Shown piece by piece: positions 1 to 64,000 of a DNA stretch of 64,000 nucleotides. The notes under the pieces were generated by a model, which ran no database searches, was not told where the DNA came from, and was given only the letters and a program-made list of their open reading frames with translations. Where the stretch lies: the NCBI GenBank assembly GCA_014727915.1, contig WJMO01000006.1:329882-393881 (forward strand). The letters are read 5' to 3'. The DNA is from Candidatus Altarchaeales archaeon. Lineage in GTDB: Archaea; Altiarchaeota; Altiarchaeia; IMC4; SCGC-AAA252-I15. Each line of letters opens with the position of its first letter. Positions within the stretch are counted from its first letter, which is position 1. The position numbers and the translations under genes were made by a program.

Positions 1-2
1 CC

Positions 3-566
3 TCAGGCCACCACCTGTATCGCCATATAAAGGCACAATACTGTGATTATGTCCCCGACGGTCGCCAGAGAAGGCGCCAGCACGTTGTCGGGGTCCAATC
101 CCCTAGAGTATGTTATCAATGCAAATGAGATCGTGAGACCTGACAGCAGCAGGCCAGCCAATGTGCCTGCGATCAACGCTATCAATGTGAGGTCCGCCAT
201 GCTGGCGGGCATCTTGTCCGCGTTGCCTGTGAACGTGTAAGCGAAATATGCCACCACACCGGAGAAGAAAGCCATTAGAGTGTTCAGTACCAGGGATGCC
301 AGCAGGTTGTCCCCCAACACCCTGTTCCATCTGAGCTCCGGCTGTATCAGACCAAGGTGGAGGGCCGACGCCAGGCGGGAGCCGAGAGCACCGCTTATGT
401 TCCCCCTCATGCCCAGCACGGCGGGCAAGAGTATCAGAATGCCGGGAATAGCGGCGAGATCCGCCTTCAGACCCTCTAATATGAGGCCTGCGAGGACTCC
501 GCCGAGGGAGCATAGCATGAAGATGGGGATGCTCTGCTTGAGTATGCTCTTAACCAGGGAAGGCAT
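3..566 (-). CDS. MgtE/SLC41-type divalent cation transporter membrane domain (half-size)
   Basis: A 187-residue integral membrane protein consisting only of the MgtE-type permease domain, expected to move Mg2+ or another divalent cation across the cytoplasmic membrane. About five hydrophobic segments are visible. The family signature PAVLGMRGNISGALGSRL lies near residues 48-65 and DPDNVLAPSLATVGD near 158-172; the Asp/Asn-rich second motif forms part of the ion path in MgtE. The regulatory N and CBS domains of bacterial MgtE are absent, as in archaeal half-size homologues, which usually occur as adjacent pairs; a partner would lie left of the window. The stop codon is at the very edge (3-5), so the gene is complete. 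The substrate is inferred from the family. Confidence 0.85.
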   Translation of the reverse strand: MPSLVKSILKQSIPIFMLCSLGGVLAGLILEGLKADLAAIPGILILLPAVLGMRGNISGALGSRLASALHLGLIQPELRWNRVLGDNLLASLVLNTLMAFFSGVVAYFAYTFTGNADKMPASMADLTLIALIAGTLAGLLLSGLTISFALITYSRGLDPDNVLAPSLATVGDIITVLCLYMAIQVVA

Positions 567-597
567 AATGAATTATTTAACATATATTATAAGAAAA

Positions 598-1023
598 ATG
601 ATTTCGCGCAGGGTTGACGTGGAGGAAGCCTACGTAGGAAGGTTCGACCACGACAGTGAAGGAGTCCAGGAGCTGAAGGACCTTGTGTCCAAGCTCGGGG
701 TGAAGTCTGGTGTGTTCACCGTGATAGGGTCTGTAATGTCAGCGACACTGGCATACTACGACCAGGAGAGTAGAGAGTATGTCGAGTATGAGGTCGACCG
801 GCCGATGGAGATAGCCAACTGCAGTGGGAACGTGAGCGTGAGTGAGGGTATGCCGCACATTCACGCTCACATCTGCCTGTCCGACCGGGAGGGAAACACC
901 GTCTCCGGGCACCTGGTAGACATGAGGGTTTTTGCAGCGGAGCTTTATCTGAGGAAGTTCAGGAGCAAGGTGGACAGAGTCCACGATGAGACGACAGGCC
1001 TCCAGCTAATGGACCTTCGTTAG
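598..1023 (+). CDS. PPC/DUF296 domain protein
   Basis: A 141-residue stand-alone PPC (plants and prokaryotes conserved, DUF296) domain. The family's conserved core is seen as PHIHAHICLSDREGNTVSGH (about residues 82-101) followed by an acidic AELYL segment; the His cluster is the conserved putative metal site of the trimeric fold. In plants the domain accompanies AT-hook DNA-binding proteins; the prokaryotic function is unknown. I chose the ATG at 598 because a TATA-like element (about 570-585) lies 15-25 bp upstream, fitting a leaderless message; an in-frame ATG at 568 would overlap that element. The 3' end overlaps the convergent prepilin peptidase gene by 18 bp. Confidence 0.82.
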   Translation: MISRRVDVEEAYVGRFDHDSEGVQELKDLVSKLGVKSGVFTVIGSVMSATLAYYDQESREYVEYEVDRPMEIANCSGNVSVSEGMPHIHAHICLSDREGNTVSGHLVDMRVFAAELYLRKFRSKVDRVHDETTGLQLMDLR

Positions 1024-1905
1024 GGCGTTGAAGACCAGCTCGAGCAGGTTCCCGACATATAACGTCAAAGCCAGGGCTATGAAAAGTATGGGGACGAACT
1101 TCACGCCCCATTTTATCTTGAGGGTAGGGGGTATCTTGCCCGCCTCCGAAAGCTCCAGGAGAGTCTGACGCTGGTCAGGGGTTATGCCCTCTATGTCCCT
1201 CTTGGAGGCTATCTTCTCGCCGTCGACTATGACGTCATCGGCCATTATGTCCCAGTCCCTGAGCTCTGATACCTCCACCGTCCTTGTGAGTATATCGTCC
1301 TCGACCGTCTTGAGATATATGGATGCTATCAGCAGCAGGGGGACCAGGGAGTATACCATCGCCAACGTCATGAAATCGAAGTGTAGGGCTAGAAAAAGCG
1401 GCATGAGGGTGAGTGAGAGGGCAAGCATTGACTTTCGGCTTCCCAGGTTGTCCAGGTATCTCCTGAACACTGCGGGGTGCATGAGGCCCAATGCTATCGT
1501 GTAGACTATGACATATGGTGTCGAGGCGAAGGCAACGTCTATGAAGTATGTTAGTAGCGGCGGTATCTTGTAGCCTATGAATGTGTTGTTGGGCCAGCTG
1601 TAGCCGTTTGATTCCAGGTATCCTATCAGGCAGCCTACCCCCGCCATTATCTTGACGTCCCCGCCACCCCATTGGCCGTAGTAGAAGAGCGCATAGCTTA
1701 TTGCGAAGGCTATCAGACCCCATAGCAGGGACTGGGTGACGGGTTGGGCGTCCCAGGAGGCCAAGGACTGCGCGGAGGCAACCAGCACTGTGAATGCTAT
1801 CAAACCGAAGCTCAGCTTCTCGGGTATCTCGCCCGTCTTCAGGTCGGCTATGCTCGCGAGCAGTAGGAAGCCCAGTGCGGCCGCGATGGCGATTGCCGTC
1901 AGCAT
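1006..1905 (-). CDS. Prepilin/preflagellin peptidase, A24 family (FlaK/EppA/PibD type)
   Basis: A 299-residue polytopic aspartyl protease that removes class III signal peptides from archaeal prepilins and archaellins at the membrane. The two catalytic aspartates are visible: D21 in ADLKTGEIPE and D83 in the GxGD-like GGGDVK motif. Six or more hydrophobic segments follow, with a soluble insert near residues 195-255 that is longer than in minimal FlaK enzymes. The divergent neighbour pair at 2056-3070 encodes a secreted protein and a class III signal-peptide substrate, and a second prepilin locus lies at 15.4-16.7 kb, so substrates are nearby. The A24 assignment is firm; whether it serves pili or archaella cannot be told. 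Confidence 0.9.
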   Translation of the reverse strand: MLTAIAIAAALGFLLLASIADLKTGEIPEKLSFGLIAFTVLVASAQSLASWDAQPVTQSLLWGLIAFAISYALFYYGQWGGGDVKIMAGVGCLIGYLESNGYSWPNNTFIGYKIPPLLTYFIDVAFASTPYVIVYTIALGLMHPAVFRRYLDNLGSRKSMLALSLTLMPLFLALHFDFMTLAMVYSLVPLLLIASIYLKTVEDDILTRTVEVSELRDWDIMADDVIVDGEKIASKRDIEGITPDQRQTLLELSEAGKIPPTLKIKWGVKFVPILFIALALTLYVGNLLELVFNALTKVH

Positions 1906-2055
1906 CTCCCTATAGTATTCTTCCGCGTTGAATATAAGCCGAAAAACAGGCCATAGAATATAAAGAATATTTTATAAAATATTTTGAATAAAATAGTAAT
2001 TATTTTAAATAATTCTTTTGGAGGGTTTTTATACGTGGTCTACCTATCATGTTCC

Positions 2056-2544
2056 ATGAGATATGCACCAGCCCTGGCAGTGCTCTTGCTGGCATCAACG
2101 GCAGCGGCAGGACCTCAAACCGGCATCTGCTTCCTGGACGCCATACTGAACGGATTGGACATGGTAGCGGAAAAGTTCACAGGGATCATCAACCCCACCA
2201 CAACGACGACCACAACGACGACCACGACCACAACAACAGGCACAACATTGGAGACCACGACAACGACACTGTATGTTCCTGTGACTTCCACCACAACGAC
2301 GACTGACACAACTACAACAACCACGCTGTTCACCGGGGAGTGCTGGAAGAAGGAGGACTGCCCTGAAGACAGGGTGAAGTACACGTGCAGCTTCGACGGT
2401 GACGTGGAACGCGTGACAACCACCTTCTTCTGCGCAAACCCCGGGCCCGAGTCGGAGTGCAAGAGCAGGCAGACCAGGAGGGTGCACGACAACTGCGGGG
2501 TTAACGAGAGATGCGTTGAGGGACAGGAGAACTGCGTGGAATAG
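2056..2544 (+). CDS. Secreted Thr-rich stalk protein with Cys-rich C-terminal domain
   Basis: A predicted exported protein of 162 residues. The start at 2056 gives a Sec signal peptide (MRYAPALAVLLLASTAAAG), better than the upstream in-frame ATG. A short domain is followed by two threonine runs (14 consecutive Thr, then a second run), a typical O-glycosylated rigid stalk, and a C-terminal domain of about 65 residues with eight cysteines spaced as in extracellular disulfide-bonded modules found in several archaeal lineages. There is no transmembrane anchor at the C terminus, so attachment to the envelope is unclear. It lies 43 bp upstream of a prepilin gene on the same strand and may be co-expressed. 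Molecular function is unknown. Confidence 0.75.
   Translation: MRYAPALAVLLLASTAAAGPQTGICFLDAILNGLDMVAEKFTGIINPTTTTTTTTTTTTTTGTTLETTTTTLYVPVTSTTTTTDTTTTTTLFTGECWKKEDCPEDRVKYTCSFDGDVERVTTTFFCANPGPESECKSRQTRRVHDNCGVNERCVEGQENCVE
2195..2240 (+). repeat. Short tandem repeat coding the poly-Thr stalk
   Basis: A 12-bp unit (accacaacgacg, with variants) is repeated about three times in frame within the stalk-protein gene and encodes consecutive threonines. A related Thr-coding stretch lies at about 2287-2328. Such units are prone to slippage, so stalk length may vary between strains. Confidence 0.7.
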
Positions 2545-2587
2545 CCAAAACCCACTTATTATCATATAATCGAATAAGTCAAATGCT

Positions 2588-3070
2588 ATGAAGCCAACAA
2601 AAGGGATTAGAAATGTAAAAGGCCAGACATCCGTGGAATACCTCGTCCTATTGGCCATAGCCATCGTGATAGTCGTTGTCGCCGTGGGCGTTCTCGCAGG
2701 CTTCATAAAGATCGGCACCGGGACGACTTACAAGAAGAAGGGGAACATCTACTGGAAGAGCGCGGACTTCGGGATCGCAGACTGGGAGATATACCCCGAG
2801 GGCGCCAATTCAACGCTCATACTCCAGAACAACAAGGAATACCAGGTGAGGCTGGACTGGGTATCCCTAGACGGGGGGACCACCCAGATAAACATCGACA
2901 ACGTACTACTGCCGGGAGAGACCTACCGCCTGGAGACCCAAGCCATAAACTGCAGTGGGAGCTCGGCATATTCGTTCGAGCTGACATTCCAATATGACAA
3001 CCTGGAGCACGGAGTATACGACAAGACCTTCTCAGGCATCGAGAAGCTGACTGGAAGCTGCCATTCATAA
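2588..3070 (+). CDS. Class III signal-peptide (prepilin-like) protein
   Basis: A 160-residue pilin-like protein. The N terminus has a basic leader, then GQTSVEYLVLL and an unbroken hydrophobic helix to about residue 40, the class III signature (Q-x-S-x-EY) cut by A24 peptidases just before the Q; such a peptidase is encoded next door at 1006-1905. The mature globular part (about residues 45-160) carries two cysteines near the C terminus and predicted beta-rich sequence, as in minor pilins. ATG 2588 follows the stalk-protein gene by 43 bp. It is probably a pilus or surface-fibre subunit; the exact structure cannot be identified. Confidence 0.85.
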   Translation: MKPTKGIRNVKGQTSVEYLVLLAIAIVIVVVAVGVLAGFIKIGTGTTYKKKGNIYWKSADFGIADWEIYPEGANSTLILQNNKEYQVRLDWVSLDGGTTQINIDNVLLPGETYRLETQAINCSGSSAYSFELTFQYDNLEHGVYDKTFSGIEKLTGSCHS

Positions 3071-3149
3071 AAAAAATAGAAGAGAGCGTGATGAGGGCCA
3101 TCAGGCCCTGCACCACGGTGGTAGCACGTGTAAAACCCTGTTTTGGGCC

Positions 3150-4796
3150 TTACATCATCCCGCCCATGTCGCCCATGCCGCCGGGTGGCATGCCTGGTGG
3201 CATGCCGCCTCCGCCGCCTGACTTCTTGGACGCTATCACGTCGTCGATGCGCAGTATCAGCTCTGCGGCTTCGCTGGCGCTCTTGATGGCCTGGGTCTTT
3301 ATCTTCAGGGGCTCCACTATACCCTTAGACCAGAGGTTCTCTATCTTGGCCTTGTCCACGTGGACTCCTATCTCAGCGCCGTCCTTGGCCTCGTGCTTGG
3401 CTCTTAGCTTCACCAGCGTGTCGATGGCGTCCATGCCTGCGGACTCCGCTAGGGTCCTGGGTATTATCTCCATCGCGTCCGCGAAAGCGTTGACTGCTAG
3501 TTGCTCGCGTCCGCCGACTGTGTCTGCGTACTTGCGCAGCTTCTGGGAGACCTCCACTTCAGGCGCTCCCCCGCCTGCAACGATAGCGCCCACCTCAACC
3601 GCTGCGGCGACGCCTCCGAGTGCGTCATGGACCGCGCGCTCGACCTCATCGACTACGTGCTCCGTGCCGCCGCGGATTATGAAGCTGACAGCCTTCGGGT
3701 TCTTGCACCCCCTCACGAAGACCATCTCATCGCCTGATATCTTGACCTCTTCCACCAGCTTAGCGGATCCCAGGTCGGATTTGGTTAGGTCCTTGATGCT
3801 CGTCAGGAGCCTCGCGCCGGTCGCCTTGGCAAGCTTGTCCATATCGGACTTCTTGACCCTGCGCACCGCGAATATACCGGCCTTGCTCAGGAAGTGCTGG
3901 GCCAGGTCGTCGATGCCCTTCTGGCAGAACAGAACGTTAGCGCCGCTGTTGGCCACTTCGTCGACCATGGTCTTGAGCATGTTCTCCTCCTGCTGCACGA
4001 ACGCCTGCAGCTGCTCGGGGCTTGTTATGCTGATCTCGGCGTCGGTTTCCGTCTCCTTGATCTCTATCGCCACGTCCAACAGCGCTATCTTGGCGCCTTC
4101 TATCTTCCGCGGCATTCCGCTGTGGACGCGCTCCTTGTCTATTATTATCCCGTCTATCAGCTCGGAGTCGACCGTCGACCCGCCCTGTTTCTTCTCTACC
4201 TTTATGTTGTCCAGGTCGACCGTCGTCTTCCCGTTCTCATCCTCCGCCACGCGAGACACCGCCTTGACGGATAGCTTGGCCAGCATCTCCTTGCTCGCTT
4301 CCGCGCCCTTACCGGTCATCGCGGTTATCGCGATCTCCTCCAGGAGCTTCGTGTCCTTCAAGGTCACTTTCTTGCTGATGGTGTTCAGGTACTCGTGTGC
4401 CTTGTTGGCTGCCATCCTGTAACCGCGGGAGATTATGGTCGGGTGTATGCCCTGGTCGAGCAGGCTCTCCGCCTTCGCGAGGAATTCGCCCGTCAGCACG
4501 ACGGCCGTCGTTGTTCCGTCGCCGACCTCGTCGTCCTGTGTCTTCGCTACCTCTATCACCATCTTAGCGGCCGGGTGTTCGACGTTCATCTCCTCGACGA
4601 TCGTCGCGCCGTCGTTTGTTATGACGATGTCGCCTAGGTCGTCTACTAGCATCTTGTCCATGCCCCTCGGTCCGAGGGTGCTTCTCACCGCTTCAGCCAC
4701 CGCCTTGGCAGCTAAGATGTTGTTCCTCTGGGCGTCCCGCCCAGTCGTCCTCAATGCCCCTTCAGGCAAAATTATCACTTGCTGTCCTTGTGCCAT
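3150..4796 (-). CDS. Thermosome subunit (group II chaperonin)
   Basis: A 548-residue ATP-dependent chaperonin that folds proteins in the cytosol as a double ring with a built-in lid. It begins [23 protein letters not shown], shows [16 protein letters not shown] and the ATP-binding GDGTTT motif (about residues 88-93), and ends in the Gly/Met-rich tail typical of thermosomes. Length matches the family. The start at 4796 is preceded by a Shine-Dalgarno-like aggtga and lies about 65 bp below a TATA box; the frame stays open upstream to 4910, but that extension is not conserved-looking. It is a single-gene transcription unit between convergent and co-directional neighbours. One subunit gene is seen here; others could lie elsewhere. 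Confidence 0.97.
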
Positions 4797-4860
4797 TTTC
4801 CTAATCACCTGTTTTTTTAACTTCAGGAAAAAAATTCTGGAGTATGTTATAGGTTTGGTT

Positions 4861-4870
4861 GTATATAAAA
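4861..4870 (-). promoter_or_regulatory. TATA box of the thermosome gene
   Basis: Read on the minus strand this is TTTTATATAC, a good archaeal TATA element, placed so that transcription would begin near 4838 and leave a leader of about 40 nt containing the Shine-Dalgarno site. No heat-shock operator could be recognised. Confidence 0.55.
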
Positions 4871-4946
4871 ATGTGAGGTAAGATGGGTTTAGATGTATAT
4901 TTACGAACATTGTCCAAAGAGGGTTTTTGGGGTGTTTTTGGTGTTT

Positions 4947-6464
4947 TCAGGTGGTAGGAGACGTGTAGGAGCTCAAATCCACGAGGTAGAACTCCCCATA
5001 TGAGGTTACATTGGTGAACCCAAAACCCAGGTTGTCACCCCACTGCGTGTACACGTTATCGACTGCGTAGCCGTGATAGTTGGAAGGCTTCAGGATGAAC
5101 GACAAAAATCCTGCGGACATTCCATAGTAGTCCCTCATCAGAGGCGTGAAACCGTCAAGCCGCAGGTTCTCGGACTCCGACCGCTGGATTAGCAGGTAGG
5201 AGCCGCCGCCGGAATCGGATATCTTCCGGAGGTCATCCGTAACCGCCAGGCGGGCGTCTGGTAGATAAAAGCCCAATATCTCCCCGTAGCTTCCGAACGT
5301 GTAATCTGACATGTAGACGGTGGTTTTCCCGTCTCCGACCAGCCTGGGCAGAGTGCTCAACCCGTTGAACCCGTACTTTGAAGCAGCCAACAACAGCATG
5401 GAATTCAACAGCATTGTGGCAAGCAACAGATGGGGAACCCACTTCCACCTCTTCGGGATTTTCACCAAAGTCTTCGATGACAGCACCGCCGCAGGGTATA
5501 CCATGGGCAGCAGGTAGTAGCTGTGGTAGTTGTACTTGAGGAATAAGAGCAGGAATACGGCCAGCATGGACAGCAGCAGAAGCTCCTGCTTCGACCTCTT
5601 CGAGCGGAGCCCATAAGCGGAGTATGCAGACAGTATGAACAGGGCGGGCGAGAACCCCCAGAAAAGTTCCCTGAGACAGTGCAGCAAAGCAGGTAACCCC
5701 CCTATGGACCGGCTGCCCTCCGCGAGATAGGATGATCCGGTGATGAACGCCCCGGAGTTGAGCACAAGACCATATGCTATGAAGGGCGCTATGATGACAG
5801 CGGATATCAGAAGCCCGGTTAGGTGAGGTCTGCCCACCCACTTGAAACCCTTGGACAGGTAGGTCTCAGTCAGTGCAGCGGACACCAGGAATAAAACGGT
5901 TATCTGCTTTATCCAGAACCCAACACCAACGAAAAAGCAGGCAAGATACAGGTAACGGCGGTCCTTACGCTTCCACCATCTTAGATAGGACGCCAATGAT
6001 GCCAGCAGGAAGCATGAGACAGCCATGTCGGTCTGTATGTTCCTACCTACGAGAACATGGGCCGGGGCGAACGCAGCCAACGCGGACGCGAGCAAAGCCT
6101 CCCTCCTACCGTATATGAGGTCGGCGACTGTGAAGGTGAGCGTGAGCGCGGCAAGGGAGAACAGTATCGACAGGAGCCTACCATAGAGGACGTTAACGCC
6201 GAACACGAGGTAGACGGAGGCGAGCAGGTAGTCGTAGAGTGGGGGCGGGCTTGTGAAGAGATTGCCGGCCGCATTCGAAGGATACTTGAACGGGTGTTCC
6301 AAGACGCTGGAGGCCTTGTTGGAGTAGTAGGCCTCATTCCAGCCGTGGTATCCTCCGATACCCTCCCAGGCCCTGTTAACGCCAACCAGTAAAGAGATCG
6401 CCAGGACGACTATGAGCCAAAATAAGGTCTTATCACCTGCTGATTTCTTCCTCTTGGCCATCAT
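4947..6464 (-). CDS. GT39/ArnT-like dolichyl-phosphate sugar transferase
   Basis: A 505-residue polytopic membrane glycosyltransferase of the PMT/GT39 (GT-C) class, expected to use a polyprenyl-phosphate-linked sugar on the outer face of the membrane. A first transmembrane helix (about 15-32) leads to an external loop with GYHGWNEAYYSNKASS, where the acidic residue of the family's first loop is expected; about ten further hydrophobic segments follow, then a soluble C-terminal part (about 380-505). It is the last gene of a minus-strand run with Hsp20, an HTH regulator and aspartate kinase, separated from Hsp20 by 27 bp. Acceptor and donor sugars cannot be told from sequence. Confidence 0.8.
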   Translation of the reverse strand: MMAKRKKSAGDKTLFWLIVVLAISLLVGVNRAWEGIGGYHGWNEAYYSNKASSVLEHPFKYPSNAAGNLFTSPPPLYDYLLASVYLVFGVNVLYGRLLSILFSLAALTLTFTVADLIYGRREALLASALAAFAPAHVLVGRNIQTDMAVSCFLLASLASYLRWWKRKDRRYLYLACFFVGVGFWIKQITVLFLVSAALTETYLSKGFKWVGRPHLTGLLISAVIIAPFIAYGLVLNSGAFITGSSYLAEGSRSIGGLPALLHCLRELFWGFSPALFILSAYSAYGLRSKRSKQELLLLSMLAVFLLLFLKYNYHSYYLLPMVYPAAVLSSKTLVKIPKRWKWVPHLLLATMLLNSMLLLAASKYGFNGLSTLPRLVGDGKTTVYMSDYTFGSYGEILGFYLPDARLAVTDDLRKISDSGGGSYLLIQRSESENLRLDGFTPLMRDYYGMSAGFLSFILKPSNYHGYAVDNVYTQWGDNLGFGFTNVTSYGEFYLVDLSSYTSPTT

Positions 6465-6491
6465 GGGATGAGAAGCGGTAGGTGCGGAAGA

Positions 6492-6959
6492 TCAGTGGAT
6501 CTTCACCCTCCTGCCTGCGGGGCCCTCTTCGACACGAGCCAGACTAACCTCCAGGACTCCGTTGTTGTAGTTGGCCGACGCCGACTCAGGCCGGACCCTG
6601 CAGGATAGCTTGACATCCTTGCCGTATTTCCTCAGTGGCGTGTCCACGCTTATGTAGACGCTCTCGACGCTGGCACGCAGGTCTATGTCCTCCTTCCTGA
6701 CCCCGGGCAGCTCGAACACGACAGACACCGAATCATACTTTTCGATCACGTCGGTTATGGGCTCCATGAAACCGCAGACCCCATGGGGTGACGTGTTGCC
6801 GAACTCGTCAACCACCGGATGCCCCCTCTGGTCGAAACGCATGGTGAACCCGTAAACGAACGGACCCCCATATGATGGCAGCGAGGACAGCATCCTAGCC
6901 TCCTCGAACATCTGCTTTATCCTCTGATGCAACCCCAGATACGAAACCCCCTCGTCCAT
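6492..6959 (-). CDS. Small heat shock protein, Hsp20/alpha-crystallin family
   Basis: A 155-residue chaperone that binds unfolding proteins in the cytosol. The alpha-crystallin domain spans about residues 62-150, with VVFELPGVRKEDIDL and the NNGVLEVSL strand (the A-x-x-x-n-GVLxV signature). Upstream is an archaeal-type segment YGFTMRFDQRGHPVVDEFGN that recurs, in altered form, in the second Hsp20 at 27366-27905, so the two are paralogues with a shared N-terminal design. I set the start at 6959 (MDEGVSYLG); the frame is open to 7013 but that would overlap the upstream regulator gene by 41 bp. It lies 13 bp after the HTH regulator gene. Confidence 0.9.
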   Translation of the reverse strand: MDEGVSYLGLHQRIKQMFEEARMLSSLPSYGGPFVYGFTMRFDQRGHPVVDEFGNTSPHGVCGFMEPITDVIEKYDSVSVVFELPGVRKEDIDLRASVESVYISVDTPLRKYGKDVKLSCRVRPESASANYNNGVLEVSLARVEEGPAGRRVKIH

Positions 6960-6972
6960 TGCAGAGTGAATA

Positions 6973-7878
6973 TTAGTTAGACAACAATTTAAAAAGCTCC
7001 TCGGCGGAGTCAATCTCCGCCAGCTCGCCCGGAGAAAGCACCGACATCTCCCCTTTAAGCCTTCTCTCGCTTATGCAGACGGAGTAACCGCCGACTATGT
7101 CCGATATCTCGTCCAGGACGGACAACTTGTCCTTTATCCTGCGCCAGTCGTTGCTGACCACGCTGAAGACCCGCTGGTCACTGCGGGCGACGATGTCGAA
7201 GGGGGCGTTGGTCAACTGGGTGTTGAACCCCATGTTCTCGAACTCATTGAATACGATCCGCTTCAAAGAGGTGATCTTGCCCTGGGAATCATCCCGTAGC
7301 TTGGACTTCTCATAGGTCAGTTTGAAGTCGGCACCGCGGATGTCGTCTCCAAGCATGTCAACAAGCTTGTCGAATATCTCCAGGCTCACCCTGCCCGACC
7401 GCTCATAGCGGTAGACGGACTGCTTTGATACTCCAAGCTCCCTCGCGAACGAGTCCTGGGTGTATCCCATCATCTTCCGGAGGTCTGAAAGGTTTTCCCT
7501 GTCGACCCTAACGCAGTAGTTCCCACGCGTCGAATAAGCCCGGGGAGGTATGTTGCCTATTATCTCCTTCAGAGTGTTCAAGGTGGATACGAAGACCCCG
7601 TATCGGTCGTATACCACGCCGTCGTTCAGCAGAGAGGACTTCATCCTCTCGGAAACGACTATGGGCACGGCCTCAAGGAGCTCCGAAACCCTCTTAAGCT
7701 CCGAAACCGAGGGTCGGCTAAGGCCCTCAACGTTTGAGAGGACCTTGACCAGCAGGAGCATGTCCTTCCTCTTGGCTAGGACGTCGAAGCTGCTGCGGGA
7801 TCCCCTGCAGTCGACTACTTCAAAACCCGAATTCGACAGGTTAGCCAGAACGGCATCAACAAGGCTGGACTTGTACAT
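6973..7878 (-). CDS. HTH-type transcriptional regulator, COG1395-like
   Basis: A 301-residue protein of the archaeal HTH family represented by COG1395. The N-terminal ~100 residues resemble a restriction-endonuclease-like fold (DVLAKRKDMLLLVKVLSN), followed by a Cro/C1-type helix-turn-helix at about 128-170 (LRKMMGYTQDSFARELGVSKQSVYRYE) and a second endonuclease-like domain (about 215-300). The precise target genes are unknown. It starts one base after the stop of aspartate kinase and precedes Hsp20 by 13 bp, so all three should be co-transcribed; coupling to a chaperone gene hints at a stress role, which is inference. Confidence 0.85.
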   Translation of the reverse strand: MYKSSLVDAVLANLSNSGFEVVDCRGSRSSFDVLAKRKDMLLLVKVLSNVEGLSRPSVSELKRVSELLEAVPIVVSERMKSSLLNDGVVYDRYGVFVSTLNTLKEIIGNIPPRAYSTRGNYCVRVDRENLSDLRKMMGYTQDSFARELGVSKQSVYRYERSGRVSLEIFDKLVDMLGDDIRGADFKLTYEKSKLRDDSQGKITSLKRIVFNEFENMGFNTQLTNAPFDIVARSDQRVFSVVSNDWRRIKDKLSVLDEISDIVGGYSVCISERRLKGEMSVLSPGELAEIDSAEELFKLLSN

Positions 7879-7879
7879 T

Positions 7880-9271
7880 TTACCCTATGAACTCGCCATG
7901 CAGGGATTTCACAGCCTTTTCCACGTCATCGGATTCGATGACGAACGATATGTTCACTTCGCTGCTTCCCTGGGCGATCATCATTACGTTAACGTCGGCT
8001 TCCGCGACCGTGGCGAAGACCTTGGAGGCGATGCCCTTGGTCCCTCTCATCCCAGCGCCGACGACCGTCAGGACATTGACTTCCTCGAGGACCGAGATGG
8101 ACTTAAGGAAGTTGTTGGTGAAGACCATCCCAAGCGCGTCAAGCGCCCGCTCAACGTCGGACTCCGAGATGACGAAGCTAAGGTTGCTCTCGCTGGAACC
8201 GGATATCATGAGTATGTTTATGTTGGCCTCCCCGAGGCATGAGAACACGCGCCCTGCGATGTTGGGGGTCTCTGCCATTCCAACACCCTCGAGGTTCACT
8301 ATCACGACGTTCTTTATAACCGCAACCGCCTTTATGACGCCAGAAACCTTCTTCTGCCTGCTCACTATCAAAGTTCCCTCGCAGGAGGGGTTGAATGTGT
8401 TCTTCACCCTGACAGGTATCCTCCCCGTCATGGCAGGCTCTATCATCTTGCTGTGTATGACCTTAGCCCCGAAGTAGGCCAGGTCCATGGCCTCCACATA
8501 GGATAAGGTGGGTATCAGCTTGGCCTCCGACACCAGCTTGGGGTCGGTGGTCAAAATGCCGTCTACGTCCGTCCATATCTGAACCTCCTTGGCCTTCAGA
8601 TAGTTGCCCAACAGGGAGGCGGTGTAGTCGGAGCCGCCCCTCCCAAGGGTGGTTATCCTGGCCTTCTCGTCGGCTGCTATGAACCCCGTCACGACAGGCG
8701 TTATCTTATTCTTCACGTGACTTCCCAAGATGGAGTTTACCTGCTTCCTTGACTTGCTGTGCAGTGGATGGGCCCTGCCAAAGGAAGAGTCAGTTACTAT
8801 ACCCGCCTCGAATCCTGTCAACGAGGCAGACTTCACGCTTATAGAGTTAAGCGCGCCGGACATGACCAGGACGTTAAGCCTCTCCCCGAATGATTGTATG
8901 TAGTCCAGGCTCTTTGGGCTGAGGTCCTCAAGGTATCCGACACCCAACAGGGCTACCCGGAGCTTCTCTATGAGCTCGAGTGACTGGCTTAACACCTCGC
9001 CACGCTCCTTCTTGTTGGTTACCGCGCCTATGACCGCCTTCCTCTGCTGCATGGTCAGCTCCCTGCAGAACCGGCTCACCTCCCGCTCTACAACGGTGTT
9101 GGGCAGGTCTATCACTGAGGTAGCGATCTTTATGAGCTTGTCTGTAACGCCACCCATAGCAGAGACCACGACCACCTTAGGCCCCTTCTCAGCCTTCACC
9201 AGCTTGGCAGCAGCCTGGATTCTCTTGCCGTCAGCGACCGAACTGCCGCCGAATTTCATCACAACAACCAT
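7880..9271 (-). CDS. lysC: Aspartate kinase
   Basis: A 463-residue enzyme phosphorylating L-aspartate to aspartyl-4-phosphate, the first step toward lysine, threonine and methionine. The N-terminal kinase signature VVVMKFGGSSVADG and the catalytic-domain motif GRGGSDYTASLLG (about 210-222) are clear; two ACT domains occupy about 310-463 and should confer feedback control by end products. The start at 9271 is supported by a TATA box (TTTATATAA on the minus strand, near 9295-9303) about 26 bp upstream, giving a leaderless message. It heads an operon with the HTH regulator, Hsp20 and a glycosyltransferase. LysA is at 34052, but the intervening lysine genes are not in the window. Confidence 0.95.
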   Translation of the reverse strand: MVVVMKFGGSSVADGKRIQAAAKLVKAEKGPKVVVVSAMGGVTDKLIKIATSVIDLPNTVVEREVSRFCRELTMQQRKAVIGAVTNKKERGEVLSQSLELIEKLRVALLGVGYLEDLSPKSLDYIQSFGERLNVLVMSGALNSISVKSASLTGFEAGIVTDSSFGRAHPLHSKSRKQVNSILGSHVKNKITPVVTGFIAADEKARITTLGRGGSDYTASLLGNYLKAKEVQIWTDVDGILTTDPKLVSEAKLIPTLSYVEAMDLAYFGAKVIHSKMIEPAMTGRIPVRVKNTFNPSCEGTLIVSRQKKVSGVIKAVAVIKNVVIVNLEGVGMAETPNIAGRVFSCLGEANINILMISGSSESNLSFVISESDVERALDALGMVFTNNFLKSISVLEEVNVLTVVGAGMRGTKGIASKVFATVAEADVNVMMIAQGSSEVNISFVIESDDVEKAVKSLHGEFIG

Positions 9272-9335
9272 CGTAGAAGAAAATAGTGAATAACTTATAT
9301 AAAAGAATCACGGATTGGATGGGAGATGTGCTTTT

Positions 9336-9630
9336 GGTGGCTGTCGGTAGCCCGCCTTCTGTCAGCCTGTCTTGCGGCCTAATGCTCGCCTTGGCTGCCC
9401 GGGCATTCTTCTGAGCGCAGAATTTACTGCTTGCACCAGATCGTGGGACGGCATCCGTTTCACACAGTGCATGGACAACTCCCAATCAAGTTCATCGTTG
9501 GCGCCCAAACACGTCTACGTCTCTGCTATGCCATCCGGGCGCTCACGCACCCATCACAACAATGTCTGGTGGGCGGAACTTGCCTCAAAAACCCCTGAAA
9601 GGGACTTCGTAGGCCCGGCCAACAGCCACC
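9336..9630 (-). ncRNA. rnpB: RNase P RNA
   Basis: The catalytic RNA that trims tRNA 5' ends. Read on the minus strand, the ends pair perfectly as P1 (GGTGGCTGT at 9622-9630 with ACAGCCACC at 9336-9344). The first conserved block appears as GAGGCAAGTTCCGCCCACC near the 5' end (GAGGAAAGUCC consensus) and the last as GACAGAAGGCGGGCTACCG near the 3' end (ACAGAA-GGCUUAC consensus), the two halves of P4. Length, about 295 nt, is normal for archaea. A T-rich TATA-like element lies about 25-30 bp upstream (9655-9665). Identification rests on conserved blocks and end pairing; a covariance-model search was not possible. Confidence 0.9.
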
Positions 9631-9698
9631 AAAAAAAGAAAAGGGAAACAAACAAATAAAAATGAAGAAAAAAGGGTGGAGGTGCAATTTTTCACGGT

Positions 9699-9842
9699 TT
9701 AAAGCAGTGTCTGGGCCAGTGCCACGGCTACTAAGAGGGCTAGCACCGCCACGATCTGAGCTGCTTCAGCCACCGTCGAAGCTCCCATGTTAAAGGTTAG
9801 GTCCGCTGGGGGACTAACCACGGTCGTCGCAGTCACAGCCAT
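9699..9842 (-). CDS. Small single-span membrane protein, unknown
   Basis: A 47-codon ORF: a short polar N terminus, then one hydrophobic segment at the C terminus (about residues 25-47, rich in Ala, Val and Leu), suggesting a tail-anchored or very small membrane protein. It has its own signals: a TATA box (TTTATAT on the minus strand near 9870-9878), the strong Shine-Dalgarno GGAGGTGAT, and a T-rich stretch downstream (9670-9680). The ribosome-binding site almost touches the ATG at 9842, so the GTG two codons in (9836) may be the true start. It sits between the 23S and RNase P RNA genes on the same strand. No family recognised. Confidence 0.5.
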   Translation of the reverse strand: MAVTATTVVSPPADLTFNMGASTVAEAAQIVAVLALLVAVALAQTLL

Positions 9843-9960
9843 CACCTCCAGTAAGGACTTAGGTGACCCATATAAAGAAGATAACGCCAATATAGGGCTA
9901 AAATAGGGCTAGAAGTGTGTGACCGAACGGTTAGTCTGGGTCGGTTGAAATAAAATGGCC

Positions 9961-10014
9961 GGAAGGTGGTGTAATTGGATGTATCCAATTGAGCATTTGA
10001 CTTGTCGCCAAAGA
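9961..10014 (-). other. 23S processing stem, 3' arm
   Basis: On the minus strand this segment can pair with 12877-12929 upstream of 23S: ATACATCC/GGATGTAT, CAAATGCTC/GAGCATTTG, CTCTTTGGCG/CGCCAAAAAGAG and the outer TACACCACCTTCC/GGAAGGTGGTGTA. The paired blocks are separated by small internal loops, as in archaeal bulge-helix-bulge pre-rRNA stems cut by the splicing endonuclease. The pairing defines the 23S precursor ends. Confidence 0.85.
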
Positions 10015-10024
10015 GGCGCAGAGC

Positions 10025-12868
<2,844 letters not shown>

Positions 12869-12876
12869 CTCTACGT

Positions 12877-12929
12877 CTCTTTTTGGCGAGCCAAATGCTC
12901 TATATAATACATCCTATACACCACCTTCC
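12877..12929 (-). other. 23S processing stem, 5' arm
   Basis: Partner of 9961-10014. Read on the minus strand it begins GGAAGGTGGTGTA and continues through GGATGTAT and GAGCATTTG to CGCCAAAAAGAG, each block complementary to the 3' arm. The near-perfect long pairing is the typical archaeal substrate for excision of pre-23S rRNA. Confidence 0.85.
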
Positions 12930-13055
12930 AAAAGAAGAAAGCCAAAAAGAAAATTGGCTAACTTAGCATGAAAGGTTTCTCCACACGCCCGCCTGCGCAG
13001 GCATGCTTCAAGCGAAAAAATTTTCCACCAAAATGAATTGATGAACGTGATTGTT

Positions 13056-13295
13056 TTATGGTTTTTTTATCTCACTGGGTTTGGGTAGTTCATCCGGTTG
13101 TATGTCGCAAAGCAGACCATACAACTTTAGGGCCGCGCCTCTTGGCTGGCCCATGACAGTCTCTGCCAAGGCAAAACATGCCTCGGATAGCTCACCATCC
13201 CCGGGGGGGCAGTTGAGCTTCACCTGAAACTGCTTTGCAAGACGGAGCCTATCCGCCTCATGCCATTGGATTTCATTACCTTTTGTTGCTTGCAT
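13056..13295 (-). CDS. 79-residue ORF inside the rRNA operon, unknown
   Basis: An uninterrupted ATG-initiated ORF between tRNA-Ala and 23S on the transcribed strand, starting 15 bp after the tRNA 3' end. The product is charged at its N terminus, has a central stretch DGELSEACFALAETVM and a proline-rich end (DELPKPSEIKKP). There is no strong Shine-Dalgarno site. The composition looks protein-like rather than random (one Cys-containing amphipathic helix, balanced charges), but codon choice is less AGG- and ATA-biased than in neighbours. The central part resembles residues 125-155 of the unknown protein at 20603-21082. It could be a real gene translated from the pre-rRNA or its own transcript, or a chance ORF. 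Function unknown. Confidence 0.4.
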   Translation of the reverse strand: MQATKGNEIQWHEADRLRLAKQFQVKLNCPPGDGELSEACFALAETVMGQPRGAALKLYGLLCDIQPDELPKPSEIKKP

Positions 13296-13309
13296 TTTAA
13301 CCCAATTGA

Positions 13310-13460
13310 TGGACTCGTCGGGATTTGAACCCGAGGCCTCCCGCGAACTCGGAACCTTTTACGGACACGGAATATTATTTTCCGTGAACGCTTTTACGGC
13401 CTGTAGGCCGGAAAAGGGTTCTTGCAAGGCGGACGATCTACCGGACTGATCTACGAGCCC
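13310..13460 (-). tRNA. tRNA-Ala(UGC) with a 77-nt intron
   Basis: Located in the 16S-23S spacer, the usual archaeal place for tRNA-Ala. The acceptor stem GGGCTCG/CGAGTCC contains the G3:U70 pair that specifies alanine; the anticodon loop CTTGCA carries UGC; T arm is TCGGGTTCAAATCCCGA. CCA is not encoded. The anticodon arm is split after position 37 by an intron (about 13346-13422) whose ends pair GAACC/GGTTC to make a bulge-helix-bulge, the substrate of the archaeal tRNA endonuclease. The intron closely resembles that of tRNA-His at 17187-17334. Confidence 0.95.
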
Positions 13461-13541
13461 CTGAATAAAGTTTCTTGGATTCACCCCAACGGGTTCCATG
13501 AATTTTTTGTGTTCAAGTCTTTTGCTGGAAGAATTTTAGCC

Positions 13542-13555
13542 CCTGTGCGCGGAAG
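13542..13555 (-). other. 16S processing stem, 3' arm
   Basis: Reads CTTCCGCGCACAGG on the minus strand and can pair, with G-U pairs, with CCTGTGTGTGGAAG at 15133-15146 upstream of 16S. Part of the stem from which pre-16S rRNA is excised. Confidence 0.65.
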
Positions 13556-13600
13556 GCAAATATTCCGCATTGTAAAAGAAGCAAACACATGTTGGTTTGC

Positions 13601-15093
13601 TTGGAGGTGATCCAGCCGCAGATTCCCCTACGGCTACCTTGTTACGACTTCACCCCCCTCGCGAACCCGAGATTCGACACACCCGAAAATCGAGTATGCC
13701 TCACCTCCAATCCACTCAGTTGGTGTGACGGGCGGTGTGTGCAAGGAACAGGGACATATTCACCGCTTTATGGTAAAAAGCGATTACTAGGGATTTCACC
13801 TTCATGAGGGTGAGTTTCAACCCTCAATCCGTACTGGGACATGGTTTAGGGGATTAGCTCCGCCTTTCGGTGTTGCAACCCATTGTCCATGCCATTGTAT
13901 GCCGCGTGTAGCCCAGACGATTCGGAGCATACAGACCTACCGTCGCCCGCGCCTTCCTCACACTCATCGCATGCAGTCCCCCTATAGTGCCCCACAAGTC
14001 TCCTCGTGGGTTGCAAATAGGGGTACGGGTCTCGCTCGTTAACGGACTTAACCGTACGCCTCACGGTACGAGCTGACGACGGCCATGCACTACCTCTCGG
14101 CTCGTTCGGCAAGACCTTTAGCCTGGCCTTCATCCTGCCGTCGCGTCTGGTAAGTTTCCCGGCGTTGTATCCAATTGAACCGCAGCATCCACCCCTTGTG
14201 GTGTTCCCCCGCCAATTCCTTTAAGTTTCAGCCTTGCGACCGTACTCCCCAGGTGGTGGGTTTAACGGTTTCCCTTCAGCACTCCCCGAACACGAGGTTC
14301 AGGGAACACTAAACCCACATCGTTTACGGCTAGGACTACCAGGGTATCTAATCCTGTTCGCTCCCCTAGCTCTCGTACCTCATCGTCAGGCCCGTTCCAG
14401 AGTGGCGCCTTCGCTACCGGTGGTCCTCCAGGGATTATAGCATTTCACCGCTACCCCCAGAATACCCCACTCCTGCCCCGGCCTCAAGCCCAGTAGTATT
14501 TTCTGCAAGCCCTACGGTTAAGCCGCAGGATTTCACAGAAAACTTGCTGAACCGACTACGCACGCTCTAAACCCAGTAAACGCGATCACCACTTGAGCTG
14601 CTGGTGTTACCGCGGAGGCTGGCACCAGTCTTACCCAGCCCTTATTCCCAGAGCTATTTACACTCTGTAAAAGCACACGTTGTACGTGCGCACTTGGGGT
14701 CCCCTCGTCACGCTTGCGCGCATTGCGAAGGTTTCGCGACTGCTGCGCTCCGTAGAGCCTGGACCTTTGTCTCAGTGTCCATCTCCCGGCTCCCACTCTC
14801 ATGGCCGGTACAGATCGTAGCCACGGTAGGCCATTACCCTACCGTCAAACTAATCCGCCGCAGACTCATCCTGAGGCGATGGACCGGATACAGGTCTTCT
14901 CCTTTGAGCGGCGGACATTCCAGTGCTCGCCGCCTATGGGGGATTGTCCTCAGTTTCCCGAGGTTATACCCCTCCCCAGGGCAGATTGTCCACGTGTTAC
15001 TGAGCTGGTTGCCCGGACCTTAACCGTGTCCGAAACGTGCATGTCTTAATCAAACCCCAATAGCAGTGACCTCGAGCAGGATCAACTCGAGTT
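13601..15093 (-). rRNA. 16S ribosomal RNA
   Basis: Small-subunit rRNA, about 1.49 kb, minus strand. The 5' end shows GTTGATCCTGC flanked by the helix-1 pair CTCGAG/CTCGAG instead of the common CCGG; the 3' end is GGCTGGATCACCTCC, whose anti-Shine-Dalgarno matches GGAGGTGA sites seen in front of several genes here. The universal 1390 and 1492 blocks are normal. The 530 loop is not: it reads CAGCCTCCGCGGTAA, with U in place of the G at E. coli position 524. Sites of common archaeal primers near 344, 915 and 958 also carry substitutions. No intron is apparent. Confidence 0.97.
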
Positions 15094-15132
15094 AATGTAC
15101 GTATCGCTGATTGTTTTTTGGAATTGTATGGT

Positions 15133-15146
15133 CTTCCACACACAGG
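15133..15146 (-). other. 16S processing stem, 5' arm
   Basis: Reads CCTGTGTGTGGAAG on the minus strand and pairs with 13542-13555, about 40 nt outside each end of 16S. Weaker complementarity continues toward the gene. Confidence 0.65.
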
Positions 15147-15377
15147 TATAGCTATTTCCAGCGTTTGAACACGTCAGACAGCCCCCATGCAGAGGATGTC
15201 ATCATAAATTGCCCACACTAGCATGGATCGGACTCCACGGAAGGTGCAGACGCCCAAACCGCTTCTAGGCCCAACAAAACCAGATGTGAGGCGATTCCAA
15301 ATCAACACTTTCCCGCATTTTGCGGGGTTGTCTCATTTAATTGGAAAAACACATTGCGCAAAGGGAATTTCGCGCGG

Positions 15378-15410
15378 ACAATATATAGGCAACCTCTATT
15401 TATAAATCAA
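15378..15410 (-). promoter_or_regulatory. Probable rRNA operon promoter
   Basis: Two TATA-like elements occur on the minus strand, TTTATAAATA (about 15399-15408) and CCTATATATTG (about 15380-15390), upstream of a leader of roughly 260-290 nt before 16S. The second is the better placed for a start near 15355. The leader itself (15094-15377) holds no gene that I can see. Confidence 0.5.
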
Positions 15411-16066
15411 CTGTAGATGCCGGATATCGTTCCGCTCGAGGTGAAATCGGCTTTTTTCTGTCCTCCGGCCGTTACCAGGAGTTCTCTGCGCTTTTTGTCC
15501 ACCATATCATCGATTTTCTCATCTGAAACGCCCATATTCCGGAAGGACTTGGCCTGGTCCAGGACCTTTGCATAATCAAGGGAACGCTGTGTCGCCGTAG
15601 ACTCCAGAACGACTTCCAACATGAATATCCTTCCCCTCATGTTGAGGTCTGGAGCGCAGTTAGATGCTGATATGTTCTTCCTCTCGCCCGCCCCAAGGTT
15701 GAAGGGCGTTTTAGTGATTAAGTCGCATCTTCCAGAGTCCCGGTTCCAAAGGCTTATTTTCCTCACGGTCGCCGTGTCCAAACCATAGTTGGCAACATTG
15801 AATGATAGTCTTCCAGTATCGCCGTCTATGGACGGCGAATCCGGAATCAGCACCTTCAGCGACTCTGCCACTTCTTCCTTGGGCTCCATAAGGCCTGAAA
15901 TGTAGTCGAAGACGCCAAGCCACCACATAAGTAGGATGAGAGTGACAAAGGTTATGACATAGTCCTTCTTAGAGGGTTGGACGTTCACCGGCAGACTGCC
16001 AATGGATCGGCTAGGCTGGCCTGTTTTATCGTCTGTTTTAGATTCAGCTTCGAGGTCAGGGGACAT
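15407..16066 (-). CDS. Membrane-anchored protein of a pilin-like operon, unknown
   Basis: A 219-residue protein with a polar N terminus (about 1-33), one transmembrane helix (about 36-56, rich in Trp, Leu and Val) and an outside domain. Residues 70-155 look beta-rich (GRLSFNVANYGLDTATVRKISLWN), like the immunoglobulin-type 'archaeal flagellin/pilin-associated' folds where a lone Cys pair could bond; the C-terminal third is helical and charged. It starts one base after the upstream class III prepilin stop, so the two are translated together, suggesting a shared surface structure. No family assignment. Confidence 0.75.
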   Translation of the reverse strand: MSPDLEAESKTDDKTGQPSRSIGSLPVNVQPSKKDYVITFVTLILLMWWLGVFDYISGLMEPKEEVAESLKVLIPDSPSIDGDTGRLSFNVANYGLDTATVRKISLWNRDSGRCDLITKTPFNLGAGERKNISASNCAPDLNMRGRIFMLEVVLESTATQRSLDYAKVLDQAKSFRNMGVSDEKIDDMVDKKRRELLVTAGGQKKADFTSSGTISGIYS

Positions 16067-16067
16067 T

Positions 16068-16742
16068 TTAAGTCCAGGTTATGATTCCCGTACTGTGCTC
16101 GACAGTCTGAACGTTACCAATCTTTAAAACATATTCTATGTCGATGTATGCGCTTCCCGGATGCCCTGAGCTTACATCCAGACATTTGTCATCCAAACCT
16201 TCGATGCCGCCGCCGCCAACTTTGATAGTGCCCTCCTGGGGGACCTCATAGTCTTCCACGCCATCGCCAGTATGGTCAACGCATTCGAACACTTGTGAGC
16301 CGTAGAGCCCACCAGGCGCGTAGTCACAGTCTACGATGCTACTATCTTGATAGTGGACTATCTTGCCCTTGTCCGTCTCAGCCAGGCCGTAACCGCATTT
16401 CAAATCATGTGATGTGGCTCCGCCGGTGGGGACCTCGGACTCAGGGGACATGCTGACACTGACGTTCTGCACGTACACTTTAGTGTTCAACGTGTTGGTG
16501 AATATGCACACCAGCCCCCTGTCAAGGGACCCGCCGCCCAGGGCGTTCTCGGTTATCCCGCAGGTGGAAAGCAAGGGCTTGAACGCGCCGGTGAAACCGG
16601 ATTCTGTGAAGTGGCCGCCGCCGCCGAAGTTGAATATCCCCAGCCGCCACATGGCAATGCCAGCGACCATCACAACGATAATAGCCCAGCCGTAGGTCAT
16701 CAGGTACTCCATAGCACCCTGACCCCTCCTATGAGAAAACAT
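16068..16742 (-). CDS. Class III signal-peptide (prepilin-like) protein
   Basis: A 224-residue protein starting MFSHRRGQGAMEYLMTYGW, a textbook archaeal class III prepilin leader: basic residues, G|QGAMEY cleavage box, then a hydrophobic helix (about residues 14-34). The mature domain has several cysteines (near residues 65, 83, 127, 143, 162, 199) and ends in a beta-rich GxIxW segment. It is larger than typical major pilins and may be a tip or minor subunit. The start at 16742 is supported by the conserved leader and by a TATA box (TTTTTATAAG on the minus strand, about 16774-16784); the open frame extends to 16955 without meaning. It is followed at once by the anchored protein gene. Confidence 0.87.
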   Translation of the reverse strand: MFSHRRGQGAMEYLMTYGWAIIVVMVAGIAMWRLGIFNFGGGGHFTESGFTGAFKPLLSTCGITENALGGGSLDRGLVCIFTNTLNTKVYVQNVSVSMSPESEVPTGGATSHDLKCGYGLAETDKGKIVHYQDSSIVDCDYAPGGLYGSQVFECVDHTGDGVEDYEVPQEGTIKVGGGGIEGLDDKCLDVSSGHPGSAYIDIEYVLKIGNVQTVEHSTGIITWT

Positions 16743-16786
16743 GGTAAATACAGTAACATATTGGACGAGAAAGCTTATAAAAACAG

Positions 16787-17186
16787 GTGGGCCGCGGGGG
16801 GCTACCGGCCCCCTCAGTTCCAAGTTCCTCCTGATCCCCCCGAAACGAATATTGTGCCGCCCAAAGGTGGCACAAATGCAGTAACCAGAATGAATCAATG
16901 ACGATTGGCTAGAAAAAAGTACAACCAATAATATTGGCCCAGCAAGGGCGAACATACCATGGTGGATAATTGATTCAACCAGACAATTAGATTTGTCAGA
17001 AATGCTCGAGCAATATACAATGAAGCCTCCAGCGACTCAAGCGATTATTGCTAAGTACCAACTAAATAGGATATGAAAAACCTCTTTTGAGGATAGCCTC
17101 TCAAATTTTATATCCATTTTGATAGTGCATTCTGGGGGGTCGTAGACCCCCCCATTTCGCTTCGCGTGTCCACGGAGCGAGCCGTG
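16787..17186. other. Intergenic stretch with several hairpins, no gene seen
   Basis: About 400 bp between the prepilin promoter and tRNA-His. It contains inverted repeats: a G/C-rich hairpin near 16797-16820, GTGCCGCC/GGTGGCAC at 16855-16874, the palindrome CCAATAATATTGG near 16925, CCTCTTTTGAGG near 17081, and the perfect G/C hairpin at 17134-17152. I found no tRNA, C/D box pair or convincing ORF. A small RNA is possible but not supported. Confidence 0.4.
17134..17152 (-). terminator. G/C hairpin downstream of tRNA-His
   Basis: A perfect stem of eight pairs (GGGGGGTC with GACCCCCC) and a 3-nt loop lies 35-50 nt past the 3' end of tRNA-His. It may end or protect the tRNA transcript; archaeal terminators usually depend on T-runs, which are not strong here. 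Confidence 0.35.
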
Positions 17187-17334
17187 GGCCGCGGGCGGAA
17201 TTTGAATCCGCGTCGCCGGATAGCTGCAACCTGTCGTATGCCCGGAATTATTATCTTCCGTCAACGCTTTCGCCCGGAGGGCGGAAGAGGGTTGCCACAG
17301 TCCAGTAGGATAACCAGGCTACCCCACCGCGGCC
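17187..17334 (-). tRNA. tRNA-His(GUG) with a 73-nt intron
   Basis: The extra 5' G (position -1) is encoded and faces C73, the histidine identity pair. Acceptor GCCGCGG/CCGCGGC, anticodon loop CTGTGGA with GUG, and T arm GCGGATTCAAATTCCGC are all regular. CCA is not encoded. An intron of about 73 nt (17222-17294) interrupts after position 37; its ends pair GCAACC/GGTTGC to form a bulge-helix-bulge. The intron is clearly similar in sequence and structure to that of tRNA-Ala at 13310-13460. A T-rich TATA-like element lies about 25 bp upstream. Confidence 0.94.
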
Positions 17335-17376
17335 ATAATGTGGGTATGTATTAGGGCCTTATTCGAATAAAAGGTT

Positions 17377-17655
17377 TTATTTCAGTATCTCAATCGCCTG
17401 TTCACCGAGCATCCCTTCTGTTATTCCGAGCTCTCTTGCCTTCGAAGTGCATGCTGCTATCTCTGCTTTCAGGACATCGGAAAAGGTGGACACACCTGTC
17501 ACTACCGCCGCGGCCTGACCTATCTCCTCCGCCTTCTTAAGGTTGAGCAGCCCGCACATTAGATAACCCCTTTCACCGACTACCAATATCATGTTGGCGC
17601 TGGGGAGTCGGGCCTTCAGTCCTAGACAGCCGTTTATTATGCGTGTCTCGATCAT
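17377..17655 (-). CDS. DUF1805 (YunC-like) protein
   Basis: A 92-residue single-domain protein of the DUF1805/YunC family, recognised by the pattern G-x-K-A-x-LP-x-x-N-x-I-L-V-x-G-x-x-G-YLMCGLLN (about residues 12-37) and the Ala-rich VVTGVSTFSDVL segment. The biochemical role is not established. Its ATG overlaps the stop of argB by 4 bp, so it is translationally coupled to arginine synthesis, which may be coincidental or may hint at a metabolite-binding role. Confidence 0.85.
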   Translation of the reverse strand: MIETRIINGCLGLKARLPSANMILVVGERGYLMCGLLNLKKAEEIGQAAAVVTGVSTFSDVLKAEIAACTSKARELGITEGMLGEQAIEILK

Positions 17656-18506
17656 CCGCCCTTCACCTTATGCCTGGTTATCATCGTCCCAGTGCCCGTT
17701 ACAGTTAGTATCTCCTCTAGTATGGCGTGTTTGCTGGCCTTGATTATGTGGGTCCGCTCCACGCCGTTCTTCAAGGCGTGAGTGCATGCCTTGATCTTGG
17801 GTATCATGCCGCCGACTATCACGTCATCCCTTATGAGCCTGTTGGCTTCCGTGACGGTCAGCCGATGAACAAGCTTTCTTTTCTTGTCCAACACGCCTTC
17901 TACGTTGGTCAATATTATAAGCTTCTTGGCCTTGAGCGAAGCGGCGAGTTCGGCGGCGGCAGTGTCGGCGTTAATGTTCAGCGTGTCGCCTTCCCGTGTC
18001 AAACCTATGGGCGATATTATGGGTATGTACCCGCTGTCCAACTGTGTCTTAACGATCTTGGGGTTCACATTCCTTATTTCTCCCACCTGGCCGAGGTCCA
18101 CTTTTTTCTTCTTCTGCTTCACAGCCTCGAAGAGGCATCCGGACTTTCCGGACAAGCCGATGACTTCTCCGCCGTGCTTGTGTATGACCCCGACCAGCTG
18201 CTGGTTCACCTTGCCGGAAAGTACCATCTCCACTATGTCCATGGTTTCCCTGTCCGTGACACGCAATCCCTTCACGAAAGCGGGCTTTTTTCCGAATTTT
18301 TCCATTGCCTCGGAGATCTCCACGCCCCCGCCGTGGACGACGACCGTTCTTATGCCCAGCGCATTCAATAGTATCAGGTCTTTAGCAACGGAGTCGACAA
18401 CATCCTTATCCAGGAGGGTCTCCCCCCCGAATTTTATGACGAACGCGTCTCCGCTGAACTTCCTTATGTACTCTATGGCCTCTACAAGTATCTCGGACTT
18501 CCTCAT
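17652..18506 (-). CDS. argB: Acetylglutamate kinase
   Basis: A 284-residue amino acid kinase that phosphorylates N-acetyl-L-glutamate (or, in LysW-type systems, a carrier-linked substrate) in arginine synthesis. The nucleotide and substrate motifs are present: VIKFGGETL (about 23-31), VVVHGGGVEIS (about 55-65), GLSGKSG (about 116-122), NINADTAAAELA (about 172-183) and the C-terminal GGMIPK. Length is normal. The gene lies in a two-gene operon with the DUF1805 gene and is divergent from trkA. No other arginine genes are in the window, so classical versus LysW-dependent use cannot be decided. Confidence 0.92.
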   Translation of the reverse strand: MRKSEILVEAIEYIRKFSGDAFVIKFGGETLLDKDVVDSVAKDLILLNALGIRTVVVHGGGVEISEAMEKFGKKPAFVKGLRVTDRETMDIVEMVLSGKVNQQLVGVIHKHGGEVIGLSGKSGCLFEAVKQKKKKVDLGQVGEIRNVNPKIVKTQLDSGYIPIISPIGLTREGDTLNINADTAAAELAASLKAKKLIILTNVEGVLDKKRKLVHRLTVTEANRLIRDDVIVGGMIPKIKACTHALKNGVERTHIIKASKHAILEEILTVTGTGTMITRHKVKGG

Positions 18507-18605
18507 ACCCGTAGAATATTCGTTTAAAAGGATAAATAAAATAAGAAGCGGGTCAGGGCATGCGACCGTCTTTTATATAGCCACCTGTTAATACAATAAG
18601 CCAAG

Positions 18606-19253
18606 ATGTACATCATAATAATCGGCGGGGGAGGCATCGGAAAATCGCTCTCCAACCATCTCGTGAGCGAAGGCCATGAGGTCGTAATCATCGAGAGGGA
18701 GGAGGAGAGAGGCAAGACCCTAGCCGACTCCATGGACTTAATCGTCATACACGGAGACGGCAGCTCCACGGAGATACTGAAGGACGCGGGGGTGGAAAGG
18801 GCTGACGCCGTGGCTGTCTTAACAGCCGACGACAACACTAACCTGACCATCTGCCAGATGCTGAAGAAGTTCAACGTCCCGAAGATAGTGGCGCGGGTGA
18901 ACGAGCCTGACAAGAAAGACCTGTACATAAGCCTTGAGATCACCGCCTCGATAAGCATCGTCTCGGCTGCGGTGAGCCAGATCAAGAACGCCCTCACCAA
19001 GGAGAAGGGGAGGAGCATGATGAGCATCGCAGGGGGTAATGCCGAGGTCGTTGAGATACGGTTGACCAACGAGAAGCTGGACGGGAAGAAGATAAAGGAC
19101 ATCGGCCTCCCATACGGGGCGCTGATAGGTGTCGTCTACAGGAACGGGGAGGTCATAATCGGGACGGACGAGACCATACTGAAGAAAGAGGACGTCCTGA
19201 CCGTCATAACAAAGACGGAAGTGATCCAGGATGTCACCACAATACTGAAGTAG
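18606..19253 (+). CDS. trkA: TrkA-type potassium uptake regulator
   Basis: A 215-residue soluble regulator of K+ uptake with an N-terminal RCK_N Rossmann domain (MYIIIIGGGGIGKSLS, G-x-G-x-x-G, with the adenosine-binding acidic residue in VVIIEREEE) and a C-terminal RCK_C domain (about 135-215). It would bind NAD(H) or ATP and control a TrkH-like channel on the membrane; no channel gene is in the window. A TATA element (TTTTATATAG) at about 18571-18580 precedes the start. The gene is convergent with the BofA-like gene, 6 bp apart. Confidence 0.93.
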   Translation: MYIIIIGGGGIGKSLSNHLVSEGHEVVIIEREEERGKTLADSMDLIVIHGDGSSTEILKDAGVERADAVAVLTADDNTNLTICQMLKKFNVPKIVARVNEPDKKDLYISLEITASISIVSAAVSQIKNALTKEKGRSMMSIAGGNAEVVEIRLTNEKLDGKKIKDIGLPYGALIGVVYRNGEVIIGTDETILKKEDVLTVITKTEVIQDVTTILK

Positions 19254-19259
19254 AGCTTC

Positions 19260-19514
19260 TCAGATCATGTTGAAGAAGTGGAGCACGACCAAAGCCCCCA
19301 CGCCGGGTATGCCGAACAACGCGCATACCAGCACGGTCGCAAGGTTCACTGGTATCCACCAGCCCAGGTAGTGGTTTAGGAAGAATAGGATCAGGACTCC
19401 CGCCAAACCGTTCACCAAGAGAATTGAGGCTTTTACTGCTAGCTTCTTTATGAGAGACCAGAATAACACTAGAAACGCCAGCAATATGACCGCTGCTGCG
19501 ATGTATTCGATCAT
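19260..19514 (-). CDS. BofA-like small membrane protein
   Basis: An 84-residue protein with three hydrophobic segments, matching the family named after the Bacillus pro-sigma-K processing inhibitor BofA: the conserved middle is LLVNGLAGVLILFFLNHYL and the conserved end FGIPGVGALVVLHF. In Bacillus BofA inhibits a membrane protease; archaea lack sigma K, so the role here is unknown. It starts one base after the stop of the KaiC-like ATPase gene and should be co-expressed with it. Confidence 0.82.
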   Translation of the reverse strand: MIEYIAAAVILLAFLVLFWSLIKKLAVKASILLVNGLAGVLILFFLNHYLGWWIPVNLATVLVCALFGIPGVGALVVLHFFNMI

Positions 19515-19515
19515 C

Positions 19516-20196
19516 CTAGACCAGGACCTTCTCGTTGGGATAGAGTATCATGCCCCCTTTGCCAAGGCGGTATACTATCTCCTGCTTTGTGTGGTCGGTG
19601 CCGCGCATCTTGAACACCTCCAAAGTCCGCACCCGCTCCTGGCCGATCTTCACATAGTACAGGTGGATGATCGTGTCTACCAGGTATTCGACGCCGAACC
19701 GTGCAGCGCCGGACTCGACTTCGCTCGTGACCAGCACCGTCGCACCCCACTTCTCCATGGCCTCGAACAACACCATCAACGCGTTCCTCTGGGCTGTCTC
19801 CGCGTTGTATGCTAGCATGAGCGCGGTGACACTGTCCAAGACCACCCTCTTGATCTGATGGGGTTTGAAGTACTCCTCGAAGCTTATAAGCCCCTGGTCG
19901 AGGAGGTTCCTCATCTCCGAGACTGTTGTCTTGTGGAATATGAGCTTGCCCTCGTCTTCGAGCTTCTGCATGTCGAAGCCGAAACCTTCCATGTTACTGT
20001 AGAACTTGTCCCTCTTCTCCTCCACTGAGACGTAAAGGCATGTCTCCCCGGCCTCGGCGCCTGCCATAATGTAATGGACGGAGAACACGGACTTTCCGCA
20101 GCCGGGCTCCCCTGCTATCAGATTGATGCTCCCCGGCTTAAGACCCCCGCCTATGAGCTCGTCCAATCCCTTAACTCCGGTGGACAACCGTTCCAT
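19516..20196 (-). CDS. KaiC/RadA-superfamily ATPase (single KaiC domain)
   Basis: A 226-residue single-domain RecA-fold ATPase of the KaiC type. It opens with the family's STGVKGLDELIGGGL, has Walker A GEPGCGKS (29-36), the catalytic-Glu pair region VSVEEKRDK, and Walker B VVLDSVTAL (about 115-123). Single-domain KaiC-like proteins are common in archaea and take part in signalling, including archaellum regulation (FlaH is a relative), but this one has no archaellum neighbours. It forms a two-gene unit with the BofA-like protein. A TATA element lies 20-30 bp upstream of 20196. Specific partner unknown. Confidence 0.9.
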   Translation of the reverse strand: MERLSTGVKGLDELIGGGLKPGSINLIAGEPGCGKSVFSVHYIMAGAEAGETCLYVSVEEKRDKFYSNMEGFGFDMQKLEDEGKLIFHKTTVSEMRNLLDQGLISFEEYFKPHQIKRVVLDSVTALMLAYNAETAQRNALMVLFEAMEKWGATVLVTSEVESGAARFGVEYLVDTIIHLYYVKIGQERVRTLEVFKMRGTDHTKQEIVYRLGKGGMILYPNEKVLV

Positions 20197-20244
20197 GTGA
20201 AAGAATGAGAATATAAAATTAAATAGGGGATGTTTTCACCGGGT

Positions 20245-20450
20245 CATCCTGTGCCTGCCACCACCAGGGGACTGTCTATCAACCCGGGCGGAGAAACGGT
20301 CGAATACTCCCTGATAGTTTGTGAGAGGGTCGGGCGGGGTGAAAAAACACCGGGGGGTCGACGACAACCCCGTCCGCGGAAGACATAAGAGAACAGGGGA
20401 AACACAGGCATAATACCGGTCAGAGTAAAGAAGCTTCAGAGAGTCCAGGG
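20245..20450 (+). ncRNA. Structured intergenic region, possible ncRNA, family unknown
   Basis: The 316 bp between the KaiC-like gene and tRNA-Pro contains nested complementary segments on the plus strand: CCTGTG near 20249 with CACAGG near 20403; CTATCA near 20276 with TGATAG near 20312; and CGGGCGGGG near 20331 with CCCCGTCCG near 20368. A TATA-like TATAAAATTAAATA near 20210-20223 would start plus-strand transcription near here. It lacks the conserved blocks of SRP, 5S or RNase P RNA and has no C/D boxes. It may equally be a long leader for tRNA-Pro. Confidence 0.35.
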
Positions 20451-20513
20451 GGGGCCAGATTAATGCGACGCATTCTTTTAACCTGTGCTCCTCTAATAAT
20501 ATCCTGTCAATCC

Positions 20514-20586
20514 GGGACCGTGGGGTAGCTTGGTATCCTTCTAGCTTTGGGAGCTAGTGACTCGAGTTCGAATCTCGGCGGTCCCA
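20514..20586 (+). tRNA. tRNA-Pro(UGG)
   Basis: A 73-nt, intronless tRNA: acceptor GGGACCG/CGGTCCC, anticodon stem-loop CTAGC-TTTGGGA-GCTAG with UGG, T arm CTCGAGTTCGAATCTCGGC-like with the invariant TTCGAAT, and A73. CCA is not encoded. It lies between two divergent or convergent units and probably has its own promoter (TAATAATAT near 20495). Confidence 0.96.
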
Positions 20587-20602
20587 ACCCTTATTTTCTT
20601 CT

Positions 20603-21082
20603 CTATTCTTCGTGCCATAGGTTTTTCAGCATCTTACGGCCGTACGGGAGGTCCATTATCAGGGTGTTCAGGTAGGCAGCGCACCTTCGGGAGTTCAGTT
20701 CTCCATCGGTTTGCTGCTGGAAGTCCGCTTCCACCGCGGCGCGGGCTGACTTCCGGCCTTTAACATTGGCGCCGGTCAGGTCGGCGAGAGCGTCCATGAC
20801 CTCTCTCCTCTCATCCCTCCTTAGGCTGGCAGCCAACTCTAGGAAGGTCGAGGATACCATCCTCCCCCAGTCCGGTTTCAGAGGTTCCAGGTCTAGCCTC
20901 TGCCCCTCTACCATACGGCCGGGGCGGGCATGATGGCGGTCCAATCGCATCCTCTGCCAGCCAGTCCTCTTATCGGCGAGGACTTCGGCAAGTTCCATGG
21001 CAGACTCCAGCGCATCATAGGACACTGTACTATGCTCTTCTCCCTTGTCTTTCCTATTTTTTACCGACTTTTCGCCTTTCAT
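20603..21082 (-). CDS. Hypothetical protein, tandem with a possible paralogue
   Basis: A 159-residue soluble, Arg/Lys- and Glu-rich protein with no recognised domain or membrane segment. Predicted helices dominate. The segment SLRRDERREVMDALADLTG (about 87-105) resembles TLSKRPRDELLDALAEREG in the gene just upstream, and the last third (DGELNSRRCAAYLNTLIMDLP) resembles part of the ORF at 13056-13295. Its ATG overlaps the upstream stop by 4 bp, so the pair is translationally coupled; this supports both being real genes. The operon continues upstream to RNase Z and HisD. Function unknown. Confidence 0.7.
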   Translation of the reverse strand: MKGEKSVKNRKDKGEEHSTVSYDALESAMELAEVLADKRTGWQRMRLDRHHARPGRMVEGQRLDLEPLKPDWGRMVSSTFLELAASLRRDERREVMDALADLTGANVKGRKSARAAVEADFQQQTDGELNSRRCAAYLNTLIMDLPYGRKMLKNLWHEE

Positions 21083-21612
21083 CTTCCAATGAGCTTTTGG
21101 GGAGGGGTGGGCAGGTCCATTGTACGTAGTTTCTCATGTCCCAGAACTTCATCGGCGTGGGGTAGAGCAGTCAGCAATTTGTAGATGATAACAGAAGACT
21201 GAAACGATGTCTTCCTGACAACATCCTCGTTGCTAAGAGAGCCCAGGTCGCCTATGGGATGGGGTTCATCCAGTTTTTTCTTCATTAGCTCCTCTATCTG
21301 ATCGTTTGTGTTGAGTTTGGTGCCTTCCCTCTCGGCCAGTGCGTCCAAGAGCTCATCCCTCGGTCGCTTGGAGAGGGTCGTGGTCAGCAGGTGTATGGCA
21401 TACCTCGCCATCACTTCCTCTACTGGTCGGGGGTTATCCCGCTGTCCATTGTAGGTTAGATACTCTCTAAGGTGGGATGCCATGTTACGCTGTGTCATGA
21501 ATGCAGTGAGAGGTTCTTCCAAGGGCAACGGGGTCTGCTCTACAGTCGGGGTACGGTCATCTTCTGGCGGCTTGTATATCTTCAGCTTGAACCTTCTGGT
21601 TTGTTTCTTCAT
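21079..21612 (-). CDS. Hypothetical protein, tandem with a possible paralogue
   Basis: A 177-residue soluble protein with a basic start, a proline-rich linker (about 14-35) and a helical remainder. The block RPRDELLDALAEREGTKLN (about 83-101) matches the next gene in the operon. The end, after SSVIIYKLLTALPHADEVLGHEKL, is proline-rich (DLPTPPQKLIGR). It starts 9 bp after RNase Z and overlaps the next gene by 4 bp. No domain recognised; it could be an RNA-binding or regulatory protein, but nothing in the sequence proves it. Confidence 0.7.
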   Translation of the reverse strand: MKKQTRRFKLKIYKPPEDDRTPTVEQTPLPLEEPLTAFMTQRNMASHLREYLTYNGQRDNPRPVEEVMARYAIHLLTTTLSKRPRDELLDALAEREGTKLNTNDQIEELMKKKLDEPHPIGDLGSLSNEDVVRKTSFQSSVIIYKLLTALPHADEVLGHEKLRTMDLPTPPQKLIGR

Positions 21613-21621
21613 CTTCCCGAT

Positions 21622-22530
21622 TCACCAGTGTTTTCCTATCTTCACCTTCAATAGGTCCTCTGCGACATACGATTCAGGGAACACCTCCCGGGCCTCTTCC
21701 AGAAGAGCGTCTGGTTCAGGGTAGCGTTGGCTTATGTGGGTGAGGTATAGCTTCTTGACCCCTGCCTTCTTAGCTACTTCAGCAGCCTGCCTGGCGGTGG
21801 AGTGGGCGGCGTCCTCCGTGGCCTCCAGGTCAGCGTGACTGAACATGCTCTCGTGTATTAGCAAGTCAGCACCCTCAGCCAATTTTACAACAGCCCTGCA
21901 AAGTCTTGTATCGCCCGTGTAGACGACTTTCCTGCCGTCTATGGGGGGGTCAAGAACCTGCTCTGGAGCTATGGTTTTGCCGTTCACCTCGACCGGATCT
22001 CCGTCAGCGAGCTTTGTGAACAGCGGACCCACCGGCACTCCCAGGTCGATGGCGGTCTGGCGGTTGAATTTGCGGTGCGGGTCCTCGGTGAAGCAGTAGG
22101 CTAGGCTGTTCCTTGTGTGGTCGGTGTTAGCCGCGGATATGGCATACCTGTCTCCGCGGTACACTTCGCCTGCTCCGACCTCGTGGGTGTCGACGGTGAG
22201 ATGATCCAGCCGGAAGGTGCCGACCGTGAGGAGCTTTTCCATCGCGTCCTTCATGCCGGCGGGGCCGTATATGTTGAGGGGCCTCTCCCTTTCAAGGAAG
22301 TCCATCGACTGTATCATGCCGCCGAGGCCGAGGAAGTGGTCTGCGTGGAGGTGTGTGATGAATATGTTGTTGAGGTTCATGAAGTTCAATCCTGCGAATC
22401 TCATCTGGCGTTGGGTGCCCTCGCCGCAGTCGAAGAGCATGTGCTCCCCGAGGTAGTCCAGGTGTATTGAACTCAAGCCCCGCTTGTCTGTTGGTATGCA
22501 CCCGCTGGTGCCGAGGAACGTAACCTCCAT
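21622..22530 (-). CDS. rnz: Ribonuclease Z (tRNA 3' endonuclease)
   Basis: A 302-residue metallo-beta-lactamase-fold endonuclease that cuts pre-tRNA after the discriminator base, essential because tRNA genes here lack CCA. Metal ligands are clear: THLHADHFLGLGG (HxHxDH, about 58-70), the downstream His near residue 136 region, YTGDTRLC (about 202-209) and LTHISQRY near the end (about 263-270). The N-terminal FLGTSGCIPTDKRGLSSIHL matches archaeal RNase Z. Length is normal. It follows hisD by 8 bp and precedes two unknown genes in the same operon. Confidence 0.95.
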   Translation of the reverse strand: MEVTFLGTSGCIPTDKRGLSSIHLDYLGEHMLFDCGEGTQRQMRFAGLNFMNLNNIFITHLHADHFLGLGGMIQSMDFLERERPLNIYGPAGMKDAMEKLLTVGTFRLDHLTVDTHEVGAGEVYRGDRYAISAANTDHTRNSLAYCFTEDPHRKFNRQTAIDLGVPVGPLFTKLADGDPVEVNGKTIAPEQVLDPPIDGRKVVYTGDTRLCRAVVKLAEGADLLIHESMFSHADLEATEDAAHSTARQAAEVAKKAGVKKLYLTHISQRYPEPDALLEEAREVFPESYVAEDLLKVKIGKHW

Positions 22531-22538
22531 TTTCTCCC

Positions 22539-23801
22539 TTAAAGCCTTTTTTCCACGCTCTTGCTGTGCTCCATCAGGCCCTCCTCTTCCGCCAGAGTTC
22601 TTATCGTCTTGGAAAGTGACTTCAATCCCTTCCTTGTTATCTTCTGCACGCTAGTGGATTTTAGGTAGTCCCTGACCGAGAGTTGGCTGCTGAATCTGGC
22701 AGCTCCCCCGGTGGGAAGAACGTGGTTACCCCCGGATGCGTAGTCGCCTGCGGCCACCGGACTGTAGGGTCCGATGAATATGGCGCCCGCATTGACTATC
22801 TTCTTGGATAGGTCGTCGGGGCTCTTAGCAATTATCTCGACGTGTTCGGCAGCGTAGTCATTGGCGAACCGCAGAGAGTCCGATATGGATTTTGTTTTAA
22901 TAATTGAGAAATTATCAATGCTTTTTGATATTATTTCAATTCTTTTCGAAGATGTTTTTTGCGTTTCTACTAGGGACTTGACCGCCCCCACGAGGCTTTT
23001 GGAGTCGGTAACGAGAACGCATTTGGCGTCAGGGTCGTGCTCGGCCTGGGCCATCACATCGGAAGCTATGAACTCCGGGTCGGCCGAGTCGTCTGCGACT
23101 ATCAGGACCTCGCTGGGACCTGCGGGCATGTCTATGTCGACCTCTCCGTAGACGAGCATCTTGGCGGCGGTGACGTACTTGTTGCCAGGACCCACTATCT
23201 TGTCGACCTTAGACACGGACTCTGTCCCATAGGCGAGGGCCGCTATGCCATGAGGTCCGCCCACCATGTAGACCTCGTCCACGCCAACGACCTTGCATGC
23301 TGCGAGCACAACATCGGATATGGGCGGCGGCGACGCCACCACCACCCTCTCGACACCTACCACCTCCGCAGGGGTTGCAGTCATAAGGAGGGTGGATGGA
23401 TAAGCTGCCCTCCCTCCTGGGACGTAGCATCCCACACTGGACACTGGGGTCATCCTCTCGCCGGCAGTGACGCCGTCTTCTACGACCATGGACCATTCGC
23501 TGTCCACCCTCTGATACTGGGCGGTGTGGAGAGACTCTATGTTGGAGTGGGCGTGTTCCAACGCCTCGATGACCGATATGTCAACCCTCGAATATGCTTC
23601 TTGTATCTGTTCCTCACCCACCCTCAGGGAATCTAGCTTTACCTTGTCGAATTTCTCCGTGTATTCCAGTAGGGCCCTGTCACCCCTTCTCCGCACGTCC
23701 TTGACTATGCCAGCGACATAGTCCAATAGGCCTGAGTAGTCAGGTGAGTCCCGCCTTAATACGATTTCAAGGTCGTCTTTGCCGTATTCGAATGTCTTCA
23801 T
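22539..23801 (-). CDS. hisD: Histidinol dehydrogenase
   Basis: A 420-residue NAD-dependent enzyme oxidising L-histidinol to L-histidine in two steps. Signature regions seen: [24 protein letters not shown] (about 128-151), [14 protein letters not shown] (about 203-216), [14 protein letters not shown] and the catalytic YAAEHVEI (Glu-His pair, about 315-322), with Zn-ligand [14 protein letters not shown] near 360. Length is normal. A TATA-like TTAAATAG about 25 bp upstream supports the ATG at 23801. It starts an operon with RNase Z and two unknown genes. HisC is at 39337; the pathway is otherwise scattered. Confidence 0.96.
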
Positions 23802-23824
23802 CAGATAAAAATTAGCCAGTCAAA

Positions 23825-24601
23825 CTATTTAACCCTGACCAGCAGGTACACTGCTGGGTTGACCACGCTCAGATACGTGTAGACAACCGCCTGAACCATC
23901 CTGGCCAGCGCAAAGGCTGATAGGGAAATCAGAGTGAGCGAATCGTTTATTTCCGCTGTTAGAACCAGGATCATCGTGGAAAGCGCTAGGAATGCGAAGA
24001 GGGAATTCAAGCCTGTGAGTTCCTTCCAGTTCTCCAGCCCGAGCTTGAAGCTGTTCCGGAAGCTGTCATTCACCCCCTTACCTTCCAAGACCGCCATCGG
24101 AACCACGAAGAACACAAACACCGAGAAAGCTATGATTAGCGCGATTCCGGACAGGGCTGCCAGCACCGTGAAGGCGAAAAAGCCCGTCAGCGCATGGAGT
24201 ATCTGGAAGAAAGCGGCCACAGTGGAGACGAACACCAGGCTTGCGAATACCGCACAGCCCAGCGCCAAGACCACCTTCCACGCCTTGAGAGCGTCCTTCA
24301 ATGCGAGTGAAAGGCCTACGTCCCCTGATGACTTCAGGTCGGCGACCATCCGAGGATACATTGCATAGGAGAGTATGTCCACCACATAGAGTAGGGGAAG
24401 GGCGGCGAAGAGGATTGCTGTCTTCCACAGGAACACTGAGACCATCTCCGGGTCTTTCATCAGGACGAAGTCCGCTGTTATCCCTATCGAATATAGCGTG
24501 AAGATTGTGTATAGTGCAGTGGTGAGCATCCGCGGAAGGAACATCTTGGGGTGTGACCTGAGCATCTTGAACGAGTCTCTCAGAACAGCAGCCAATTCCA
24601 T
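23825..24601 (-). CDS. Six-span membrane protein, DUF7847-like
   Basis: A 258-residue integral membrane protein with about six hydrophobic segments and a short N-terminal amphipathic start (LRDSFKMLRSHPKMFLP) typical of archaeal proteins grouped with DUF7847/'glycerophosphoryl diester phosphodiesterase membrane domain'. The duplicated pattern KDALKAWKVVLAL and RNSFKLGLENWKELTG is typical of these. Function is unknown. It lies 23 bp upstream of hisD on the same strand and is divergent from two small membrane-protein genes; start at 24601 follows a plausible leader. Confidence 0.7.
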   Translation of the reverse strand: MELAAVLRDSFKMLRSHPKMFLPRMLTTALYTIFTLYSIGITADFVLMKDPEMVSVFLWKTAILFAALPLLYVVDILSYAMYPRMVADLKSSGDVGLSLALKDALKAWKVVLALGCAVFASLVFVSTVAAFFQILHALTGFFAFTVLAALSGIALIIAFSVFVFFVVPMAVLEGKGVNDSFRNSFKLGLENWKELTGLNSLFAFLALSTMILVLTAEINDSLTLISLSAFALARMVQAVVYTYLSVVNPAVYLLVRVK

Positions 24602-24670
24602 GTAATGTTATGTGCTGGGCTGGTTTTATGCTGAAAATCTGATTTTATCACAGGAGGTGAGGGGGAAGGT

Positions 24671-24945
24671 TTGCTGGATTCCGTCCTTAGGACGGGTTTC
24701 AAAGCAGGATTCCTGATCATGATTTTTGGCCTGGCACTTTACTATGTGAGTGTCTTCGAGCGGACCAGAAGACTGGGCATAGACTTCAGCTTCGTATGTT
24801 GGATGTTCAACTTCCTGCCGCCGTGGCTCAGGTCGGGTGTTTTGGGGGGGCTATTGTGCCGGGTTTTTCCATACTGTTTGGGGCGGTCAGGGATACCATT
24901 AGGATATTATGTGACAGCCTGTCAGGAAGAGGGGGTTATTGCTAG
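24671..24945 (+). pseudogene. Small membrane protein gene with a frameshift in a G-run
   Basis: Starts with TTG at 24671, behind GGAGGTGA (24652-24659), and codes MLDSVLRTGFKAGFLIMIFGLALYYVS, closely like the start of the next gene (LLLRIGFKVGFITAVIGLVMMYY). The frame runs on after seven Gs (24844-24850) into low-quality sequence. If one G is reread or was lost, translation continues GAIVPGFSILFGAVRDTIRILCDSL to a stop at 24943-24945, giving about 91 residues whose second membrane segment then parallels the neighbour. So this is a degraded copy, a sequencing error, or a programmed -1 frameshift site. Confidence 0.6.
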
Positions 24946-24975
24946 TTTTTTAATCCTCCAATCCGATTCTTTTCT

Positions 24976-25293
24976 ATGGGCAAATGGAAGGACGCCTTCG
25001 ACCTGTTACTCCGTATCGGCTTCAAAGTTGGTTTCATCACCGCAGTTATTGGACTGGTGATGATGTACTATCAGATGCTGGCTGACGCCTTCATGCCGTT
25101 TTTGAGGTATATCCGGCTTTTGGAGGCCTTCGAAGCGAATCCCGGATGGGTTAAGATATCCCTCTTGGGCGTCCTGGTGATGGTTGCCGTCTTGTTCACC
25201 ATGGTCGTTAGGGGGTGGGTGGAGGAGATGGCAGACATACTCTTCGATGACGATGATACTAGGGCTGTTGGCGTGCAGAGGCTAGACCCCTAG
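24976..25293 (+). CDS. Small two-span membrane protein, unknown
   Basis: A 105-residue protein with an amphipathic start, a transmembrane segment at about 17-35, a second at about 60-82, and an acidic tail (DDDDT). It is paralogous to the frameshifted gene just upstream. No family recognised. A TATA-like TTTTTTAATC about 25 bp upstream suggests a leaderless message. It ends inside the 3' end of the convergent CYTH gene (12-bp overlap). Confidence 0.65.
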   Translation: MGKWKDAFDLLLRIGFKVGFITAVIGLVMMYYQMLADAFMPFLRYIRLLEAFEANPGWVKISLLGVLVMVAVLFTMVVRGWVEEMADILFDDDDTRAVGVQRLDP

Positions 25294-25773
25294 TAGTTCG
25301 CTGTAGGTCTTGGTTGTCGCCTTTTCTTCGACCCCCAACTCCTTCAGTACTTCCATTATGCGGTCATGGTCTTCTGGTTCCTTGGATTCGACTTCCACGT
25401 ATTCTCCCAGTCCTTCAACGTCATCGCAGCATATTGTGAGCTCGCCAAGTTTGTAGGTCTTCCTCGTTTTCCTTATCGTGAAGGCTTTCTCGAATCCGAG
25501 GCGTTCCAGTAGCGGGTACGCGTCCTCTGTTACCGGGAACTCTATCTCCTCCCTTATCTTGAGGTCGGATTTTTTCTTGGGTCCCTTGTAGGTTAGCGCA
25601 TGACGTTCTGTTTTTCTGATGCGGAGGGCTTCGTCAGATTCTCGGAGGTCCCGGCAGGGGTGTTTGAAGTAGGTGTCTTCCTGGAATACGGTATCGACGT
25701 ATTCTGCCCCCAGGGATTTGACCTTTTCCTCGGCGCCCTGGCAGGGAGCCTTCGCCTCGACTTCAACCGTCAT
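25282..25773 (-). CDS. CYTH-domain protein (class IV adenylate cyclase / thiamine triphosphatase fold)
   Basis: A 163-residue CYTH (CyaB-thiamine triphosphatase) tunnel-fold protein. It opens with VEVEAKAP, the family's E-x-E-x-K phosphate-binding signature, and carries LRIRKTERHALTYKGPKK (about 50-67) and REEIEFP, further basic and acidic tunnel residues. Archaeal members are annotated class IV adenylate cyclases but many CYTH proteins hydrolyse triphosphates; activity here is not proven. The start at 25773 overlaps the stop of flpA by 4 bp (ATGA), which fixes it; the much longer open frame upstream is antisense-like overlap with flpA. Confidence 0.87.
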   Translation of the reverse strand: MTVEVEAKAPCQGAEEKVKSLGAEYVDTVFQEDTYFKHPCRDLRESDEALRIRKTERHALTYKGPKKKSDLKIREEIEFPVTEDAYPLLERLGFEKAFTIRKTRKTYKLGELTICCDDVEGLGEYVEVESKEPEDHDRIMEVLKELGVEEKATTKTYSELLGV

Positions 25774-26411
25774 TTCGCCTTCAGGTTCAACAGCATATGG
25801 TCTTCCTCGTAGGGTTCCAGGCTCAGCTGCTCGAGTATCTCGAACTTTTGTGTCAGCTTTTTCTTCTCCGCTTTGAATACTTTTTTGGGGTCTTTGGCGG
25901 AGTTTATGCTCCTTGCCTTTATTGATAGCAGGGCGTGTTTGAACTTGAAGGTGTCGTAGTTGTTCAAGAGTATTCCTGCCTGGTCTGGTTGGGCGACATC
26001 CTGGATTAGTACGTCTGCGTTTGCTATTGTGTTGCTGTACTCCCAGGGGTGGCGGGCGTCGGCGAGTATGGGTATCATGTTCTGCTTCCTGTCGCAGACC
26101 GGCAGTAGCTCGCGCATCATGCGCTTGCTGAATTCGACGCAGTATACGGTTTCGGCTATGTCGGCTATGTGGGAGGCTGTTGTCCCGGAGGATGCTCCCA
26201 GGTAGAGCACGGACGAGCCGGGGGATATTGGAAATGTCTTCATGCCTTTCGCGAGGGCTGCGGCGACCTTGCTGCGGTGGGGGTCCCACATCCTGTATTC
26301 CTTTCCCTTCTTCTTGACTGTCTTCTCGCCGTAGACCCTGTAGCCGGGCGTTTTGTTATGTGTCGCGAGCTTCCGGTCTATTAGGTAGACGCCGGGGAAC
26401 TTTTCCTTCAT
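25770..26411 (-). CDS. flpA: Fibrillarin-like 2'-O-methyltransferase
   Basis: A 213-residue SAM-dependent methyltransferase, the catalytic part of C/D box guide RNPs that methylate rRNA and tRNA riboses. The SAM-binding motif VLYLGASSGTTASHIAD (about 67-83), catalytic-region DARHPWEYSN and VLIQDVAQPDQA (about 132-143) are characteristic. Length matches archaeal fibrillarin. I chose 26411 (MKEKFPGVYLID) over an upstream ATG at 26513. Nop5, its usual operon partner, is not adjacent; instead it is coupled to the CYTH gene. A candidate C/D guide RNA lies at about 36540-36607. Confidence 0.95.
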   Translation of the reverse strand: MKEKFPGVYLIDRKLATHNKTPGYRVYGEKTVKKKGKEYRMWDPHRSKVAAALAKGMKTFPISPGSSVLYLGASSGTTASHIADIAETVYCVEFSKRMMRELLPVCDRKQNMIPILADARHPWEYSNTIANADVLIQDVAQPDQAGILLNNYDTFKFKHALLSIKARSINSAKDPKKVFKAEKKKLTQKFEILEQLSLEPYEEDHMLLNLKAK

Positions 26412-26448
26412 GAGGGTATATATTGATGAGATTATTAAATAGGTTCTA

Positions 26449-27360
26449 ATGAAGGGCATTACGATAGCCTTGTTCAGTTGCATGTTCCTGGGTTTGCAGC
26501 CCGTTTTCAGCAAGGTCCTCCTCAGCTACATGCCCCCCATAGTCTTGGCTGCCATAACCTCTTTCTCGGCTGCTCTGCTGCTGATATTCATCCTTGAGAT
26601 AGAGCACAAGATACGGGAGATAGAGGAGTTGAAGAGCCGTGAGGTTTTTGTCTTGGTATTTATCGGGCTTTTGAGCGGTTTCTTCGGTCAGCTTTTTTTC
26701 GTGAACGGGCTTGCCAAGACGACCGCAACCAACGCTGTTCTGCTGACGAGGACCAACTCGCTGTTGATCGCTATCTTCGGGGTGATGTTCCTCAAGGAGA
26801 AGCTGACGTTGAATCACATCGTCGGCTCTGTGATAATGTTCACGGGGGTCGCCATAATAGCGACTAAGAACTTCTCGGTTTCGCTCGAGCCCGCCCAGGG
26901 CGATGTTCTTTTGATCGGTGCCGCAGTCTGCTGGGCTTCTGCGAACATCATAATGAAGAGGTACATATGCTATCTGCCCCCGGAGGTCATAGTGATAGGC
27001 AGGCATGCCGTGGCAGGGATAGTTTTGACTTCTCTGACGTTTCAGCAGATACCTGCCGTCATCAACCTCCACATGCTTCCCTACCTGCTTGGCCTGGTCA
27101 TACTGGTGATAATCGTCGGCCAGTACCTGTGGTACTATTCGCTGGAGCATACGACCGCCGAGAACGTCGGGTTGATCTCGCTGACCATACCTTTCTTCGG
27201 GGTTTTGTACTCTGTTCTCCTTTTGGGCGAGCAGCTGACCCCGTATCAGATAGTCGGGGGCTCTCTTATCATCGCGGGTCTGGCTGTGGTTGAGATACAC
27301 CTGACGACATTGCATGACATCGAGTGCAGGATAAGGGGCGTGCATACGCCCCATCACTAG
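26449..27360 (+). CDS. DMT-superfamily (EamA) transporter
   Basis: A 303-residue membrane protein with ten predicted hydrophobic segments in two EamA repeats (about 1-140 and 150-292), the drug/metabolite transporter pattern; the repeat ends show GVMFLKEKLTLNHIVGSVIMFTGV and SVLLLGEQLTPYQIVGGSLIIAGL, the family's conserved tandem motifs. It probably exports a small metabolite; substrate unknown. The 37-bp gap to the divergent flpA gene holds a TATA-like ATTATTAAATAG about 25 bp before the ATG. It ends 5 bp before the convergent Hsp20 gene. Confidence 0.9.
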   Translation: MKGITIALFSCMFLGLQPVFSKVLLSYMPPIVLAAITSFSAALLLIFILEIEHKIREIEELKSREVFVLVFIGLLSGFFGQLFFVNGLAKTTATNAVLLTRTNSLLIAIFGVMFLKEKLTLNHIVGSVIMFTGVAIIATKNFSVSLEPAQGDVLLIGAAVCWASANIIMKRYICYLPPEVIVIGRHAVAGIVLTSLTFQQIPAVINLHMLPYLLGLVILVIIVGQYLWYYSLEHTTAENVGLISLTIPFFGVLYSVLLLGEQLTPYQIVGGSLIIAGLAVVEIHLTTLHDIECRIRGVHTPHH

Positions 27361-27365
27361 GTGGT

Positions 27366-27905
27366 TTACTGCACTTTGATGTCCTTACTGCCTTTTTTGG
27401 CGTAGGTTATCTCCAGGACGCCGTTCCTGTACTGTGCCTTCTCGGGTTCGCTGCCTACTTCGGAGGGTGTTCTTATGTCTGCCCTGTATCTTCTCTCTGG
27501 ATTCTCTGCTTTTAGGTGGATGTTTGTGCCGTTCGATGTGAGTTCTATGTCCTCTTTCTCGAGTCCTGGCAGGTCTACGATGACCTTTACCTTGTCGCCT
27601 TCGTCCAGTGTGTCATGGTATGGAGTCTCCGGTTCCTCTGAAGGTGAGATGTCCTGTGGTATCTGTGGGTTGCAGGCCGGTCCGTTACATTGGGTTTCGT
27701 TCCTGGGTAGGTTCCCGTATTCTCTGGTGTGTGTCTTGCCGTCCGGCCCTGTGTATGAGGTGAACCCCCATACGTAGGATTGGCCGGGGTTCCTCCCAGC
27801 CCTTTGTATCATCTGGCTCATGTACTCGTCAAATCCCTCGAAATGGCGGTCAAACTCCCCGAATAGACGGGGTTTCCGCGGTTCCTTCCTATCAAATGGA
27901 AACAT
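27366..27905 (-). CDS. Small heat shock protein, Hsp20/alpha-crystallin family
   Basis: A 179-residue chaperone. The N-terminal part carries VWGFTSYTGPDGKTHTREYGN (about 46-66), counterpart of a segment in the Hsp20 at 6492-6959; the alpha-crystallin domain is at about 98-178 with KVIVDLPGLEKEDIEL and YRNGVLEITYAKK. The ATG is preceded by a strong GGAGGTG (27911-27917). The promoter region is shared with the divergent winged-helix gene at 28004, and a repeat GTTTAAAGAAT at 27921-27931 covers the expected start of transcription, suggesting heat-shock-responsive repression by that regulator. A long frame on the opposite strand is a shadow. Confidence 0.93.
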   Translation of the reverse strand: MFPFDRKEPRKPRLFGEFDRHFEGFDEYMSQMIQRAGRNPGQSYVWGFTSYTGPDGKTHTREYGNLPRNETQCNGPACNPQIPQDISPSEEPETPYHDTLDEGDKVKVIVDLPGLEKEDIELTSNGTNIHLKAENPERRYRADIRTPSEVGSEPEKAQYRNGVLEITYAKKGSKDIKVQ

Positions 27906-27920
27906 AATACACCTCCTTTT

Positions 27921-27931
27921 GTTTAAAGAAT
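27921..27931. promoter_or_regulatory. Operator-like repeat, hsp20 side
   Basis: GTTTAAAGAAT, repeated exactly at 27981-27991, 60 bp away. On the minus strand a TATA element (near 27944-27952, TAATATAT) puts the hsp20 start of transcription at about this site, so a protein bound here would block it. Confidence 0.5.
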
Positions 27932-27965
27932 ATTGATTTTGTTGATATATTACAATACAAACTAG

Positions 27966-27997
27966 TATATAAAGGTTTCGGTTTAAAGAATCTAAAC
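27966..27997 (+). promoter_or_regulatory. Promoter and operator-like palindrome of the winged-helix gene
   Basis: TATATAAA at 27966-27973 is a strong TATA box for the gene starting at 28004. GTTTAAAGAATCTAAAC at 27981-27997 is an imperfect palindrome (GTTTA-N7-TAAAC) containing the second copy of the repeat and overlapping the predicted start of transcription, as expected for autorepression. Confidence 0.55.
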
Positions 27998-28003
27998 GAG
28001 ATT

Positions 28004-28405
28004 ATGGTTGTTAGGATCAGGATCATGAGACAGAGGAAACCAACAGAAAACACCGTAGAGGATGAACTGGAGTGGCTATGCTCATCGCTTGGATTCTGCG
28101 AGGCCATCGACCGGGACAGGACAGCCCAGAACATTTTCAAACAGCTGATAAGGTCAAGCCACGACGGCAAGGGACTGAAAAGCGACGACCTGGCGGATAT
28201 CGTCGGGAAGTCACGGGGTGCGGTCGTCAACCACCTGAACAAGCTCATATCAAGCGGGCTCGTGGTCAGGAGGGGGACAAGGTATGAGATGCGGGAGAAT
28301 ACACTCCACAACACCATAGCGGAGATGCGCAGGGACATGGACCGAATATTCGAAGACATGGAAAAGGTAGCAGACGAGATAGACCGGCAGATGAGAGGGG
28401 AATAG
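28004..28405 (+). CDS. Winged-helix transcriptional regulator, probable heat-shock repressor
   Basis: A 133-residue DNA-binding protein. A winged helix at about residues 55-100 (GLKSDDLADIVGKSRGAVVNHLNKLISSGLVVRRGTRYEM) is followed by a coiled-coil-like C terminus (about 103-130). The divergent orientation to hsp20, with exact repeats over both predicted transcription starts, suggests it represses hsp20 and itself, like Phr-type archaeal heat-shock regulators; sequence similarity to Phr itself is not evident. The start may be 28004 (leaderless, TATA 31-38 bp upstream) or the internal ATG at 28025. It ends 1 bp before the convergent ligase gene. Confidence 0.78.
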   Translation: MVVRIRIMRQRKPTENTVEDELEWLCSSLGFCEAIDRDRTAQNIFKQLIRSSHDGKGLKSDDLADIVGKSRGAVVNHLNKLISSGLVVRRGTRYEMRENTLHNTIAEMRRDMDRIFEDMEKVADEIDRQMRGE

Positions 28406-28406
28406 G

Positions 28407-30062
28407 CTACTTCTTCAACATCATCTCGACCCTGTTCAATGTGTCGGCTTCTTCCACGCCCTTGTCCTCCCGGACCCTCACCAGCCGGGGGAACCTTAGA
28501 GCATAGCCCGACGAGTATGTCGGGCTCTTCTGAATCTCCTCATATGCTACCTCGAACACAACCTTCGGTTTTATGACGACAGACCTCCCTTCCTGCGACG
28601 TTATCAAGGGCTTGAACAGTTCGGTCAGGCCCTTGAGCTGCTCGTCGGTCAAGCCGGTCGCCATCCTGCCTATCTCAAGGAAACCCCCGGATTCGGGGTC
28701 ATAGACTGAGAGAAGGTAGCTGCCGATCCAGGACGCCCTCCTACCCTCACCCCATGTGCCTCCCGTCACGACAAGATCCAAGGATTCCATGACAGGCTTC
28801 AACTTGTACATGTACCCCACCCTACTTCCCGGCTGGTAGGGCGCCTTCAGGTTCTTGACCATCACGCCCTCATGGCCCATGTCCAACGCCTTCTTGTAGA
28901 AGTTCTCGGCTGGTTTGAGGTCGGTCGTCACCAGGTTCTCGGCCAGCCTGAACCTGTCGGTCTCATCCACAGACTCTGACAACAGTTGCCTGCGTTCTCT
29001 GAACTCAAGCCCGGATTTGTCGCCACCGTTGTGGTAGATTATGTCGAATAGGTTAACCTCAACAGGTATCTTGTCCACCATCTCGCGTATGTCATACTTC
29101 CGCTTTATGCGCCTGGAGAGGTTCTGAAAGGGGAGGGGCCTCCTCGTCCCAACATCTACCGCCACCACTTCGCCTTCGATGACCGCCGAAGCCGCCTTCA
29201 CATGGTTCAGGCTGTCCTTGACGACTTCCGGGAACTGGCGTGTCACATCCTCCAGCCTACGGGTGAACAGGGATACCCTGTCCTTGTCCTTGTGTATCTG
29301 CAATCTTGCGCCGTCGTATTTCACCTCCAACTCTACCTCCCCCATGTCTTCAAGCGCAGACTCCAGGGACTCGGCCTTCTGGGCGAGCATCACCTTAACC
29401 GGCTGGCCGACTATGATCCCATAATCCTTCAAACCGGATTCTCCCCTGTTCTTCGCGGTCAGAGCCACCTCACCCCAGTCAGGCCGCATGTTGAACGCCC
29501 TATCAACGACGGAAGGATCGAGTTCGTAGGCTTTGGCTATGGCATCCCGTATTATTCCGTCGCCGACTCCGATGCGGAGCTGGCCGAGGATCAACCGCAC
29601 GATATACCTTGAATCCTGCGGCGACGCGTTCGACAGGAGCTCTGTTATGTAGGCGATTTTCTTGTCCTGGGAGCCCTTGCCCGTCAATTTCGCGAGCCTG
29701 CCAAGGTTCTCCTGCACCTTCTCAACGGTCAGGGTCTCACTGTACAATGTGGTCTGGGGCTTGGACACAAGGGCCTCCTCCGCGACCAGCCCTATGTCTC
29801 CCTTCTCCCTTACCAGGTCGTTAAGCTTGGACTCGGCCAACCCGGAAACCGATGATAAAGCCTTGACCATCAGCTTGTCTGCTATGCCCAATTCCAGGCT
29901 GCTCCACGACGGGAAGGGAGTGCCACGTAGGAAAAGCAGGACTGTGGACAGGGATTCGTCGGGAACTTCCTTTATGAACTCGGCCACCACATCCGTCATC
30001 TCCAACCTGCCGGAGATGCCTTCCAATCGGGCGTATACGCCGGTAAGGAGAGAGTAGTCCAT
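28407..30062 (-). CDS. lig: ATP-dependent DNA ligase
   Basis: A 551-residue replicative ligase of the archaeal/eukaryal type that seals nicks using ATP. Domains: helical DNA-binding domain (about 1-215), adenylation domain with motif I VKYDGARLQIH (catalytic Lys near residue 249), and the OB domain with motif V VMVKNLKAPY (about 398-407) and motif VI PRLVRVREDK (about 525-534). Length matches archaeal Lig. It is divergent from the pyrophosphatase-fold gene with a TATA element shared in the 30-bp gap and is convergent with the winged-helix gene. Confidence 0.97.
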   Translation of the reverse strand: MDYSLLTGVYARLEGISGRLEMTDVVAEFIKEVPDESLSTVLLFLRGTPFPSWSSLELGIADKLMVKALSSVSGLAESKLNDLVREKGDIGLVAEEALVSKPQTTLYSETLTVEKVQENLGRLAKLTGKGSQDKKIAYITELLSNASPQDSRYIVRLILGQLRIGVGDGIIRDAIAKAYELDPSVVDRAFNMRPDWGEVALTAKNRGESGLKDYGIIVGQPVKVMLAQKAESLESALEDMGEVELEVKYDGARLQIHKDKDRVSLFTRRLEDVTRQFPEVVKDSLNHVKAASAVIEGEVVAVDVGTRRPLPFQNLSRRIKRKYDIREMVDKIPVEVNLFDIIYHNGGDKSGLEFRERRQLLSESVDETDRFRLAENLVTTDLKPAENFYKKALDMGHEGVMVKNLKAPYQPGSRVGYMYKLKPVMESLDLVVTGGTWGEGRRASWIGSYLLSVYDPESGGFLEIGRMATGLTDEQLKGLTELFKPLITSQEGRSVVIKPKVVFEVAYEEIQKSPTYSSGYALRFPRLVRVREDKGVEEADTLNRVEMMLKK

Positions 30063-30092
30063 CGAAATATATTTACGGTGCTATTAAGTTAT

Positions 30093-30506
30093 ATGCTTGT
30101 GGTCGTGGAAACCCCGAGGGGAAGCCTATCCAAGTTCGCGTTCAAGAACGGGATTTTCGAGGTCGAATACCGGACTCCCTTCCCCAGCTTCTTCAACTAC
30201 GGGTTCGTCAAGAACACCAGGGGAGCGGACGGTATGCCGGAGGACGCCATCGTATTGGGGAAGACGCTGAAGCAGGGTTCGGAGGTGGAAGTCCAGGAGG
30301 TGGGGACAGTGTACTTCATAGACGACGGTCTCGTGGACGACAAGATGATAACCTCCTTGGACGGGCGCGTTACGTTCATGGACAGGGTGATGATAACCGT
30401 GTTCTTCACTGCATACATGGTTTTCAAGACAGTGCACTACTACATCGAGGAGGACCGGGTTGTAAGGTGCAGGTACCACGGTTTCAGCCTAAAAGCAGGA
30501 ATATGA
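30093..30506 (+). CDS. Inorganic-pyrophosphatase-fold protein, divergent and short
   Basis: A 137-residue protein aligned by eye to class A inorganic pyrophosphatase: ETPRGSLSKFAF at the start, FNYGFVKNTRGADGMPEDAIVLG (equivalent of the NYG...DGDPxDVLVL block) and VGTVYFIDDGLVDDKMITS (equivalent of the D-x4-D-x-K block). One metal-binding Asp of DGDP is replaced by Met (DGMP), and the C terminus is shorter than the usual ~170 residues. It may retain weak phosphatase activity or have another role. The ATG at 30093 lies about 20 bp after a TATA element (AAATATATTTA, 30065-30075), so I prefer it to the GTG at 30078. Confidence 0.7.
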   Translation: MLVVVETPRGSLSKFAFKNGIFEVEYRTPFPSFFNYGFVKNTRGADGMPEDAIVLGKTLKQGSEVEVQEVGTVYFIDDGLVDDKMITSLDGRVTFMDRVMITVFFTAYMVFKTVHYYIEEDRVVRCRYHGFSLKAGI

Positions 30507-30523
30507 AGCCGGTGTGCCCTGCG

Positions 30524-32161
30524 TCACTCTTCAGGCTCTATGAATACGCCCTTGACCTTTGACAGCAGGCCGCGCCTCTTCTCCTCTGTCTCATCGTCCG
30601 GCCTTATGAAAAGCCCTATTAATTGGTCTTTGAGGTTTCTCTTCCTTTTGGGGGTTTCATCTCCGTCTCTTTCTTTTTCCCTGCCCCGCCGCTTATCCCT
30701 GAGGACCTCCTTTTTCCTCCGCTCCTTCTCCTCGTCGAGTTTGGGCTGCTCTATCCTTCCGGTCTCGTCGTATTTGGGCTTGGCGCCGTGCTTGGTCTCC
30801 CGCACGCGTATGTCCACCGTTATCGGCTGGCTCAACGCCTCGCTCACAACGAGGGCGTGTCCGACGTTCAGCTGCTGTATCTCCTCCTCCATGCCAGCCG
30901 TGAAACCTTCAATACTATGTCGGATGGCCTTGAGGTCGTTGGGGTTGGTCACCTTGAGTATGATCTGGGTGGTGCACTGGCTAAGCACGTTCTTGTCCAC
31001 TCTCGCCGGACGCTGGCTGACTACACACAGGTGGAAGCCGAACTTCCGGCCCTCCCCCGCTATCGTCCTCATTATGGGAGAGCTCATCACATCGCCGAAA
31101 CCCCGTTCAGGACAGAAGTTGTGGGCTTCCTCCACTAGGAAGAACATCTCAGGTATCCTGCCGACAGTGCGCAGGTGGAAGAGCTCCCTTGTCAGCCTGG
31201 CCACCACCAATTGCTGTACCGACGGCAGCGTACCCTTCAGGTTGATTATCGAACACTTCCCTTCGGCCACTAGCTCGGAATAGGGGGTTGGAATCCCCGT
31301 GAACACCCCTGATTTCATGAGCTCTGAAAGCCCGTCCAACACCTTCCACTTGAACTTGGTAGGCTCCTCTTCGATGCGTTCTATGAGCTCGTCGAGGGAG
31401 TAGTCCTCGTCCATGTCCTGCAAGGCAGTGTATAGGACGCTCTTCTCCTTCTCGGTCATGTTGATGGGTATCAGGTCAAGGAGCTCCTCCATGGTAAAGT
31501 TCGCCCGCAGTACGAACTTCTTCGCGTGGGGGTTTATGGTATGGTCTGTCGTGTACTCGAAGACCTGGTCCTCGTAGCTGTGGACCTGGACGTCATACAA
31601 TAGCATGTCGTCGTATTCGTCGTTTTCGACGCAGAGGCTGCTGTACTCCCCATGAGGGTCTATTATGACGATGGGCACCTTGGCCTTCAGAAGCTCTTCC
31701 AGTATCACGGCTACCGCGTAGCTCTTGCCTGCCCCAGTCTTCGCCAATACGCTCATGTGCTTGCCTATGGTCCTCTCCACGTCAAGGTACACTGGTATGT
31801 CCATGCTCTCAAGGTAGCCCATGTATATGCTGCCCTGCCTCCGGGAGCCAATGTTGAGAACATCGCTTATCAGCTTCTTGTCAGCGAGGTAGACCTTCTC
31901 CTGGGGGTTGAAGGGTGTCCTCGGGGAAAGCACTTGATGGCCTTCCCTGTATCCGACGGTGTAGGCGTGGGCCTTGGTCTCGTCCTCGTCGAAGTCGTCC
32001 AAGTAGGTCTTCAGCGAGCTTATACGCGCCAGAACCCACCCGTAAACGGGGTGCTTCACCTTGATGAACGTGCCCTTGCCTATTGTGCGGTCTGTGAGCT
32101 TAAGGTCGAATTCGCCGGGTTTGACGCTGCCTGTAAGAACGCCTATGTCCTCATCTGCCAT
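30524..32161 (-). CDS. herA: HerA-type bipolar DNA helicase/ATPase
   Basis: A 545-residue FtsK/HerA-superfamily ATPase, the motor of archaeal DNA end resection with NurA, Mre11 and Rad50. A HAS-barrel occupies about 1-110; Walker A KTGAGKSYAV is at about 141-150, IIDPHGEYSSL at about 165-175, Walker B FFLVEEAHNF at about 345-354, and the conserved arginine region ISQRPARVDKNVLSQCTTQ near 385. The last ~75 residues are a highly charged tail, ERRKKEVLRDKRRGREKE-like, longer than in canonical HerA. NurA and Mre11/Rad50 are not adjacent, unlike in many archaea. It faces trmJ divergently across a 27-bp gap. Confidence 0.93.
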   Translation of the reverse strand: MADEDIGVLTGSVKPGEFDLKLTDRTIGKGTFIKVKHPVYGWVLARISSLKTYLDDFDEDETKAHAYTVGYREGHQVLSPRTPFNPQEKVYLADKKLISDVLNIGSRRQGSIYMGYLESMDIPVYLDVERTIGKHMSVLAKTGAGKSYAVAVILEELLKAKVPIVIIDPHGEYSSLCVENDEYDDMLLYDVQVHSYEDQVFEYTTDHTINPHAKKFVLRANFTMEELLDLIPINMTEKEKSVLYTALQDMDEDYSLDELIERIEEEPTKFKWKVLDGLSELMKSGVFTGIPTPYSELVAEGKCSIINLKGTLPSVQQLVVARLTRELFHLRTVGRIPEMFFLVEEAHNFCPERGFGDVMSSPIMRTIAGEGRKFGFHLCVVSQRPARVDKNVLSQCTTQIILKVTNPNDLKAIRHSIEGFTAGMEEEIQQLNVGHALVVSEALSQPITVDIRVRETKHGAKPKYDETGRIEQPKLDEEKERRKKEVLRDKRRGREKERDGDETPKRKRNLKDQLIGLFIRPDDETEEKRRGLLSKVKGVFIEPEE

Positions 32162-32188
32162 CAGTTAATTATCGTATTTGTATAATTA

Positions 32189-32908
32189 ATGGAGATGAAG
32201 GGCACGTTCTCTGTTGTGCTTGTGGAGCCCAAGTATGACGGCAACATAGGGAGTGTGGCCAGGGCCATGAGGAACTTCGGTTTCAGGGACCTGGCGCTGG
32301 TTAAACCGCCGGAGATTGGTTCTGAGGGCAGGAGGAACAGCATGCACGCCCGGGAGCTCATGGAAGACGCGAGAGTGTATGGCTCGTTCGATGAGATGAA
32401 GGAGGACTTTGACTTCCTCGTGGGCACGACCGCCAAGGTCGCCGGCGACGGCAACACTTTGAGGACGCCAGTGTTCCCCGAGGAGCTGTCAGTCGCATTG
32501 GACTCCAAGGGCAGAGTGGGGCTGCTCTTCGGGAGGGAGGACTACGGACTGTTAAACGAGGAGATAAGGGAATGCGACATGCTCGTGACAATACCAGCGA
32601 ACCCCGAGTATCCCACCATGAACCTGGCCATGTCAGTCGCGGTCATATTGTACGAGCTGAGCAAACAGGCCAACAAGAGGCGTTCCTCACAGAAGAAGTT
32701 CAAGGAACTAAGCGGCAAGGAGAAGGAGATACTGCTCAGGTTCTTCGACGAGCTGGTTGATGAGATATACGACAGAGACTACGAGAACCAGCTTAGCAAG
32801 AAGACCTTCAGGCAGCTGGTAGGCCGGGCCTTCATAAGCGGCAGGGAAAGCAAGACATTGACCGGTTTGTTCCGTAAGTCGGGGGAGAGGATTAGAGGAG
32901 AGCGATGA
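32189..32908 (+). CDS. trmJ: TrmJ-type tRNA (cytidine/uridine-32-2'-O) methyltransferase
   Basis: A 239-residue SPOUT (trefoil-knot) methyltransferase. All three SpoU motifs are seen: NIGSVARAMRNFGF (about 19-32), GLLFGREDYGLLNEEI (about 111-126) and TIPANPEYPTMNLAMSVAVILYEL (about 133-156). The C-terminal ~75 residues form the extra helical domain of TrmJ-like enzymes. The start could be 32189 or the ATG two codons later. A TATA-like ATTTGTATAAT directly upstream suggests a leaderless message. Its stop overlaps the next gene by 4 bp. Confidence 0.9.
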   Translation: MEMKGTFSVVLVEPKYDGNIGSVARAMRNFGFRDLALVKPPEIGSEGRRNSMHARELMEDARVYGSFDEMKEDFDFLVGTTAKVAGDGNTLRTPVFPEELSVALDSKGRVGLLFGREDYGLLNEEIRECDMLVTIPANPEYPTMNLAMSVAVILYELSKQANKRRSSQKKFKELSGKEKEILLRFFDELVDEIYDRDYENQLSKKTFRQLVGRAFISGRESKTLTGLFRKSGERIRGER

Positions 32909-34008
32909 AGTTGGGGCAGGAGGGCAGGAGAATCATCACTGCTTTCCTCATATCAAGGCTGTTCGTTTTCAGCGTAGGGGCAATAGCAGACACCCACCTG
33001 CCAAAGTTCGGCCATTACAGGTCCTACGGGCACCATGTGCTGGTTGACATGTGGATCAAATGGGATGCGGGATGGTATCTTACAATAGCCCGCGAGGGCT
33101 ATTCGATTCTGGAGGGGCAGACGTCCAGCGTGGGGTACTTCCCATTGTATCCGCTCCTCGTCCGTTTGGGCGGCTTCTTCGTCGACCCGGCGATCGCCGG
33201 GATAATGATATCCAATGCCTCGCTGCTGGCCGCGGCATTGATATTGCACAGGCTGTTCCGCCTCGACTTCGACGCTGACACAAGCCACGCCGCCATAGTG
33301 TACCTTCTGCTGTTCCCTGCTAGCGTGTTCTACTCCGCAATATTCACGGAGTCTCTTTTCCTGCTGCTATCGGCTGCTTCATTCTACCAGGCCAGGAAGA
33401 ACAGGTGGATGATGGCGGGTGTCAGCGGCTTCCTAGCCTCCCTGACAAGGATGCATGGGCTGCTGCTACTTCCTGCCCTGACCGTCGAATACCTGCATCA
33501 GAGAGGATATTTCAAGAGCTGGCAGGGAGTTGACAGGGGGTGGAAGGATATGGCCTGGCTGGCGCTGATACCGTTGGGCACTATAGTGTTCTTCACATAT
33601 CTTGGAGTCACAGTCGGAGACCCGGCGGCGTTCATAAAAAGCCAGACCCACAGCGGGAGACATATTATGATGCCGTTCATGGTATTCTGGACCTCCCTCA
33701 CGGTCAACCTCTGCGACTCTGAGCTTTTGGGTGTGGCTTTCACGGTATTCGGGCTGGCGGTTACCGGGCTGATGATCCGCAGGTTGAGGCCGAGCTACAC
33801 AGCCTACACGATATCGTCCATGGCATTCATAGTTTCCTCTTCCTCGCTGGTTGGGAGCCACAGGTACGTGGCGGTGGTCTTCCCCGTATATGCCGTGATG
33901 GCCATGGTGACAGAGAACCGTTGGCTTAAGACCTTGACTGCGGCCGGCCTAGCAGTCACCTTGGCGTTGTTTACCGTGGGTTTCGTGAACGGATGGTCGA
34001 TCCACTAG
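32905..34008 (+). CDS. PIG-V-like polyprenyl-phosphate mannosyltransferase (GT-C)
   Basis: A 367-residue polytopic glycosyltransferase. The first external loop contains WIKWDAGWYLTIAREGY and YFPLYPLLVR, the signature of the PIG-V/GT76-like group in which the WD acidic residue is catalytic; about nine membrane segments follow. It probably adds mannose or another sugar from a polyprenyl phosphate donor to a surface glycan or lipid. It overlaps trmJ by 4 bp, an odd functional pairing. It joins the GT39-like enzyme at 4947 as a second outer-face glycosyltransferase in the window. Confidence 0.8.
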   Translation: MKLGQEGRRIITAFLISRLFVFSVGAIADTHLPKFGHYRSYGHHVLVDMWIKWDAGWYLTIAREGYSILEGQTSSVGYFPLYPLLVRLGGFFVDPAIAGIMISNASLLAAALILHRLFRLDFDADTSHAAIVYLLLFPASVFYSAIFTESLFLLLSAASFYQARKNRWMMAGVSGFLASLTRMHGLLLLPALTVEYLHQRGYFKSWQGVDRGWKDMAWLALIPLGTIVFFTYLGVTVGDPAAFIKSQTHSGRHIMMPFMVFWTSLTVNLCDSELLGVAFTVFGLAVTGLMIRRLRPSYTAYTISSMAFIVSSSSLVGSHRYVAVVFPVYAVMAMVTENRWLKTLTAAGLAVTLALFTVGFVNGWSIH

Positions 34009-34051
34009 CAGCCAGGACAAACTTATATTATCAAGCCCATATTATCTTCCG

Positions 34052-35281
34052 ATGGACGACACCATGTTGAAAGATCTAGCGGATGAATACGGCACTCCAC
34101 TGTACGTCTATGACGGGAGGATCATCCAGGCCAGGTGCCGGGAGTTCAAGGACTCCTTCAAGGAATTACCAGTGGAGGTGAAATGCTGCTACGCCGTCAA
34201 GGCCAACAGCAACCTAGCGATTTTGGCCCTGGTCAGGGATGAGGGATTCGGAGCGGATATTGTCTCTGCAGGAGAGCTCGATGCCGTATTGAAGGCAGGC
34301 TTCAAGCCCGGTGACATAGTGTACACCAGCAACAGCAAAAGAGAAGAGGACTTGAAAGCGGCTGTTGAGGCCGGCGTCATCATAACCGTCGGGAACAAAA
34401 GTGAGATAGAGACGTTGAAGGGGGTGGGGGGGGATAAGATCGCGTTCAGGGTCAACCCTGACGTGAACGCGAAAACGCACCCTAAGATATCGACCTCCCT
34501 CAGAGGCAGCAAGTTCGGACTGCACTTTGAGAACGGCATAGCGTTCGATTCCGCCAGGAAGGCGTTGGAAATGGGCCTGAAGGTCACAGGGATACACTGC
34601 CACATCGGCAGCAACGTAACGGACATGAGCGGATTCAAGGAGGCCGCCGAGAAGATGCTCGAGTTCGCTGCGACGCTGAAGGATGATTTGGATGTTGAGC
34701 TGGAGTTCATAGACCTGGGAGGGGGCCTAGGGGTGAGATACAACGAAGAGAAGGTCACTACAGCCGGCGAATTCGCAGAAGCATACAGGAACATCATAAC
34801 AGAGGGTGTGGAGAAGCTGGGCTACAAGCCCACATTCCTGTTCGAGCCCGGGAGGTATGTGGTCGCCGAGTCAGGGCTTCTGCTGGCGAAGGTCAACAGT
34901 GTCAAGGAAACCCCTGAGAAGACGTTCATAAACGTGGACGCAGGATTCAACGACCTCCTGAGGCCTGCAATGTACGACGCATACCATGGTATCAGGGTTT
35001 TGGGCAAGGAAGGAGAGAGCAGGAGGTATGACGTGGCAGGGAACCTGTGCGAGAGCGGGGACATACTCGGCAGGGATCGGATGCTGCCCGACGTCGAAGC
35101 AGGGGATATTATCGTGATAGAGAATTCTGGAGCCTACGGCTATTCCATGTCCTCAAACTACAATAGCATGCCATTGCCTGCTGAGGTGCTGGTTAGAGAC
35201 TCCAAGGTAGACCTTATCAGGGAGCGGCAGGACGTGCAGGAATTGTACGTCAGACAGAAGGTTCCTGAGGACCTGCTCTGA
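34052..35281 (+). CDS. lysA: Diaminopimelate decarboxylase
   Basis: A 409-residue PLP enzyme converting meso-diaminopimelate to L-lysine. Signature sites: the PLP lysine in CCYAVKANSN (about 46-55), HCHIGSNVTD (about 188-197), IDLGGGLGVRY (about 225-235), EPGRYVVAESG (about 266-276), and NLCESGDILGRDR (about 333-345) where the catalytic Cys from the other subunit lies. Length is normal. This shows that lysine is made by the DAP route, with aspartate kinase at 7880. A TATA element (CTTATATTATC) about 25 bp before the start suggests leaderless expression. The 3' end overlaps a small convergent gene by 32 bp. Confidence 0.97.
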   Translation: MDDTMLKDLADEYGTPLYVYDGRIIQARCREFKDSFKELPVEVKCCYAVKANSNLAILALVRDEGFGADIVSAGELDAVLKAGFKPGDIVYTSNSKREEDLKAAVEAGVIITVGNKSEIETLKGVGGDKIAFRVNPDVNAKTHPKISTSLRGSKFGLHFENGIAFDSARKALEMGLKVTGIHCHIGSNVTDMSGFKEAAEKMLEFAATLKDDLDVELEFIDLGGGLGVRYNEEKVTTAGEFAEAYRNIITEGVEKLGYKPTFLFEPGRYVVAESGLLLAKVNSVKETPEKTFINVDAGFNDLLRPAMYDAYHGIRVLGKEGESRRYDVAGNLCESGDILGRDRMLPDVEAGDIIVIENSGAYGYSMSSNYNSMPLPAEVLVRDSKVDLIRERQDVQELYVRQKVPEDLL

Positions 35282-35513
35282 TACTCTGCTCCACTTCAGC
35301 CCAGAAGCCCTCTTTTGCGTCGTAGTACAGCACCAATGAGGGTATCAATATCAGGAAAGACATCAACATCGGCACGGGAATCTCAACTAACCATCCCTTG
35401 TAAGGAAGGTTTATCTGCATCCAAAACCCAAGAACAACAGCAAAAAGAGAGGCTAGAACGCCTAATGCTCCGAGCTTAAACTTAATCGCGTATGTAGAAC
35501 CACAGCATTTCAT
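35250..35513 (-). CDS. Small two-span membrane protein, unknown
   Basis: An 87-residue protein with hydrophobic segments at about 12-32 and 45-64, a short loop (NLPYKGWLVEIP) and an acidic C-terminal tail. Two cysteines are adjacent at the start (MKCCGS). No family recognised. Its 3' end overlaps lysA by 32 bp in convergent orientation, which mildly weakens the call, but composition and membrane pattern look real. Confidence 0.6.
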   Translation of the reverse strand: MKCCGSTYAIKFKLGALGVLASLFAVVLGFWMQINLPYKGWLVEIPVPMLMSFLILIPSLVLYYDAKEGFWAEVEQSIRAGPQEPSV

Positions 35514-35548
35514 AGTGAGAAAATATTTGTCTTTGGCTTAAAAATACT

Positions 35549-36502
35549 TCATTTTTCCATGGACTTCCTCAAATCCTCGAGTTGACGGGTCATTTTCCTC
35601 AGATAGGGGGCTTCTATGTGGCCGTGAAGCTGCTCTGATATCAACTGCTCGACCTCGCATGGGTTTGTTATGCCGAACAGGCAGTACATGCTCCGTACCC
35701 TGGGAGTCTGGACGTACCTGCCCCCAGTAACGCCTCCAGCCACCATGGGACCTCCTCTCGGCCGCCCGGCAACCCCGACCGAGACCGCGGAGAAATCCCC
35801 GCCCATGCCCAACCCGGAGGCTGTTACTGGGATGATGGTCCCAAAGTCGAGCAAACGCCCGATCAGGTTCTGGCTCAAGACTATGTTATTGATCTTGTCA
35901 TAGCTGAGCTCGTTGCGTTTGTGGTCTATGAACTCGACCTCGGTTATTATCCTCTGGTCTGTTATGAAGAAGGTGTGAGCCCTCCGGTAAAGCTCAACGA
36001 ACCCGGACCCTATGATGGAGGAGAGTATGCCGAATTTCATGGCGGACTCCGGGAGCATTCCAAGGAAGGAAGTCACGGCGAGGCTGCCCAAGCCAACAGC
36101 CAGCATGATGAAGACCCACTTGAACTCAATCTTCAGGACGGACACTACCAACGCGCTAAGAACTATTGAAGCAAACCAAAGGCCGGCCTTGGTGTATGAG
36201 TTCGCGTATTCGTCAGCATCTCCCGCAGCATCGTCCACACCCTGCAGGATATCCGTGAAAACTGGGATCTGACGGGTCAGCTCGTTGTCTATCATGGACG
36301 TGAATTGTGCCGCATAGCCTGTGGACGATGTGAGGGGATCGCCGAGGGAGTATACCAGAGTGTCCCCGTAGAATATGAACGCGAGCGATACTACGGCGAT
36401 CCATATCCATAGTAGGTACATGTCATAGAAGGCGAGAAAATGTGGTTTGATAACCTTGAGTATCTTCTCGTCCTCGAAGAGGGCTAGACCGTCGCCTGCC
36501 AT
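35549..36502 (-). CDS. Membrane protein with bacterial PH (DUF304-like) domain
   Basis: A 317-residue protein with four hydrophobic segments (two near 30-50 and 105-125, two near 130-170) and a cytosolic bacterial pleckstrin-homology domain at about 175-245, recognised from TFFITDQRIITEVEFIDHKRNELSYDKINNIVLSQNLIGRLLDFGTI. A Gly/Pro/Arg-rich linker (about 225-260) leads to a helical tail. Function of this group is unknown; PH-domain proteins of this kind are often linked to the cell envelope. It has its own promoter region and lies downstream of the C/D sRNA candidate. Confidence 0.8.
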   Translation of the reverse strand: MAGDGLALFEDEKILKVIKPHFLAFYDMYLLWIWIAVVSLAFIFYGDTLVYSLGDPLTSSTGYAAQFTSMIDNELTRQIPVFTDILQGVDDAAGDADEYANSYTKAGLWFASIVLSALVVSVLKIEFKWVFIMLAVGLGSLAVTSFLGMLPESAMKFGILSSIIGSGFVELYRRAHTFFITDQRIITEVEFIDHKRNELSYDKINNIVLSQNLIGRLLDFGTIIPVTASGLGMGGDFSAVSVGVAGRPRGGPMVAGGVTGGRYVQTPRVRSMYCLFGITNPCEVEQLISEQLHGHIEAPYLRKMTRQLEDLRKSMEK

Positions 36503-36539
36503 CGTTTAAGGATATGGTAGGATAAAAAGAAAAGGGGTT

Positions 36540-36607
36540 TTGCGTCAGAACTCATAAGCTTCGTCACCGGCCGCTTGGGCCTCGGCTCATTTGCTTCATC
36601 ACGTGGA
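36540..36607 (-). ncRNA. Candidate C/D box guide sRNA
   Basis: Read on the minus strand the elements occur in the right order and spacing: box C GTGATGA (36596-36602), a 10-nt guide, D' CCGA (36582-36585), spacer, C' GTGACGA (36561-36567), a 12-nt guide, and box D CTGA (36545-36548). Total about 65 nt, the archaeal norm. A TATA-like GGTAAATAAAC lies about 20-25 bp upstream, overlapping the stop of the preceding gene. D' deviates by one base and the D'-C' spacer (14 nt) is long. I did not find a matching target in the rRNAs by eye. Confidence 0.6.
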
Positions 36608-36630
36608 ATAGAATAGGATTGGGGGTTTAT

Positions 36631-37059
36631 TTACCTTCGCTTTATCCCGTGTAGGCGGGCCCATGTGTGCATCACCCGCACGGCGTCTTCGATGTGGTCA
36701 ACGTCTGTTATGTGCCGGCCCCGGACCATCACAGGGTCTATGAGATTCTCCCTCAGGCATTTCTGGCTGGTTCCCACCAAAACGCTGCTGTTTATCTTGT
36801 AGTCGTCAGAGCCGCGATTTCCCTCCAGTTCAATAAGCTTGGGGGGTGGTGTCGCGTTTATTTCGGCGACTGCCACGGCAAGATTGGACATGTGATCCTT
36901 CAAAGAGCCATCGTCTTCGAAGTGATCGGCTAGTTCCACTTCGCTCGCCTGGTTCGCCGTGCCGGGGAGTGATAGGAATATGGATTCGAATTTGAGAAAG
37001 GTATCATGCATTGAGGGATGCGCGCTGACCTTGGGGGTTTTCGTTTTTTGCCCAGTCAT
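36631..37059 (-). CDS. Hypothetical protein coupled to phosphomannomutase
   Basis: A 142-residue soluble, mostly helical protein with an acidic middle (ELADHFEDDGSLKDHM, about 43-58) and a basic C terminus. No domain recognised. Its ATG overlaps the stop of the phosphomannomutase gene by 4 bp, so it is the last member of an operon with that enzyme and the RHH-nucleotidyltransferase. The segment MSNLAVAVAEINATPPPKLIELEGN is faintly reminiscent of the tandem unknown proteins at 20603-21612, but the similarity is weak. Confidence 0.65.
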   Translation of the reverse strand: MTGQKTKTPKVSAHPSMHDTFLKFESIFLSLPGTANQASEVELADHFEDDGSLKDHMSNLAVAVAEINATPPPKLIELEGNRGSDDYKINSSVLVGTSQKCLRENLIDPVMVRGRHITDVDHIEDAVRVMHTWARLHGIKRR

Positions 37060-38408
37060 ATCTTCCCTTTCAGCACCGGATATTTGTCGAAAACCTCCTG
37101 GAACATGGCCTTCATCTCATCGAGCTTCTCGGGGGTCTTTCCCTCGAACCGGATTATTATCTTGGGCCCGGTGTTGGAGGCGCGCATGAGACCCCACCCG
37201 TCTGGAGTCTGAACCCGGACTCCGTCTACTGTGATGACGTCAAGTCCCTCACGAGACATGAACTCCTTCTTAACCTCTTCCACGAGCTTGAACTTAACCT
37301 CCTCCGGGGCGTCCACCCTTATCTCCGGGGTCGAATGGTATTTGGGTATGGTGTCGACCAACTCGCTGAGCTTCATCCCTGAGTCGGACAACAACTCCAC
37401 CATCCTAGCCGACGCGTATATCCCGTCATCGTAGCCGGGGTAGTTGTCCGCGAAGAAGAAGTGCCCGCTCATCTCCCCAGCTATCAAAGCATTCTCCTCC
37501 TTTATCTTCTTCTTTATGAAGCTGTGGCCTGTCCGGTACATTATCGGCTTTCCGCCGTGGGCTTCTATGTCCTCGAAGAGGGCCTGGCTGCATTTCACCT
37601 CGAATATGATGGATGCGCCAGGGTTTTTCTCGAGTATTCCCCTGCTGAACAAGGCCAACGCCATGTCACCCCGTACTATCCCTCCTTCTTCGGTAACGAA
37701 ACCCGCGCGGTCGCTGTCACCATCGTAGGACAACCCTATGTCAGCGCCCTCGGACCTCACCCTATCTATGAGTTCTTTGAGGTTATCATCTACTGTTGGG
37801 TCGGCTGGGTGGTTGGGGAAGCTGCCGTCAGGATCCTCATAGAGGGTTGTGACCTCGCATCCCAGCTGCTCGAATAGCTTGGGGGCTACCGCACCAGCAG
37901 TCCCGTTGGCGCAGTCCAACACGAGCTTCAGCTTCCTCCCGACGTTGACACGTTCCTTAACAAAATCCAGGTATACCGGTATTACGTCAATTTTCTCATG
38001 GGTTCCTTCGCCCGTCCTGAAGTTGCGCTCCTCGACTGCGTCGCCAAGGGCCTTTATCTCCGGACCGTACAATGTCATCGTCCCGCCACGACAGAGCTTG
38101 AAACCGTTGTATTCCGGGGGGTTATGGCTTCCCGTCACCATTATGCCCCCGTCAAGCGAGAGGTGGTGTATGGTGAAGTAGAGTAGGGGCGTGGGGACCA
38201 CGCCGACGTCTATTACGTGAAGGCCTGTTGACTGCAGTCCTTTTATTAGCGCTTCCGAGAGTGCCGGGGAGCTCAACCGCACATCCCGGCCAACGGCAAC
38301 GGAACCTTCGACTGAGGAACCGAATGCCTTTCCTATGTCGACCGCGACCTCGTCTGTAAGGTCCTTCCCGTATATCCCACGGATGTCATAGGCCCGGTAA
38401 ATGCTCAT
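37056..38408 (-). CDS. Phosphomannomutase/phosphoglucomutase
   Basis: A 450-residue alpha-D-phosphohexomutase interconverting hexose 6- and 1-phosphates. The phosphoserine loop MVTGSHNPPEYNGFK (about 94-108), the Mg2+ loop DGDSDRAGFV (about 238-247), the sugar-specificity loop AGEMSGHFFF (about 317-326) and the phosphate-binding RASNTGPKIIIRFEG (about 412-426) are all present. The GEMSGH motif fits phosphomannomutase or bifunctional enzymes rather than phosphoglucosamine mutase. It follows the nucleotidyltransferase gene by 2 bp, a natural pair: hexose-6-P to hexose-1-P to NDP-hexose. Confidence 0.94.
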   Translation of the reverse strand: MSIYRAYDIRGIYGKDLTDEVAVDIGKAFGSSVEGSVAVGRDVRLSSPALSEALIKGLQSTGLHVIDVGVVPTPLLYFTIHHLSLDGGIMVTGSHNPPEYNGFKLCRGGTMTLYGPEIKALGDAVEERNFRTGEGTHEKIDVIPVYLDFVKERVNVGRKLKLVLDCANGTAGAVAPKLFEQLGCEVTTLYEDPDGSFPNHPADPTVDDNLKELIDRVRSEGADIGLSYDGDSDRAGFVTEEGGIVRGDMALALFSRGILEKNPGASIIFEVKCSQALFEDIEAHGGKPIMYRTGHSFIKKKIKEENALIAGEMSGHFFFADNYPGYDDGIYASARMVELLSDSGMKLSELVDTIPKYHSTPEIRVDAPEEVKFKLVEEVKKEFMSREGLDVITVDGVRVQTPDGWGLMRASNTGPKIIIRFEGKTPEKLDEMKAMFQEVFDKYPVLKGKI

Positions 38409-38410
38409 CT

Positions 38411-39259
38411 TCAGATAATCCCCTTCCAGTTTTTGATGGCCTTCTCATAGGCTTCAGGGGTACCCGTGTCGAACCACTGCCCGTGGAAGGGATAGCCGAA
38501 CAGCTTGCCCTCAGCAGATAGCTTGGGGAAGACATCGGTCTCCATCATGGCCTTGCCCTTCGGTATGTAATCGATAACCTCAGGCTCCAACACATAGACG
38601 CCCGCGTTTATGAGCTTGCTTTCCTCGCCCGCCTTTGGCTTCTCTATAAAACCCACGATGGTATGGCCTGTCAGCCTGGCAACCCCGAATGCTGATGTGT
38701 CATCGACCTGTGTCAACGCTATGGTCGCCGTTGCCTTCTGCTCGGTGTGGAAGCTTATCAGCTGTGAAAGATCTATGTCGCTTAGCACGTCCCCGTTGAA
38801 CATCAGGAAAGGACCGTCAAGGTGCTTCTCAGCCAGCCTAAGGGGCCCGGCAGTGCCGAGTTCCTCCTTTTCCTCGACGTACTGTATGTCCACACCCAAG
38901 TGGCTTCCATCGCCGAAGTGCTCCCTGATCTTCTCTCCCAGGTAGCCCGTGGACATTATGATCTCCCTTATGTCGTATTTCCTGCATAGTTCGATTATGT
39001 GCTGTACGAGCGGCTTGCCCTTCAGGGGTATCATGGGCTTGGGCATCTCATAGGTCAGCGGGCGCATTCGGGTGCCCTTCCCACCCGCGAGTATGACAGC
39101 CTTCCGCACCTTCCGGGACTCCAAGACCCTGGATATCAGTATCTCTATCGCGTGGCTGCGGTTCCTGACGTTGATGCCGTCGACCGTGGAGTCCAACTCC
39201 TTGAGAAGGTCCTTCCTAAGGGTTATCGTAAGCCGCTCCCTACTAGCTTCAGAGACCAT
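38411..39259 (-). CDS. Sugar nucleotidyltransferase with N-terminal ribbon-helix-helix domain
   Basis: A 282-residue fusion. Residues about 8-50 (RLTITLRKDLLKELDSTVDG then NRSHAIEILISRVL) have the beta-strand, helix, NRS turn and helix of a ribbon-helix-helix DNA-binding domain. Residues about 53-282 are a complete nucleotidyltransferase: AVILAGGKGTRMRPLTYEMPKP, the metal-binding FNGDVLSDID, and GVYVLEPEV. It probably makes GDP-mannose or a UDP/dTDP-sugar from the product of the adjacent mutase. The frame is continuous and the true start is at the RHH, with a promoter region shared with hisC 77 bp away. An enzyme that could bind DNA at its own promoter is an attractive but untested idea. Confidence 0.88.
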   Translation of the reverse strand: MVSEASRERLTITLRKDLLKELDSTVDGINVRNRSHAIEILISRVLESRKVRKAVILAGGKGTRMRPLTYEMPKPMIPLKGKPLVQHIIELCRKYDIREIIMSTGYLGEKIREHFGDGSHLGVDIQYVEEKEELGTAGPLRLAEKHLDGPFLMFNGDVLSDIDLSQLISFHTEQKATATIALTQVDDTSAFGVARLTGHTIVGFIEKPKAGEESKLINAGVYVLEPEVIDYIPKGKAMMETDVFPKLSAEGKLFGYPFHGQWFDTGTPEAYEKAIKNWKGII

Positions 39260-39336
39260 AAGTTAACACCATCATACAGGATGCTACAATATATGATAAG
39301 CTAAATATAAAAGGGTAAGGGGAAAAGATAAGGGAT

Positions 39337-40371
39337 ATGAACGTCAGAGAGCGCATGAGGCCCTGGATAGGGGAGATAAGCAACTACGTTCCCGGAGAGT
39401 ACAGGGAAGGGTATGTCAAGCTGGCCAGCAACGAGAACAACTACGGGCCAAGCCCCAAGGTCGTTGAAGCGCTCAGGCAATGGAGCGGCAGGACCCAGAT
39501 CTACCCCTACAGGGGGGAGGAGCTGAGGGAGAAGCTGGCAGAGTACGTAGGCGTGAAAAAGGAGAATATCGTGTGCGGCAACGGCAGCGACGAGCTCATC
39601 GACCTGGTGGTTAAAGCCTTCAAGGGGCCGAACGCAGGAAGCTATCCCTCATTCGCGGAATATCCAATCGTCTCACGGATAAACGGTGAAAAATACACTC
39701 CAGTAAAATTAGAGGATGACTTCGCATTCAACGCGGAGAAATTCCTTGCGGGCGCGGGGGACTGCAACCTAATGTTCCTATGCACCCCCAACAACCCGAC
39801 CGGGCTCTCAATACCGGAAGGAGAGATTATGAAGGTGGTAGAGTCAGGCAAGATTGTGGTCGTGGACGAAGCCTACTACGAGTTCAGCGGAAAGACCGTG
39901 GTAGGGCGGATAAGGGACAACCCGAACATGATAGTGTTGCGGACGATGGCAAAATCATTCGCCCTAGCCGGCCTAAGGATAGGATACGCAGTGGCGGACC
40001 CGGAGGTCATAGAAGCGTTGTTGAAGGTGAAGCCGCCATTCAACGTTAACACACTCGCCGAGGCGGCTGCCATAGCCGCGCTGGACGACATAGAGTACAT
40101 GGAAGAGACAGTCAAGAAGGTGAAGTTGGGCAAGGAGGCCATATACAAGGCGTTGAAGGGCAAGTTCAAGCCTTTGGAGAGCGACAGCAACTTCGTGTTC
40201 GCGGACGTCACCCCCATGACCTCGGAGGAGTTCGCGGAAAAGCTTCTCGAAGCCAGGATAACCGTCAGGAGATTCGGGAAACTGGAGGGATACCCTGGAG
40301 ACTACGTGCGAGTGAACGCTGGAACGGAAGAGGAGAACATGAAGTTCGCGGAAGCTCTTAGTAAGATGTGA
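39337..40371 (+). CDS. hisC: Histidinol-phosphate aminotransferase
   Basis: A 344-residue class II PLP aminotransferase acting on imidazole-acetol phosphate in histidine synthesis. Signature elements: KLASNENNYGPSPKV at the start (about 27-41), CTPNNPTGLSIP (about 149-160), DEAYYEFSG (about 176-184), and the PLP lysine in RTMAKSFALAGLRIGY (about 203-218). Length is normal. It is monocistronic, divergent from the RHH-nucleotidyltransferase, and convergent with the transketolase genes (9 bp). Other Asp/aromatic aminotransferases of this class exist, but the N-terminal motif favours HisC. Confidence 0.93.
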   Translation: MNVRERMRPWIGEISNYVPGEYREGYVKLASNENNYGPSPKVVEALRQWSGRTQIYPYRGEELREKLAEYVGVKKENIVCGNGSDELIDLVVKAFKGPNAGSYPSFAEYPIVSRINGEKYTPVKLEDDFAFNAEKFLAGAGDCNLMFLCTPNNPTGLSIPEGEIMKVVESGKIVVVDEAYYEFSGKTVVGRIRDNPNMIVLRTMAKSFALAGLRIGYAVADPEVIEALLKVKPPFNVNTLAEAAAIAALDDIEYMEETVKKVKLGKEAIYKALKGKFKPLESDSNFVFADVTPMTSEEFAEKLLEARITVRRFGKLEGYPGDYVRVNAGTEEENMKFAEALSKM

Positions 40372-40380
40372 GGAAAAAAC

Positions 40381-41331
40381 TCACTTCTTCATCTTGACAG
40401 CCTCCTCGGCTGCCTTGACTATGTCGGCTGACTTAAGGTTGTACATTTGAAGCAGGTCCTCGGCGGAGCCCGACTTTCCGAAACGGTCCCTTATCCCAAC
40501 ACGCCGCATCGGCGTCGGACAGTCCTCGGCCAATGCTTCAGCCAACGCACTGCCCAAGCCTCCGTGTATGCTATGCTCCTCAACGGAGACTACAGCCCCG
40601 GTTTCCTTAGCTGCTTTGGCGACAAATTCACGGTCAAGAGGTTTGATCGTGTGCATGTTGAGCAGACTGGCGGATATGCCCTTCTTCTTGAGTTCCGCGG
40701 CTGCTTGTATGGCCTCGGAAACCATGTAGCCGCAGGCGAAGATGGAAACGTCAGAGCCTTCGAGCAGCTTTCTGGGCTTGTCGGTGAACTTCCCATAGTC
40801 TTCGAACAAGACAGGGCTCTTCTCCCGGGTCAGCCTCATGTAGATGGGCCCCTCGTATCTCGCGGCAGCCCTTACCATGGCACGGGTCTCAACAGGGTCC
40901 GCGGGAACCTGCACCTTCATCCCAGGTATCACCCTCATCAGGGATAGGTCCTCGATTATCTGATGGCTGCTACCGTCCTTGCCAACGGTTATGCCAGCGT
41001 GGGTAAGCACGATCTTCACGTTCAAGCTGTCATAGGCTATGGTGTTCCTTATCTGCTCCCAACCCCTGCCGGCGCCGAACATGGCGAACGCGCTCGTGAA
41101 AACCGTCTTGCCCGCTAGGGCCAACCCCGCGGACAATCCCATCAGGTTCTGCTCCGCGCAGCCTACGTTGAAGAATCGGTCAGGGTACTCCCTGGCGAAC
41201 ATGATGGTCTGCGTTGAAGAGCTGAGGTCCGCGTCGACCACTACTATGTTCGGGTCTTCCCCTCCCAACTCTACCAAGGTTTCCCCATATGCCTTCCTCG
41301 TGTGCTCCTTGGTATCGCATGTTAGTTTCAT
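40381..41331 (-). CDS. Transketolase, C-terminal subunit
   Basis: A 316-residue second half of a split transketolase, carrying the pyrimidine-binding and C-terminal domains: DADLSSSTQTIMFA, NVGCAEQNLMGLSAGLALAGKTVF (with the catalytic Glu of the Pyr domain), THAGITVGKDGSSHQ and the C-terminal EEHSIHGGLGSALAEAL. It pairs with the N-terminal subunit, whose stop overlaps this start (ATGA at 41328-41331), which is why I choose 41331 over the more upstream in-frame start. The enzyme moves two-carbon units between sugar phosphates and in archaea mainly supplies pentoses and erythrose-4-P. Confidence 0.95.
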   Translation of the reverse strand: MKLTCDTKEHTRKAYGETLVELGGEDPNIVVVDADLSSSTQTIMFAREYPDRFFNVGCAEQNLMGLSAGLALAGKTVFTSAFAMFGAGRGWEQIRNTIAYDSLNVKIVLTHAGITVGKDGSSHQIIEDLSLMRVIPGMKVQVPADPVETRAMVRAAARYEGPIYMRLTREKSPVLFEDYGKFTDKPRKLLEGSDVSIFACGYMVSEAIQAAAELKKKGISASLLNMHTIKPLDREFVAKAAKETGAVVSVEEHSIHGGLGSALAEALAEDCPTPMRRVGIRDRFGKSGSAEDLLQMYNLKSADIVKAAEEAVKMKK

Positions 41332-42158
41332 ACCAGCTCCTTCAACGCCTCGCAAAGTTGTTCCCTGCTCAAAGGCTTACCGTGGAATTCAGCGACGTTC
41401 TCCATGAAAGACACTCCCTTGCCCTTGGTTGTGTTGGCTATTAACACCGTGGGAGAGTCCTTCAGAAGCTCCGCCTCATCCAAGGCGTTTATTATCTCTT
41501 CGAAGTTGTGGCCGTCCACTGTGAGTACATTCCAGCCGAAACCGCTCCACTTGTCGGCGAGAGGCTCGATGGACATTACCTCCTCGGTGCTCCCGTCGAT
41601 CTGAAGGCTGTTACGGTCCACGACGACACATAGGTTGTCAAGCCTGTAATGGGCAGCCGACATCGCAGCCTCCCAGATCTGACCCTCCTGAGACTCCCCA
41701 TCGCCCAATATGACATAGACACGATAGTCCCTCTTGTCCAATTTGCCAGCCAACGCAATCCCGCACGCTACGCTCAACCCCTGACCCAGCGAACCGGTCG
41801 AAACATCCACCCCAGGTATGCTCTTCCGGCAGGGATGGCCTTCAAGGAAGCTGTCCGCATGGCGGAACCTCTTCAGCTCCTTGACAGGAATGTAACCGGA
41901 CTCGGCAAGCACACTGTACAGCGCAGGGGCGGCATGCCCCTTGCTAAGCACGAACCGGTCCCTGTCAACCCATTCCGGGTCAGCAGAGCGGTGGCGCATT
42001 TTGTAGAAATATAGAGTGACAATGACCTCCAAGGCGGACATGGAACCTCCGGGGTGGCCTGACCCCGCCTCTGTTGTCATCTCGAGGATGTGCTTGCGTA
42101 CAGCCTTAGCCTTCGAATTCAAAAGTTTTATAGTGTCCTGGTCCACCATGCCAACCAC
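41328..42158 (-). CDS. Transketolase, N-terminal subunit
   Basis: A 276-residue first half of split transketolase with the thiamine-diphosphate-binding domain: EAGSGHPGGSMSALE (about 31-45), KGHAAPALYS, and the TPP motif GDGESQEGQIWEAAMSAAHYRLDNLCVVVDRN (G-D-G ... N, about 152-183). It heads the two-gene transketolase unit and lies 26 bp after ribulose-phosphate epimerase, so the three pentose-phosphate genes probably form one operon downstream of the nucleotide-sugar genes. Confidence 0.95.
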   Translation of the reverse strand: MVGMVDQDTIKLLNSKAKAVRKHILEMTTEAGSGHPGGSMSALEVIVTLYFYKMRHRSADPEWVDRDRFVLSKGHAAPALYSVLAESGYIPVKELKRFRHADSFLEGHPCRKSIPGVDVSTGSLGQGLSVACGIALAGKLDKRDYRVYVILGDGESQEGQIWEAAMSAAHYRLDNLCVVVDRNSLQIDGSTEEVMSIEPLADKWSGFGWNVLTVDGHNFEEIINALDEAELLKDSPTVLIANTTKGKGVSFMENVAEFHGKPLSREQLCEALKELV

Positions 42159-42184
42159 GCGTGGATAGTATTCGACCTTCTCGG

Positions 42185-42841
42185 TTAAAAATGTTTCCTC
42201 AGCTCCGACACCGCAGATGATATCCCGCGGGGGTGCTTGAATATGTATGATCCCGCCACCAGAACATCAGCCCCAGCCTCTGATATGGACTTGGCCGTGT
42301 CGGCATTTACGCCCCCATCGACTTCCAGTAGGGTTCTGAGCCCTTGGTCGTCTATAACAGACCTGGCAGACCTTATCTTATCCAAGACCTCCACCTTGAA
42401 CTTCTGCCCTCCGAAACCGGGCTCAACACCCATGAACAATAACATATCCAGGTCTCCGATCACCTCCAATACCTTCTCGAGAGGTGTTCCAGGGTTTAGT
42501 GAGACTCCTACCCTGGCGCCCGTCTCAGACACCTTCCTGACCGAGTTCTTAAGGTCCATGCATGCCTCCGCATGTATGGTGATGTAATCGGCGCCGGCAG
42601 ACCTGAAATCCCCAACGTACCTCACAGGGTCGAGTATCATAAGATGAACGTCCAATGTCAAGTCGGTGGCCGGCCTCAAAGACTTCAGAACCGGTATTCC
42701 AACGCTTATGTTTGGCACGAAACACCCGTCCATCACGTCAAAGTGTATCCACTCCACCCCCGCCTCGCCGGCTGCCGCTACCTCCTCCCCCAGGCGGGTG
42801 AAATCCGCCGACAGGATGGAGGCTGCAATGATCTTACCCAT
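42185..42841 (-). CDS. rpe: Ribulose-phosphate 3-epimerase
   Basis: A 218-residue TIM barrel interconverting ribulose-5-P and xylulose-5-P. Metal and catalytic residues are in IAASILSADFTRLG, HFDVMDGCFVPN (about 31-42), LTLDVHLMI (about 58-66), VEPGFGGQKF (about 138-147) and EVDGGVNADTA (about 169-179). The start at 42841 overlaps the upstream epimerase stop region by 8 bp; the in-frame start further upstream is unlikely. Its product pair feeds the transketolase encoded next. Confidence 0.95.
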   Translation of the reverse strand: MGKIIAASILSADFTRLGEEVAAAGEAGVEWIHFDVMDGCFVPNISVGIPVLKSLRPATDLTLDVHLMILDPVRYVGDFRSAGADYITIHAEACMDLKNSVRKVSETGARVGVSLNPGTPLEKVLEVIGDLDMLLFMGVEPGFGGQKFKVEVLDKIRSARSVIDDQGLRTLLEVDGGVNADTAKSISEAGADVLVAGSYIFKHPRGISSAVSELRKHF

Positions 42842-43757
42842 TTCGAACCCACTCCACAGTCTTTGACAAACCATCCCTCAAACCCGTCACAGGCTTCCAG
42901 CCCAGTTCCCCGTCAGCCAACGAGACGTCAAGGTATATGTGCCTGACCTCGCCCGGGACAGTGTCCGAGTGCTCGGGCTCCACGTCAACCCCCATGGCAT
43001 CGATCAGCTCCGCTGTTATGTCGTTCACCGACGTCTCGACACCTGAGCCGATGTTGTAAACCCCTGACTTCCCGCTCTCCCTCAGACCCGCGAGGTTAGC
43101 CCCTGCTATGTCGGCAACGTAGCAGAAGTCCCGCGTCTGGCCGCCGTCGCCGAATATCACGGGAGGCCTGCCCTCATGCAACAGTCCGGCGAATATGGCT
43201 ATCACGCCCGCTTCCCCCAAGGGATCCTGCCTTGGCCCATAGACGTTCCCATACCTGAGTATGTTATAGTCCAGGCCATAGTTTTCAGCGTATAGTTCGA
43301 CGTATTTTTCCCCCGCATACTTGGAAACGCCATATGGGCAGAGGGGGGCTATCGGGTGGCCTTCGCCAACGGGATTTTGCTCAGGCTCGCCGTATACTGC
43401 GCCTCCAGAAGAAGCATAGACTATCCTCTCCACCCCGTTCTTCCTGCAGGACTCCAGCAGGTTGACCGTCCCCATGATGTTTATGCCAGCATCGTATATT
43501 GGGTCCTTAAAGCTTTCCCTTACGTTTATCTGAGCGGCCAAATGCACCACGAAATCCGGCTTCTCCTCCTTGAAGACCTGATCCAGCTTGGACGAGGACA
43601 CGTCCGCCTTATGGAAATGAACTGCGGGGTTTAGGTTCTCGCGTTTTCCTGTTGAGAGATCATCCACTACTGCAACATCGTATCCTTCCTCCAAGAGCAG
43701 GTCCACAGTGTTGCTGCCTATGAACCCAGCACCCCCGGTGACGAGGACCTTACTCAT
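42834..43757 (-). CDS. NAD-dependent sugar-nucleotide epimerase, GalE-like
   Basis: A 307-residue extended short-chain dehydrogenase: NAD-binding GGAGFIGSN (about 7-15), the catalytic YGVSKYAGE (Y-x3-K, about 142-150), and a serine-rich [11 protein letters not shown] before it. It resembles UDP-glucose 4-epimerases and related archaeal enzymes; the exact epimerisation (4-epimerase or other) cannot be settled. It overlaps the UXS-like gene by 4 bp and rpe by 8 bp, in an operon with galU. Confidence 0.88.
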
Positions 43758-44689
43758 GAAACGACCTCTTTGAAGTAGTCGATGGTCTTCGAAAGCCCCT
43801 CCCTCAAATGGACCTTAGGCTTCCAGCCCAGTACCTCCCCCGCAAGGGCGATGTCAGGGCACCTTACCTTGGGGTCGTCCTCGGGCAGGGGCTCGAATCC
43901 TATCTTCGACTTTGAGCCGGTCAATTCTATTATGATCTCAGCCAGCTCCAGCATGTTAAACTCTCCCGGGTTACCGACGTTCACCGGCTCATGGTAGTCG
44001 GATTCCATCAGCTTCAATATGCCCTCTACCTGGTCCGTTATGTAGCAGAAGCTCCTGGTCTGCTTACCATCGCCGAAAACTGACAGGTCCTCTCCCTTGA
44101 GGGCCTGGGATATGAAGGTGGGTACGACACGCCCATCGTCTATGCGCATCCTGGGACCGTAAGTGTTGAATATGCGGACTATCCTCGTGTCTATGGCATG
44201 GGTTCGATGGTATGCCATGACAAGGGCCTCGCTGAACCTCTTAGCCTCGTCATACACCGACCTGGGACCTATGGGGTTCACGTTACCCCAGTAGGACTCC
44301 GGCTGCGGGTGGACCAGCGGGTCACCATAAACTTCGGACGTCGAAGCCTGGAGGTACCGGGAGCCCTTCGCCTTGGCCACGCCCAAAGTGTTCAACGTGC
44401 CAAGCGAATCAACCTTCATCGTCTGTATCGGGAGCTTCTGGTAGTCTATGGGGCTGGCGGGGCACGCAAAATGAAGTATGTAATCTAGGTCGCCTTCGAC
44501 CTCTATGTATTTGCTAACGTCATGCTCTATGAACTCGAAGTCCTTCTCCCCGAGAAGATGGTCTATGTTGCGCATGGAACCAGTAAGCAGATTGTCCATG
44601 CATATGACATGCCATCCCCCGCCCAGAAGCCTGTCGCATAGGTGCGAGCCTATGAAACCCGCGCCGCCCGTGACCAACACCCTCTTCAT
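43754..44689 (-). CDS. UDP-glucuronate decarboxylase (UDP-xylose synthase-like)
   Basis: A 311-residue SDR with [30 protein letters not shown] (a hallmark of UXS, about 74-88), the catalytic [11 protein letters not shown] (about 147-157), [10 protein letters not shown] and [19 protein letters not shown] converts UDP-glucuronate to UDP-xylose with NAD+. Its substrate can be supplied by galU (next gene upstream) and the UDP-glucose dehydrogenase at 46256, so a complete glucose-1-P to UDP-xylose route is present. It overlaps both neighbours by 4 bp. Confidence 0.93.
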
Positions 44690-45564
44690 CTGTACTTTGC
44701 CTCCACTTCATCCGCGTTGAAGTTTGAAAAGTATTCCCTCAGTCGGGGACCGACTTCCTCGTGCAGGAGACCGTATTCGAGGGAAGCCTTCAAGTATTCG
44801 AACTTGTTGCCAAGGTCATGGCGGACACCCTCGAACTCCCAACCATACATCTCCTCCTTCTTGCTCAATCTCATGAGGCCGTCCGTCAGCTGTATCTCAC
44901 CGCCACGTCCCTTCTTGGTCTTCTTAAGCTCTTCGAATATCCCGGGGGTCAGGAGGTACCTCCCTATTATCCCCAGGTTGGAAGGAGAATCCTCCGGCTT
45001 AGGCTTCTCCACCAGATGGGTTATCCTATGAAGGCCAGGACCAACCTCGGTGCCGTCGATTATTCCATAGCTGGATATCATGTGTTCCGGGACCTTCTCC
45101 ACCGCGATTATCGACGCCTTATGCTTGTAGTATAGCTCGAAAAGCTGCTTGGTGCAGGGCTTCTTGGAGAAGACTATGTCATCGCCCAACAGCACCGCGA
45201 ATGGCTCGTCCCCCACGTGCTTCTCGGCTCTCAGTATCGCATGCCCCAGGCCCAACGCCTCCTTCTGCCTTATGAAGTGTATGTCCACCATGCTGGCTAT
45301 GTCAGCGACCATCTCCTTCAGGTCTTCCTTCCCCTTCTTGTCCAACACCGCCTCCAACTCCACGCTGTGGTCGAAGTGGTCCTCGATCACACGCTTGCCC
45401 CTTCCGGTTATTATGATTATGTCGTCTATCCCCGAGTCCACGCACTCCTCAACAACGAACTGTATGCTGGGCTTGTCCACGAGGGGCAGCATCTCCTTGG
45501 GCTGGCTCTTAGTCGCAGGGAGGAAGCGGGTGCCCAAGCCAGCGGCGGGTATCACAGCCTTCAT
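44686..45564 (-). CDS. galU: UTP-glucose-1-phosphate uridylyltransferase
   Basis: A 292-residue bacterial/archaeal-type Gal[21 protein letters not shown] (UTP-binding), [28 protein letters not shown] and the C-terminal [14 protein letters not shown]. It makes UDP-glucose. I place the start at the ATG 45564, four codons after a GTG at 45576, because a TATA element (TTATTTAAAAG, about 45590-45600) sits 25-30 bp upstream, giving a leaderless message. It is the first gene of the operon galU, UXS, epimerase, rpe, transketolase. Confidence 0.94.
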
Positions 45565-45690
45565 AGTGGATAACACATATGGGACCTTCCTTTTAAATAA
45601 TATCCAAGGGCCGAGCCTGGTTGGGATAATCCAAATAGTATCCCCAAGGTAAGTGAAATGTTTTTTAGCCTTCCAGGACAGATATTATTA

Positions 45691-46254
45691 ATGCACAGGG
45701 TTTATGCGGTTGACTTTGACGGAACGCTCTGCGATACGTCTTCTCTCAAACAGGAATATCTGCTCAACAACCACGGGGTGATCGTCTGCCCATGCAACAC
45801 CAACAGAACATACCTTACCAGGGAGAAAGGCCATATCTCTGAGGAGGATTATGATGCCATGGTCGAGTTCGTTGGGAGCAGGGAGGCCACATTATCAGCC
45901 AAACCGGTGCCAGGAGCGGTCGAAGCCGTGAAGAGAATGTCCGAATCAGGGAGGGTTTTCATCCTGACAGCCAGGAGGGGAAGCCAGTTGGACTCTGCGA
46001 GGGAGTGGAGTAGAAAAAACGGGCTGGAAGATTTCATAGAGGGATACATCTCATCCCGCCATTTCACGGAAGACAAGATGCGCATATGCAGCAGCCTCAA
46101 CATCAGATACCTGATAGACGACGACCCAGGGAATCTGGACCAACGCAGCCAGGAGGTGGAGGGCATAATCTTCAGGAACGGGTGCGCGCTTGAGGATAGC
46201 ATGAGCGCGGCCTGCGCTGTCGACTGGCAGCAGGCACTGGCCTACATGCAGTAG
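45691..46254 (+). CDS. HAD-superfamily phosphatase, 5'-nucleotidase-like
   Basis: A 187-residue HAD hydrolase. Motif I VDFDGTLCD (about 6-14) carries the nucleophilic Asp; motif II ILTARR (Thr, about 91-96) and a motif IV-like LIDDDPGNLD (about 141-150) are seen, with a helical cap between. It resembles polynucleotide kinase/5'-nucleotidase-type small HADs; the substrate is unknown. I use ATG 45691 (MHRVYAVDFDG) since the motif then has the normal distance from the N terminus. It is divergent from galU and convergent with ugd (1 bp gap). Confidence 0.8.
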   Translation: MHRVYAVDFDGTLCDTSSLKQEYLLNNHGVIVCPCNTNRTYLTREKGHISEEDYDAMVEFVGSREATLSAKPVPGAVEAVKRMSESGRVFILTARRGSQLDSAREWSRKNGLEDFIEGYISSRHFTEDKMRICSSLNIRYLIDDDPGNLDQRSQEVEGIIFRNGCALEDSMSAACAVDWQQALAYMQ

Positions 46255-46255
46255 C

Positions 46256-47545
46256 CTACCAGCAGAGACCCTCGTACTCCACGTCATCAGCCAGGAGGTC
46301 AACGTTCAATATGTGCCTCGAGTCGACCACCCGCTTCTTCTTCATGGGCGAGAAGTCGACTGTCTTGAATTCAGGCCACTCGGTAACTATGACGGCGAGC
46401 TCGCTGTCCTTCAACGCGTCCTTGACCGTAGACGCATATTTGATGCTGTCCTTGAAATGGTCCTTAGCGTTATCGATGGCCTCGGGGTCGTATGCGGTAA
46501 TCTCGGCACCTTCCTCAATCAGTCCCCTGACTATGGGTACGGACGGGCTCTCCCGCATGTCGTCCGTGCCGGCCTTGAACGCCAAGCCCAAGACGGTCAC
46601 CTTGGCGCCCTTCAGTTCATACTTGGACCTGACTAGGTCCAACAGTACCTGCGGCTGCCTGGCGTTGACCTCCAGCACCGCATTCAACAGTATAGGATCA
46701 ACATCCACTTCCTGGGCCTTATGAACCATTGCCTTGACGTCCTTCGGGAAGCAGCTACCCCCGAATCCAGGGCCGGCGTTCAGGAAAGAGGGGGATATTC
46801 GATGGTCCAATCCTACGCCCTTAGCGACATCGTAGACGTTGACATTAAGCCTCTTGCACACGTTTCCGATCTCATTGATGAAGCTTATCTTGGTTGCGAG
46901 CAGGCTGTTGCTCGTGTACTTAATCATCTCCGCGGTCTTCAGGTTAACGCGGAGCACCGGGGCTGTGAAGTCGTAGTAGAGCTTCTCTATGAGGTCGCCG
47001 CCCCTCTCGTCCAGGCTGCCTATGACGATGCGATCGGGGTTCAGGAAGTCGTCCACTGCAACGCCCTCTCGTAGGAACTCCGGGTTCATGACGACGCCGA
47101 AGTCCCTTCCAGCCTTCTTCCCAGACTCCTTCTCCAAGGCGGGTATCACATGCTCTTCTGTGGAGCCGGGTATGATGGTGCTCTTCACCACCACGACATG
47201 GTATCCCTTCTTCTTTTTGAGTATCTTACCCACTTCCCTGCTGACCTCTTTCACATACTTCAGGTTGATGCTGCCATCGTCGTCGGATGGGGTGCCCACG
47301 CATATGAAGGTTACGTCGGTCTTCAGCACGCTGGCCTCCAGGTTCAACGAAGCCTTCAGATTTTCAGGGACTACATGGTCGAGTATCTCCTGAAGGCCCT
47401 TCTCGAATATGGGCGGCTTACGGGCGTTTATCATGTCCACCTTGCGCTTGTCGATGTCTACGCATATAACGTCATGGTCCTTCTCGGCGAAGCCCGCCGC
47501 CGTTATCAAACCAACATAGCCCGATCCAACCACTGAAATCTTCAT
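46256..47545 (-). CDS. UDP-glucose/GDP-mannose 6-dehydrogenase
   Basis: A 429-residue NAD-dependent enzyme making UDP-glucuronate (or GDP-mannuronate). The Rossmann motif GSGYVGLITAAGFAEKGHD-like opens the protein, followed by CVGTPSDDDGS (about 77-87), the oxyanion Lys/Asn in KYTSNSLLATKISFINEI (about 206-223) and the catalytic Cys in GPGFGGSCFPKD (about 252-263). Length is normal. Given galU and a UXS homologue on the same strand just downstream, UDP-glucose is the likelier substrate. It follows the unknown secreted-protein gene by 23 bp. Confidence 0.93.
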   Translation of the reverse strand: MKISVVGSGYVGLITAAGFAEKDHDVICVDIDKRKVDMINARKPPIFEKGLQEILDHVVPENLKASLNLEASVLKTDVTFICVGTPSDDDGSINLKYVKEVSREVGKILKKKKGYHVVVVKSTIIPGSTEEHVIPALEKESGKKAGRDFGVVMNPEFLREGVAVDDFLNPDRIVIGSLDERGGDLIEKLYYDFTAPVLRVNLKTAEMIKYTSNSLLATKISFINEIGNVCKRLNVNVYDVAKGVGLDHRISPSFLNAGPGFGGSCFPKDVKAMVHKAQEVDVDPILLNAVLEVNARQPQVLLDLVRSKYELKGAKVTVLGLAFKAGTDDMRESPSVPIVRGLIEEGAEITAYDPEAIDNAKDHFKDSIKYASTVKDALKDSELAVIVTEWPEFKTVDFSPMKKKRVVDSRHILNVDLLADDVEYEGLCW

Positions 47546-47568
47546 GGGTAAACTATGGCAGAAAACCT

Positions 47569-48366
47569 TTAAAAAAACCCGAGCAGCCAGTCGAAGAGCG
47601 ATCTCATGAAAGAGGGCCTAACATCATCCGCGGGGGTTTTCCGGTCTTTTGAGGGGACCGTGCGGGGAGGCCCTGCCAGAGTCGCCCTGCTAGACTCCCC
47701 CACGACTATGTTGTCAGAGCAGATCCTGTGCACTTCCCTTGCAGCCTCCTTACCCCCAGCATCGTTGACGCGGATGAACATCTTCCTTGCTGAATCGGCA
47801 CTCTCCACGCACTCGGGATACAATGCGTTTCCCTGGTACCTGCGCGCCATTTTTAGGTGGTAGGTTGCGTTTTCGTATGTGCGACTACGCTCGTCGATGA
47901 GGTCCAAGAGAGCCTTGGCCTGGCCCATGCTGATAGGGTCTTCCTCTTGGGAGGATAGGTTATAGCAAGCCATCGCATATTCACGGGCAGACTCGTAGTC
48001 GCCAGCCAGGATCATGTCCTGGGAGGTCAGATAGTATGATTCAGCCATACCATCGGGAGGTAAGTCCTCGCATTGCTCGCTTATCCTGTCGGATAGTATC
48101 TTCGCGCTGTGAAGGTATGACCTGAAGATTTGGGACTTCACCCTCTTGTCCGGGTCTGGTATGATAGCCTCCTCTTCAACTGCCTCCTCATAGTATCCCT
48201 GGTATACGTTGACCGCCATCAAAGCGTGGAACGTGGCATTCTGGCAGTCCCCAAGCGCCGAGTATCTCTCAGCCTCCTCAACGTGACGCTTCGCCTTGCT
48301 CACGTCATAGGCTGAAACAGGGAGGTAGAAGAGCAGCAGCAGGACAAAAACGTTCAAGTATTTCAA
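47569..48366 (-). CDS. Exported helical-repeat protein with C-terminal membrane segment, unknown
   Basis: About 265 residues. The likely start is a TTG at 48366 that overlaps the TGA stop of nadE (ATTGA), yielding a signal peptide (KYLNVFVLLLLFYLPVSA). The exported part consists of helical repeats resembling TPR-like pairs (VEEAERYSALGDCQNATFHAL; LAGDYESAREYAMACYNLSS; MARRYQGNALYPECVESADS), with paired cysteines, and ends FMRSLFDWLLGFF, a hydrophobic C-terminal anchor. The open frame extends 41 codons upstream inside nadE with an unnatural Gly/Arg/Gln-rich sequence, so the longer version is rejected. Family not recognised. Confidence 0.7.
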   Translation of the reverse strand: MKYLNVFVLLLLFYLPVSAYDVSKAKRHVEEAERYSALGDCQNATFHALMAVNVYQGYYEEAVEEEAIIPDPDKRVKSQIFRSYLHSAKILSDRISEQCEDLPPDGMAESYYLTSQDMILAGDYESAREYAMACYNLSSQEEDPISMGQAKALLDLIDERSRTYENATYHLKMARRYQGNALYPECVESADSARKMFIRVNDAGGKEAAREVHRICSDNIVVGESSRATLAGPPRTVPSKDRKTPADDVRPSFMRSLFDWLLGFF

Positions 48367-49148
48367 TTTAACCTTACCATCTCCGGCCTGTTGACCTTGT
48401 GCCTGTTGTCCTCCACACGCCTGCGCACCTTCACAACCTCTTCCTGTCCTATCTTGAGCTTCTCTGCGACCTCGTCTACCATCATCCACTCGTCGAATGA
48501 GAGGTGGAGGATCCTGTCAAGGGTCTTGTAGCCGATGCCAAGCTCGTCCTCGTCGCACTGGCCCTCCCACAAGCCGGCGGTGGGCGCCTTTTTGATTATG
48601 GAAGATGGCAGCTTAAGGTGTTGGGCAAGCTGCCTTACCTGGGTCTTGTACAATGATGCGATGGGAAGGCAGTCGGAGGCGCCGTCACCGTGTTTCGTGA
48701 AGTATCCGGTTAACAGCTCCGTCTTGTTGGATGTGCCGAGCACCAATCTGTTCTCCGTGTTTGCAGTCAGGTATATCAGAAGCATTCGAGCCCGCGCCTT
48801 CACGTTCCCAAGATGGCGGAATCCGATGTCACGGCCGAAAGACGACCTCACAGCATCCACGACACCGTTGATCTCCATGACAGAGTGCCGGACCTTCAGC
48901 TTCCCAGCCAGACCGATAGCATCGTCCAAGTCCGATTTGGGGGTCAATCCCATCTCGGGCAATATGAGGGCGTGAACGTCGACCTTGGCCTTCGCAGCGA
49001 GGGAGCATGTGACAGCGGAATCAAGTCCTCCGCTCAAGCCCAGCACAACACCTTCCGACTTCGAGCCATCAACCCAGGATGATATTGAGGACGTGACGGT
49101 CTTAACCGCCGATTTTAGCTGTTCGGGGGATAGGCGAAGGGATTCCAT
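48363..49148 (-). CDS. nadE: NAD+ synthetase, ammonia-dependent
   Basis: A 261-residue enzyme of the N-type ATP pyrophosphatase family that amidates nicotinate adenine dinucleotide. The P-loop GLSGGLDSAVTCSLA (about 38-52), LGTSNKTELLTGYFTKHGDGASD (about 136-158) and PIASLYKTQVRQLA (about 160-173) are conserved. Glutaminase domain is absent, so it uses ammonia. The next gene starts on its stop codon. It is divergent from the Lrp-like gene with a short promoter region (49149-49204). Confidence 0.95.
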   Translation of the reverse strand: MESLRLSPEQLKSAVKTVTSSISSWVDGSKSEGVVLGLSGGLDSAVTCSLAAKAKVDVHALILPEMGLTPKSDLDDAIGLAGKLKVRHSVMEINGVVDAVRSSFGRDIGFRHLGNVKARARMLLIYLTANTENRLVLGTSNKTELLTGYFTKHGDGASDCLPIASLYKTQVRQLAQHLKLPSSIIKKAPTAGLWEGQCDEDELGIGYKTLDRILHLSFDEWMMVDEVAEKLKIGQEEVVKVRRRVEDNRHKVNRPEMVRLN

Positions 49149-49204
49149 AACAGTAACATATTGTTTTGAGTTTTTTTTAATTAAAACATGATATAAGTAA
49201 CGAT

Positions 49205-49654
49205 ATGACCAAGATAGACGATGTTGACCTGAAGATCATCAGGGAGCTGAGGGGGGACGGTAGGAGGAGCTTCAGGGAGATAGCGGAGAAGCTGAAGGTC
49301 GCGGAAGGCACGGTATACAACCGTGTGAACAAGCTGAAGGACATGGGCGTCATAAAGAGCTTCATAGCAGACATAGACTACAGCAAGCTCGGATACGACC
49401 TCACAGCAGTGATAGGAGTGATCGTGAAGGGCGGGCACCTTCCGGAGATAGAGAAGAAGATAGCCGCTGAGAAGAACGTCACCGCAGTCTACGACGTAAC
49501 GGGACAGTATGACGCGATAGTCGTCGCCAAGTTCCCTGACAGGACCGAACTTAACAAGCTGGTCAAGAAGCTCACCGCCATGGAGCACGTGGACAGGTCC
49601 TATACGATGGTCGTGCTGAACGTGGTGAAAGAAATGCACGGCATAGAAGTATAG
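49205..49654 (+). CDS. Lrp/AsnC-family transcriptional regulator
   Basis: A 149-residue regulator: N-terminal winged helix (about 5-50; DVDLKIIRELRGDGRRSFREIAEKLKVAEGTVYNRVNKLKDMGVI) and C-terminal RAM/AsnC effector domain (about 65-145; VIGVIVKGGHLPEIEKKI, VTGQYDAIVVAKF). Such proteins respond to amino acids and form octamers. Its targets are unknown; the divergent nadE promoter is next to it. A TATA-like AAACATGATATAAG is 10-25 bp upstream of the ATG. Confidence 0.93.
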   Translation: MTKIDDVDLKIIRELRGDGRRSFREIAEKLKVAEGTVYNRVNKLKDMGVIKSFIADIDYSKLGYDLTAVIGVIVKGGHLPEIEKKIAAEKNVTAVYDVTGQYDAIVVAKFPDRTELNKLVKKLTAMEHVDRSYTMVVLNVVKEMHGIEV

Positions 49655-49689
49655 ACATTTTATGGATAATTTTGAATATTTTGGAAAAA

Positions 49690-50349
49690 CTATAAATATT
49701 TTAAGAATACCTGCAGGTCGTCTGGGTTCAAAACTGGGCGGTGGTAATCGTCGCCGACTATCCGGGGGCATGCGGTGTTGACCAGGCAGTCAACGTTGAA
49801 TGGGAGCATGTTGTTGGGGGTTATCTCATCGCCTGCGAATATGAACGCCTCCTTCCCCTTAGACCTGAGCTTGCCCGAGAGCTCCAGTGCCCTGTCAAGG
49901 CTGTACTGGCCGCCTTTGGTGGAGACCATCACACCGAACGATTTTGATTCCATCGCCCGTTTGACCGCAGCCTTCCTCTTTCCAAGCCACCTGCCCTTTT
50001 CCTCGTCGGTTATAGCATCCAACACCCCCGAAAGGGGGTTCAACATGTACACCTGCTTTTCCGTCTTCAAAGCCACGCCCAGGGGGTGGAAGCGGCCGGA
50101 GCCCATGTAGAGTATGCAGTCGACGTCCAACTTCAAAGCGGCGTCCTGCCTGCAGCCGAGTATCTGGCCCCCCACCTCGACCCTCTTCCCCTTAGACTCC
50201 AGGTAATCCTTCACCTCCCCCAATTGGTGGAGGTGCTGGGCTGTGGTGACCAGTCCAATCGACGGATAGGCTTCCAATATCCCATAGCATTCTTCAAGAA
50301 CAGGGATCGGATTTGAGAGGGAACGACAGGGTATGTGGAGTACCTTCAT
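49690..50349 (-). CDS. Dph2-like diphthamide synthesis protein lacking the first domain
   Basis: A 219-residue homologue of the radical-SAM-like 3-amino-3-carboxypropyl transferase Dph2 that starts diphthamide synthesis on elongation factor 2. Domains 2 and 3 are recognisable: IGLVTTAQHLHQLGEV, GGQILGCRQD (cluster Cys, residue 66), YMGSGRFHPLGVAL, and NTACPRIVGDDYHRP (cluster Cys, residue 194). The usual first domain of about 100 residues, with the first cluster Cys, is absent: upstream is only 50 bp to the FKBP gene. A Cys at residue 8 (IPCRS) is unusual. The start (50349) has a TATA element about 25 bp upstream. It may be a partner of a full Dph2 elsewhere or an unusual minimal enzyme. Confidence 0.85.
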   Translation of the reverse strand: MKVLHIPCRSLSNPIPVLEECYGILEAYPSIGLVTTAQHLHQLGEVKDYLESKGKRVEVGGQILGCRQDAALKLDVDCILYMGSGRFHPLGVALKTEKQVYMLNPLSGVLDAITDEEKGRWLGKRKAAVKRAMESKSFGVMVSTKGGQYSLDRALELSGKLRSKGKEAFIFAGDEITPNNMLPFNVDCLVNTACPRIVGDDYHRPVLNPDDLQVFLKYL

Positions 50350-50399
50350 GTTAAACAAATGGGCATAGCATAAAAATAGCTGGGATCGGATAAGACGTT

Positions 50400-51155
50400 C
50401 TAATCAGATTTCTTCCCGGACTTCTTGGGGGTTTTCTCCTCTGATTTATCATCCGACTTCTCATCCCCCGAATCCGACTTCTCTTTCTTCTTTTTCTCCG
50501 GGTTCTCCCATGTCTCCTCGAAGACAACATCATCCACCTTCAACAGCTTGAAGGCCTCGGCTGTGAAGCTCATCTTCCGCATGAGCAGGTTCTGATCGTA
50601 GTTCGCGGACTTTGGGAGCTTGACCGTCAGCTTGTTGGCTGTCAGCTTTGACTCGAACTCGTCGGATGATTCGAACGCCCGCTCGAGTATGTAGTTGACC
50701 TTGTCAGTGTCTGTTTTCGCCTTTTCAACGACTTCAACGTCGAATTCGATGGTCTTGCCAGCCAGCTCGTGGTTGAAGTCCACCCGAACCCTGCCGCCCG
50801 CAACCGTCTGCACGCGACCGCGCATGTTGTCGATCTCAACAGGCATGCCGGGTATTGGGTTTATCCGCTGCTGCTTGAACTGCTTTATAGGTATCAGCTT
50901 GACCATTGAGGGGTTCCTGGGGCCGTAGGCCTTCTCAGGCTCGATTGTTACGGTCTTCTTCTCCCCGACCTTCATCTTGGCGAGGGCCTCGTCCAACCCT
51001 TCAACCACCTGCCCCTCGCCCACTGCAACGCTGAAGGGCTTGTAAACCCTCCGCTCGTCGAATATGCCCTCTTTCTCAGCGTCCTCCCGGCGGGTGGTGT
51101 CGAACACCGCACCGTCCTTGATGCGTCCAGTGTAGTTTATTTTGATGAAATCCAT
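50400..51155 (-). CDS. FKBP-type peptidyl-prolyl isomerase, long archaeal type
   Basis: A 251-residue prolyl isomerase and chaperone. The FKBP part (about 1-155) has KINYTGRIKDGAVFDTT, VGEGQVVEGLDEALAKMKVGEKKTVTI and an inserted flap domain (PIKQFKQQRINPIPGMPVEIDNMRGRV with VDFNHELAGKTIEFDVEV), as in SlyD-like proteins. The following ~60 residues form the C-terminal domain of long archaeal FKBPs, and the last ~35 are a low-complexity Lys/Glu/Ser tail. It lies 50 bp upstream of the Dph2-like gene and is divergent from the anchored unknown protein. Confidence 0.93.
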   Translation of the reverse strand: MDFIKINYTGRIKDGAVFDTTRREDAEKEGIFDERRVYKPFSVAVGEGQVVEGLDEALAKMKVGEKKTVTIEPEKAYGPRNPSMVKLIPIKQFKQQRINPIPGMPVEIDNMRGRVQTVAGGRVRVDFNHELAGKTIEFDVEVVEKAKTDTDKVNYILERAFESSDEFESKLTANKLTVKLPKSANYDQNLLMRKMSFTAEAFKLLKVDDVVFEETWENPEKKKKEKSDSGDEKSDDKSEEKTPKKSGKKSD

Positions 51156-51210
51156 CTTCTAAAAGGTCTTAACATTTAACACATCCTATTATAAATACCC
51201 GGATATTAAG

Positions 51211-52248
51211 ATGGCTAGGAAAAAGCGCGGTAAGGGCGGTAAGCCTAGGTCGGGTAAGAGGCAGAAGCAAAAGTACATGATATACTTTGTAGGCGCCATC
51301 ATGGTGTTGTCGGGCATGTTCTTCGGGTTGAACCGGGCGCAGAACGGACCGCCAGAAGAGAATCCATCAGGCGACTGGAATGTGGTGGAGTATGAGTCCG
51401 CCAGCCTGGGGAAAACCAGCTACGCCGCAAAGGTGGTTGGAATAACCAGCGGATACAAGCTCGTGCCCAACCAGATGAGATTCTCCGAGGGGGACATACA
51501 GCACGTGTTCGAAACCGACATAGCAGGGGTCACCAACGTGATACTGGAGGCTGCCCCAGGATATTACATGTTCCACTTCGTCGCAGACGGCGACGTGGAA
51601 GAGGGCATAAGGGAGAGGATAAGGCTGCCTGGAGACTACAACCTCTACAGGGCCTACAGGGCGTCAACTGAAGGGGGGGAGTTCAACGTCGTCGGCAACA
51701 ATCTGGAAGTCGGCGATTACGTGATGGTGGTGGTGTTGGAGCGGGTCCGCGACGGCAGGCTGGAGCAGCTTGGTTTCGTGGAGGACAGGCTCGAGGAAGG
51801 CCCGGTCATCAACGGAACCGCTTACGGTTTCGAATCGTATTCGATAACCGGAGTCAGCGCATCAGAGGTCCCGGAAGAGGATTTGAAGGAGTCGATGGGA
51901 TATGAGGACGTGATGGTCGAGGAGGACAACAGCTCGGGGGATACTTTATACCGGGTTTCGATGACCTTGCCCTTCGACGCGGATGTGGGCGAGGCCAGGG
52001 AGAAGCTCGAAGGCTTTGACGTCTTCAACGTAACTGCATTGATACTGGGCTATTCCGAGACCGCGGAGCACATGGTGGTGAACGGCAGCCTCGTCAGGAT
52101 ACCCAACTACAGGGGCGTGCAGTCGACCTTCGACGAGGACACCATGGAGAATGACACAGTCGCCATCCGCGTTTACATGCTGAGCATGGGAGGTCAGACG
52201 TTCGCCTTCGCTACCGAGGCGACAACGCCTGGCATAGGAGTTCCGTAG
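51211..52248 (+). CDS. Membrane-anchored protein of unknown function
   Basis: A 345-residue protein with a strongly basic start (KKRGKGGKPRSGKRQKQK), one transmembrane helix at about 22-40, and an outside domain of about 300 residues that is acidic and beta-rich, with several N-x-S/T sites. No cysteines are obvious in the outside part. Two halves (about 50-180 and 190-345) might be related domains, but this is not clear. No family recognised. A TATA-like TTATAAAT about 20 bp upstream suggests a leaderless message. Its 3' end overlaps the convergent ITPase gene by 38 bp. Confidence 0.75.
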   Translation: MARKKRGKGGKPRSGKRQKQKYMIYFVGAIMVLSGMFFGLNRAQNGPPEENPSGDWNVVEYESASLGKTSYAAKVVGITSGYKLVPNQMRFSEGDIQHVFETDIAGVTNVILEAAPGYYMFHFVADGDVEEGIRERIRLPGDYNLYRAYRASTEGGEFNVVGNNLEVGDYVMVVVLERVRDGRLEQLGFVEDRLEEGPVINGTAYGFESYSITGVSASEVPEEDLKESMGYEDVMVEEDNSSGDTLYRVSMTLPFDADVGEAREKLEGFDVFNVTALILGYSETAEHMVVNGSLVRIPNYRGVQSTFDEDTMENDTVAIRVYMLSMGGQTFAFATEATTPGIGVP

Positions 52249-52759
52249 CCTTCCGCCTGTGAGATGCCCGGTTCTTGTGGGCTGGGTCTTCCGCGAAGGT
52301 TTTTTCACTGTCTAAAGGCTTGAATATGGGGTCGTAGCCGAATCCCTTGGAGCCGCGCATCTCGCAGGGGATGGATCCCTCAACAACACCCTCGTAGACT
52401 TTAACGCCTTTTTTGTCGCAGTATCCGATGGCGGACTTGAACCTGGCCCGCCTGTCTTCTACCCCGTCCAGCAGCTTCAATATGCCCTCGCAGCCTATTC
52501 TCTTGAACACGTAGGCACTGTACGTGCCTGGAAAATCGTTGAGTGCGTCTATGAACAGGCCGGAGTCCTCTACTATCACAGGCCTCTTCAGCTTCTCATA
52601 TACGTATCTAACCCCCTCCCCGGCCACCTTGGACACGGACTCGGCTCTCACCTCAGGGTATATGATGTTGACCTGCTGGAAGCTCATGCCATATTCGGCC
52701 GCTATCTTGTTGGCCTCCTCGACCTTGTTGGTGTTGGATGTTGCGAACAGGACTTCCAT
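52211..52759 (-). CDS. Non-canonical purine NTP pyrophosphatase (ITPase/RdgB/HAM1)
   Basis: A 182-residue house-cleaning enzyme hydrolysing ITP, dITP and XTP. The N-terminal VLFATSNTNKVEEANKIAAEYG (substrate-binding S-x-N-x-x-K), the catalytic VIVEDSGLFIDALNDFPGTYSAYV (about 60-83) and the C-terminal GSKGFGYDPIFKP with SHRRKA are diagnostic. Length is normal. The gene ends inside the convergent gene at 51211-52248. Confidence 0.96.
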   Translation of the reverse strand: MEVLFATSNTNKVEEANKIAAEYGMSFQQVNIIYPEVRAESVSKVAGEGVRYVYEKLKRPVIVEDSGLFIDALNDFPGTYSAYVFKRIGCEGILKLLDGVEDRRARFKSAIGYCDKKGVKVYEGVVEGSIPCEMRGSKGFGYDPIFKPLDSEKTFAEDPAHKNRASHRRKATELLCQALSPR

Positions 52760-52769
52760 GTTAAAGGGA

Positions 52770-53666
52770 TTATAATCCGCGCTTATAATTGCCCCGGGTT
52801 ATCTGCTGGAGTAGTATTATCAGTGAGGGTTCTGCGATGGCTGCGAAGGCCATGGGCAAAGCGGACTTGGGGGTGAGCAACGCCAACGCTATCACCGCCG
52901 CGGCTCCGTTGTTCTTGTAGGATGAGAAGAGGGCATAGGTTATAGAACGTTCGCCGGAGCCGAGACGACGAGCAATATAATATACTATGGTGGCGGGGAC
53001 AAATGTGCGGACGAACACCACAGCAACTACGGGGGAAAGGGACAGGGGGTCCGATATGATGGCCGCGTGGTTCAAGCCTATCAGTACATAGGTTATGAGC
53101 GCGAATAGCAGGTTAACTGCGCTCTTGCCATAGTCCCATGCGGGCGATTCGATACTCGCCAGTATCCTGGACAATGCCATTGGCAGTATTATGAGAACCG
53201 ACAGCAGGCCGAGTAGGTATGAGACGTCCATGACATCTCCGATCAGTAGGAGTATCAGCGAGGGCGTTAAGGCAAGGGCGAGGAGGTAGGCTATGACCTC
53301 CGTCAGCGTTGAAGTGTATGAGTCTCCGCGTAGGAGGTAGGTGAAGGGGACTACGGACACTGCCGGCGGCACTGCTGCCATGATGATGAAGCCGCGAATG
53401 TAGTCCGAGTCGTCGAGGAGGATGTGGGCGGCAGCCAATATTATACCAGTGAGCAGTATGTACTGCAGTGCCAGCGCCTTAATCGCCGGGGCTGCCAGTT
53501 CCCTCTTCCATAATCCCCTGAAGCTGAGGCTCCTGAGGGATATTGTCATGGACAAGACAAGGGCAGGCATTATCGTCCATTCAAGCATCTGAGCGAGGCC
53601 GGGATACGCCAGGGCAGCCAGTATGGCGGAGAGGAAGACCTTCCTCGTGTCCTCCAGGAAGCTCAT
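52770..53666 (-). CDS. BASS-family (bile acid:Na+ symporter-like) transporter
   Basis: A 298-residue membrane protein with about nine hydrophobic segments. The pattern PALVLSMTISLRSLSF, MAAVPPAVSVVPFTYLLRGD (about 95-114) and ALFSSYKNNGAAAVIALAL (about 245-263) fits the BASS/arsenite-permease-like fold, in which the crossed helices bind Na+ and an organic anion. Substrate unknown. It is 10 bp upstream of the ITPase gene on the same strand and divergent from glycerate kinase. Confidence 0.82.
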   Translation of the reverse strand: MSFLEDTRKVFLSAILAALAYPGLAQMLEWTIMPALVLSMTISLRSLSFRGLWKRELAAPAIKALALQYILLTGIILAAAHILLDDSDYIRGFIIMAAVPPAVSVVPFTYLLRGDSYTSTLTEVIAYLLALALTPSLILLLIGDVMDVSYLLGLLSVLIILPMALSRILASIESPAWDYGKSAVNLLFALITYVLIGLNHAAIISDPLSLSPVVAVVFVRTFVPATIVYYIARRLGSGERSITYALFSSYKNNGAAAVIALALLTPKSALPMAFAAIAEPSLIILLQQITRGNYKRGL

Positions 53667-53700
53667 GCATACATATTAACAAAAGGCTAATATCAACGTG

Positions 53701-54987
53701 ATGGTAATCGTGAACAGGGATGAGTTAGCCGCCGGTGACCGGTTCAGGGAGGATGCATTGGACATTGTGGAGGCTGGTTTGAAGGCCTGCAAGGTCGAGA
53801 ACATAATGGGCTCCGTAGTGGAGGAGGACCGCATATGCGTGGAGGGTGTTGAGTACAGGGTCCAAGACTATGAGAGGGTTCATGTGGTGGGCTTCGGCAA
53901 GGCTTCAGGTTCCATGGCCTGCGAGCTTGAGAGTAGGTGGAGGGATAGGATAGCGGATGGCGTGGTCATATCCTATCCGAACCCGGGTTGCAGGGCCATA
54001 AGGGTTTTGGAGGGAACCCACCCCATGCAGTCTGAGGGGAACATCCGAGCCTCCGAGGAGCTGTTGGATATCGTCTCGAACGCGGGTGAGAGGGATCTCA
54101 TAGTATGCCTAATATCGGGTGGGGGTTCCGCGATGTTCACCAAGCCGGTGGCGGATATCGCATTGGAGGATCTTGTGAGGACGAACAGGCTGCTGCTGGA
54201 TTCGGGCGGAGACATAAACGAGATAAACGCGGTTCGAAAGCGCATTGACTATGTGAAGGGAGGGGGGCTGGCGAGGGCGTGCAATTGCAAGGTGGTCTCG
54301 CTCATCATCTCTGACGTGGTGGGTGACAGGTTGGATGTTATCGCGTCGGGGCCGACCGTGCGGGACAGCACGACATTCGAGGAAGCCATTGGGGTTTTGG
54401 AAAAATACGGGCTGGAGGACAGGGTTCCCAGGAGAGTATTGGAATGGCTTAGGGAGGGGGTGGAATCGGAGAGGGAAGACGGAGAAGGCTTTGAGCATGT
54501 GTCAAACCATGTGATAGGAGGTAACGGCACCGCCAGGAAGGCAGCAGCCGACTGTGCAGCCGAGCTGGGCTATGACGTTATCGACAGGGGAGAGTCGGAG
54601 GGGGAGGCCAGGGAGTTGGGTGGCGAGCATGCCCGGCGACTTGAAGGCTGCGGGAAGCGCACGATGCTTTTGTCCGGTGGCGAGACCACCGTCACAGTAA
54701 CTGGAACAGGCAAGGGGGGGAGGAACCAGGATTACGTGCTAGGATTCCTCGCCCAAGCCAAGACCCCTTTTGTCGTGTGCGCGGTGGACACCGACGGCAT
54801 AGACGGGTACACGGACGCAGCCGGCGCCCTAGCAGACCATAGAACGTTAGAGAACGGGTTGGACCCCAGGGAATACCTGAAGGACAATGACCCATATAAT
54901 TTCTTCAAACAGTCTAATTCTCTCGTTTTCACGGGAAAAACCGGCACTAACGTGAACGACCTGAGGGTTGCGATAAAACCGGGATGA
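53701..54987 (+). CDS. Glycerate kinase (DUF4147/MOFRL family)
   Basis: A 428-residue glycerate 2-kinase, which usually forms 2-phosphoglycerate. Recognisable parts: VHVVGFGKASGSMA (about 62-75), ISYPNPGCRAIRVLEGTHPMQSEGNIRAS, VCLISGGGSAMFTKP (about 136-150), the IREVN-like INEINAVRKRIDYVKGGGLA, and the MOFRL domain GGRNQDYVLGFLAQ with DTDGIDGYTDAAGALAD (about 360-376). I use the ATG at 53701; a GTG just before it is the longer alternative. The gene opens a plus-strand run of glycerate-related genes, which suggests it recycles glycerate released from glycosylglycerate. Confidence 0.92.
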   Translation: MVIVNRDELAAGDRFREDALDIVEAGLKACKVENIMGSVVEEDRICVEGVEYRVQDYERVHVVGFGKASGSMACELESRWRDRIADGVVISYPNPGCRAIRVLEGTHPMQSEGNIRASEELLDIVSNAGERDLIVCLISGGGSAMFTKPVADIALEDLVRTNRLLLDSGGDINEINAVRKRIDYVKGGGLARACNCKVVSLIISDVVGDRLDVIASGPTVRDSTTFEEAIGVLEKYGLEDRVPRRVLEWLREGVESEREDGEGFEHVSNHVIGGNGTARKAAADCAAELGYDVIDRGESEGEARELGGEHARRLEGCGKRTMLLSGGETTVTVTGTGKGGRNQDYVLGFLAQAKTPFVVCAVDTDGIDGYTDAAGALADHRTLENGLDPREYLKDNDPYNFFKQSNSLVFTGKTGTNVNDLRVAIKPG

Positions 54988-55045
54988 CTTATATATTATG
55001 AACTCATAACATCCATATAGACCTGATATAGTAACGTGGGTGGTT

Positions 55046-56488
55046 ATGTTGTTGACTCTTGACTACAAGTCGCGGCCCAGACTGCAGGCCAGGCACATAG
55101 AGACTCTGAAGCTGACGAAGACCATAGAGGACGAGTCAGGGGATCGTCCGATCATGATCTCCGTCGTCATACCCACGTTCAACAAGAAAGACCCCAAATA
55201 CAACCGGGCACTCTACAGGGTGCTATCAGAGTGCTGCCAGCTTGTGGACAAGGGAGTCATCGACGAGATAGTCATCGCCGAAGGCTCAAGATTGGAAGAT
55301 GGGAAACCGGACTACGAGTTCATGGAGTACATACTGGCCGTGGCCATGAAACACTGCCAGACGTTCAAGAACGAGGTCATGTTCGTGCAGAACATGCCGG
55401 AGGGCAGGCAGAAGGCCATGCAGGGCAGGTACGACTTCTGCGTCCGTCTGCTGAGCCAGGTCGACCCCAAAATGCACAAGGTCTTCCTCGACCATAGCAT
55501 ACTCACGAAGGACGAGCTCGAATTCCTCAAAGGCGGTAAAGGCGCTAACCTGTGGTTCAGCATACCCGTGACCTACGGGGACATAATATGCTTCGTGGAC
55601 TCGGACATCGTGTCGTTCAACGACAACTACGTCAAAGGCTTGATAATGCCCATAATGGAGAGGTGGGGTGAGAAGAATGACAGGGGATTCAGCTCTGGGG
55701 TCGTGTTCAACAAGGCGACGTACAAGAGGCGGCATAAGATAAGGAGAGGTTTCAAATTGGGTGGAAGGCTGTCAAGGCTCGCCGCCAAGCCGCTGTTCAT
55801 GGTGTTGGCGGAGAGGGGGATATTCAAGGGGCTTGACGGGCTGACATACCATTTCAGCGGGGAGTGCGCGTTCACACGCGACCTGGTGAACATGATACAG
55901 TTCAGCAACGGATACGACATAGAGACGAGTGTCCTATGCCAGCTGTGGAAGAACGCCGGGGTGGACATGATGTCCCAGACCGACCTCGGATATTTCAGGC
56001 ACCTCCCCGGACCTGAGGAGCACGCCACCAACATGCTGGGGGAGATAATGAAGGCACTCCACTATTGGATCCGAAGGTACGGGTTCGAGGATTCCATAGG
56101 GGACATCGACCAGCTGGTCAGGGACTATGAGGAAACTGCCGAGGGACTGCTGCCGGAGTATAAGAAGATGGCTGCGAAGAGCTCGGGCAAGATCAAGTAC
56201 CGGGAGGAGGAGATAATGGAGGACCGGGCTAGGATACAGAAGTACAAGAACATAATCAGGGAGGGTTTCCAGGCGCCGGAATCCTACGAGCCTAAGCTGC
56301 TTAAGCCCTGGGAGAGCATAAAGGACCAGATGAACCAGAAGAGGGGCTACAGTTATGTCAGCCTTAAGTCTACGCTGCAGCAGAGGGTTAACATGTTCAC
56401 CTCCGAGACAATACTGACGAAGATAAGGGTGCAGATCGACAGGACATCGGAGATAATCGAGGGCTACTGCGATTACATATTCTATTAA
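55046..56488 (+). CDS. Glucosyl-3-phosphoglycerate synthase-like glycosyltransferase (GT81)
   Basis: A 480-residue GT-A enzyme. Features match GpgS: SVVIPTFNKKD near the start, the metal-binding GDIICFVDSDI (about 172-182), RLSRLAAKPLF, FSGECAFTRDL and the late GYDIETSVLCQLWKNAG followed by DLGYFRHLPG, the counterpart of the active-site His region. It should transfer glucose from NDP-glucose to 3-phosphoglycerate. The C-terminal ~120 residues are a helical extension. The phosphatase gene starts at the next base. Mannose as donor cannot be excluded. ATG 55046 is preferred to GTG 55040. Confidence 0.82.
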   Translation: MLLTLDYKSRPRLQARHIETLKLTKTIEDESGDRPIMISVVIPTFNKKDPKYNRALYRVLSECCQLVDKGVIDEIVIAEGSRLEDGKPDYEFMEYILAVAMKHCQTFKNEVMFVQNMPEGRQKAMQGRYDFCVRLLSQVDPKMHKVFLDHSILTKDELEFLKGGKGANLWFSIPVTYGDIICFVDSDIVSFNDNYVKGLIMPIMERWGEKNDRGFSSGVVFNKATYKRRHKIRRGFKLGGRLSRLAAKPLFMVLAERGIFKGLDGLTYHFSGECAFTRDLVNMIQFSNGYDIETSVLCQLWKNAGVDMMSQTDLGYFRHLPGPEEHATNMLGEIMKALHYWIRRYGFEDSIGDIDQLVRDYEETAEGLLPEYKKMAAKSSGKIKYREEEIMEDRARIQKYKNIIREGFQAPESYEPKLLKPWESIKDQMNQKRGYSYVSLKSTLQQRVNMFTSETILTKIRVQIDRTSEIIEGYCDYIFY

Positions 56489-57265
56489 ATGGACCATATA
56501 GTCTACTCCGACCTTGATGGAACGCTCTTGGACGGGAGCTACTCATTCGAGGAGGCGAGATCCGCCCTGAACATGCTTAGGGAACGTTGTATACCCTTGG
56601 TGCTTTGCTCCAGCAAGACCAGGTCGGAGATCGAAGAATACAGGGGTAGGATGGGGTTGAACGATCCTTTCATCTCGGAGAACGGGTCTGCAATATACGT
56701 GCCAGACGGGACGTTCAGCTTCGACTTCGACTATGATGAGATTATAGGGGGACATAGGGTAATAGGCTTCGGACGCCGGAGCGGAGAGGTCAGGAGGAGG
56801 ATCGAGGAGATCAGGGAGGTTGAGGGTTTGGACTTCAAGACCTTCAACGACCTGACAGCCGAGGAACTTTCCGTCGAATCCGGGCTGCAAGTTGGCGAGG
56901 CCGTGCTCGCGAAGCAGCGGGAGTACAGCGAAGTCATACTTGGACTGGACGACAGGGAACGTGATATCCTGGAGGAAAATGGTTTGAATGTTGTGGGGGG
57001 TGGCAGGTACTTTTGCGTCTGCGAGAGCGACAAGGGAACCGCGGTTAAAACGCTTACCGGACTGTACAGGAGAGCACACCCTAACGTGAAGACCATCGGC
57101 TTGGGAGATTCCCGGAACGACGTTGGAATGCTGGAGGCCGTGGACATCCCGGTTCTCGTGCAGAAGCCCGACGGCTCATACGAGAACATGGGATTGGACG
57201 GCATAGTCAGGGCGGATGGTGTGGGGCCAGTAGGATGGGCTTCCGCATTGGATGAGATATTATAA
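56489..57265 (+). CDS. Glucosyl/mannosyl-3-phosphoglycerate phosphatase
   Basis: A 258-residue HAD type IIB phosphatase of the MpgP/GpgP family. Motif I YSDLDGTLLDG (about 5-15), motif II LCSSKTRSE (about 38-46), the family's SENGSAIYVPDG, and motif IV TIGLGDSRNDVGMLEAVD (about 191-208) are present. It removes phosphate from the product of the enzyme encoded directly upstream, with no gap between the genes, yielding glucosyl- or mannosylglycerate, a compatible solute. Confidence 0.9.
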   Translation: MDHIVYSDLDGTLLDGSYSFEEARSALNMLRERCIPLVLCSSKTRSEIEEYRGRMGLNDPFISENGSAIYVPDGTFSFDFDYDEIIGGHRVIGFGRRSGEVRRRIEEIREVEGLDFKTFNDLTAEELSVESGLQVGEAVLAKQREYSEVILGLDDRERDILEENGLNVVGGGRYFCVCESDKGTAVKTLTGLYRRAHPNVKTIGLGDSRNDVGMLEAVDIPVLVQKPDGSYENMGLDGIVRADGVGPVGWASALDEIL

Positions 57266-57292
57266 AACGCCATATTCCAAATCCATAAACGT

Positions 57293-58651
57293 ATGGAGAT
57301 AGAGCAGGTGGAGGTCTACTCCACGAGCGAGGAGTACCGGCGTCCCATCCCAACAGCTGTGGGAACCCACTACAGAAGGGACAACATACTGGTTAAGGTA
57401 ACAGCCACCGAAGACGGTGAAGAATACGGGGGGTGGGGTGAGGGGTCGCCTCTAATACCGGGATACTCTGGGGCTACTAGGAACCACATGGCAGACGACA
57501 TCGTGAAGAGGATCGCCCCCGACATACTGGGAGCGGAGGTGAACTCTGTCCAGGACATACTAGACCTAATAGGGAGGGTCAAGAGGAACAGGTACTACAT
57601 GATGTGCTCGTTGGCTCCCATCGACATCGCATTGTTCGACCTGCTCGGACAGGTAAACGCCACACCCACTTTCAACATAGTACGAGAGCACCTGGGACTC
57701 GAAAAATATGACGTCGAAGACCTTCCTCTGATGCCCGCTAACTTCACCGTCAGCAGGAACGCCACAGAGACGGACAACAGGATAGGCGAGATTCTGGAGG
57801 AGGCGGAAGAGTACGTGTCAAGGGGCTGCACTGTCATAAAGGTGAAGATAGGCATCTTCAAGGACAGCGACGTCGAGTCGCTTAGGAGGATACACGATCA
57901 CTTCCAGGGCAGGGACGTGACCTTGTTCGCGGACGGGAACCAGGCCTACGATTCGGTGAACGAGGTCTTCGACGTCCTGACCGAGATAGGCGACCTGATA
58001 GCCTGCCTGGAGCAGCCATTCCACAGGGACAAGACCCACATGTCCGCGGAGCTGAACCGGAGGACAAAGCATGTCCAGGGAATGCCATTGATCATAACCG
58101 ACGAGGGAACGTCATCCGTTGAGGAGTTGGAGAACGTGCTGTTGAGCGACGCTGCGGGCGGGTGCCTTCTGAAGATGGTCAGGAGCGGCGGCTTCCACTA
58201 CGGGATAAAAGCCGTTGGTCTGCTGGAGGGGAGGGATGACTTCAAGTTCGCGCCCTGCTCGATGACCGAGACGGGAATAGGCACGATAGCCAACATACAC
58301 TCGGCCCTCGCAATCTACGAGCACTGCCATCCCAGCCTGGGCTTCGGATTCGACGGACCCCTGCAGGTAATAGGGGACGAGTACAAGAACGGGAGGGACA
58401 CAATATTATACGAGAACCAGGAGAACGGGCTCTACACCAAGGACGCTAACGGCGTCTGGATATACGATCCAAGCCAGATAGTCGGTCTGGGAAGCGGACT
58501 AGGATTCGAAGCCAACTACCAGTACATCGAAGAGATAACCGAACATAAGGTAACACTATACCTCGACGAGGGAGACATGATAATGGAGGAGGACGGGGAA
58601 GTTAAGGTGATGGGGAAACAGAGGGACATATTGAAGTACCCGAGGTACTAG
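57293..58651 (+). CDS. Enolase-superfamily enzyme, muconate-lactonizing (MLE) subgroup
   Basis: A 452-residue (beta/alpha)7-beta barrel enzyme. Active-site features: YGGWGEGSPLIPGYSG in the capping domain, the K-x-K base in TVIKVKIGIF (about 179-188), metal ligands in LFADGNQAYD (Asp, about 210), LEQPF (Glu, about 241) and ITDEGTSS (Asp, about 267), then the second Lys in LLKMVRSGGFH (about 291) and APCSMTETGIG. This is the MLE/epimerase/OSBS arrangement. The C-terminal ~90 residues extend past the usual end. The gene lies 27 bp after the phosphatase and seems part of the glycosylglycerate locus, but no known step there needs such an enzyme; the substrate is unknown. Confidence 0.87.
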   Translation: MEIEQVEVYSTSEEYRRPIPTAVGTHYRRDNILVKVTATEDGEEYGGWGEGSPLIPGYSGATRNHMADDIVKRIAPDILGAEVNSVQDILDLIGRVKRNRYYMMCSLAPIDIALFDLLGQVNATPTFNIVREHLGLEKYDVEDLPLMPANFTVSRNATETDNRIGEILEEAEEYVSRGCTVIKVKIGIFKDSDVESLRRIHDHFQGRDVTLFADGNQAYDSVNEVFDVLTEIGDLIACLEQPFHRDKTHMSAELNRRTKHVQGMPLIITDEGTSSVEELENVLLSDAAGGCLLKMVRSGGFHYGIKAVGLLEGRDDFKFAPCSMTETGIGTIANIHSALAIYEHCHPSLGFGFDGPLQVIGDEYKNGRDTILYENQENGLYTKDANGVWIYDPSQIVGLGSGLGFEANYQYIEEITEHKVTLYLDEGDMIMEEDGEVKVMGKQRDILKYPRY

Positions 58652-58751
58652 CCACCAGTTAATAGACCGGTTTCGTGAATGAGAAGACATAGACGTAGAA
58701 CAGACAAAGGCACATACACTTTTATAAGCACAGTGTTCATACTCTACTGTT

Positions 58752-59993
58752 ATGGCCAAGGGTAAAAACGACATTGAGGACGTGGATATCGCGGTTATAA
58801 TATCAAGCAGGAACAACGCCCACACCATTGGATATGTGATGTACCAGGTAGCCACTGGGTTGGACAGGTACTTCCCAGACAGGAAGTCCGTGATAATCAA
58901 TGTGGACGGGAACAGCAACGACGGCACCCAGAAGGTGGTGAAAGCCATCAAACTACCCGTGCCCACTCTGACTGTGAAGGACCATCCCTGCCTCGGAGTC
59001 TGCGGGAAGGGAGCAGGGATCAAGACCGCCCTTGAGGTGGCCGACAGGATGGACGCGGATTGCGTGGCTCTGATCGACTCGGACCTGAGGAGCATAAACG
59101 AGGAATGGGTGAAGCTGCTGATAGAGCCGACCCTGTCAGGGAACTATGACTTCGTAGCACCCTACTACCTCCGCTACAAGTATGACGGCACAATAACCAA
59201 CTTCATCTCATACCCCATCGTCAGGTCCCTGTTCGGGAAGAGGGTGAGGCAGCCCATCGGCGGAGAGTTCGGGATGGGCAGGGAATGCTATAAGAAGATA
59301 CTCGCCCACAAACTCTGGGATAAGCTGGAGACCGCCCAGTTCGGCATAGACTCGTTCCTGACCTTCACCGCATTGGGGGAGAAGATGAAGATGTGCGAGG
59401 CCGTGTTGGGGGTGAAAGTGCACGACGTCAAAGACCCGTCCCTCCACCTCGCGCCCATGTTCCGCCAGGTGATAGGCAGCATACTCAACCTTGTGGAGGT
59501 GTATGGCAAGGATTGGATGGACCTCAGCGGCAGCGAACCGCTGCCGCGGATCAGGGGAAACATACGATTCGGACATCCTGAACCCTTCGACGTGGACACG
59601 AGGAACATGATGAACATCTTCCTCGGGGGTAGGGCACAGTACGCCAGCCTGTTGAAAGATATTCTGCCACAGGAACTTTACAGGCAGGTGGCGTCCATAC
59701 CGGACCTGTTCGAAGAGTTCATATTCGACGCTGAGCTCTGGGTCGAGATACTATCACACGTCATAATAGCATACTATTTCGTGCCGGAGGAGAAGAGAGA
59801 GGACGTTCTGAACGTCCTGCGGCACCTGTGGATGGGGAGGGTTGCCTACTACACCATAGAAACGAGGGACATGAGTAACCGTGAGGCGGAACACCTCACC
59901 GAAGAGCAGGCTCTCATATTCGAGGAGAGGAAGCCCCTGCTGATCGAGCTTTACAGCAAGATGAAGTCCGGGGCCAGCCAGGCCCGGCTATGA
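58752..59993 (+). CDS. Glycosyltransferase of the GT78/GT81 type (glycosylglycerate synthase-like)
   Basis: A 413-residue GT-A enzyme related to mannosyl/glucosylglycerate synthases: VIISSRNNAHTIGYVMYQV, GKGAGIKTALEVADRMDADCVALIDSDLRS (metal-binding DSD, about 113-115), QPIGGEFGMGRECYKKI (about 163-179) and WDKLETAQFGIDSFLTFTALG. The C-terminal third is helical. It may make glycosylglycerate in one step or add a second sugar. A strong TATA box (CTTTTATAAG, 58728-58737) precedes it, so it can be expressed apart from the upstream genes. It ends 6 bp from the convergent CBS gene. Confidence 0.83.
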   Translation: MAKGKNDIEDVDIAVIISSRNNAHTIGYVMYQVATGLDRYFPDRKSVIINVDGNSNDGTQKVVKAIKLPVPTLTVKDHPCLGVCGKGAGIKTALEVADRMDADCVALIDSDLRSINEEWVKLLIEPTLSGNYDFVAPYYLRYKYDGTITNFISYPIVRSLFGKRVRQPIGGEFGMGRECYKKILAHKLWDKLETAQFGIDSFLTFTALGEKMKMCEAVLGVKVHDVKDPSLHLAPMFRQVIGSILNLVEVYGKDWMDLSGSEPLPRIRGNIRFGHPEPFDVDTRNMMNIFLGGRAQYASLLKDILPQELYRQVASIPDLFEEFIFDAELWVEILSHVIIAYYFVPEEKREDVLNVLRHLWMGRVAYYTIETRDMSNREAEHLTEEQALIFEERKPLLIELYSKMKSGASQARL

Positions 59994-59999
59994 ACTGGG

Positions 60000-60413
60000 T
60001 CAGATGTCCTCTCCACCGTCTAAGCCTTCCACTATACTGGAAAGCTCCGACACCCAGACCTTTATCAGGTCCCGGAGGGATACTATGCCCACCAGATTCC
60101 CGCGGTCATCGACCACGGGCAGATGGCGGAAGTTGTTCTCCATCATGGTCTTCTTGACCGCGTTGATGTTATCGTCTTGGCCTATGGTTATGGGGTCCCG
60201 GGTCATGGCATCCGAGACCGTGGCCTTGGAGGGGTCCGTCTCGCCCGCTAAAGCACTTACAAGGTCTCGTTCGGTTATTATGCCGGTTGGCCTGCCGTCT
60301 TCGACTATCATCAGGGAGCTTATGCCATGGTCGTGCATCATCTTGGCAGCTTCCTGTAGGGACTCGCCGCCAGCGACCGTCAGGACGTTATCGGTCCAGT
60401 ATTTGCCTTCCAT
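60000..60413 (-). CDS. CBS-domain pair protein
   Basis: A 137-residue protein made of two CBS domains (about 5-60 and 70-130): GISSLMIVEDGRPTGIITERDLV and FRHLPVVDDRGNLVGIVSLRDLI show the paired G-I-(I/V)-x-x-x-D-L pattern. Such proteins bind adenine nucleotides or SAM and act as energy or metabolite sensors. No partner domain is fused. It faces alaS divergently with a 90-bp gap. Confidence 0.95.
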   Translation of the reverse strand: MEGKYWTDNVLTVAGGESLQEAAKMMHDHGISSLMIVEDGRPTGIITERDLVSALAGETDPSKATVSDAMTRDPITIGQDDNINAVKKTMMENNFRHLPVVDDRGNLVGIVSLRDLIKVWVSELSSIVEGLDGGEDI

Positions 60414-60502
60414 CTTGTATTACACCAATATATGACTGCTATTCACAAAATAAAAGCCGGGGCAGGAGCCCATTATTAAAATGTGCGGCCGTATATTATT
60501 CG

Positions 60503-63352
60503 ATGACCTTCGACTTCCGCGCCTTAAAGGCTGAGAAGAAGCCGGAATTCCACAGGAACTACCGGGACTACTATCCTGCAGAGAGCTTGGAGAGCGTTGG
60601 CTTCACAAGGAAGGTCTGCTCAAAGTGCGGCAGGGGCTTCTGGAGCGAGGTGGAGAGAGACTACTGTGACGAGCCCACATGCAGCGGAGGATACCGGTTC
60701 ATAGGCGAAAAGCTCACACGGAAGAGGTTCAGCTACAGGGAGGCATGGGACGAGTACGTGAAAACCTTCAAAAAATGGGATTACACGCCGATAAAAAGGT
60801 ATCCCGTCGTTTGCCGTTGGTATGAGGACCTGTACTTCGTCAATGCCGGCATAAACGACTTCCAACCCTACGTGGTCGCGGGGGAGGTGGAGCCGCCCGC
60901 GCCCGCCGTCTTGGAGCCTCAGTTCTGCCTCCGATTCCAGGACATGGACTCCGTCGGCGTCACCGGAAGGCACTATACCGGTTTCATAATGGTCGGCCAG
61001 CACACCTTCAACACACCCGACAGGCACGTGTACTTCAAAGACGAGGGCATACTGCAGATGCACGAATTCCTCACAGAAGGTTTGGGCATAAAATCCTCGG
61101 AGATATTCTACCACGAGGACGTCTGGGCTGGGGGAGGGAACTACGGACCCTCGATGGAGTTCTTCAGCCGAGGGCTGGAACTCGGCAACCAGGTGTACAT
61201 GCAATACGAGGTGCTGCCGGACGGCAGCAGCCGGGAGCTCAGGACGAAGGTCATAGACATGGGAGCGGGCCTTGAGCGTTGGAGCTGGTTCAGCCAGGGC
61301 AACCCAATGAGCTACGACAGCACCTTCCCAGAGGTCATGGACTACATATACAAGTCCGCGTCTTTCAAGTTCGACGAGAGTTTCATGGCCAGGTTCGGCT
61401 ACTACAGCGGGATGCTCGACATAGACGAGGTCGACGACATCGAATCCGTGTGGGGGGACATCGCCGCAGATCTCGGGTTGGAGTTGAGCGAGTTGAAGTC
61501 TAAGGTCTACGAGGCGCGAGCCCTGTACACGATAGCGGACCACACCCGAACCTTGCTCGTTGCCATACACGACGGTGCCCTGCCGTCGAACGTCGGGGGA
61601 GGGTACAACCTCAGGAACATACTACGGAGGTGCTGGTCCCTGAACGACGAATACAACCTTCAGATAGAATTGGAGGAGGTCTTCGAGAAGCACGTGGGAG
61701 AGTTCGGACGATGGTATACTGAGTTGAAGGATGTGGGAAGCCTCTATGACATAATAGCAGTCGAAAGGGAAAGATACAGGGAGACCGCGGAGAAAGGACG
61801 GAAGATCGTCGGGAAGGAGAGGGACATGACCGTCGAACGGATGGTCGAGCTCTACGACAGCCAGGGCATAACACCCGACCTCATACATGAGATGACCGGT
61901 GTTGATATCCCGGACAACTTCTACCGCCTGGTCGATGAAAGGCATGAGAAGATGAGGAAAGAGGAGGATAGGGCGGTTTTGGAGGTCCCGGAGGGAATCT
62001 CGCACACTGTCTTAGGATACTACGAGGACCAGGAGATAGTGGATTTCAAGGCCAGGGTGTTGTCCGTCTTCGACGACCATGTTATACTTGACAGGACATT
62101 CTTCTACCCTGAGGGAGGAGGGCAGGAGGCGGACAACGGAACCATCGCCGGCAGGAAAGTCAAGCACGTTCAGAAAGTTGGCAGGGTGGTAGTGCACGAC
62201 CTGGAGGACGTCAGAGGATTGAATCCGGGGGAGGAGGTCGAGTGCAGAGTAGACGACAAGCGAAGGATTCAGTTGATGCAGCACCACACCGCAACCCATA
62301 TAGTGAACGCGGCAGCGCGGAGGGTGTTGGGGCCTCACATATTCCAGGCGGGCGCCCACAAGAGCGAGAAGGTCTCAAGGCTGGACATCACACACTACAA
62401 GGCAGTAGAAGGTGCGGAACTGAAGGCTATCGAGGAGGAGGCCAACAGGATTGTAGGGGAATCGCGCCCCGTTACCGTATCATGTATGAGACGAAACGAC
62501 GCAGAGGAAAGATACGGGATGGGCATATACCAGGGCGGAGCCGTGCCCGGCACGGAGCTGAGGATAGTGAACGTAGAGGGCGTGGACGTGGAAGCCTGCG
62601 GCGGAACCCACCTAAAGAACACAGAGGATGTCGGCCACATCAAGATGCTGTCTGCGAAGAGGATACAGGACGGCGTGGTGCGGCTGGAATTCACGGCAGG
62701 GGGAGCTTCAGAGAAGGCAGCCGGGAAAGAGGAGGAATGGTACCGAGATTCGATATCCAATTTCACATTCAAAATCGAAGACCGCGGCTTCGATGTTGAG
62801 ATGCTAAAGGCGGCGGCCGCCGTGTTCAGCATAGAGCCGAGGAAACTGCCCCAGGCCATCGACCGCTTCACGAAGGAATGCGAGAGGGACCTGGAGGCGG
62901 TTGAGAAGATGGGGGGAGAGGGCATTAGAATCGAGGGAGCATCGGACATCCTCGATGCCAGCAGACAGCTATTCAACGCTTGGAAGACAAACCGGAAAGC
63001 GCTGGAGAAACTCCAGGGCGAAGCCGGCCGCGAAGTGGCAGAAGACATAGAGGCTAAGTTCAAAGACGCGGACATTGTGAGGCATATTACTTCCGGGTTG
63101 GGCGTTAAGGCATTGACTGAACTGGCGAACAAGGCCGTTGAGAAACAAGGCAGGCTTCTGATAGTATTGAACAATGCGGATGAGAAGGTGAACGTCGTCG
63201 TGGCCTCGAGCAGCGGACATAACGCGGCGGAGATATGCGAGAAGCTCAGCAGACAGCTGGGAGGCGGGGGACGGGGCAGAGCAACGCTGGCAATAGGCGG
63301 TGGAAAATCGGATAACGCGGAAAAAACCCTGGAAGAATTTGAGATAGGTTAG
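60503..63352 (+). CDS. alaS: Alanyl-tRNA synthetase, archaeal type
   Basis: A 949-residue class II synthetase charging tRNA-Ala. It has the archaeal N-terminal zinc-binding element (CSKCGRGFWSEVERDYCDEPTC, about 30-51), the catalytic domain with FQDMD and GAGLERWSW, the editing domain with the HHTATHIVNAAARRVLG zinc motif (about 594-610) and CGGTHLKNT (about 700-708), and a C-terminal DHHA1/C-Ala domain with GGGGRGRATLAIGGG. The start at 60503 is set by the conserved N terminus and a TATA-like TTATTAAAA about 25 bp upstream; the open frame extends further up to 60287 through the divergent CBS gene. The cognate tRNA gene at 13310-13460 has the required G3:U70. Confidence 0.97.
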   Translation: MTFDFRALKAEKKPEFHRNYRDYYPAESLESVGFTRKVCSKCGRGFWSEVERDYCDEPTCSGGYRFIGEKLTRKRFSYREAWDEYVKTFKKWDYTPIKRYPVVCRWYEDLYFVNAGINDFQPYVVAGEVEPPAPAVLEPQFCLRFQDMDSVGVTGRHYTGFIMVGQHTFNTPDRHVYFKDEGILQMHEFLTEGLGIKSSEIFYHEDVWAGGGNYGPSMEFFSRGLELGNQVYMQYEVLPDGSSRELRTKVIDMGAGLERWSWFSQGNPMSYDSTFPEVMDYIYKSASFKFDESFMARFGYYSGMLDIDEVDDIESVWGDIAADLGLELSELKSKVYEARALYTIADHTRTLLVAIHDGALPSNVGGGYNLRNILRRCWSLNDEYNLQIELEEVFEKHVGEFGRWYTELKDVGSLYDIIAVERERYRETAEKGRKIVGKERDMTVERMVELYDSQGITPDLIHEMTGVDIPDNFYRLVDERHEKMRKEEDRAVLEVPEGISHTVLGYYEDQEIVDFKARVLSVFDDHVILDRTFFYPEGGGQEADNGTIAGRKVKHVQKVGRVVVHDLEDVRGLNPGEEVECRVDDKRRIQLMQHHTATHIVNAAARRVLGPHIFQAGAHKSEKVSRLDITHYKAVEGAELKAIEEEANRIVGESRPVTVSCMRRNDAEERYGMGIYQGGAVPGTELRIVNVEGVDVEACGGTHLKNTEDVGHIKMLSAKRIQDGVVRLEFTAGGASEKAAGKEEEWYRDSISNFTFKIEDRGFDVEMLKAAAAVFSIEPRKLPQAIDRFTKECERDLEAVEKMGGEGIRIEGASDILDASRQLFNAWKTNRKALEKLQGEAGREVAEDIEAKFKDADIVRHITSGLGVKALTELANKAVEKQGRLLIVLNNADEKVNVVVASSSGHNAAEICEKLSRQLGGGGRGRATLAIGGGKSDNAEKTLEEFEIG

Positions 63353-63449
63353 GTGAGGGGGTCTTTTTGTAATGCGCCAGCACACATGTGAAAGCCCATT
63401 CTTATATGGAAAATGGTTATATTAAGTATTCCGGGCGGGCGGGCTTAAT

Positions 63450-64000
63450 ATGATATTATCCAGGCACATAACCACGAAGATTATCTTCTTGTTTGACCAG
63501 TTGGTCCCGCCGATAGTGAGGGACTCCAAGATCTTCATGTACATACCGTTCCGATTGCTGTTCGGGAAGAGATACGTGAACATGTTCTTCGAATTCAAGG
63601 ATAAAGCCCCGTTCATGACCGAGGAAGAGTACAACAGGACATACGCCGACATAAACCGGGACCTGATAAAGCGCAAGACAGACCTGAACGACGAGTGCGT
63701 GGAAGAGATACTGGACAACCTAACGGGTATTTCGGTCCTGGAAGTCGGATGCGGAAAGGCCTACCTGAGCAACAAGATGGGGAAAAAAGGCTATGACGTG
63801 ACGGGCGTGGACATATACATCGCAGAAGCCACAATAGAGGAGCACAAGAAGATAAAATTCATGAAGGAGAACATAGAGAGCCTCTCTTTCGAAGACAGGT
63901 CATTCGACACCGTCGTCTGCGCCCACACGCTAGAGCACGTACAAGACCTGCAGAAGTCCATAAGCGAGCTGAGAAGGGTCGCGAGAAAGAGGCTGATAAT
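63450..64000 (+). CDS. SAM-dependent class I methyltransferase, partial (cut by window end)
   Basis: An open frame of at least 183 codons without a stop before the window edge. It starts MILSRHITTKIIFLFDQLVP, has a hydrophobic, basic first 40 residues, then motif I ISVLEVGCGKAYLSNKMGKKGYDVTGVDI (about 91-119), motif II-like SFDTVVCAHTLEHV (about 151-164) and SELRRVARKRLII. This is a type 11-like methyltransferase; the substrate is unknown. A TATA element GGTTATATTAAG (63414-63425) lies 25-35 bp before the ATG. Confidence 0.85.
   Translation, partial: MILSRHITTKIIFLFDQLVPPIVRDSKIFMYIPFRLLFGKRYVNMFFEFKDKAPFMTEEEYNRTYADINRDLIKRKTDLNDECVEEILDNLTGISVLEVGCGKAYLSNKMGKKGYDVTGVDIYIAEATIEEHKKIKFMKENIESLSFEDRSFDTVVCAHTLEHVQDLQKSISELRRVARKRLI

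Follow-up and report, generated by a model that had tools for sequence, protein, structure and literature searches.

Related introns in the tRNA-Ala and tRNA-His genes of an archaeon as probable copies of a small dispersed hairpin element

The window, the whole 64,000-nucleotide stretch of DNA analysed here, carries archaeal 16S and 23S rRNA (Rfam) and belongs to a source genome assembly of 1.81 Mb in 13 contigs, whose phylum-level group comprises 29 genomes. Two of its tRNA genes are interrupted by introns, both of them on the minus strand and at the coordinates given by an earlier, sequence-only reading (Table 1). The tRNA-His gene was called neither by ARAGORN nor by Rfam at the gathering score. 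Read by eye, with the bulges in brackets and the exon–intron border as a slash, the bulge-helix-bulge is CTTG[CA/A]GAACC...GGTTC-CGAG[TT/C] in tRNA-Ala and CTGT[GG/C]AACC...GGTT-GCAG[CT/A] in tRNA-His.

Table 1. Positions of the two interrupted tRNA genes, their introns and the shared core within the window.
Feature	Position	Strand	Basis
tRNA-Ala(UGC) gene, intron-interrupted, between the 16S and 23S rRNA genes	13310..13460	-	Rfam tRNA match including the insert, 50.5 bits; anticodon read from the sequence
tRNA-Ala intron, 77 nt, canonical position 37/38, full bulge-helix-bulge	13346..13422	-	Sequence reading; ARAGORN: 77 nt intron at 39, same gene (L023)
tRNA-His(GUG) gene, intron-interrupted; G-1 encoded at 17334	17187..17333	-	Read by eye
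tRNA-His intron, 73 nt, canonical position 37/38, full bulge-helix-bulge	17222..17294	-	Sequence reading; aligns to the Ala intron, score 53
Element E core copy in the Ala intron: GAA-CCC-TTTT..hairpin..AAAA-GCG-TTC-ACGGAAAAT	13377..13421	-	Pattern match and sequence reading
Element E core copy in the His intron: CAA-CCC-TCTT..hairpin..AAA-GCG-TTG-ACGGAAGAT	17253..17294	-	Pattern match and sequence reading

The two introns are related, as the earlier reading had claimed: their local alignment scores 53, compared with 13.5 (sd 2.3) for dinucleotide shuffles, none of 400 of which scored as high. The same intron family was found by tRNA search and core search in the Asn(GUU), Gly(UCC), and Thr(GGU) genes of the source genome, and the score of each pair among the five introns was reached by at most 3 of 400 shuffles. 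The similarity is thus significant among introns of non-homologous tRNA genes within one genome, and it supports the proposed spread of a single intron to unrelated tRNA genes, at least five of them in this genome. The introns of Arg(UCU) and of two Met(CAU) genes form a second family (z of 12–24 among themselves), similar in layout to the first and with no convincing alignment to it. A 4-bp central helix with two 3-nt bulges at the exon–intron borders was recognized by eye in Ala, His, Asn, Gly, Thr, Arg, and Met. The remaining tRNA introns of the source genome are shorter (18–52 nt), and the single one compared does not match the family.

What the five introns share is a core of about 30–55 bp, here called element E, with the consensus NNN-CCC-TTTT(hairpin)AAAA-GCG-N'N'N'-RCGGAAAA. 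It consists of a hairpin with a 3-bp foot (NNN/N'N'N'), a CCC/GCG internal mismatch, and a TTTT/AAAA stem; the CGGAAAA found 3' of the foot is usually followed by a purine tract. The window contains two occurrences of the core, compared with 0.11 expected, one in the Ala intron and one in the His intron. The foot triplets, before CCC and after GCG, were left free by the search pattern, and in 103 copies 288 of 309 foot positions form Watson–Crick pairs, compared with 168 (sd 6.6) and a maximum of 193 in 2000 shuffles that ignore relatedness. At the outermost foot position all four bases are seen, the partner nearly always matching. By class, pairing holds at 77 of 81 positions in intron copies, at 88 of 90 in copies flanked by a duplication, and at 236 of 261 in the rest; 11 distinct foot pairs occur among the duplication-flanked copies and 24 among the rest, and with so many distinct pairs common descent alone is an unlikely cause of the covariation. 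Conservation of the C.C mismatch in CCC/GCG is weaker evidence, since it is largely fixed by the search pattern.

This covariation across the larger family strengthens the claim, made originally from the Ala and His introns, that the fold is under selection, and the compensated apical hairpin, CGGCC/GGCCG in Ala and CGCCC/GGGCG in His, is real. The second compensated helix of the sequence-only reading (TTTTCC/GGAAAA and TCTTCC/GGAAGA) did not prove general: Asn and Gly have TTTTAC, the usual partner of TTTT is the AAAA immediately before GCG, and in the family as a whole the later purine tract tracks the 5' strand with parallel and not antiparallel polarity. The dispersal of the element outside tRNA genes could not be seen by that reading. 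The purine tract matches the pyrimidine strand in parallel with a mean run of 7.5 bases (maximum 15), compared with 5.8 (sd 0.1) for swapped tracts; this is the geometry of a purine-motif triplex, which can be regarded as suggestive only, because the swapped controls disregard relatedness and the first bases are set by the pattern.

Scanning public genomes with a 20-base core gave two archaeal matches outside any tRNA intron, one after the stop codon of a permease gene (L034) and the other directly after tRNA-Leu (L032); 20-mer matches in Bacteroidales and Nitrosomonas were discounted as chance, on inspection of all but L033. Searched with the pattern CCCTTTN{4,34}AAAGCGNNNNCGGAAA, 16 of the 24 genomes of the source order yielded 51 copies in total, and the reversed pattern yielded none. 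Copies occur in 17 of the 29 genomes of the source phylum-level group, in 18 of 371 genomes of the phylum of the Nanoarchaeota match (up to 26 copies in one 0.7 Mb genome, with one control match overall), and in 4 of 23 genomes of a third archaeal phylum-level group. Control patterns had almost no matches across the three groups. The distribution is patchy, and the copies come mostly from fragmented metagenome assemblies; element E is a dispersed, multi-copy repeat at unrelated sites, as a mobile DNA element would be. A viral origin was considered and rejected: an 18-mer of the core matches only chance sites in the coding DNA of viral contigs, and a longer pattern matches two viral contigs, in one of which flank, core, and flank lie at a tRNA.

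When copies were removed in silico from NNN to a variable end, a tRNA spanned the junction in 41 of 145 copies, some of them duplication cases or neighbouring tRNAs, compared with 5 in an E-free control; under a stricter rule, 30 usable copies are intron-like, two of these being also duplication cases. Within tRNA genes, some inserts lie in the anticodon loop; others interrupt the D arm of Lys and Arg genes or the T arm of Leu, Glu, Ser, and further genes, and some genes carry two inserts of this type. Copies also lie inside 23S rRNA genes (L104 and L145, in sense, and L148), and one adjoins a 5S gene (L244). The remaining copies are intergenic, often at gene ends; copies in protein genes, at gene ends, and antisense to tRNAs, beside 20–80 bp duplications, are together numerous. 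In close relatives the sites are scattered and not shared, and in one genome (G025) almost every copy has the same strand, frequently 3' of a stop codon. Bulge-helix-bulge pairing around free copies hardly exceeds that of swapped controls, and inverted flank copies stand out in L158 and L213 only. All copies found in the source genome are intron copies, and these introns may therefore be of long standing there.

In 33 of 140 copies the upstream flank recurs no more than 250 bp downstream of the core, compared with 1.4 expected from swapped flanks. Of these repeats, 29 stop 0–6 nt from NNN, 17 of them directly at it; their length is mostly about 20–80 bp, and some are diverged. The element thus has a sharp left edge at NNN and a variable right edge, with a duplication of variable length. 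The simplest arrangement is seen in L244, where a 30 bp core lies between two 37 bp repeats. In L047 the duplication covers at least 80 bp of the end of a gene named guaA from a reading of its sequence rather than from a database match; the duplicated flanks are protein gene starts, again as read, in L158 and L153, and tRNA 5' ends in L051, L121, and L152. In genome G028, flank, core, and repeated flank are found at a tRNA-Pro site and at the end of a gene that reads as Nre-like. Among three congeners the two sites are present in undisrupted form, each as a single uninterrupted copy, and the comparison gives the footprint of an insertion with duplication.

Taken with the dispersal, these features make it probable that a small, non-autonomous mobile element gave rise to the Ala and His introns as copies of itself, and that its insertions in tRNA genes were kept as bulge-helix-bulge introns. 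The insertion of element E into DNA would generate a long duplication of the target, through a staggered cut with fill-in or through template switching, either of which fits the sharp left edge, the variable right edge, and the variable duplication length. Insertions at gene ends would be tolerated because the duplication restores the gene. Those in tRNA genes, and possibly in rRNA genes, would persist where NNN-CCC and the downstream sequence form a bulge-helix-bulge, which the archaeal tRNA splicing endonuclease would remove; its removal by splicing, as an intron, would thus be what lets the element survive in tRNA genes. The Ala and His introns, like those of Asn, Gly, and Thr elsewhere in the source genome, would be retained copies, and the element may still be active. 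On the broader question, whether element E represents a previously unrecognized class of minimal mobile element in archaea, with a hairpin core of about 30–55 bp and long target duplications, that is inserted by a host or trans-acting enzyme and has time and again given rise to bulge-helix-bulge introns in the tRNA genes, and perhaps the rRNA genes, of various archaeal phyla, we regard the case as evenly balanced.

Two candidates for the moving enzyme were rejected, as neither tracks element E: a reverse transcriptase domain (PF00078) is absent from the most copy-rich genomes, and the Y1 transposase (PF01797) had no match in the copy-rich genomes G197, G174, G261, G349, G013, G009, and G000. 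Several observations count against the mobile-element reading. No enzyme among those searched matches; the right edge and duplication length vary, unlike those of most DNA transposons; free copies are generally without bulge-helix-bulge pairing; and about three quarters of copies have no duplication. The source genome has intron copies only, and fragmented metagenome assemblies are the origin of most copies.

An alternative is that element E is a selected RNA or DNA structural motif, such as a binding site, a processing signal, or a terminator, that is passively copied by local template switching. The strong covariation of the free copies, the purine tract that could form a triplex, and the one-strand placement after stop codons in G025 would all suit such a motif, but its sites would not be expected to be scattered and unshared between close relatives, to have a sharp edge beside a duplicated target, or to lie within 23S, tRNA, and protein genes, and we consider this explanation unlikely. 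Transfer through RNA, in which excised introns return to tRNA and other genes by reverse splicing with reverse transcription and recombination, or else pass from one tRNA gene to another by gene conversion, with the free copies as by-products, would account for the coincidence of the left edge with the 5' splice site of tRNA introns, and related introns in different tRNAs of Thermoproteales are reported in the account given in PMC4033280. Reverse splicing, however, does not predict the many copies in protein genes, at gene ends, and antisense to tRNAs, beside 20–80 bp duplications; moreover, the free copies are without intron 3' ends and the most copy-rich genomes have no reverse transcriptase domain, which makes this route quite unlikely. 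Convergence on a minimal splicing motif, with the likeness due only to the bulge-helix-bulge requirement, is practically untenable, for although AACC/GGTT near the intron ends is part of the splicing helix, the core common to these introns is located at a distance from the splice sites and also turns up in non-intron places, the other introns of the source genome are shorter and non-matching (one compared), and both the shuffle test and the dispersed core copies, with none for the reversed control, refute it.

The mobile-element reading of element E can be set beside several known systems. Large-scale transposition of tRNA introns, with similar introns in different tRNAs, is described for Thermoproteales (Fujishima et al. 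2010, as cited in PMC4033280). Compared by description rather than by sequence, both cases have similar introns in different tRNAs of one lineage, at canonical and non-canonical positions and with a bulge-helix-bulge, whereas element E belongs to other archaeal groups and is found also outside tRNA genes with duplicated flanks. In Caldiarchaeum, a mobile-element model for the disruption of tRNA-Thr links such an element to intron gain (PMC3293823); there, too, a tRNA fragment lies beside a full tRNA and intron gain is tied to insertion, but the element is 1.8 kb long and carries a recombinase gene, whereas element E has a 30–55 bp core with no genes and occupies many sites. Eukaryotic introners, small transposable elements turned introns, some families of which make target duplications (PMC9860276), are a functional analogue. 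Element E differs from them in being archaeal, in its presumed removal through a bulge-helix-bulge instead of the spliceosome, and in its duplications of 20–80 bp as opposed to 3–9 bp, with no terminal inverted repeats seen.

As dispersed imperfect hairpins with a stem mismatch and a paired foot, the copies also resemble REP or IS200–IS605 ends and integron attC sites; element E, unlike REP and IS200–IS605, has no link to a Y1 transposase and has target duplications. The attC sites have a conserved AAC/GTT core triplet in their R boxes. This triplet is not kept in element E, in which the feet are commonly CAG/CTG, GCA/TGC, CGG/CCG, and CCA/TGG. Integrons do exist in archaea, including Nanoarchaeota (PMC9668308). 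Cas1-type integration, casposon or CRISPR-like, gives a duplication of fixed length, and the variable length in element E speaks against it.

No description of element E was found in the open-access literature. To our knowledge, the gain of archaeal tRNA introns is an open question: related introns are known in different tRNAs, and the gain event itself was not visible before. With a core found outside tRNA genes beside a duplicated target, and with undisrupted sites in relatives, intron gain becomes directly testable. The findings suggest that a single small element supplies introns to several positions in many tRNA genes and also to 23S rRNA genes, and hint at the origin of many archaeal tRNA introns. 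If this is true, archaea would possess in element E an equivalent of introners that supplies them with tRNA introns.

In the genome to which the window belongs, the long introns of the tRNA-Arg(UCU) gene and of two tRNA-Met(CAU) genes form a second family, separate from the first, which comprises the introns of the Ala, His, Asn, Gly, and Thr tRNAs that bear the dispersed hairpin core E. The introns of this second family are strongly similar to one another (z of 12-24 for pairwise alignment scores against dinucleotide shuffles), and their layout follows that of the E family, but with CTTCACCCCCAAAG in place of GTTCACGGAAAA.

Tandem repetition is found at two E loci. At L256, the end of the core, GGCTGGCGGAAAAC, is reiterated several times head to tail immediately after the core copy, and at L154 the repeated unit consists of the upstream flank together with the core. 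Two 23S rRNA genes carry insertions. In a relative, G020, one such gene is interrupted by three or four clustered E-like hairpins. The gene at L145 harbors both a group I intron and an E copy. In a Nanoarchaeota genome (G025, L025-related), 14 of the 16 near-matches to the core lie on the contig + strand, and many are located downstream of stop codons or immediately upstream of start codons.

Coordinates of the second-family introns, tandem repeats, and 23S rRNA gene insertions
Feature	Location	Remarks
Second-family tRNA introns, Arg(UCU)/two Met(CAU)	L007:1501-1652, L015:1501-1661, L022:2-195	
Repeated core end GGCTGGCGGAAAAC	L256, genome G174, C3 about 17330-17470	
Three tandem 71-bp flank-plus-core units	L154:1495-1700	Nre-like gene 3' end
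E-like hairpin cluster in 23S rRNA gene, G020	L148:3450-3870	Both orientations
Group I intron in 23S rRNA gene	L145:1645-1842	Rfam RF00028, 73.5 bits

Beyond the core, 9-11 nt of the upstream flank recur inverted within the spacer of two copies (L158:1501 and L213:709), where flank and spacer could close a stem. Four close copies in genome G417 (L218, L220, L222, and L224) share a second hairpin, CAATCGAAC..GTTCGATTG, downstream of the core, and each of the four has an oppositely oriented tRNA gene no more than about 300 bp away. This group perhaps represents a longer, recently active form of E.

Follow-up and report, generated by a model that had tools for sequence, protein, structure and literature searches.

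The window, the whole 64,000-nucleotide stretch of archaeal DNA that was analysed, encodes a protein in which a ribbon-helix-helix (RHH) domain precedes a sugar nucleotidyltransferase. This arrangement raises the question whether an enzyme of nucleotide-sugar synthesis could also be a DNA-binding switch for its own operon, as a preliminary description of the locus had proposed.

The fused gene and its product

The gene, with its open reading frame as described before, and the parts of its product are as follows:

38411..39259, reverse strand: RHH-sugar nucleotidyltransferase fusion gene, 282 aa, ATG start
39104..39259, reverse strand: RHH domain, residues 1-52, with the recognition strand R9-x-T11-x-T13 and the turn R32-N-R-S-H36
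38414..39103, reverse strand: sugar-1-phosphate nucleotidyltransferase domain, residues 53-282 (PF00483, E 3.8e-53)
39059..39085, reverse strand: GGKGTRMRP signature with Arg64, codons 59-67, retained by 22 of 22 members of the window's order

The joining of an RHH domain to a complete NTP-transferase domain, as claimed in the preliminary description, was confirmed by Pfam, NikR models, a family profile and an AlphaFold2 model. The Pfam family RHH_1 gives a weak match to residues 9-44, with 13.2 bits for the whole protein and 17.5 bits (E 0.004) for residues 1-53, both below the cut-off of 20.5, and the N-terminus alone matches three NikR models over residues 8-50 (best E 2.8e-5). A 55-sequence profile of the N-terminal domain, when compared with solved structures, matches E. 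coli NikR (1q5v, E 1.4e-6) and CopG (E 0.0091), NikR being the closest RHH family by profile, and RHH_1 matches 51 of the 55 family members at E <= 0.05. In the AlphaFold2 model of the whole protein (mean pLDDT 91.9, pTM 0.87; 65-83 in blocks of the RHH domain), helices at residues 16-25 and 34-48 follow an extended stretch, which is the strand-helix-helix fold. The best structural matches of the RHH domain alone are SvtR (Z 5.2 over 46 residues, 2.4 A) and ParD2 (Z 4.9), with modest Z-scores, and Foldseek returned no significant E-value for this domain alone.

The C-terminal domain is a clear member of the NTP_transferase family PF00483 (residues 53-276; 181 bits against a cut-off of 21.2). 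Its closest structures are tlr0611 (8x7s, Z 31.3), GMPPB (7d72/7d74, Z 30.7-30.8) and MurU (4y7v, Z about 30), and none of the NCBIfam models among the matches listed for the protein reaches its own cut-off.

A start-codon artefact was considered, in which an in-frame GTG at residue 51 would give an enzyme without RHH domain. This candidate was rejected, as an 83%-identical relative has no start codon at that position, and it is also ruled out by purifying selection on the RHH domain. Compared with the same relative, pN/pS is 0.18 for the RHH domain and 0.14 for the nucleotidyltransferase domain, and the RHH domain is therefore taken to be translated. No account of an RHH-nucleotidyltransferase fusion was found in the literature searched, which is weak evidence since few subscription papers and preprints were covered; PMC6393860, in its accessible part, concerns other families.

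Gene neighbourhood

Two genes flank the fused gene directly:

37056..38408, reverse strand: phosphoglucomutase/phosphomannomutase gene, 2 nt downstream of the fused gene, with four PGM_PMM domains
39337..40371, forward strand: hisC-type aminotransferase gene (named by sequence reading, no profile), divergent from the fused gene and sharing a 77-bp intergenic region with it

The fused gene and the phosphohexomutase gene probably form one operon. The nucleotide-sugar operon of the preliminary description is in its immediate form this pair of genes, and the larger cluster (40381-47545, reverse strand) lies beyond the divergent hisC gene. This cluster contains transketolase halves, a ribulose-phosphate epimerase-like gene, two NDP-sugar epimerase/dehydratase-like genes, a second, GalU-like NTP_transferase gene (44686-45576) and a UDP-glucose dehydrogenase-like gene, with names read from sequence except for one transketolase half and the NTP_transferase, which were assigned by profile.

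Locus L038, that of the 83%-identical relative, has the gene order of the window, i.e. epimerase, pentulose-phosphate epimerase, transketolase halves, hisC-like gene, fused gene and mutase. A PGM/PMM gene directly 3' of the fused gene was found for 6 of the 58 same-strand neighbours scanned (L038-L043). The 58 downstream neighbours further include PGK (6), NTP_transferase (5), GDP_Man_Dehyd (3), TrmB (3) and GlpX (2), and another 53 genes in second-downstream or upstream position, selected by hand from the neighbour lists, include GHMP kinases (6), GAPDH (3) and UDP-glucose dehydrogenases (3). Together these genes point to sugar phosphates and nucleotide sugars as a common theme. Two further observations concern the neighbourhoods. 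In many Patescibacteria (among the downstream neighbours of L038-L117) the fused gene is followed by members of a 12-protein family, each about 300-350 aa long, some of which may correspond to DUF6206 matches. Two Diapherotrites loci (L049 and L052) have a second fused gene with a degenerate nucleotidyltransferase, which adjoins a UDP-glucose dehydrogenase-like gene and has its own upstream box.

Distribution and conservation of the fusion

The fusion proved to be conserved beyond the window, with a match that includes the RHH domain in 22 of the 24 genomes of its order (G000-G023); G003 has an enzyme without RHH domain and G011 a distant enzyme only. In a search of 394 genomes, at least 62 matches in at least 60 genomes start within the first 10 profile positions. 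When 84,980 species genomes were scanned with one pattern, 181 of the 194 pattern matches were found to encode relatives. The best 80 of these 181, which were kept, comprise 53 bacterial and 18 archaeal members and 9 without automatic assignment, and represent Altiarchaeota, Aenigmatarchaeota, Diapherotrites, Nanoarchaeota, Micrarchaeota and many Patescibacteria. Of 286 genomes sampled from the phylum of one Uhrbacteria genome, 38 contained a strong match, and the RHH domain was included in 35 of 39 among the matches listed. Judged by this distribution, the fusion is an old and conserved family that recurs in DPANN archaea and Patescibacteria. A tree built quickly from 130 rows of the enzyme domain places the bacterial members in a single clade (SH-aLRT 85) and needs three changes to account for the fused and RHH-less forms, for which one old fusion with later losses would be the simplest reading.

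The strand residues R9, T11 and T13 are all kept in the window protein. They are found in 53, 52 and 53, respectively, of the 54 bacterial members (the group that remained after hand-listed archaeal loci were removed), in 30, 25 (with Ser in six more) and 26 of 31 other archaeal members, and in only 8, 13 and 10 of the 22 members of the window's order, 15 of which have changed strand residues in a domain that is itself kept. The scan pattern was [IV]R[NS]RSHAIE, so that the invariance of residues 31-39 in the scanned loci is partly due to the way the loci were selected; residues 9, 11 and 13 lie outside it.

Loss of the signature arginine

The GxGTR...PK signature, the aspartate of the NGD motif and the lysine of the EKP motif have catalytic roles in nucleotidyltransferases of this type, and the signature Arg is needed for catalysis. 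The window protein has all of these, as do 22 of 22 members of its order, and the catalytic motifs of the window protein are in this respect intact. Arg64 is also present in 24 of 25 RHH-less homologues (the remaining one has a gap) and in 17 of 31 other archaeal members. It is lost in the other 14 archaeal members and in 53 of the 54 bacterial members, where it is mostly replaced by Lys (29) or Asn (15); the same 54 proteins retain K74 in 54, D157 in 54 and R66 in 52 cases. The glycine-rich loop is lost or scrambled in the archaeal members L026, L031, L032, L033 and L034. As a side observation, L026 and L031 have a second nucleotidyltransferase gene with a largely kept loop directly downstream of the fused gene, and L033 has one with the loop nearby on the opposite strand.

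Because the signature Arg is gone while the RHH domain is kept, in most Patescibacteria and in about half of the other archaea examined the protein resembles a sensor more than an enzyme. The members from Patescibacteria, with the DNA-reading strand nearly fixed, are apparent pseudoenzyme regulators. A precedent for pseudoenzymes in the nucleotidyltransferase fold is provided by the large subunits of potato ADP-glucose pyrophosphorylase, which, according to the accessible part of PMC2529307, are thought to be non-catalytic partly through an active-site Lys-to-Thr change.

A tandem operator-like motif upstream of the fused genes

A repeated TATGATA came to light when the 150-bp upstream regions of the fused genes were read in 102 non-redundant loci; upstream sequences of less than 80-100 bp had been set aside beforehand. 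The tandem form TATGA-N5-TATGA occurs exactly in 29 of the 102 regions, compared to 0.25 expected by dinucleotide shuffles (maximum 2), and with at most one mismatch in 46, compared to about 2.6. Among 26 spacings only the 10-bp period stands out, with 46 regions against 1-13 for the others. A positional model built from 41 sites reads roughly GTATGATAA-GTATGA-A, and in bacterial members (e.g. L067 and L081) the site takes the form of a tandem TATGATATAGTATGAT. The loci, 898,023 bases in all, contain 50 exact sites. The 150 bp that precede the fused gene hold 37 of them and a further 7 fall within 600 bp; for most exact sites the distance to the start codon is 16 to 50 bp. Allowing one mismatch, the tandem motif is present in 28 of 54 bacterial loci, 15 of 26 other archaeal loci and 3 of 22 loci of the window's order, none of these three being exact.

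Chance or base composition as the source of the motif was rejected on the basis of comparisons with the shuffles, the other spacings and all 30 permutations of TATGA, and with three sets of control regions, namely those 3' of the stop codon, those of other genes and those of RHH-less homologues. The exact tandem site is found in 1 of 109 regions of 150 bp after the stop codon and before 2 of 744 other genes of the same loci (13 of 744 at up to one mismatch), and the upstream regions of RHH-less homologues contain it in 0 of 22 cases at up to one mismatch. After TATGA itself the highest count among the permutations is that of ATGAT (13), which overlaps the motif in a different register. The reversed-pattern control is raised near the fused gene (12 of its 15 hits in the loci) because AGTAT overlaps the tandem motif.

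This putative operator, which is new here, resembles the binding site of the nearest RHH relative. In the available parts of the sources, E. coli NikR is described as binding GTATGA-N16-TCATAC (PMC7055735) and the enterobacterial NikR consensus is given as GTATGAT-N13/14-ATCATAC (PMC545781). This identity of the half-site GTATGA speaks more strongly than any other single finding for the fused protein itself as the reader of the motif. With the operator-like boxes as a basis, the fused protein itself would bind them, presumably as a dimer that contacts operator DNA through the RHH strand.

Boxes in the window and their association with the strand

The 77 bp between hisC and the fused gene, a size correctly given in the preliminary description, contain a candidate operator of two boxes:

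39270..39276, reverse strand: operator-like box TATGATG, centre at -14 from the start codon
39292..39298, reverse strand: operator-like box TATCATA, an exact TAT[CG]ATA, centre at -36 and 22 bp from the first box

The canonical 10-bp pair is absent from the upstream region of the window gene, where the centres of the two boxes lie 22 bp from each other and the order is TCATA...TATGA; for the window, single TAT[CG]ATA boxes were counted, with one mismatch allowed. The 64 kb contain three box pairs with centres 10, 20, 21 or 22 bp apart, one of which is that of the fused gene. In shuffles of the 77 bp, two boxes at any spacing occur in 9.5%, and a pair 20-22 bp apart, a spacing picked after looking at the data, in 0.7%. 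The seven loci of the window family contain 13 boxes, compared to 3.6 expected (0 of 1000 shuffles as high), and the 15 changed-strand loci of the order contain 6, compared to 7.1 expected; L127, with Q at residue 9, was counted in both sets. Within the order a box is present in 7 of 7 loci with the strand kept and in 5 of 15 with the strand changed (Fisher p 0.005 without the tree), an association that has only three independent contrasts on supported branches and could be explained by relatedness. Since the strand is changed and boxes are not above chance in 15 of the 22 members, many close relatives probably no longer have the switch, in contrast to the window protein. In the genome of the window the tandem motif is not enriched (110 sites, compared to 119 for the reversed control) and no wider regulon is therefore visible there; its five exact sites are located inside or at the ends of genes.

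Relation to known systems

Several known proteins combine an enzyme and a DNA-binding domain in one chain and sense their own pathway, such as NadR and the archaeal riboflavin kinase/regulator RbkR, but these have winged-helix or HTH domains and unrelated enzymes. The nucleotidyltransferase domain resembles GMPPB/GMPPA, MurU and other PF00483 enzymes by both sequence and structure, and we know of no DNA-binding domain in any of these sugar nucleotidyltransferases. GMPPA is described, in the part of PMC11228364 considered, as a non-catalytic GDP-mannose-binding paralogue that regulates GMPPB, and as such it offers a precedent for nucleotide-sugar sensing by a non-catalytic nucleotidyltransferase. 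By this description GMPPA acts on an enzyme, whereas the fusion family is proposed to act on DNA.

PutA of enterobacteria, a proline dehydrogenase/P5C dehydrogenase, likewise carries an N-terminal RHH domain on a metabolic enzyme, and is reported to bind operators next to its own gene and to repress (PMC5879082, accessible part). In these terms it provides a functional precedent for an N-terminal-RHH enzyme that represses at its own gene. It differs from the window protein in enzyme, fold, pathway and taxa, the shared part considered being the RHH domain, and a proline dehydrogenase domain is not among the Pfam families found in the window protein. NikR, close as it is in RHH profile and half-site, carries a nickel-binding domain (PMC7055735, as far as available), whereas residues 53-282 of the window protein form the nucleotidyltransferase; the NikR models match residues 8-50 only, and its C-terminal nickel-binding domain was not found. 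Moreover, the described NikR operator is inverted, with N16 (or N13/14), in contrast to the tandem motif with its 10-bp period, and neither the family motif nor the box pair of the window has the inverted GTATGA-N16-TCATAC form. On our best reading, by analogy, the fusion family would be like PutA in logic and unlike any described family found in the literature searched.

Proposed mechanism and alternatives

We propose, with a probability of roughly 0.68, that the window protein is an autoregulatory enzyme that couples nucleotide-sugar status to transcription; from the sequence comparisons we infer binding, direction, the identity of the ligand and ligand coupling. The self-regulating switch of the preliminary description is to this extent partly supported, i.e. 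by the RHH profile, the conservation of the fusion and the candidate operator. The C-terminal domain would convert a hexose-1-phosphate and an NTP to a nucleotide sugar, alongside the phosphohexomutase encoded by the adjacent gene. The N-terminal RHH domains would pair and, with their R-x-T-x-T strands placed in the major groove, contact the TAT[CG]ATA boxes of the 77-bp promoter region, thereby controlling transcription of the enzyme/mutase operon. Given the location of the boxes at about -15 to -50, repression is the most likely direction. Substrate or product bound in the nucleotidyltransferase site would probably alter DNA binding, so that the status of the pathway could set its own expression. 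Members from DPANN archaea and Patescibacteria that lack the signature Arg may then act as pure ligand-sensing regulators.

DNA binding and catalysis might instead be uncoupled, with an enzyme that represses its own gene in proportion to its concentration. Plain autorepression of this kind would equally conserve strand and boxes, but the nucleotidyltransferase domain has been kept despite loss of the Arg (53 of 54 bacterial and 14 of 31 other archaeal members), which is hard to explain unless the domain still binds something useful to a regulator, and we consider uncoupling unlikely. The RHH domain could also serve dimerisation only, leaving a plain nucleotidyltransferase that exerts no control over transcription. 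The changed R9/T11/T13 in 15 of the 22 members of the order, in a domain that is kept next to catalytic residues intact in 22 of 22, would fit this explanation; however, the near-fixation of these residues in bacteria, at positions outside the search pattern, their retention in the window protein, and an upstream motif that matches the half-site of NikR, the nearest characterised RHH relative, make it rather improbable. Very improbable is a role of the boxes as promoter elements or as sites of another regulator: TATGAT resembles the bacterial -10 hexamer, the boxes occupy the -10 position in bacterial loci and TTGACA precedes them in glutamate dehydrogenase promoters, but archaea do not use -10 hexamers, the same 10-bp pair is found in 15 of 26 archaea outside the window's order, and the pair occurs before just 13 of 744 other genes and 0 of 22 RHH-less homologues, exact pairs being nearly confined to the fused gene.

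The autoregulatory reading of the window protein can be extended to the family. The chances are about even that the RHH-nucleotidyltransferases, ranging from active enzyme to pseudoenzyme, form a new family of sugar-sensing transcription factors common to Patescibacteria and DPANN/Altiarchaeal archaea, which would use essentially one operator (tandem GTATGATA, 10-bp period) across bacteria and archaea, and would control, besides their own gene, glycolysis/gluconeogenesis (PGK, GAPDH, fructose-1,6-bisphosphatase) or glutamate dehydrogenase in some lineages. To our knowledge, very little work has addressed how Patescibacteria and DPANN archaea regulate their metabolic genes, and the fusion family would offer a concrete regulator, DNA site and ligand class for it. 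If the proposal is true, a nucleotide-sugar enzyme would join the few enzymes that control their own genes, the passage from enzyme to pseudoenzyme regulator could be followed step by step with both end states alive, and one operator would, as a rare case, be read by related regulators in bacteria and archaea.

Possible further targets

Exact TATGANNNNGTATGA sites number 41 in 20 genomes, 25 of them at or shortly upstream of the fused gene and 16 elsewhere. As the reversed control likewise gave 16 sites, extra targets are at chance level overall, and among these outlying sites (regions of 14 of the 16 viewed or adjoining) no clear promoter position was found beyond single cases. Three Uhrbacteria genomes have a site before orthologous glutamate dehydrogenase genes (proteins 69-82% identical), where TATGAYATAGTATGA follows a conserved TTGACA (L148, L150 and L152, from G395, G396 and G398, respectively), and glutamate dehydrogenase is a possible second target in Uhrbacteria. 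One bacterial genome has a tandem site before a GH13 gene. In L038 an exact reversed tandem site is located before the transketolase gene (upstream of 1579); the orthologue in the window, at 42158, lacks a site. An Aenigmatarchaeal genome (L153, 1869-1922) has two tandem sites before a PF01950 fructose-1,6-bisphosphatase gene which, like the glutamate dehydrogenase and GH13 cases, is put forward as a suggestion only of a regulon target.
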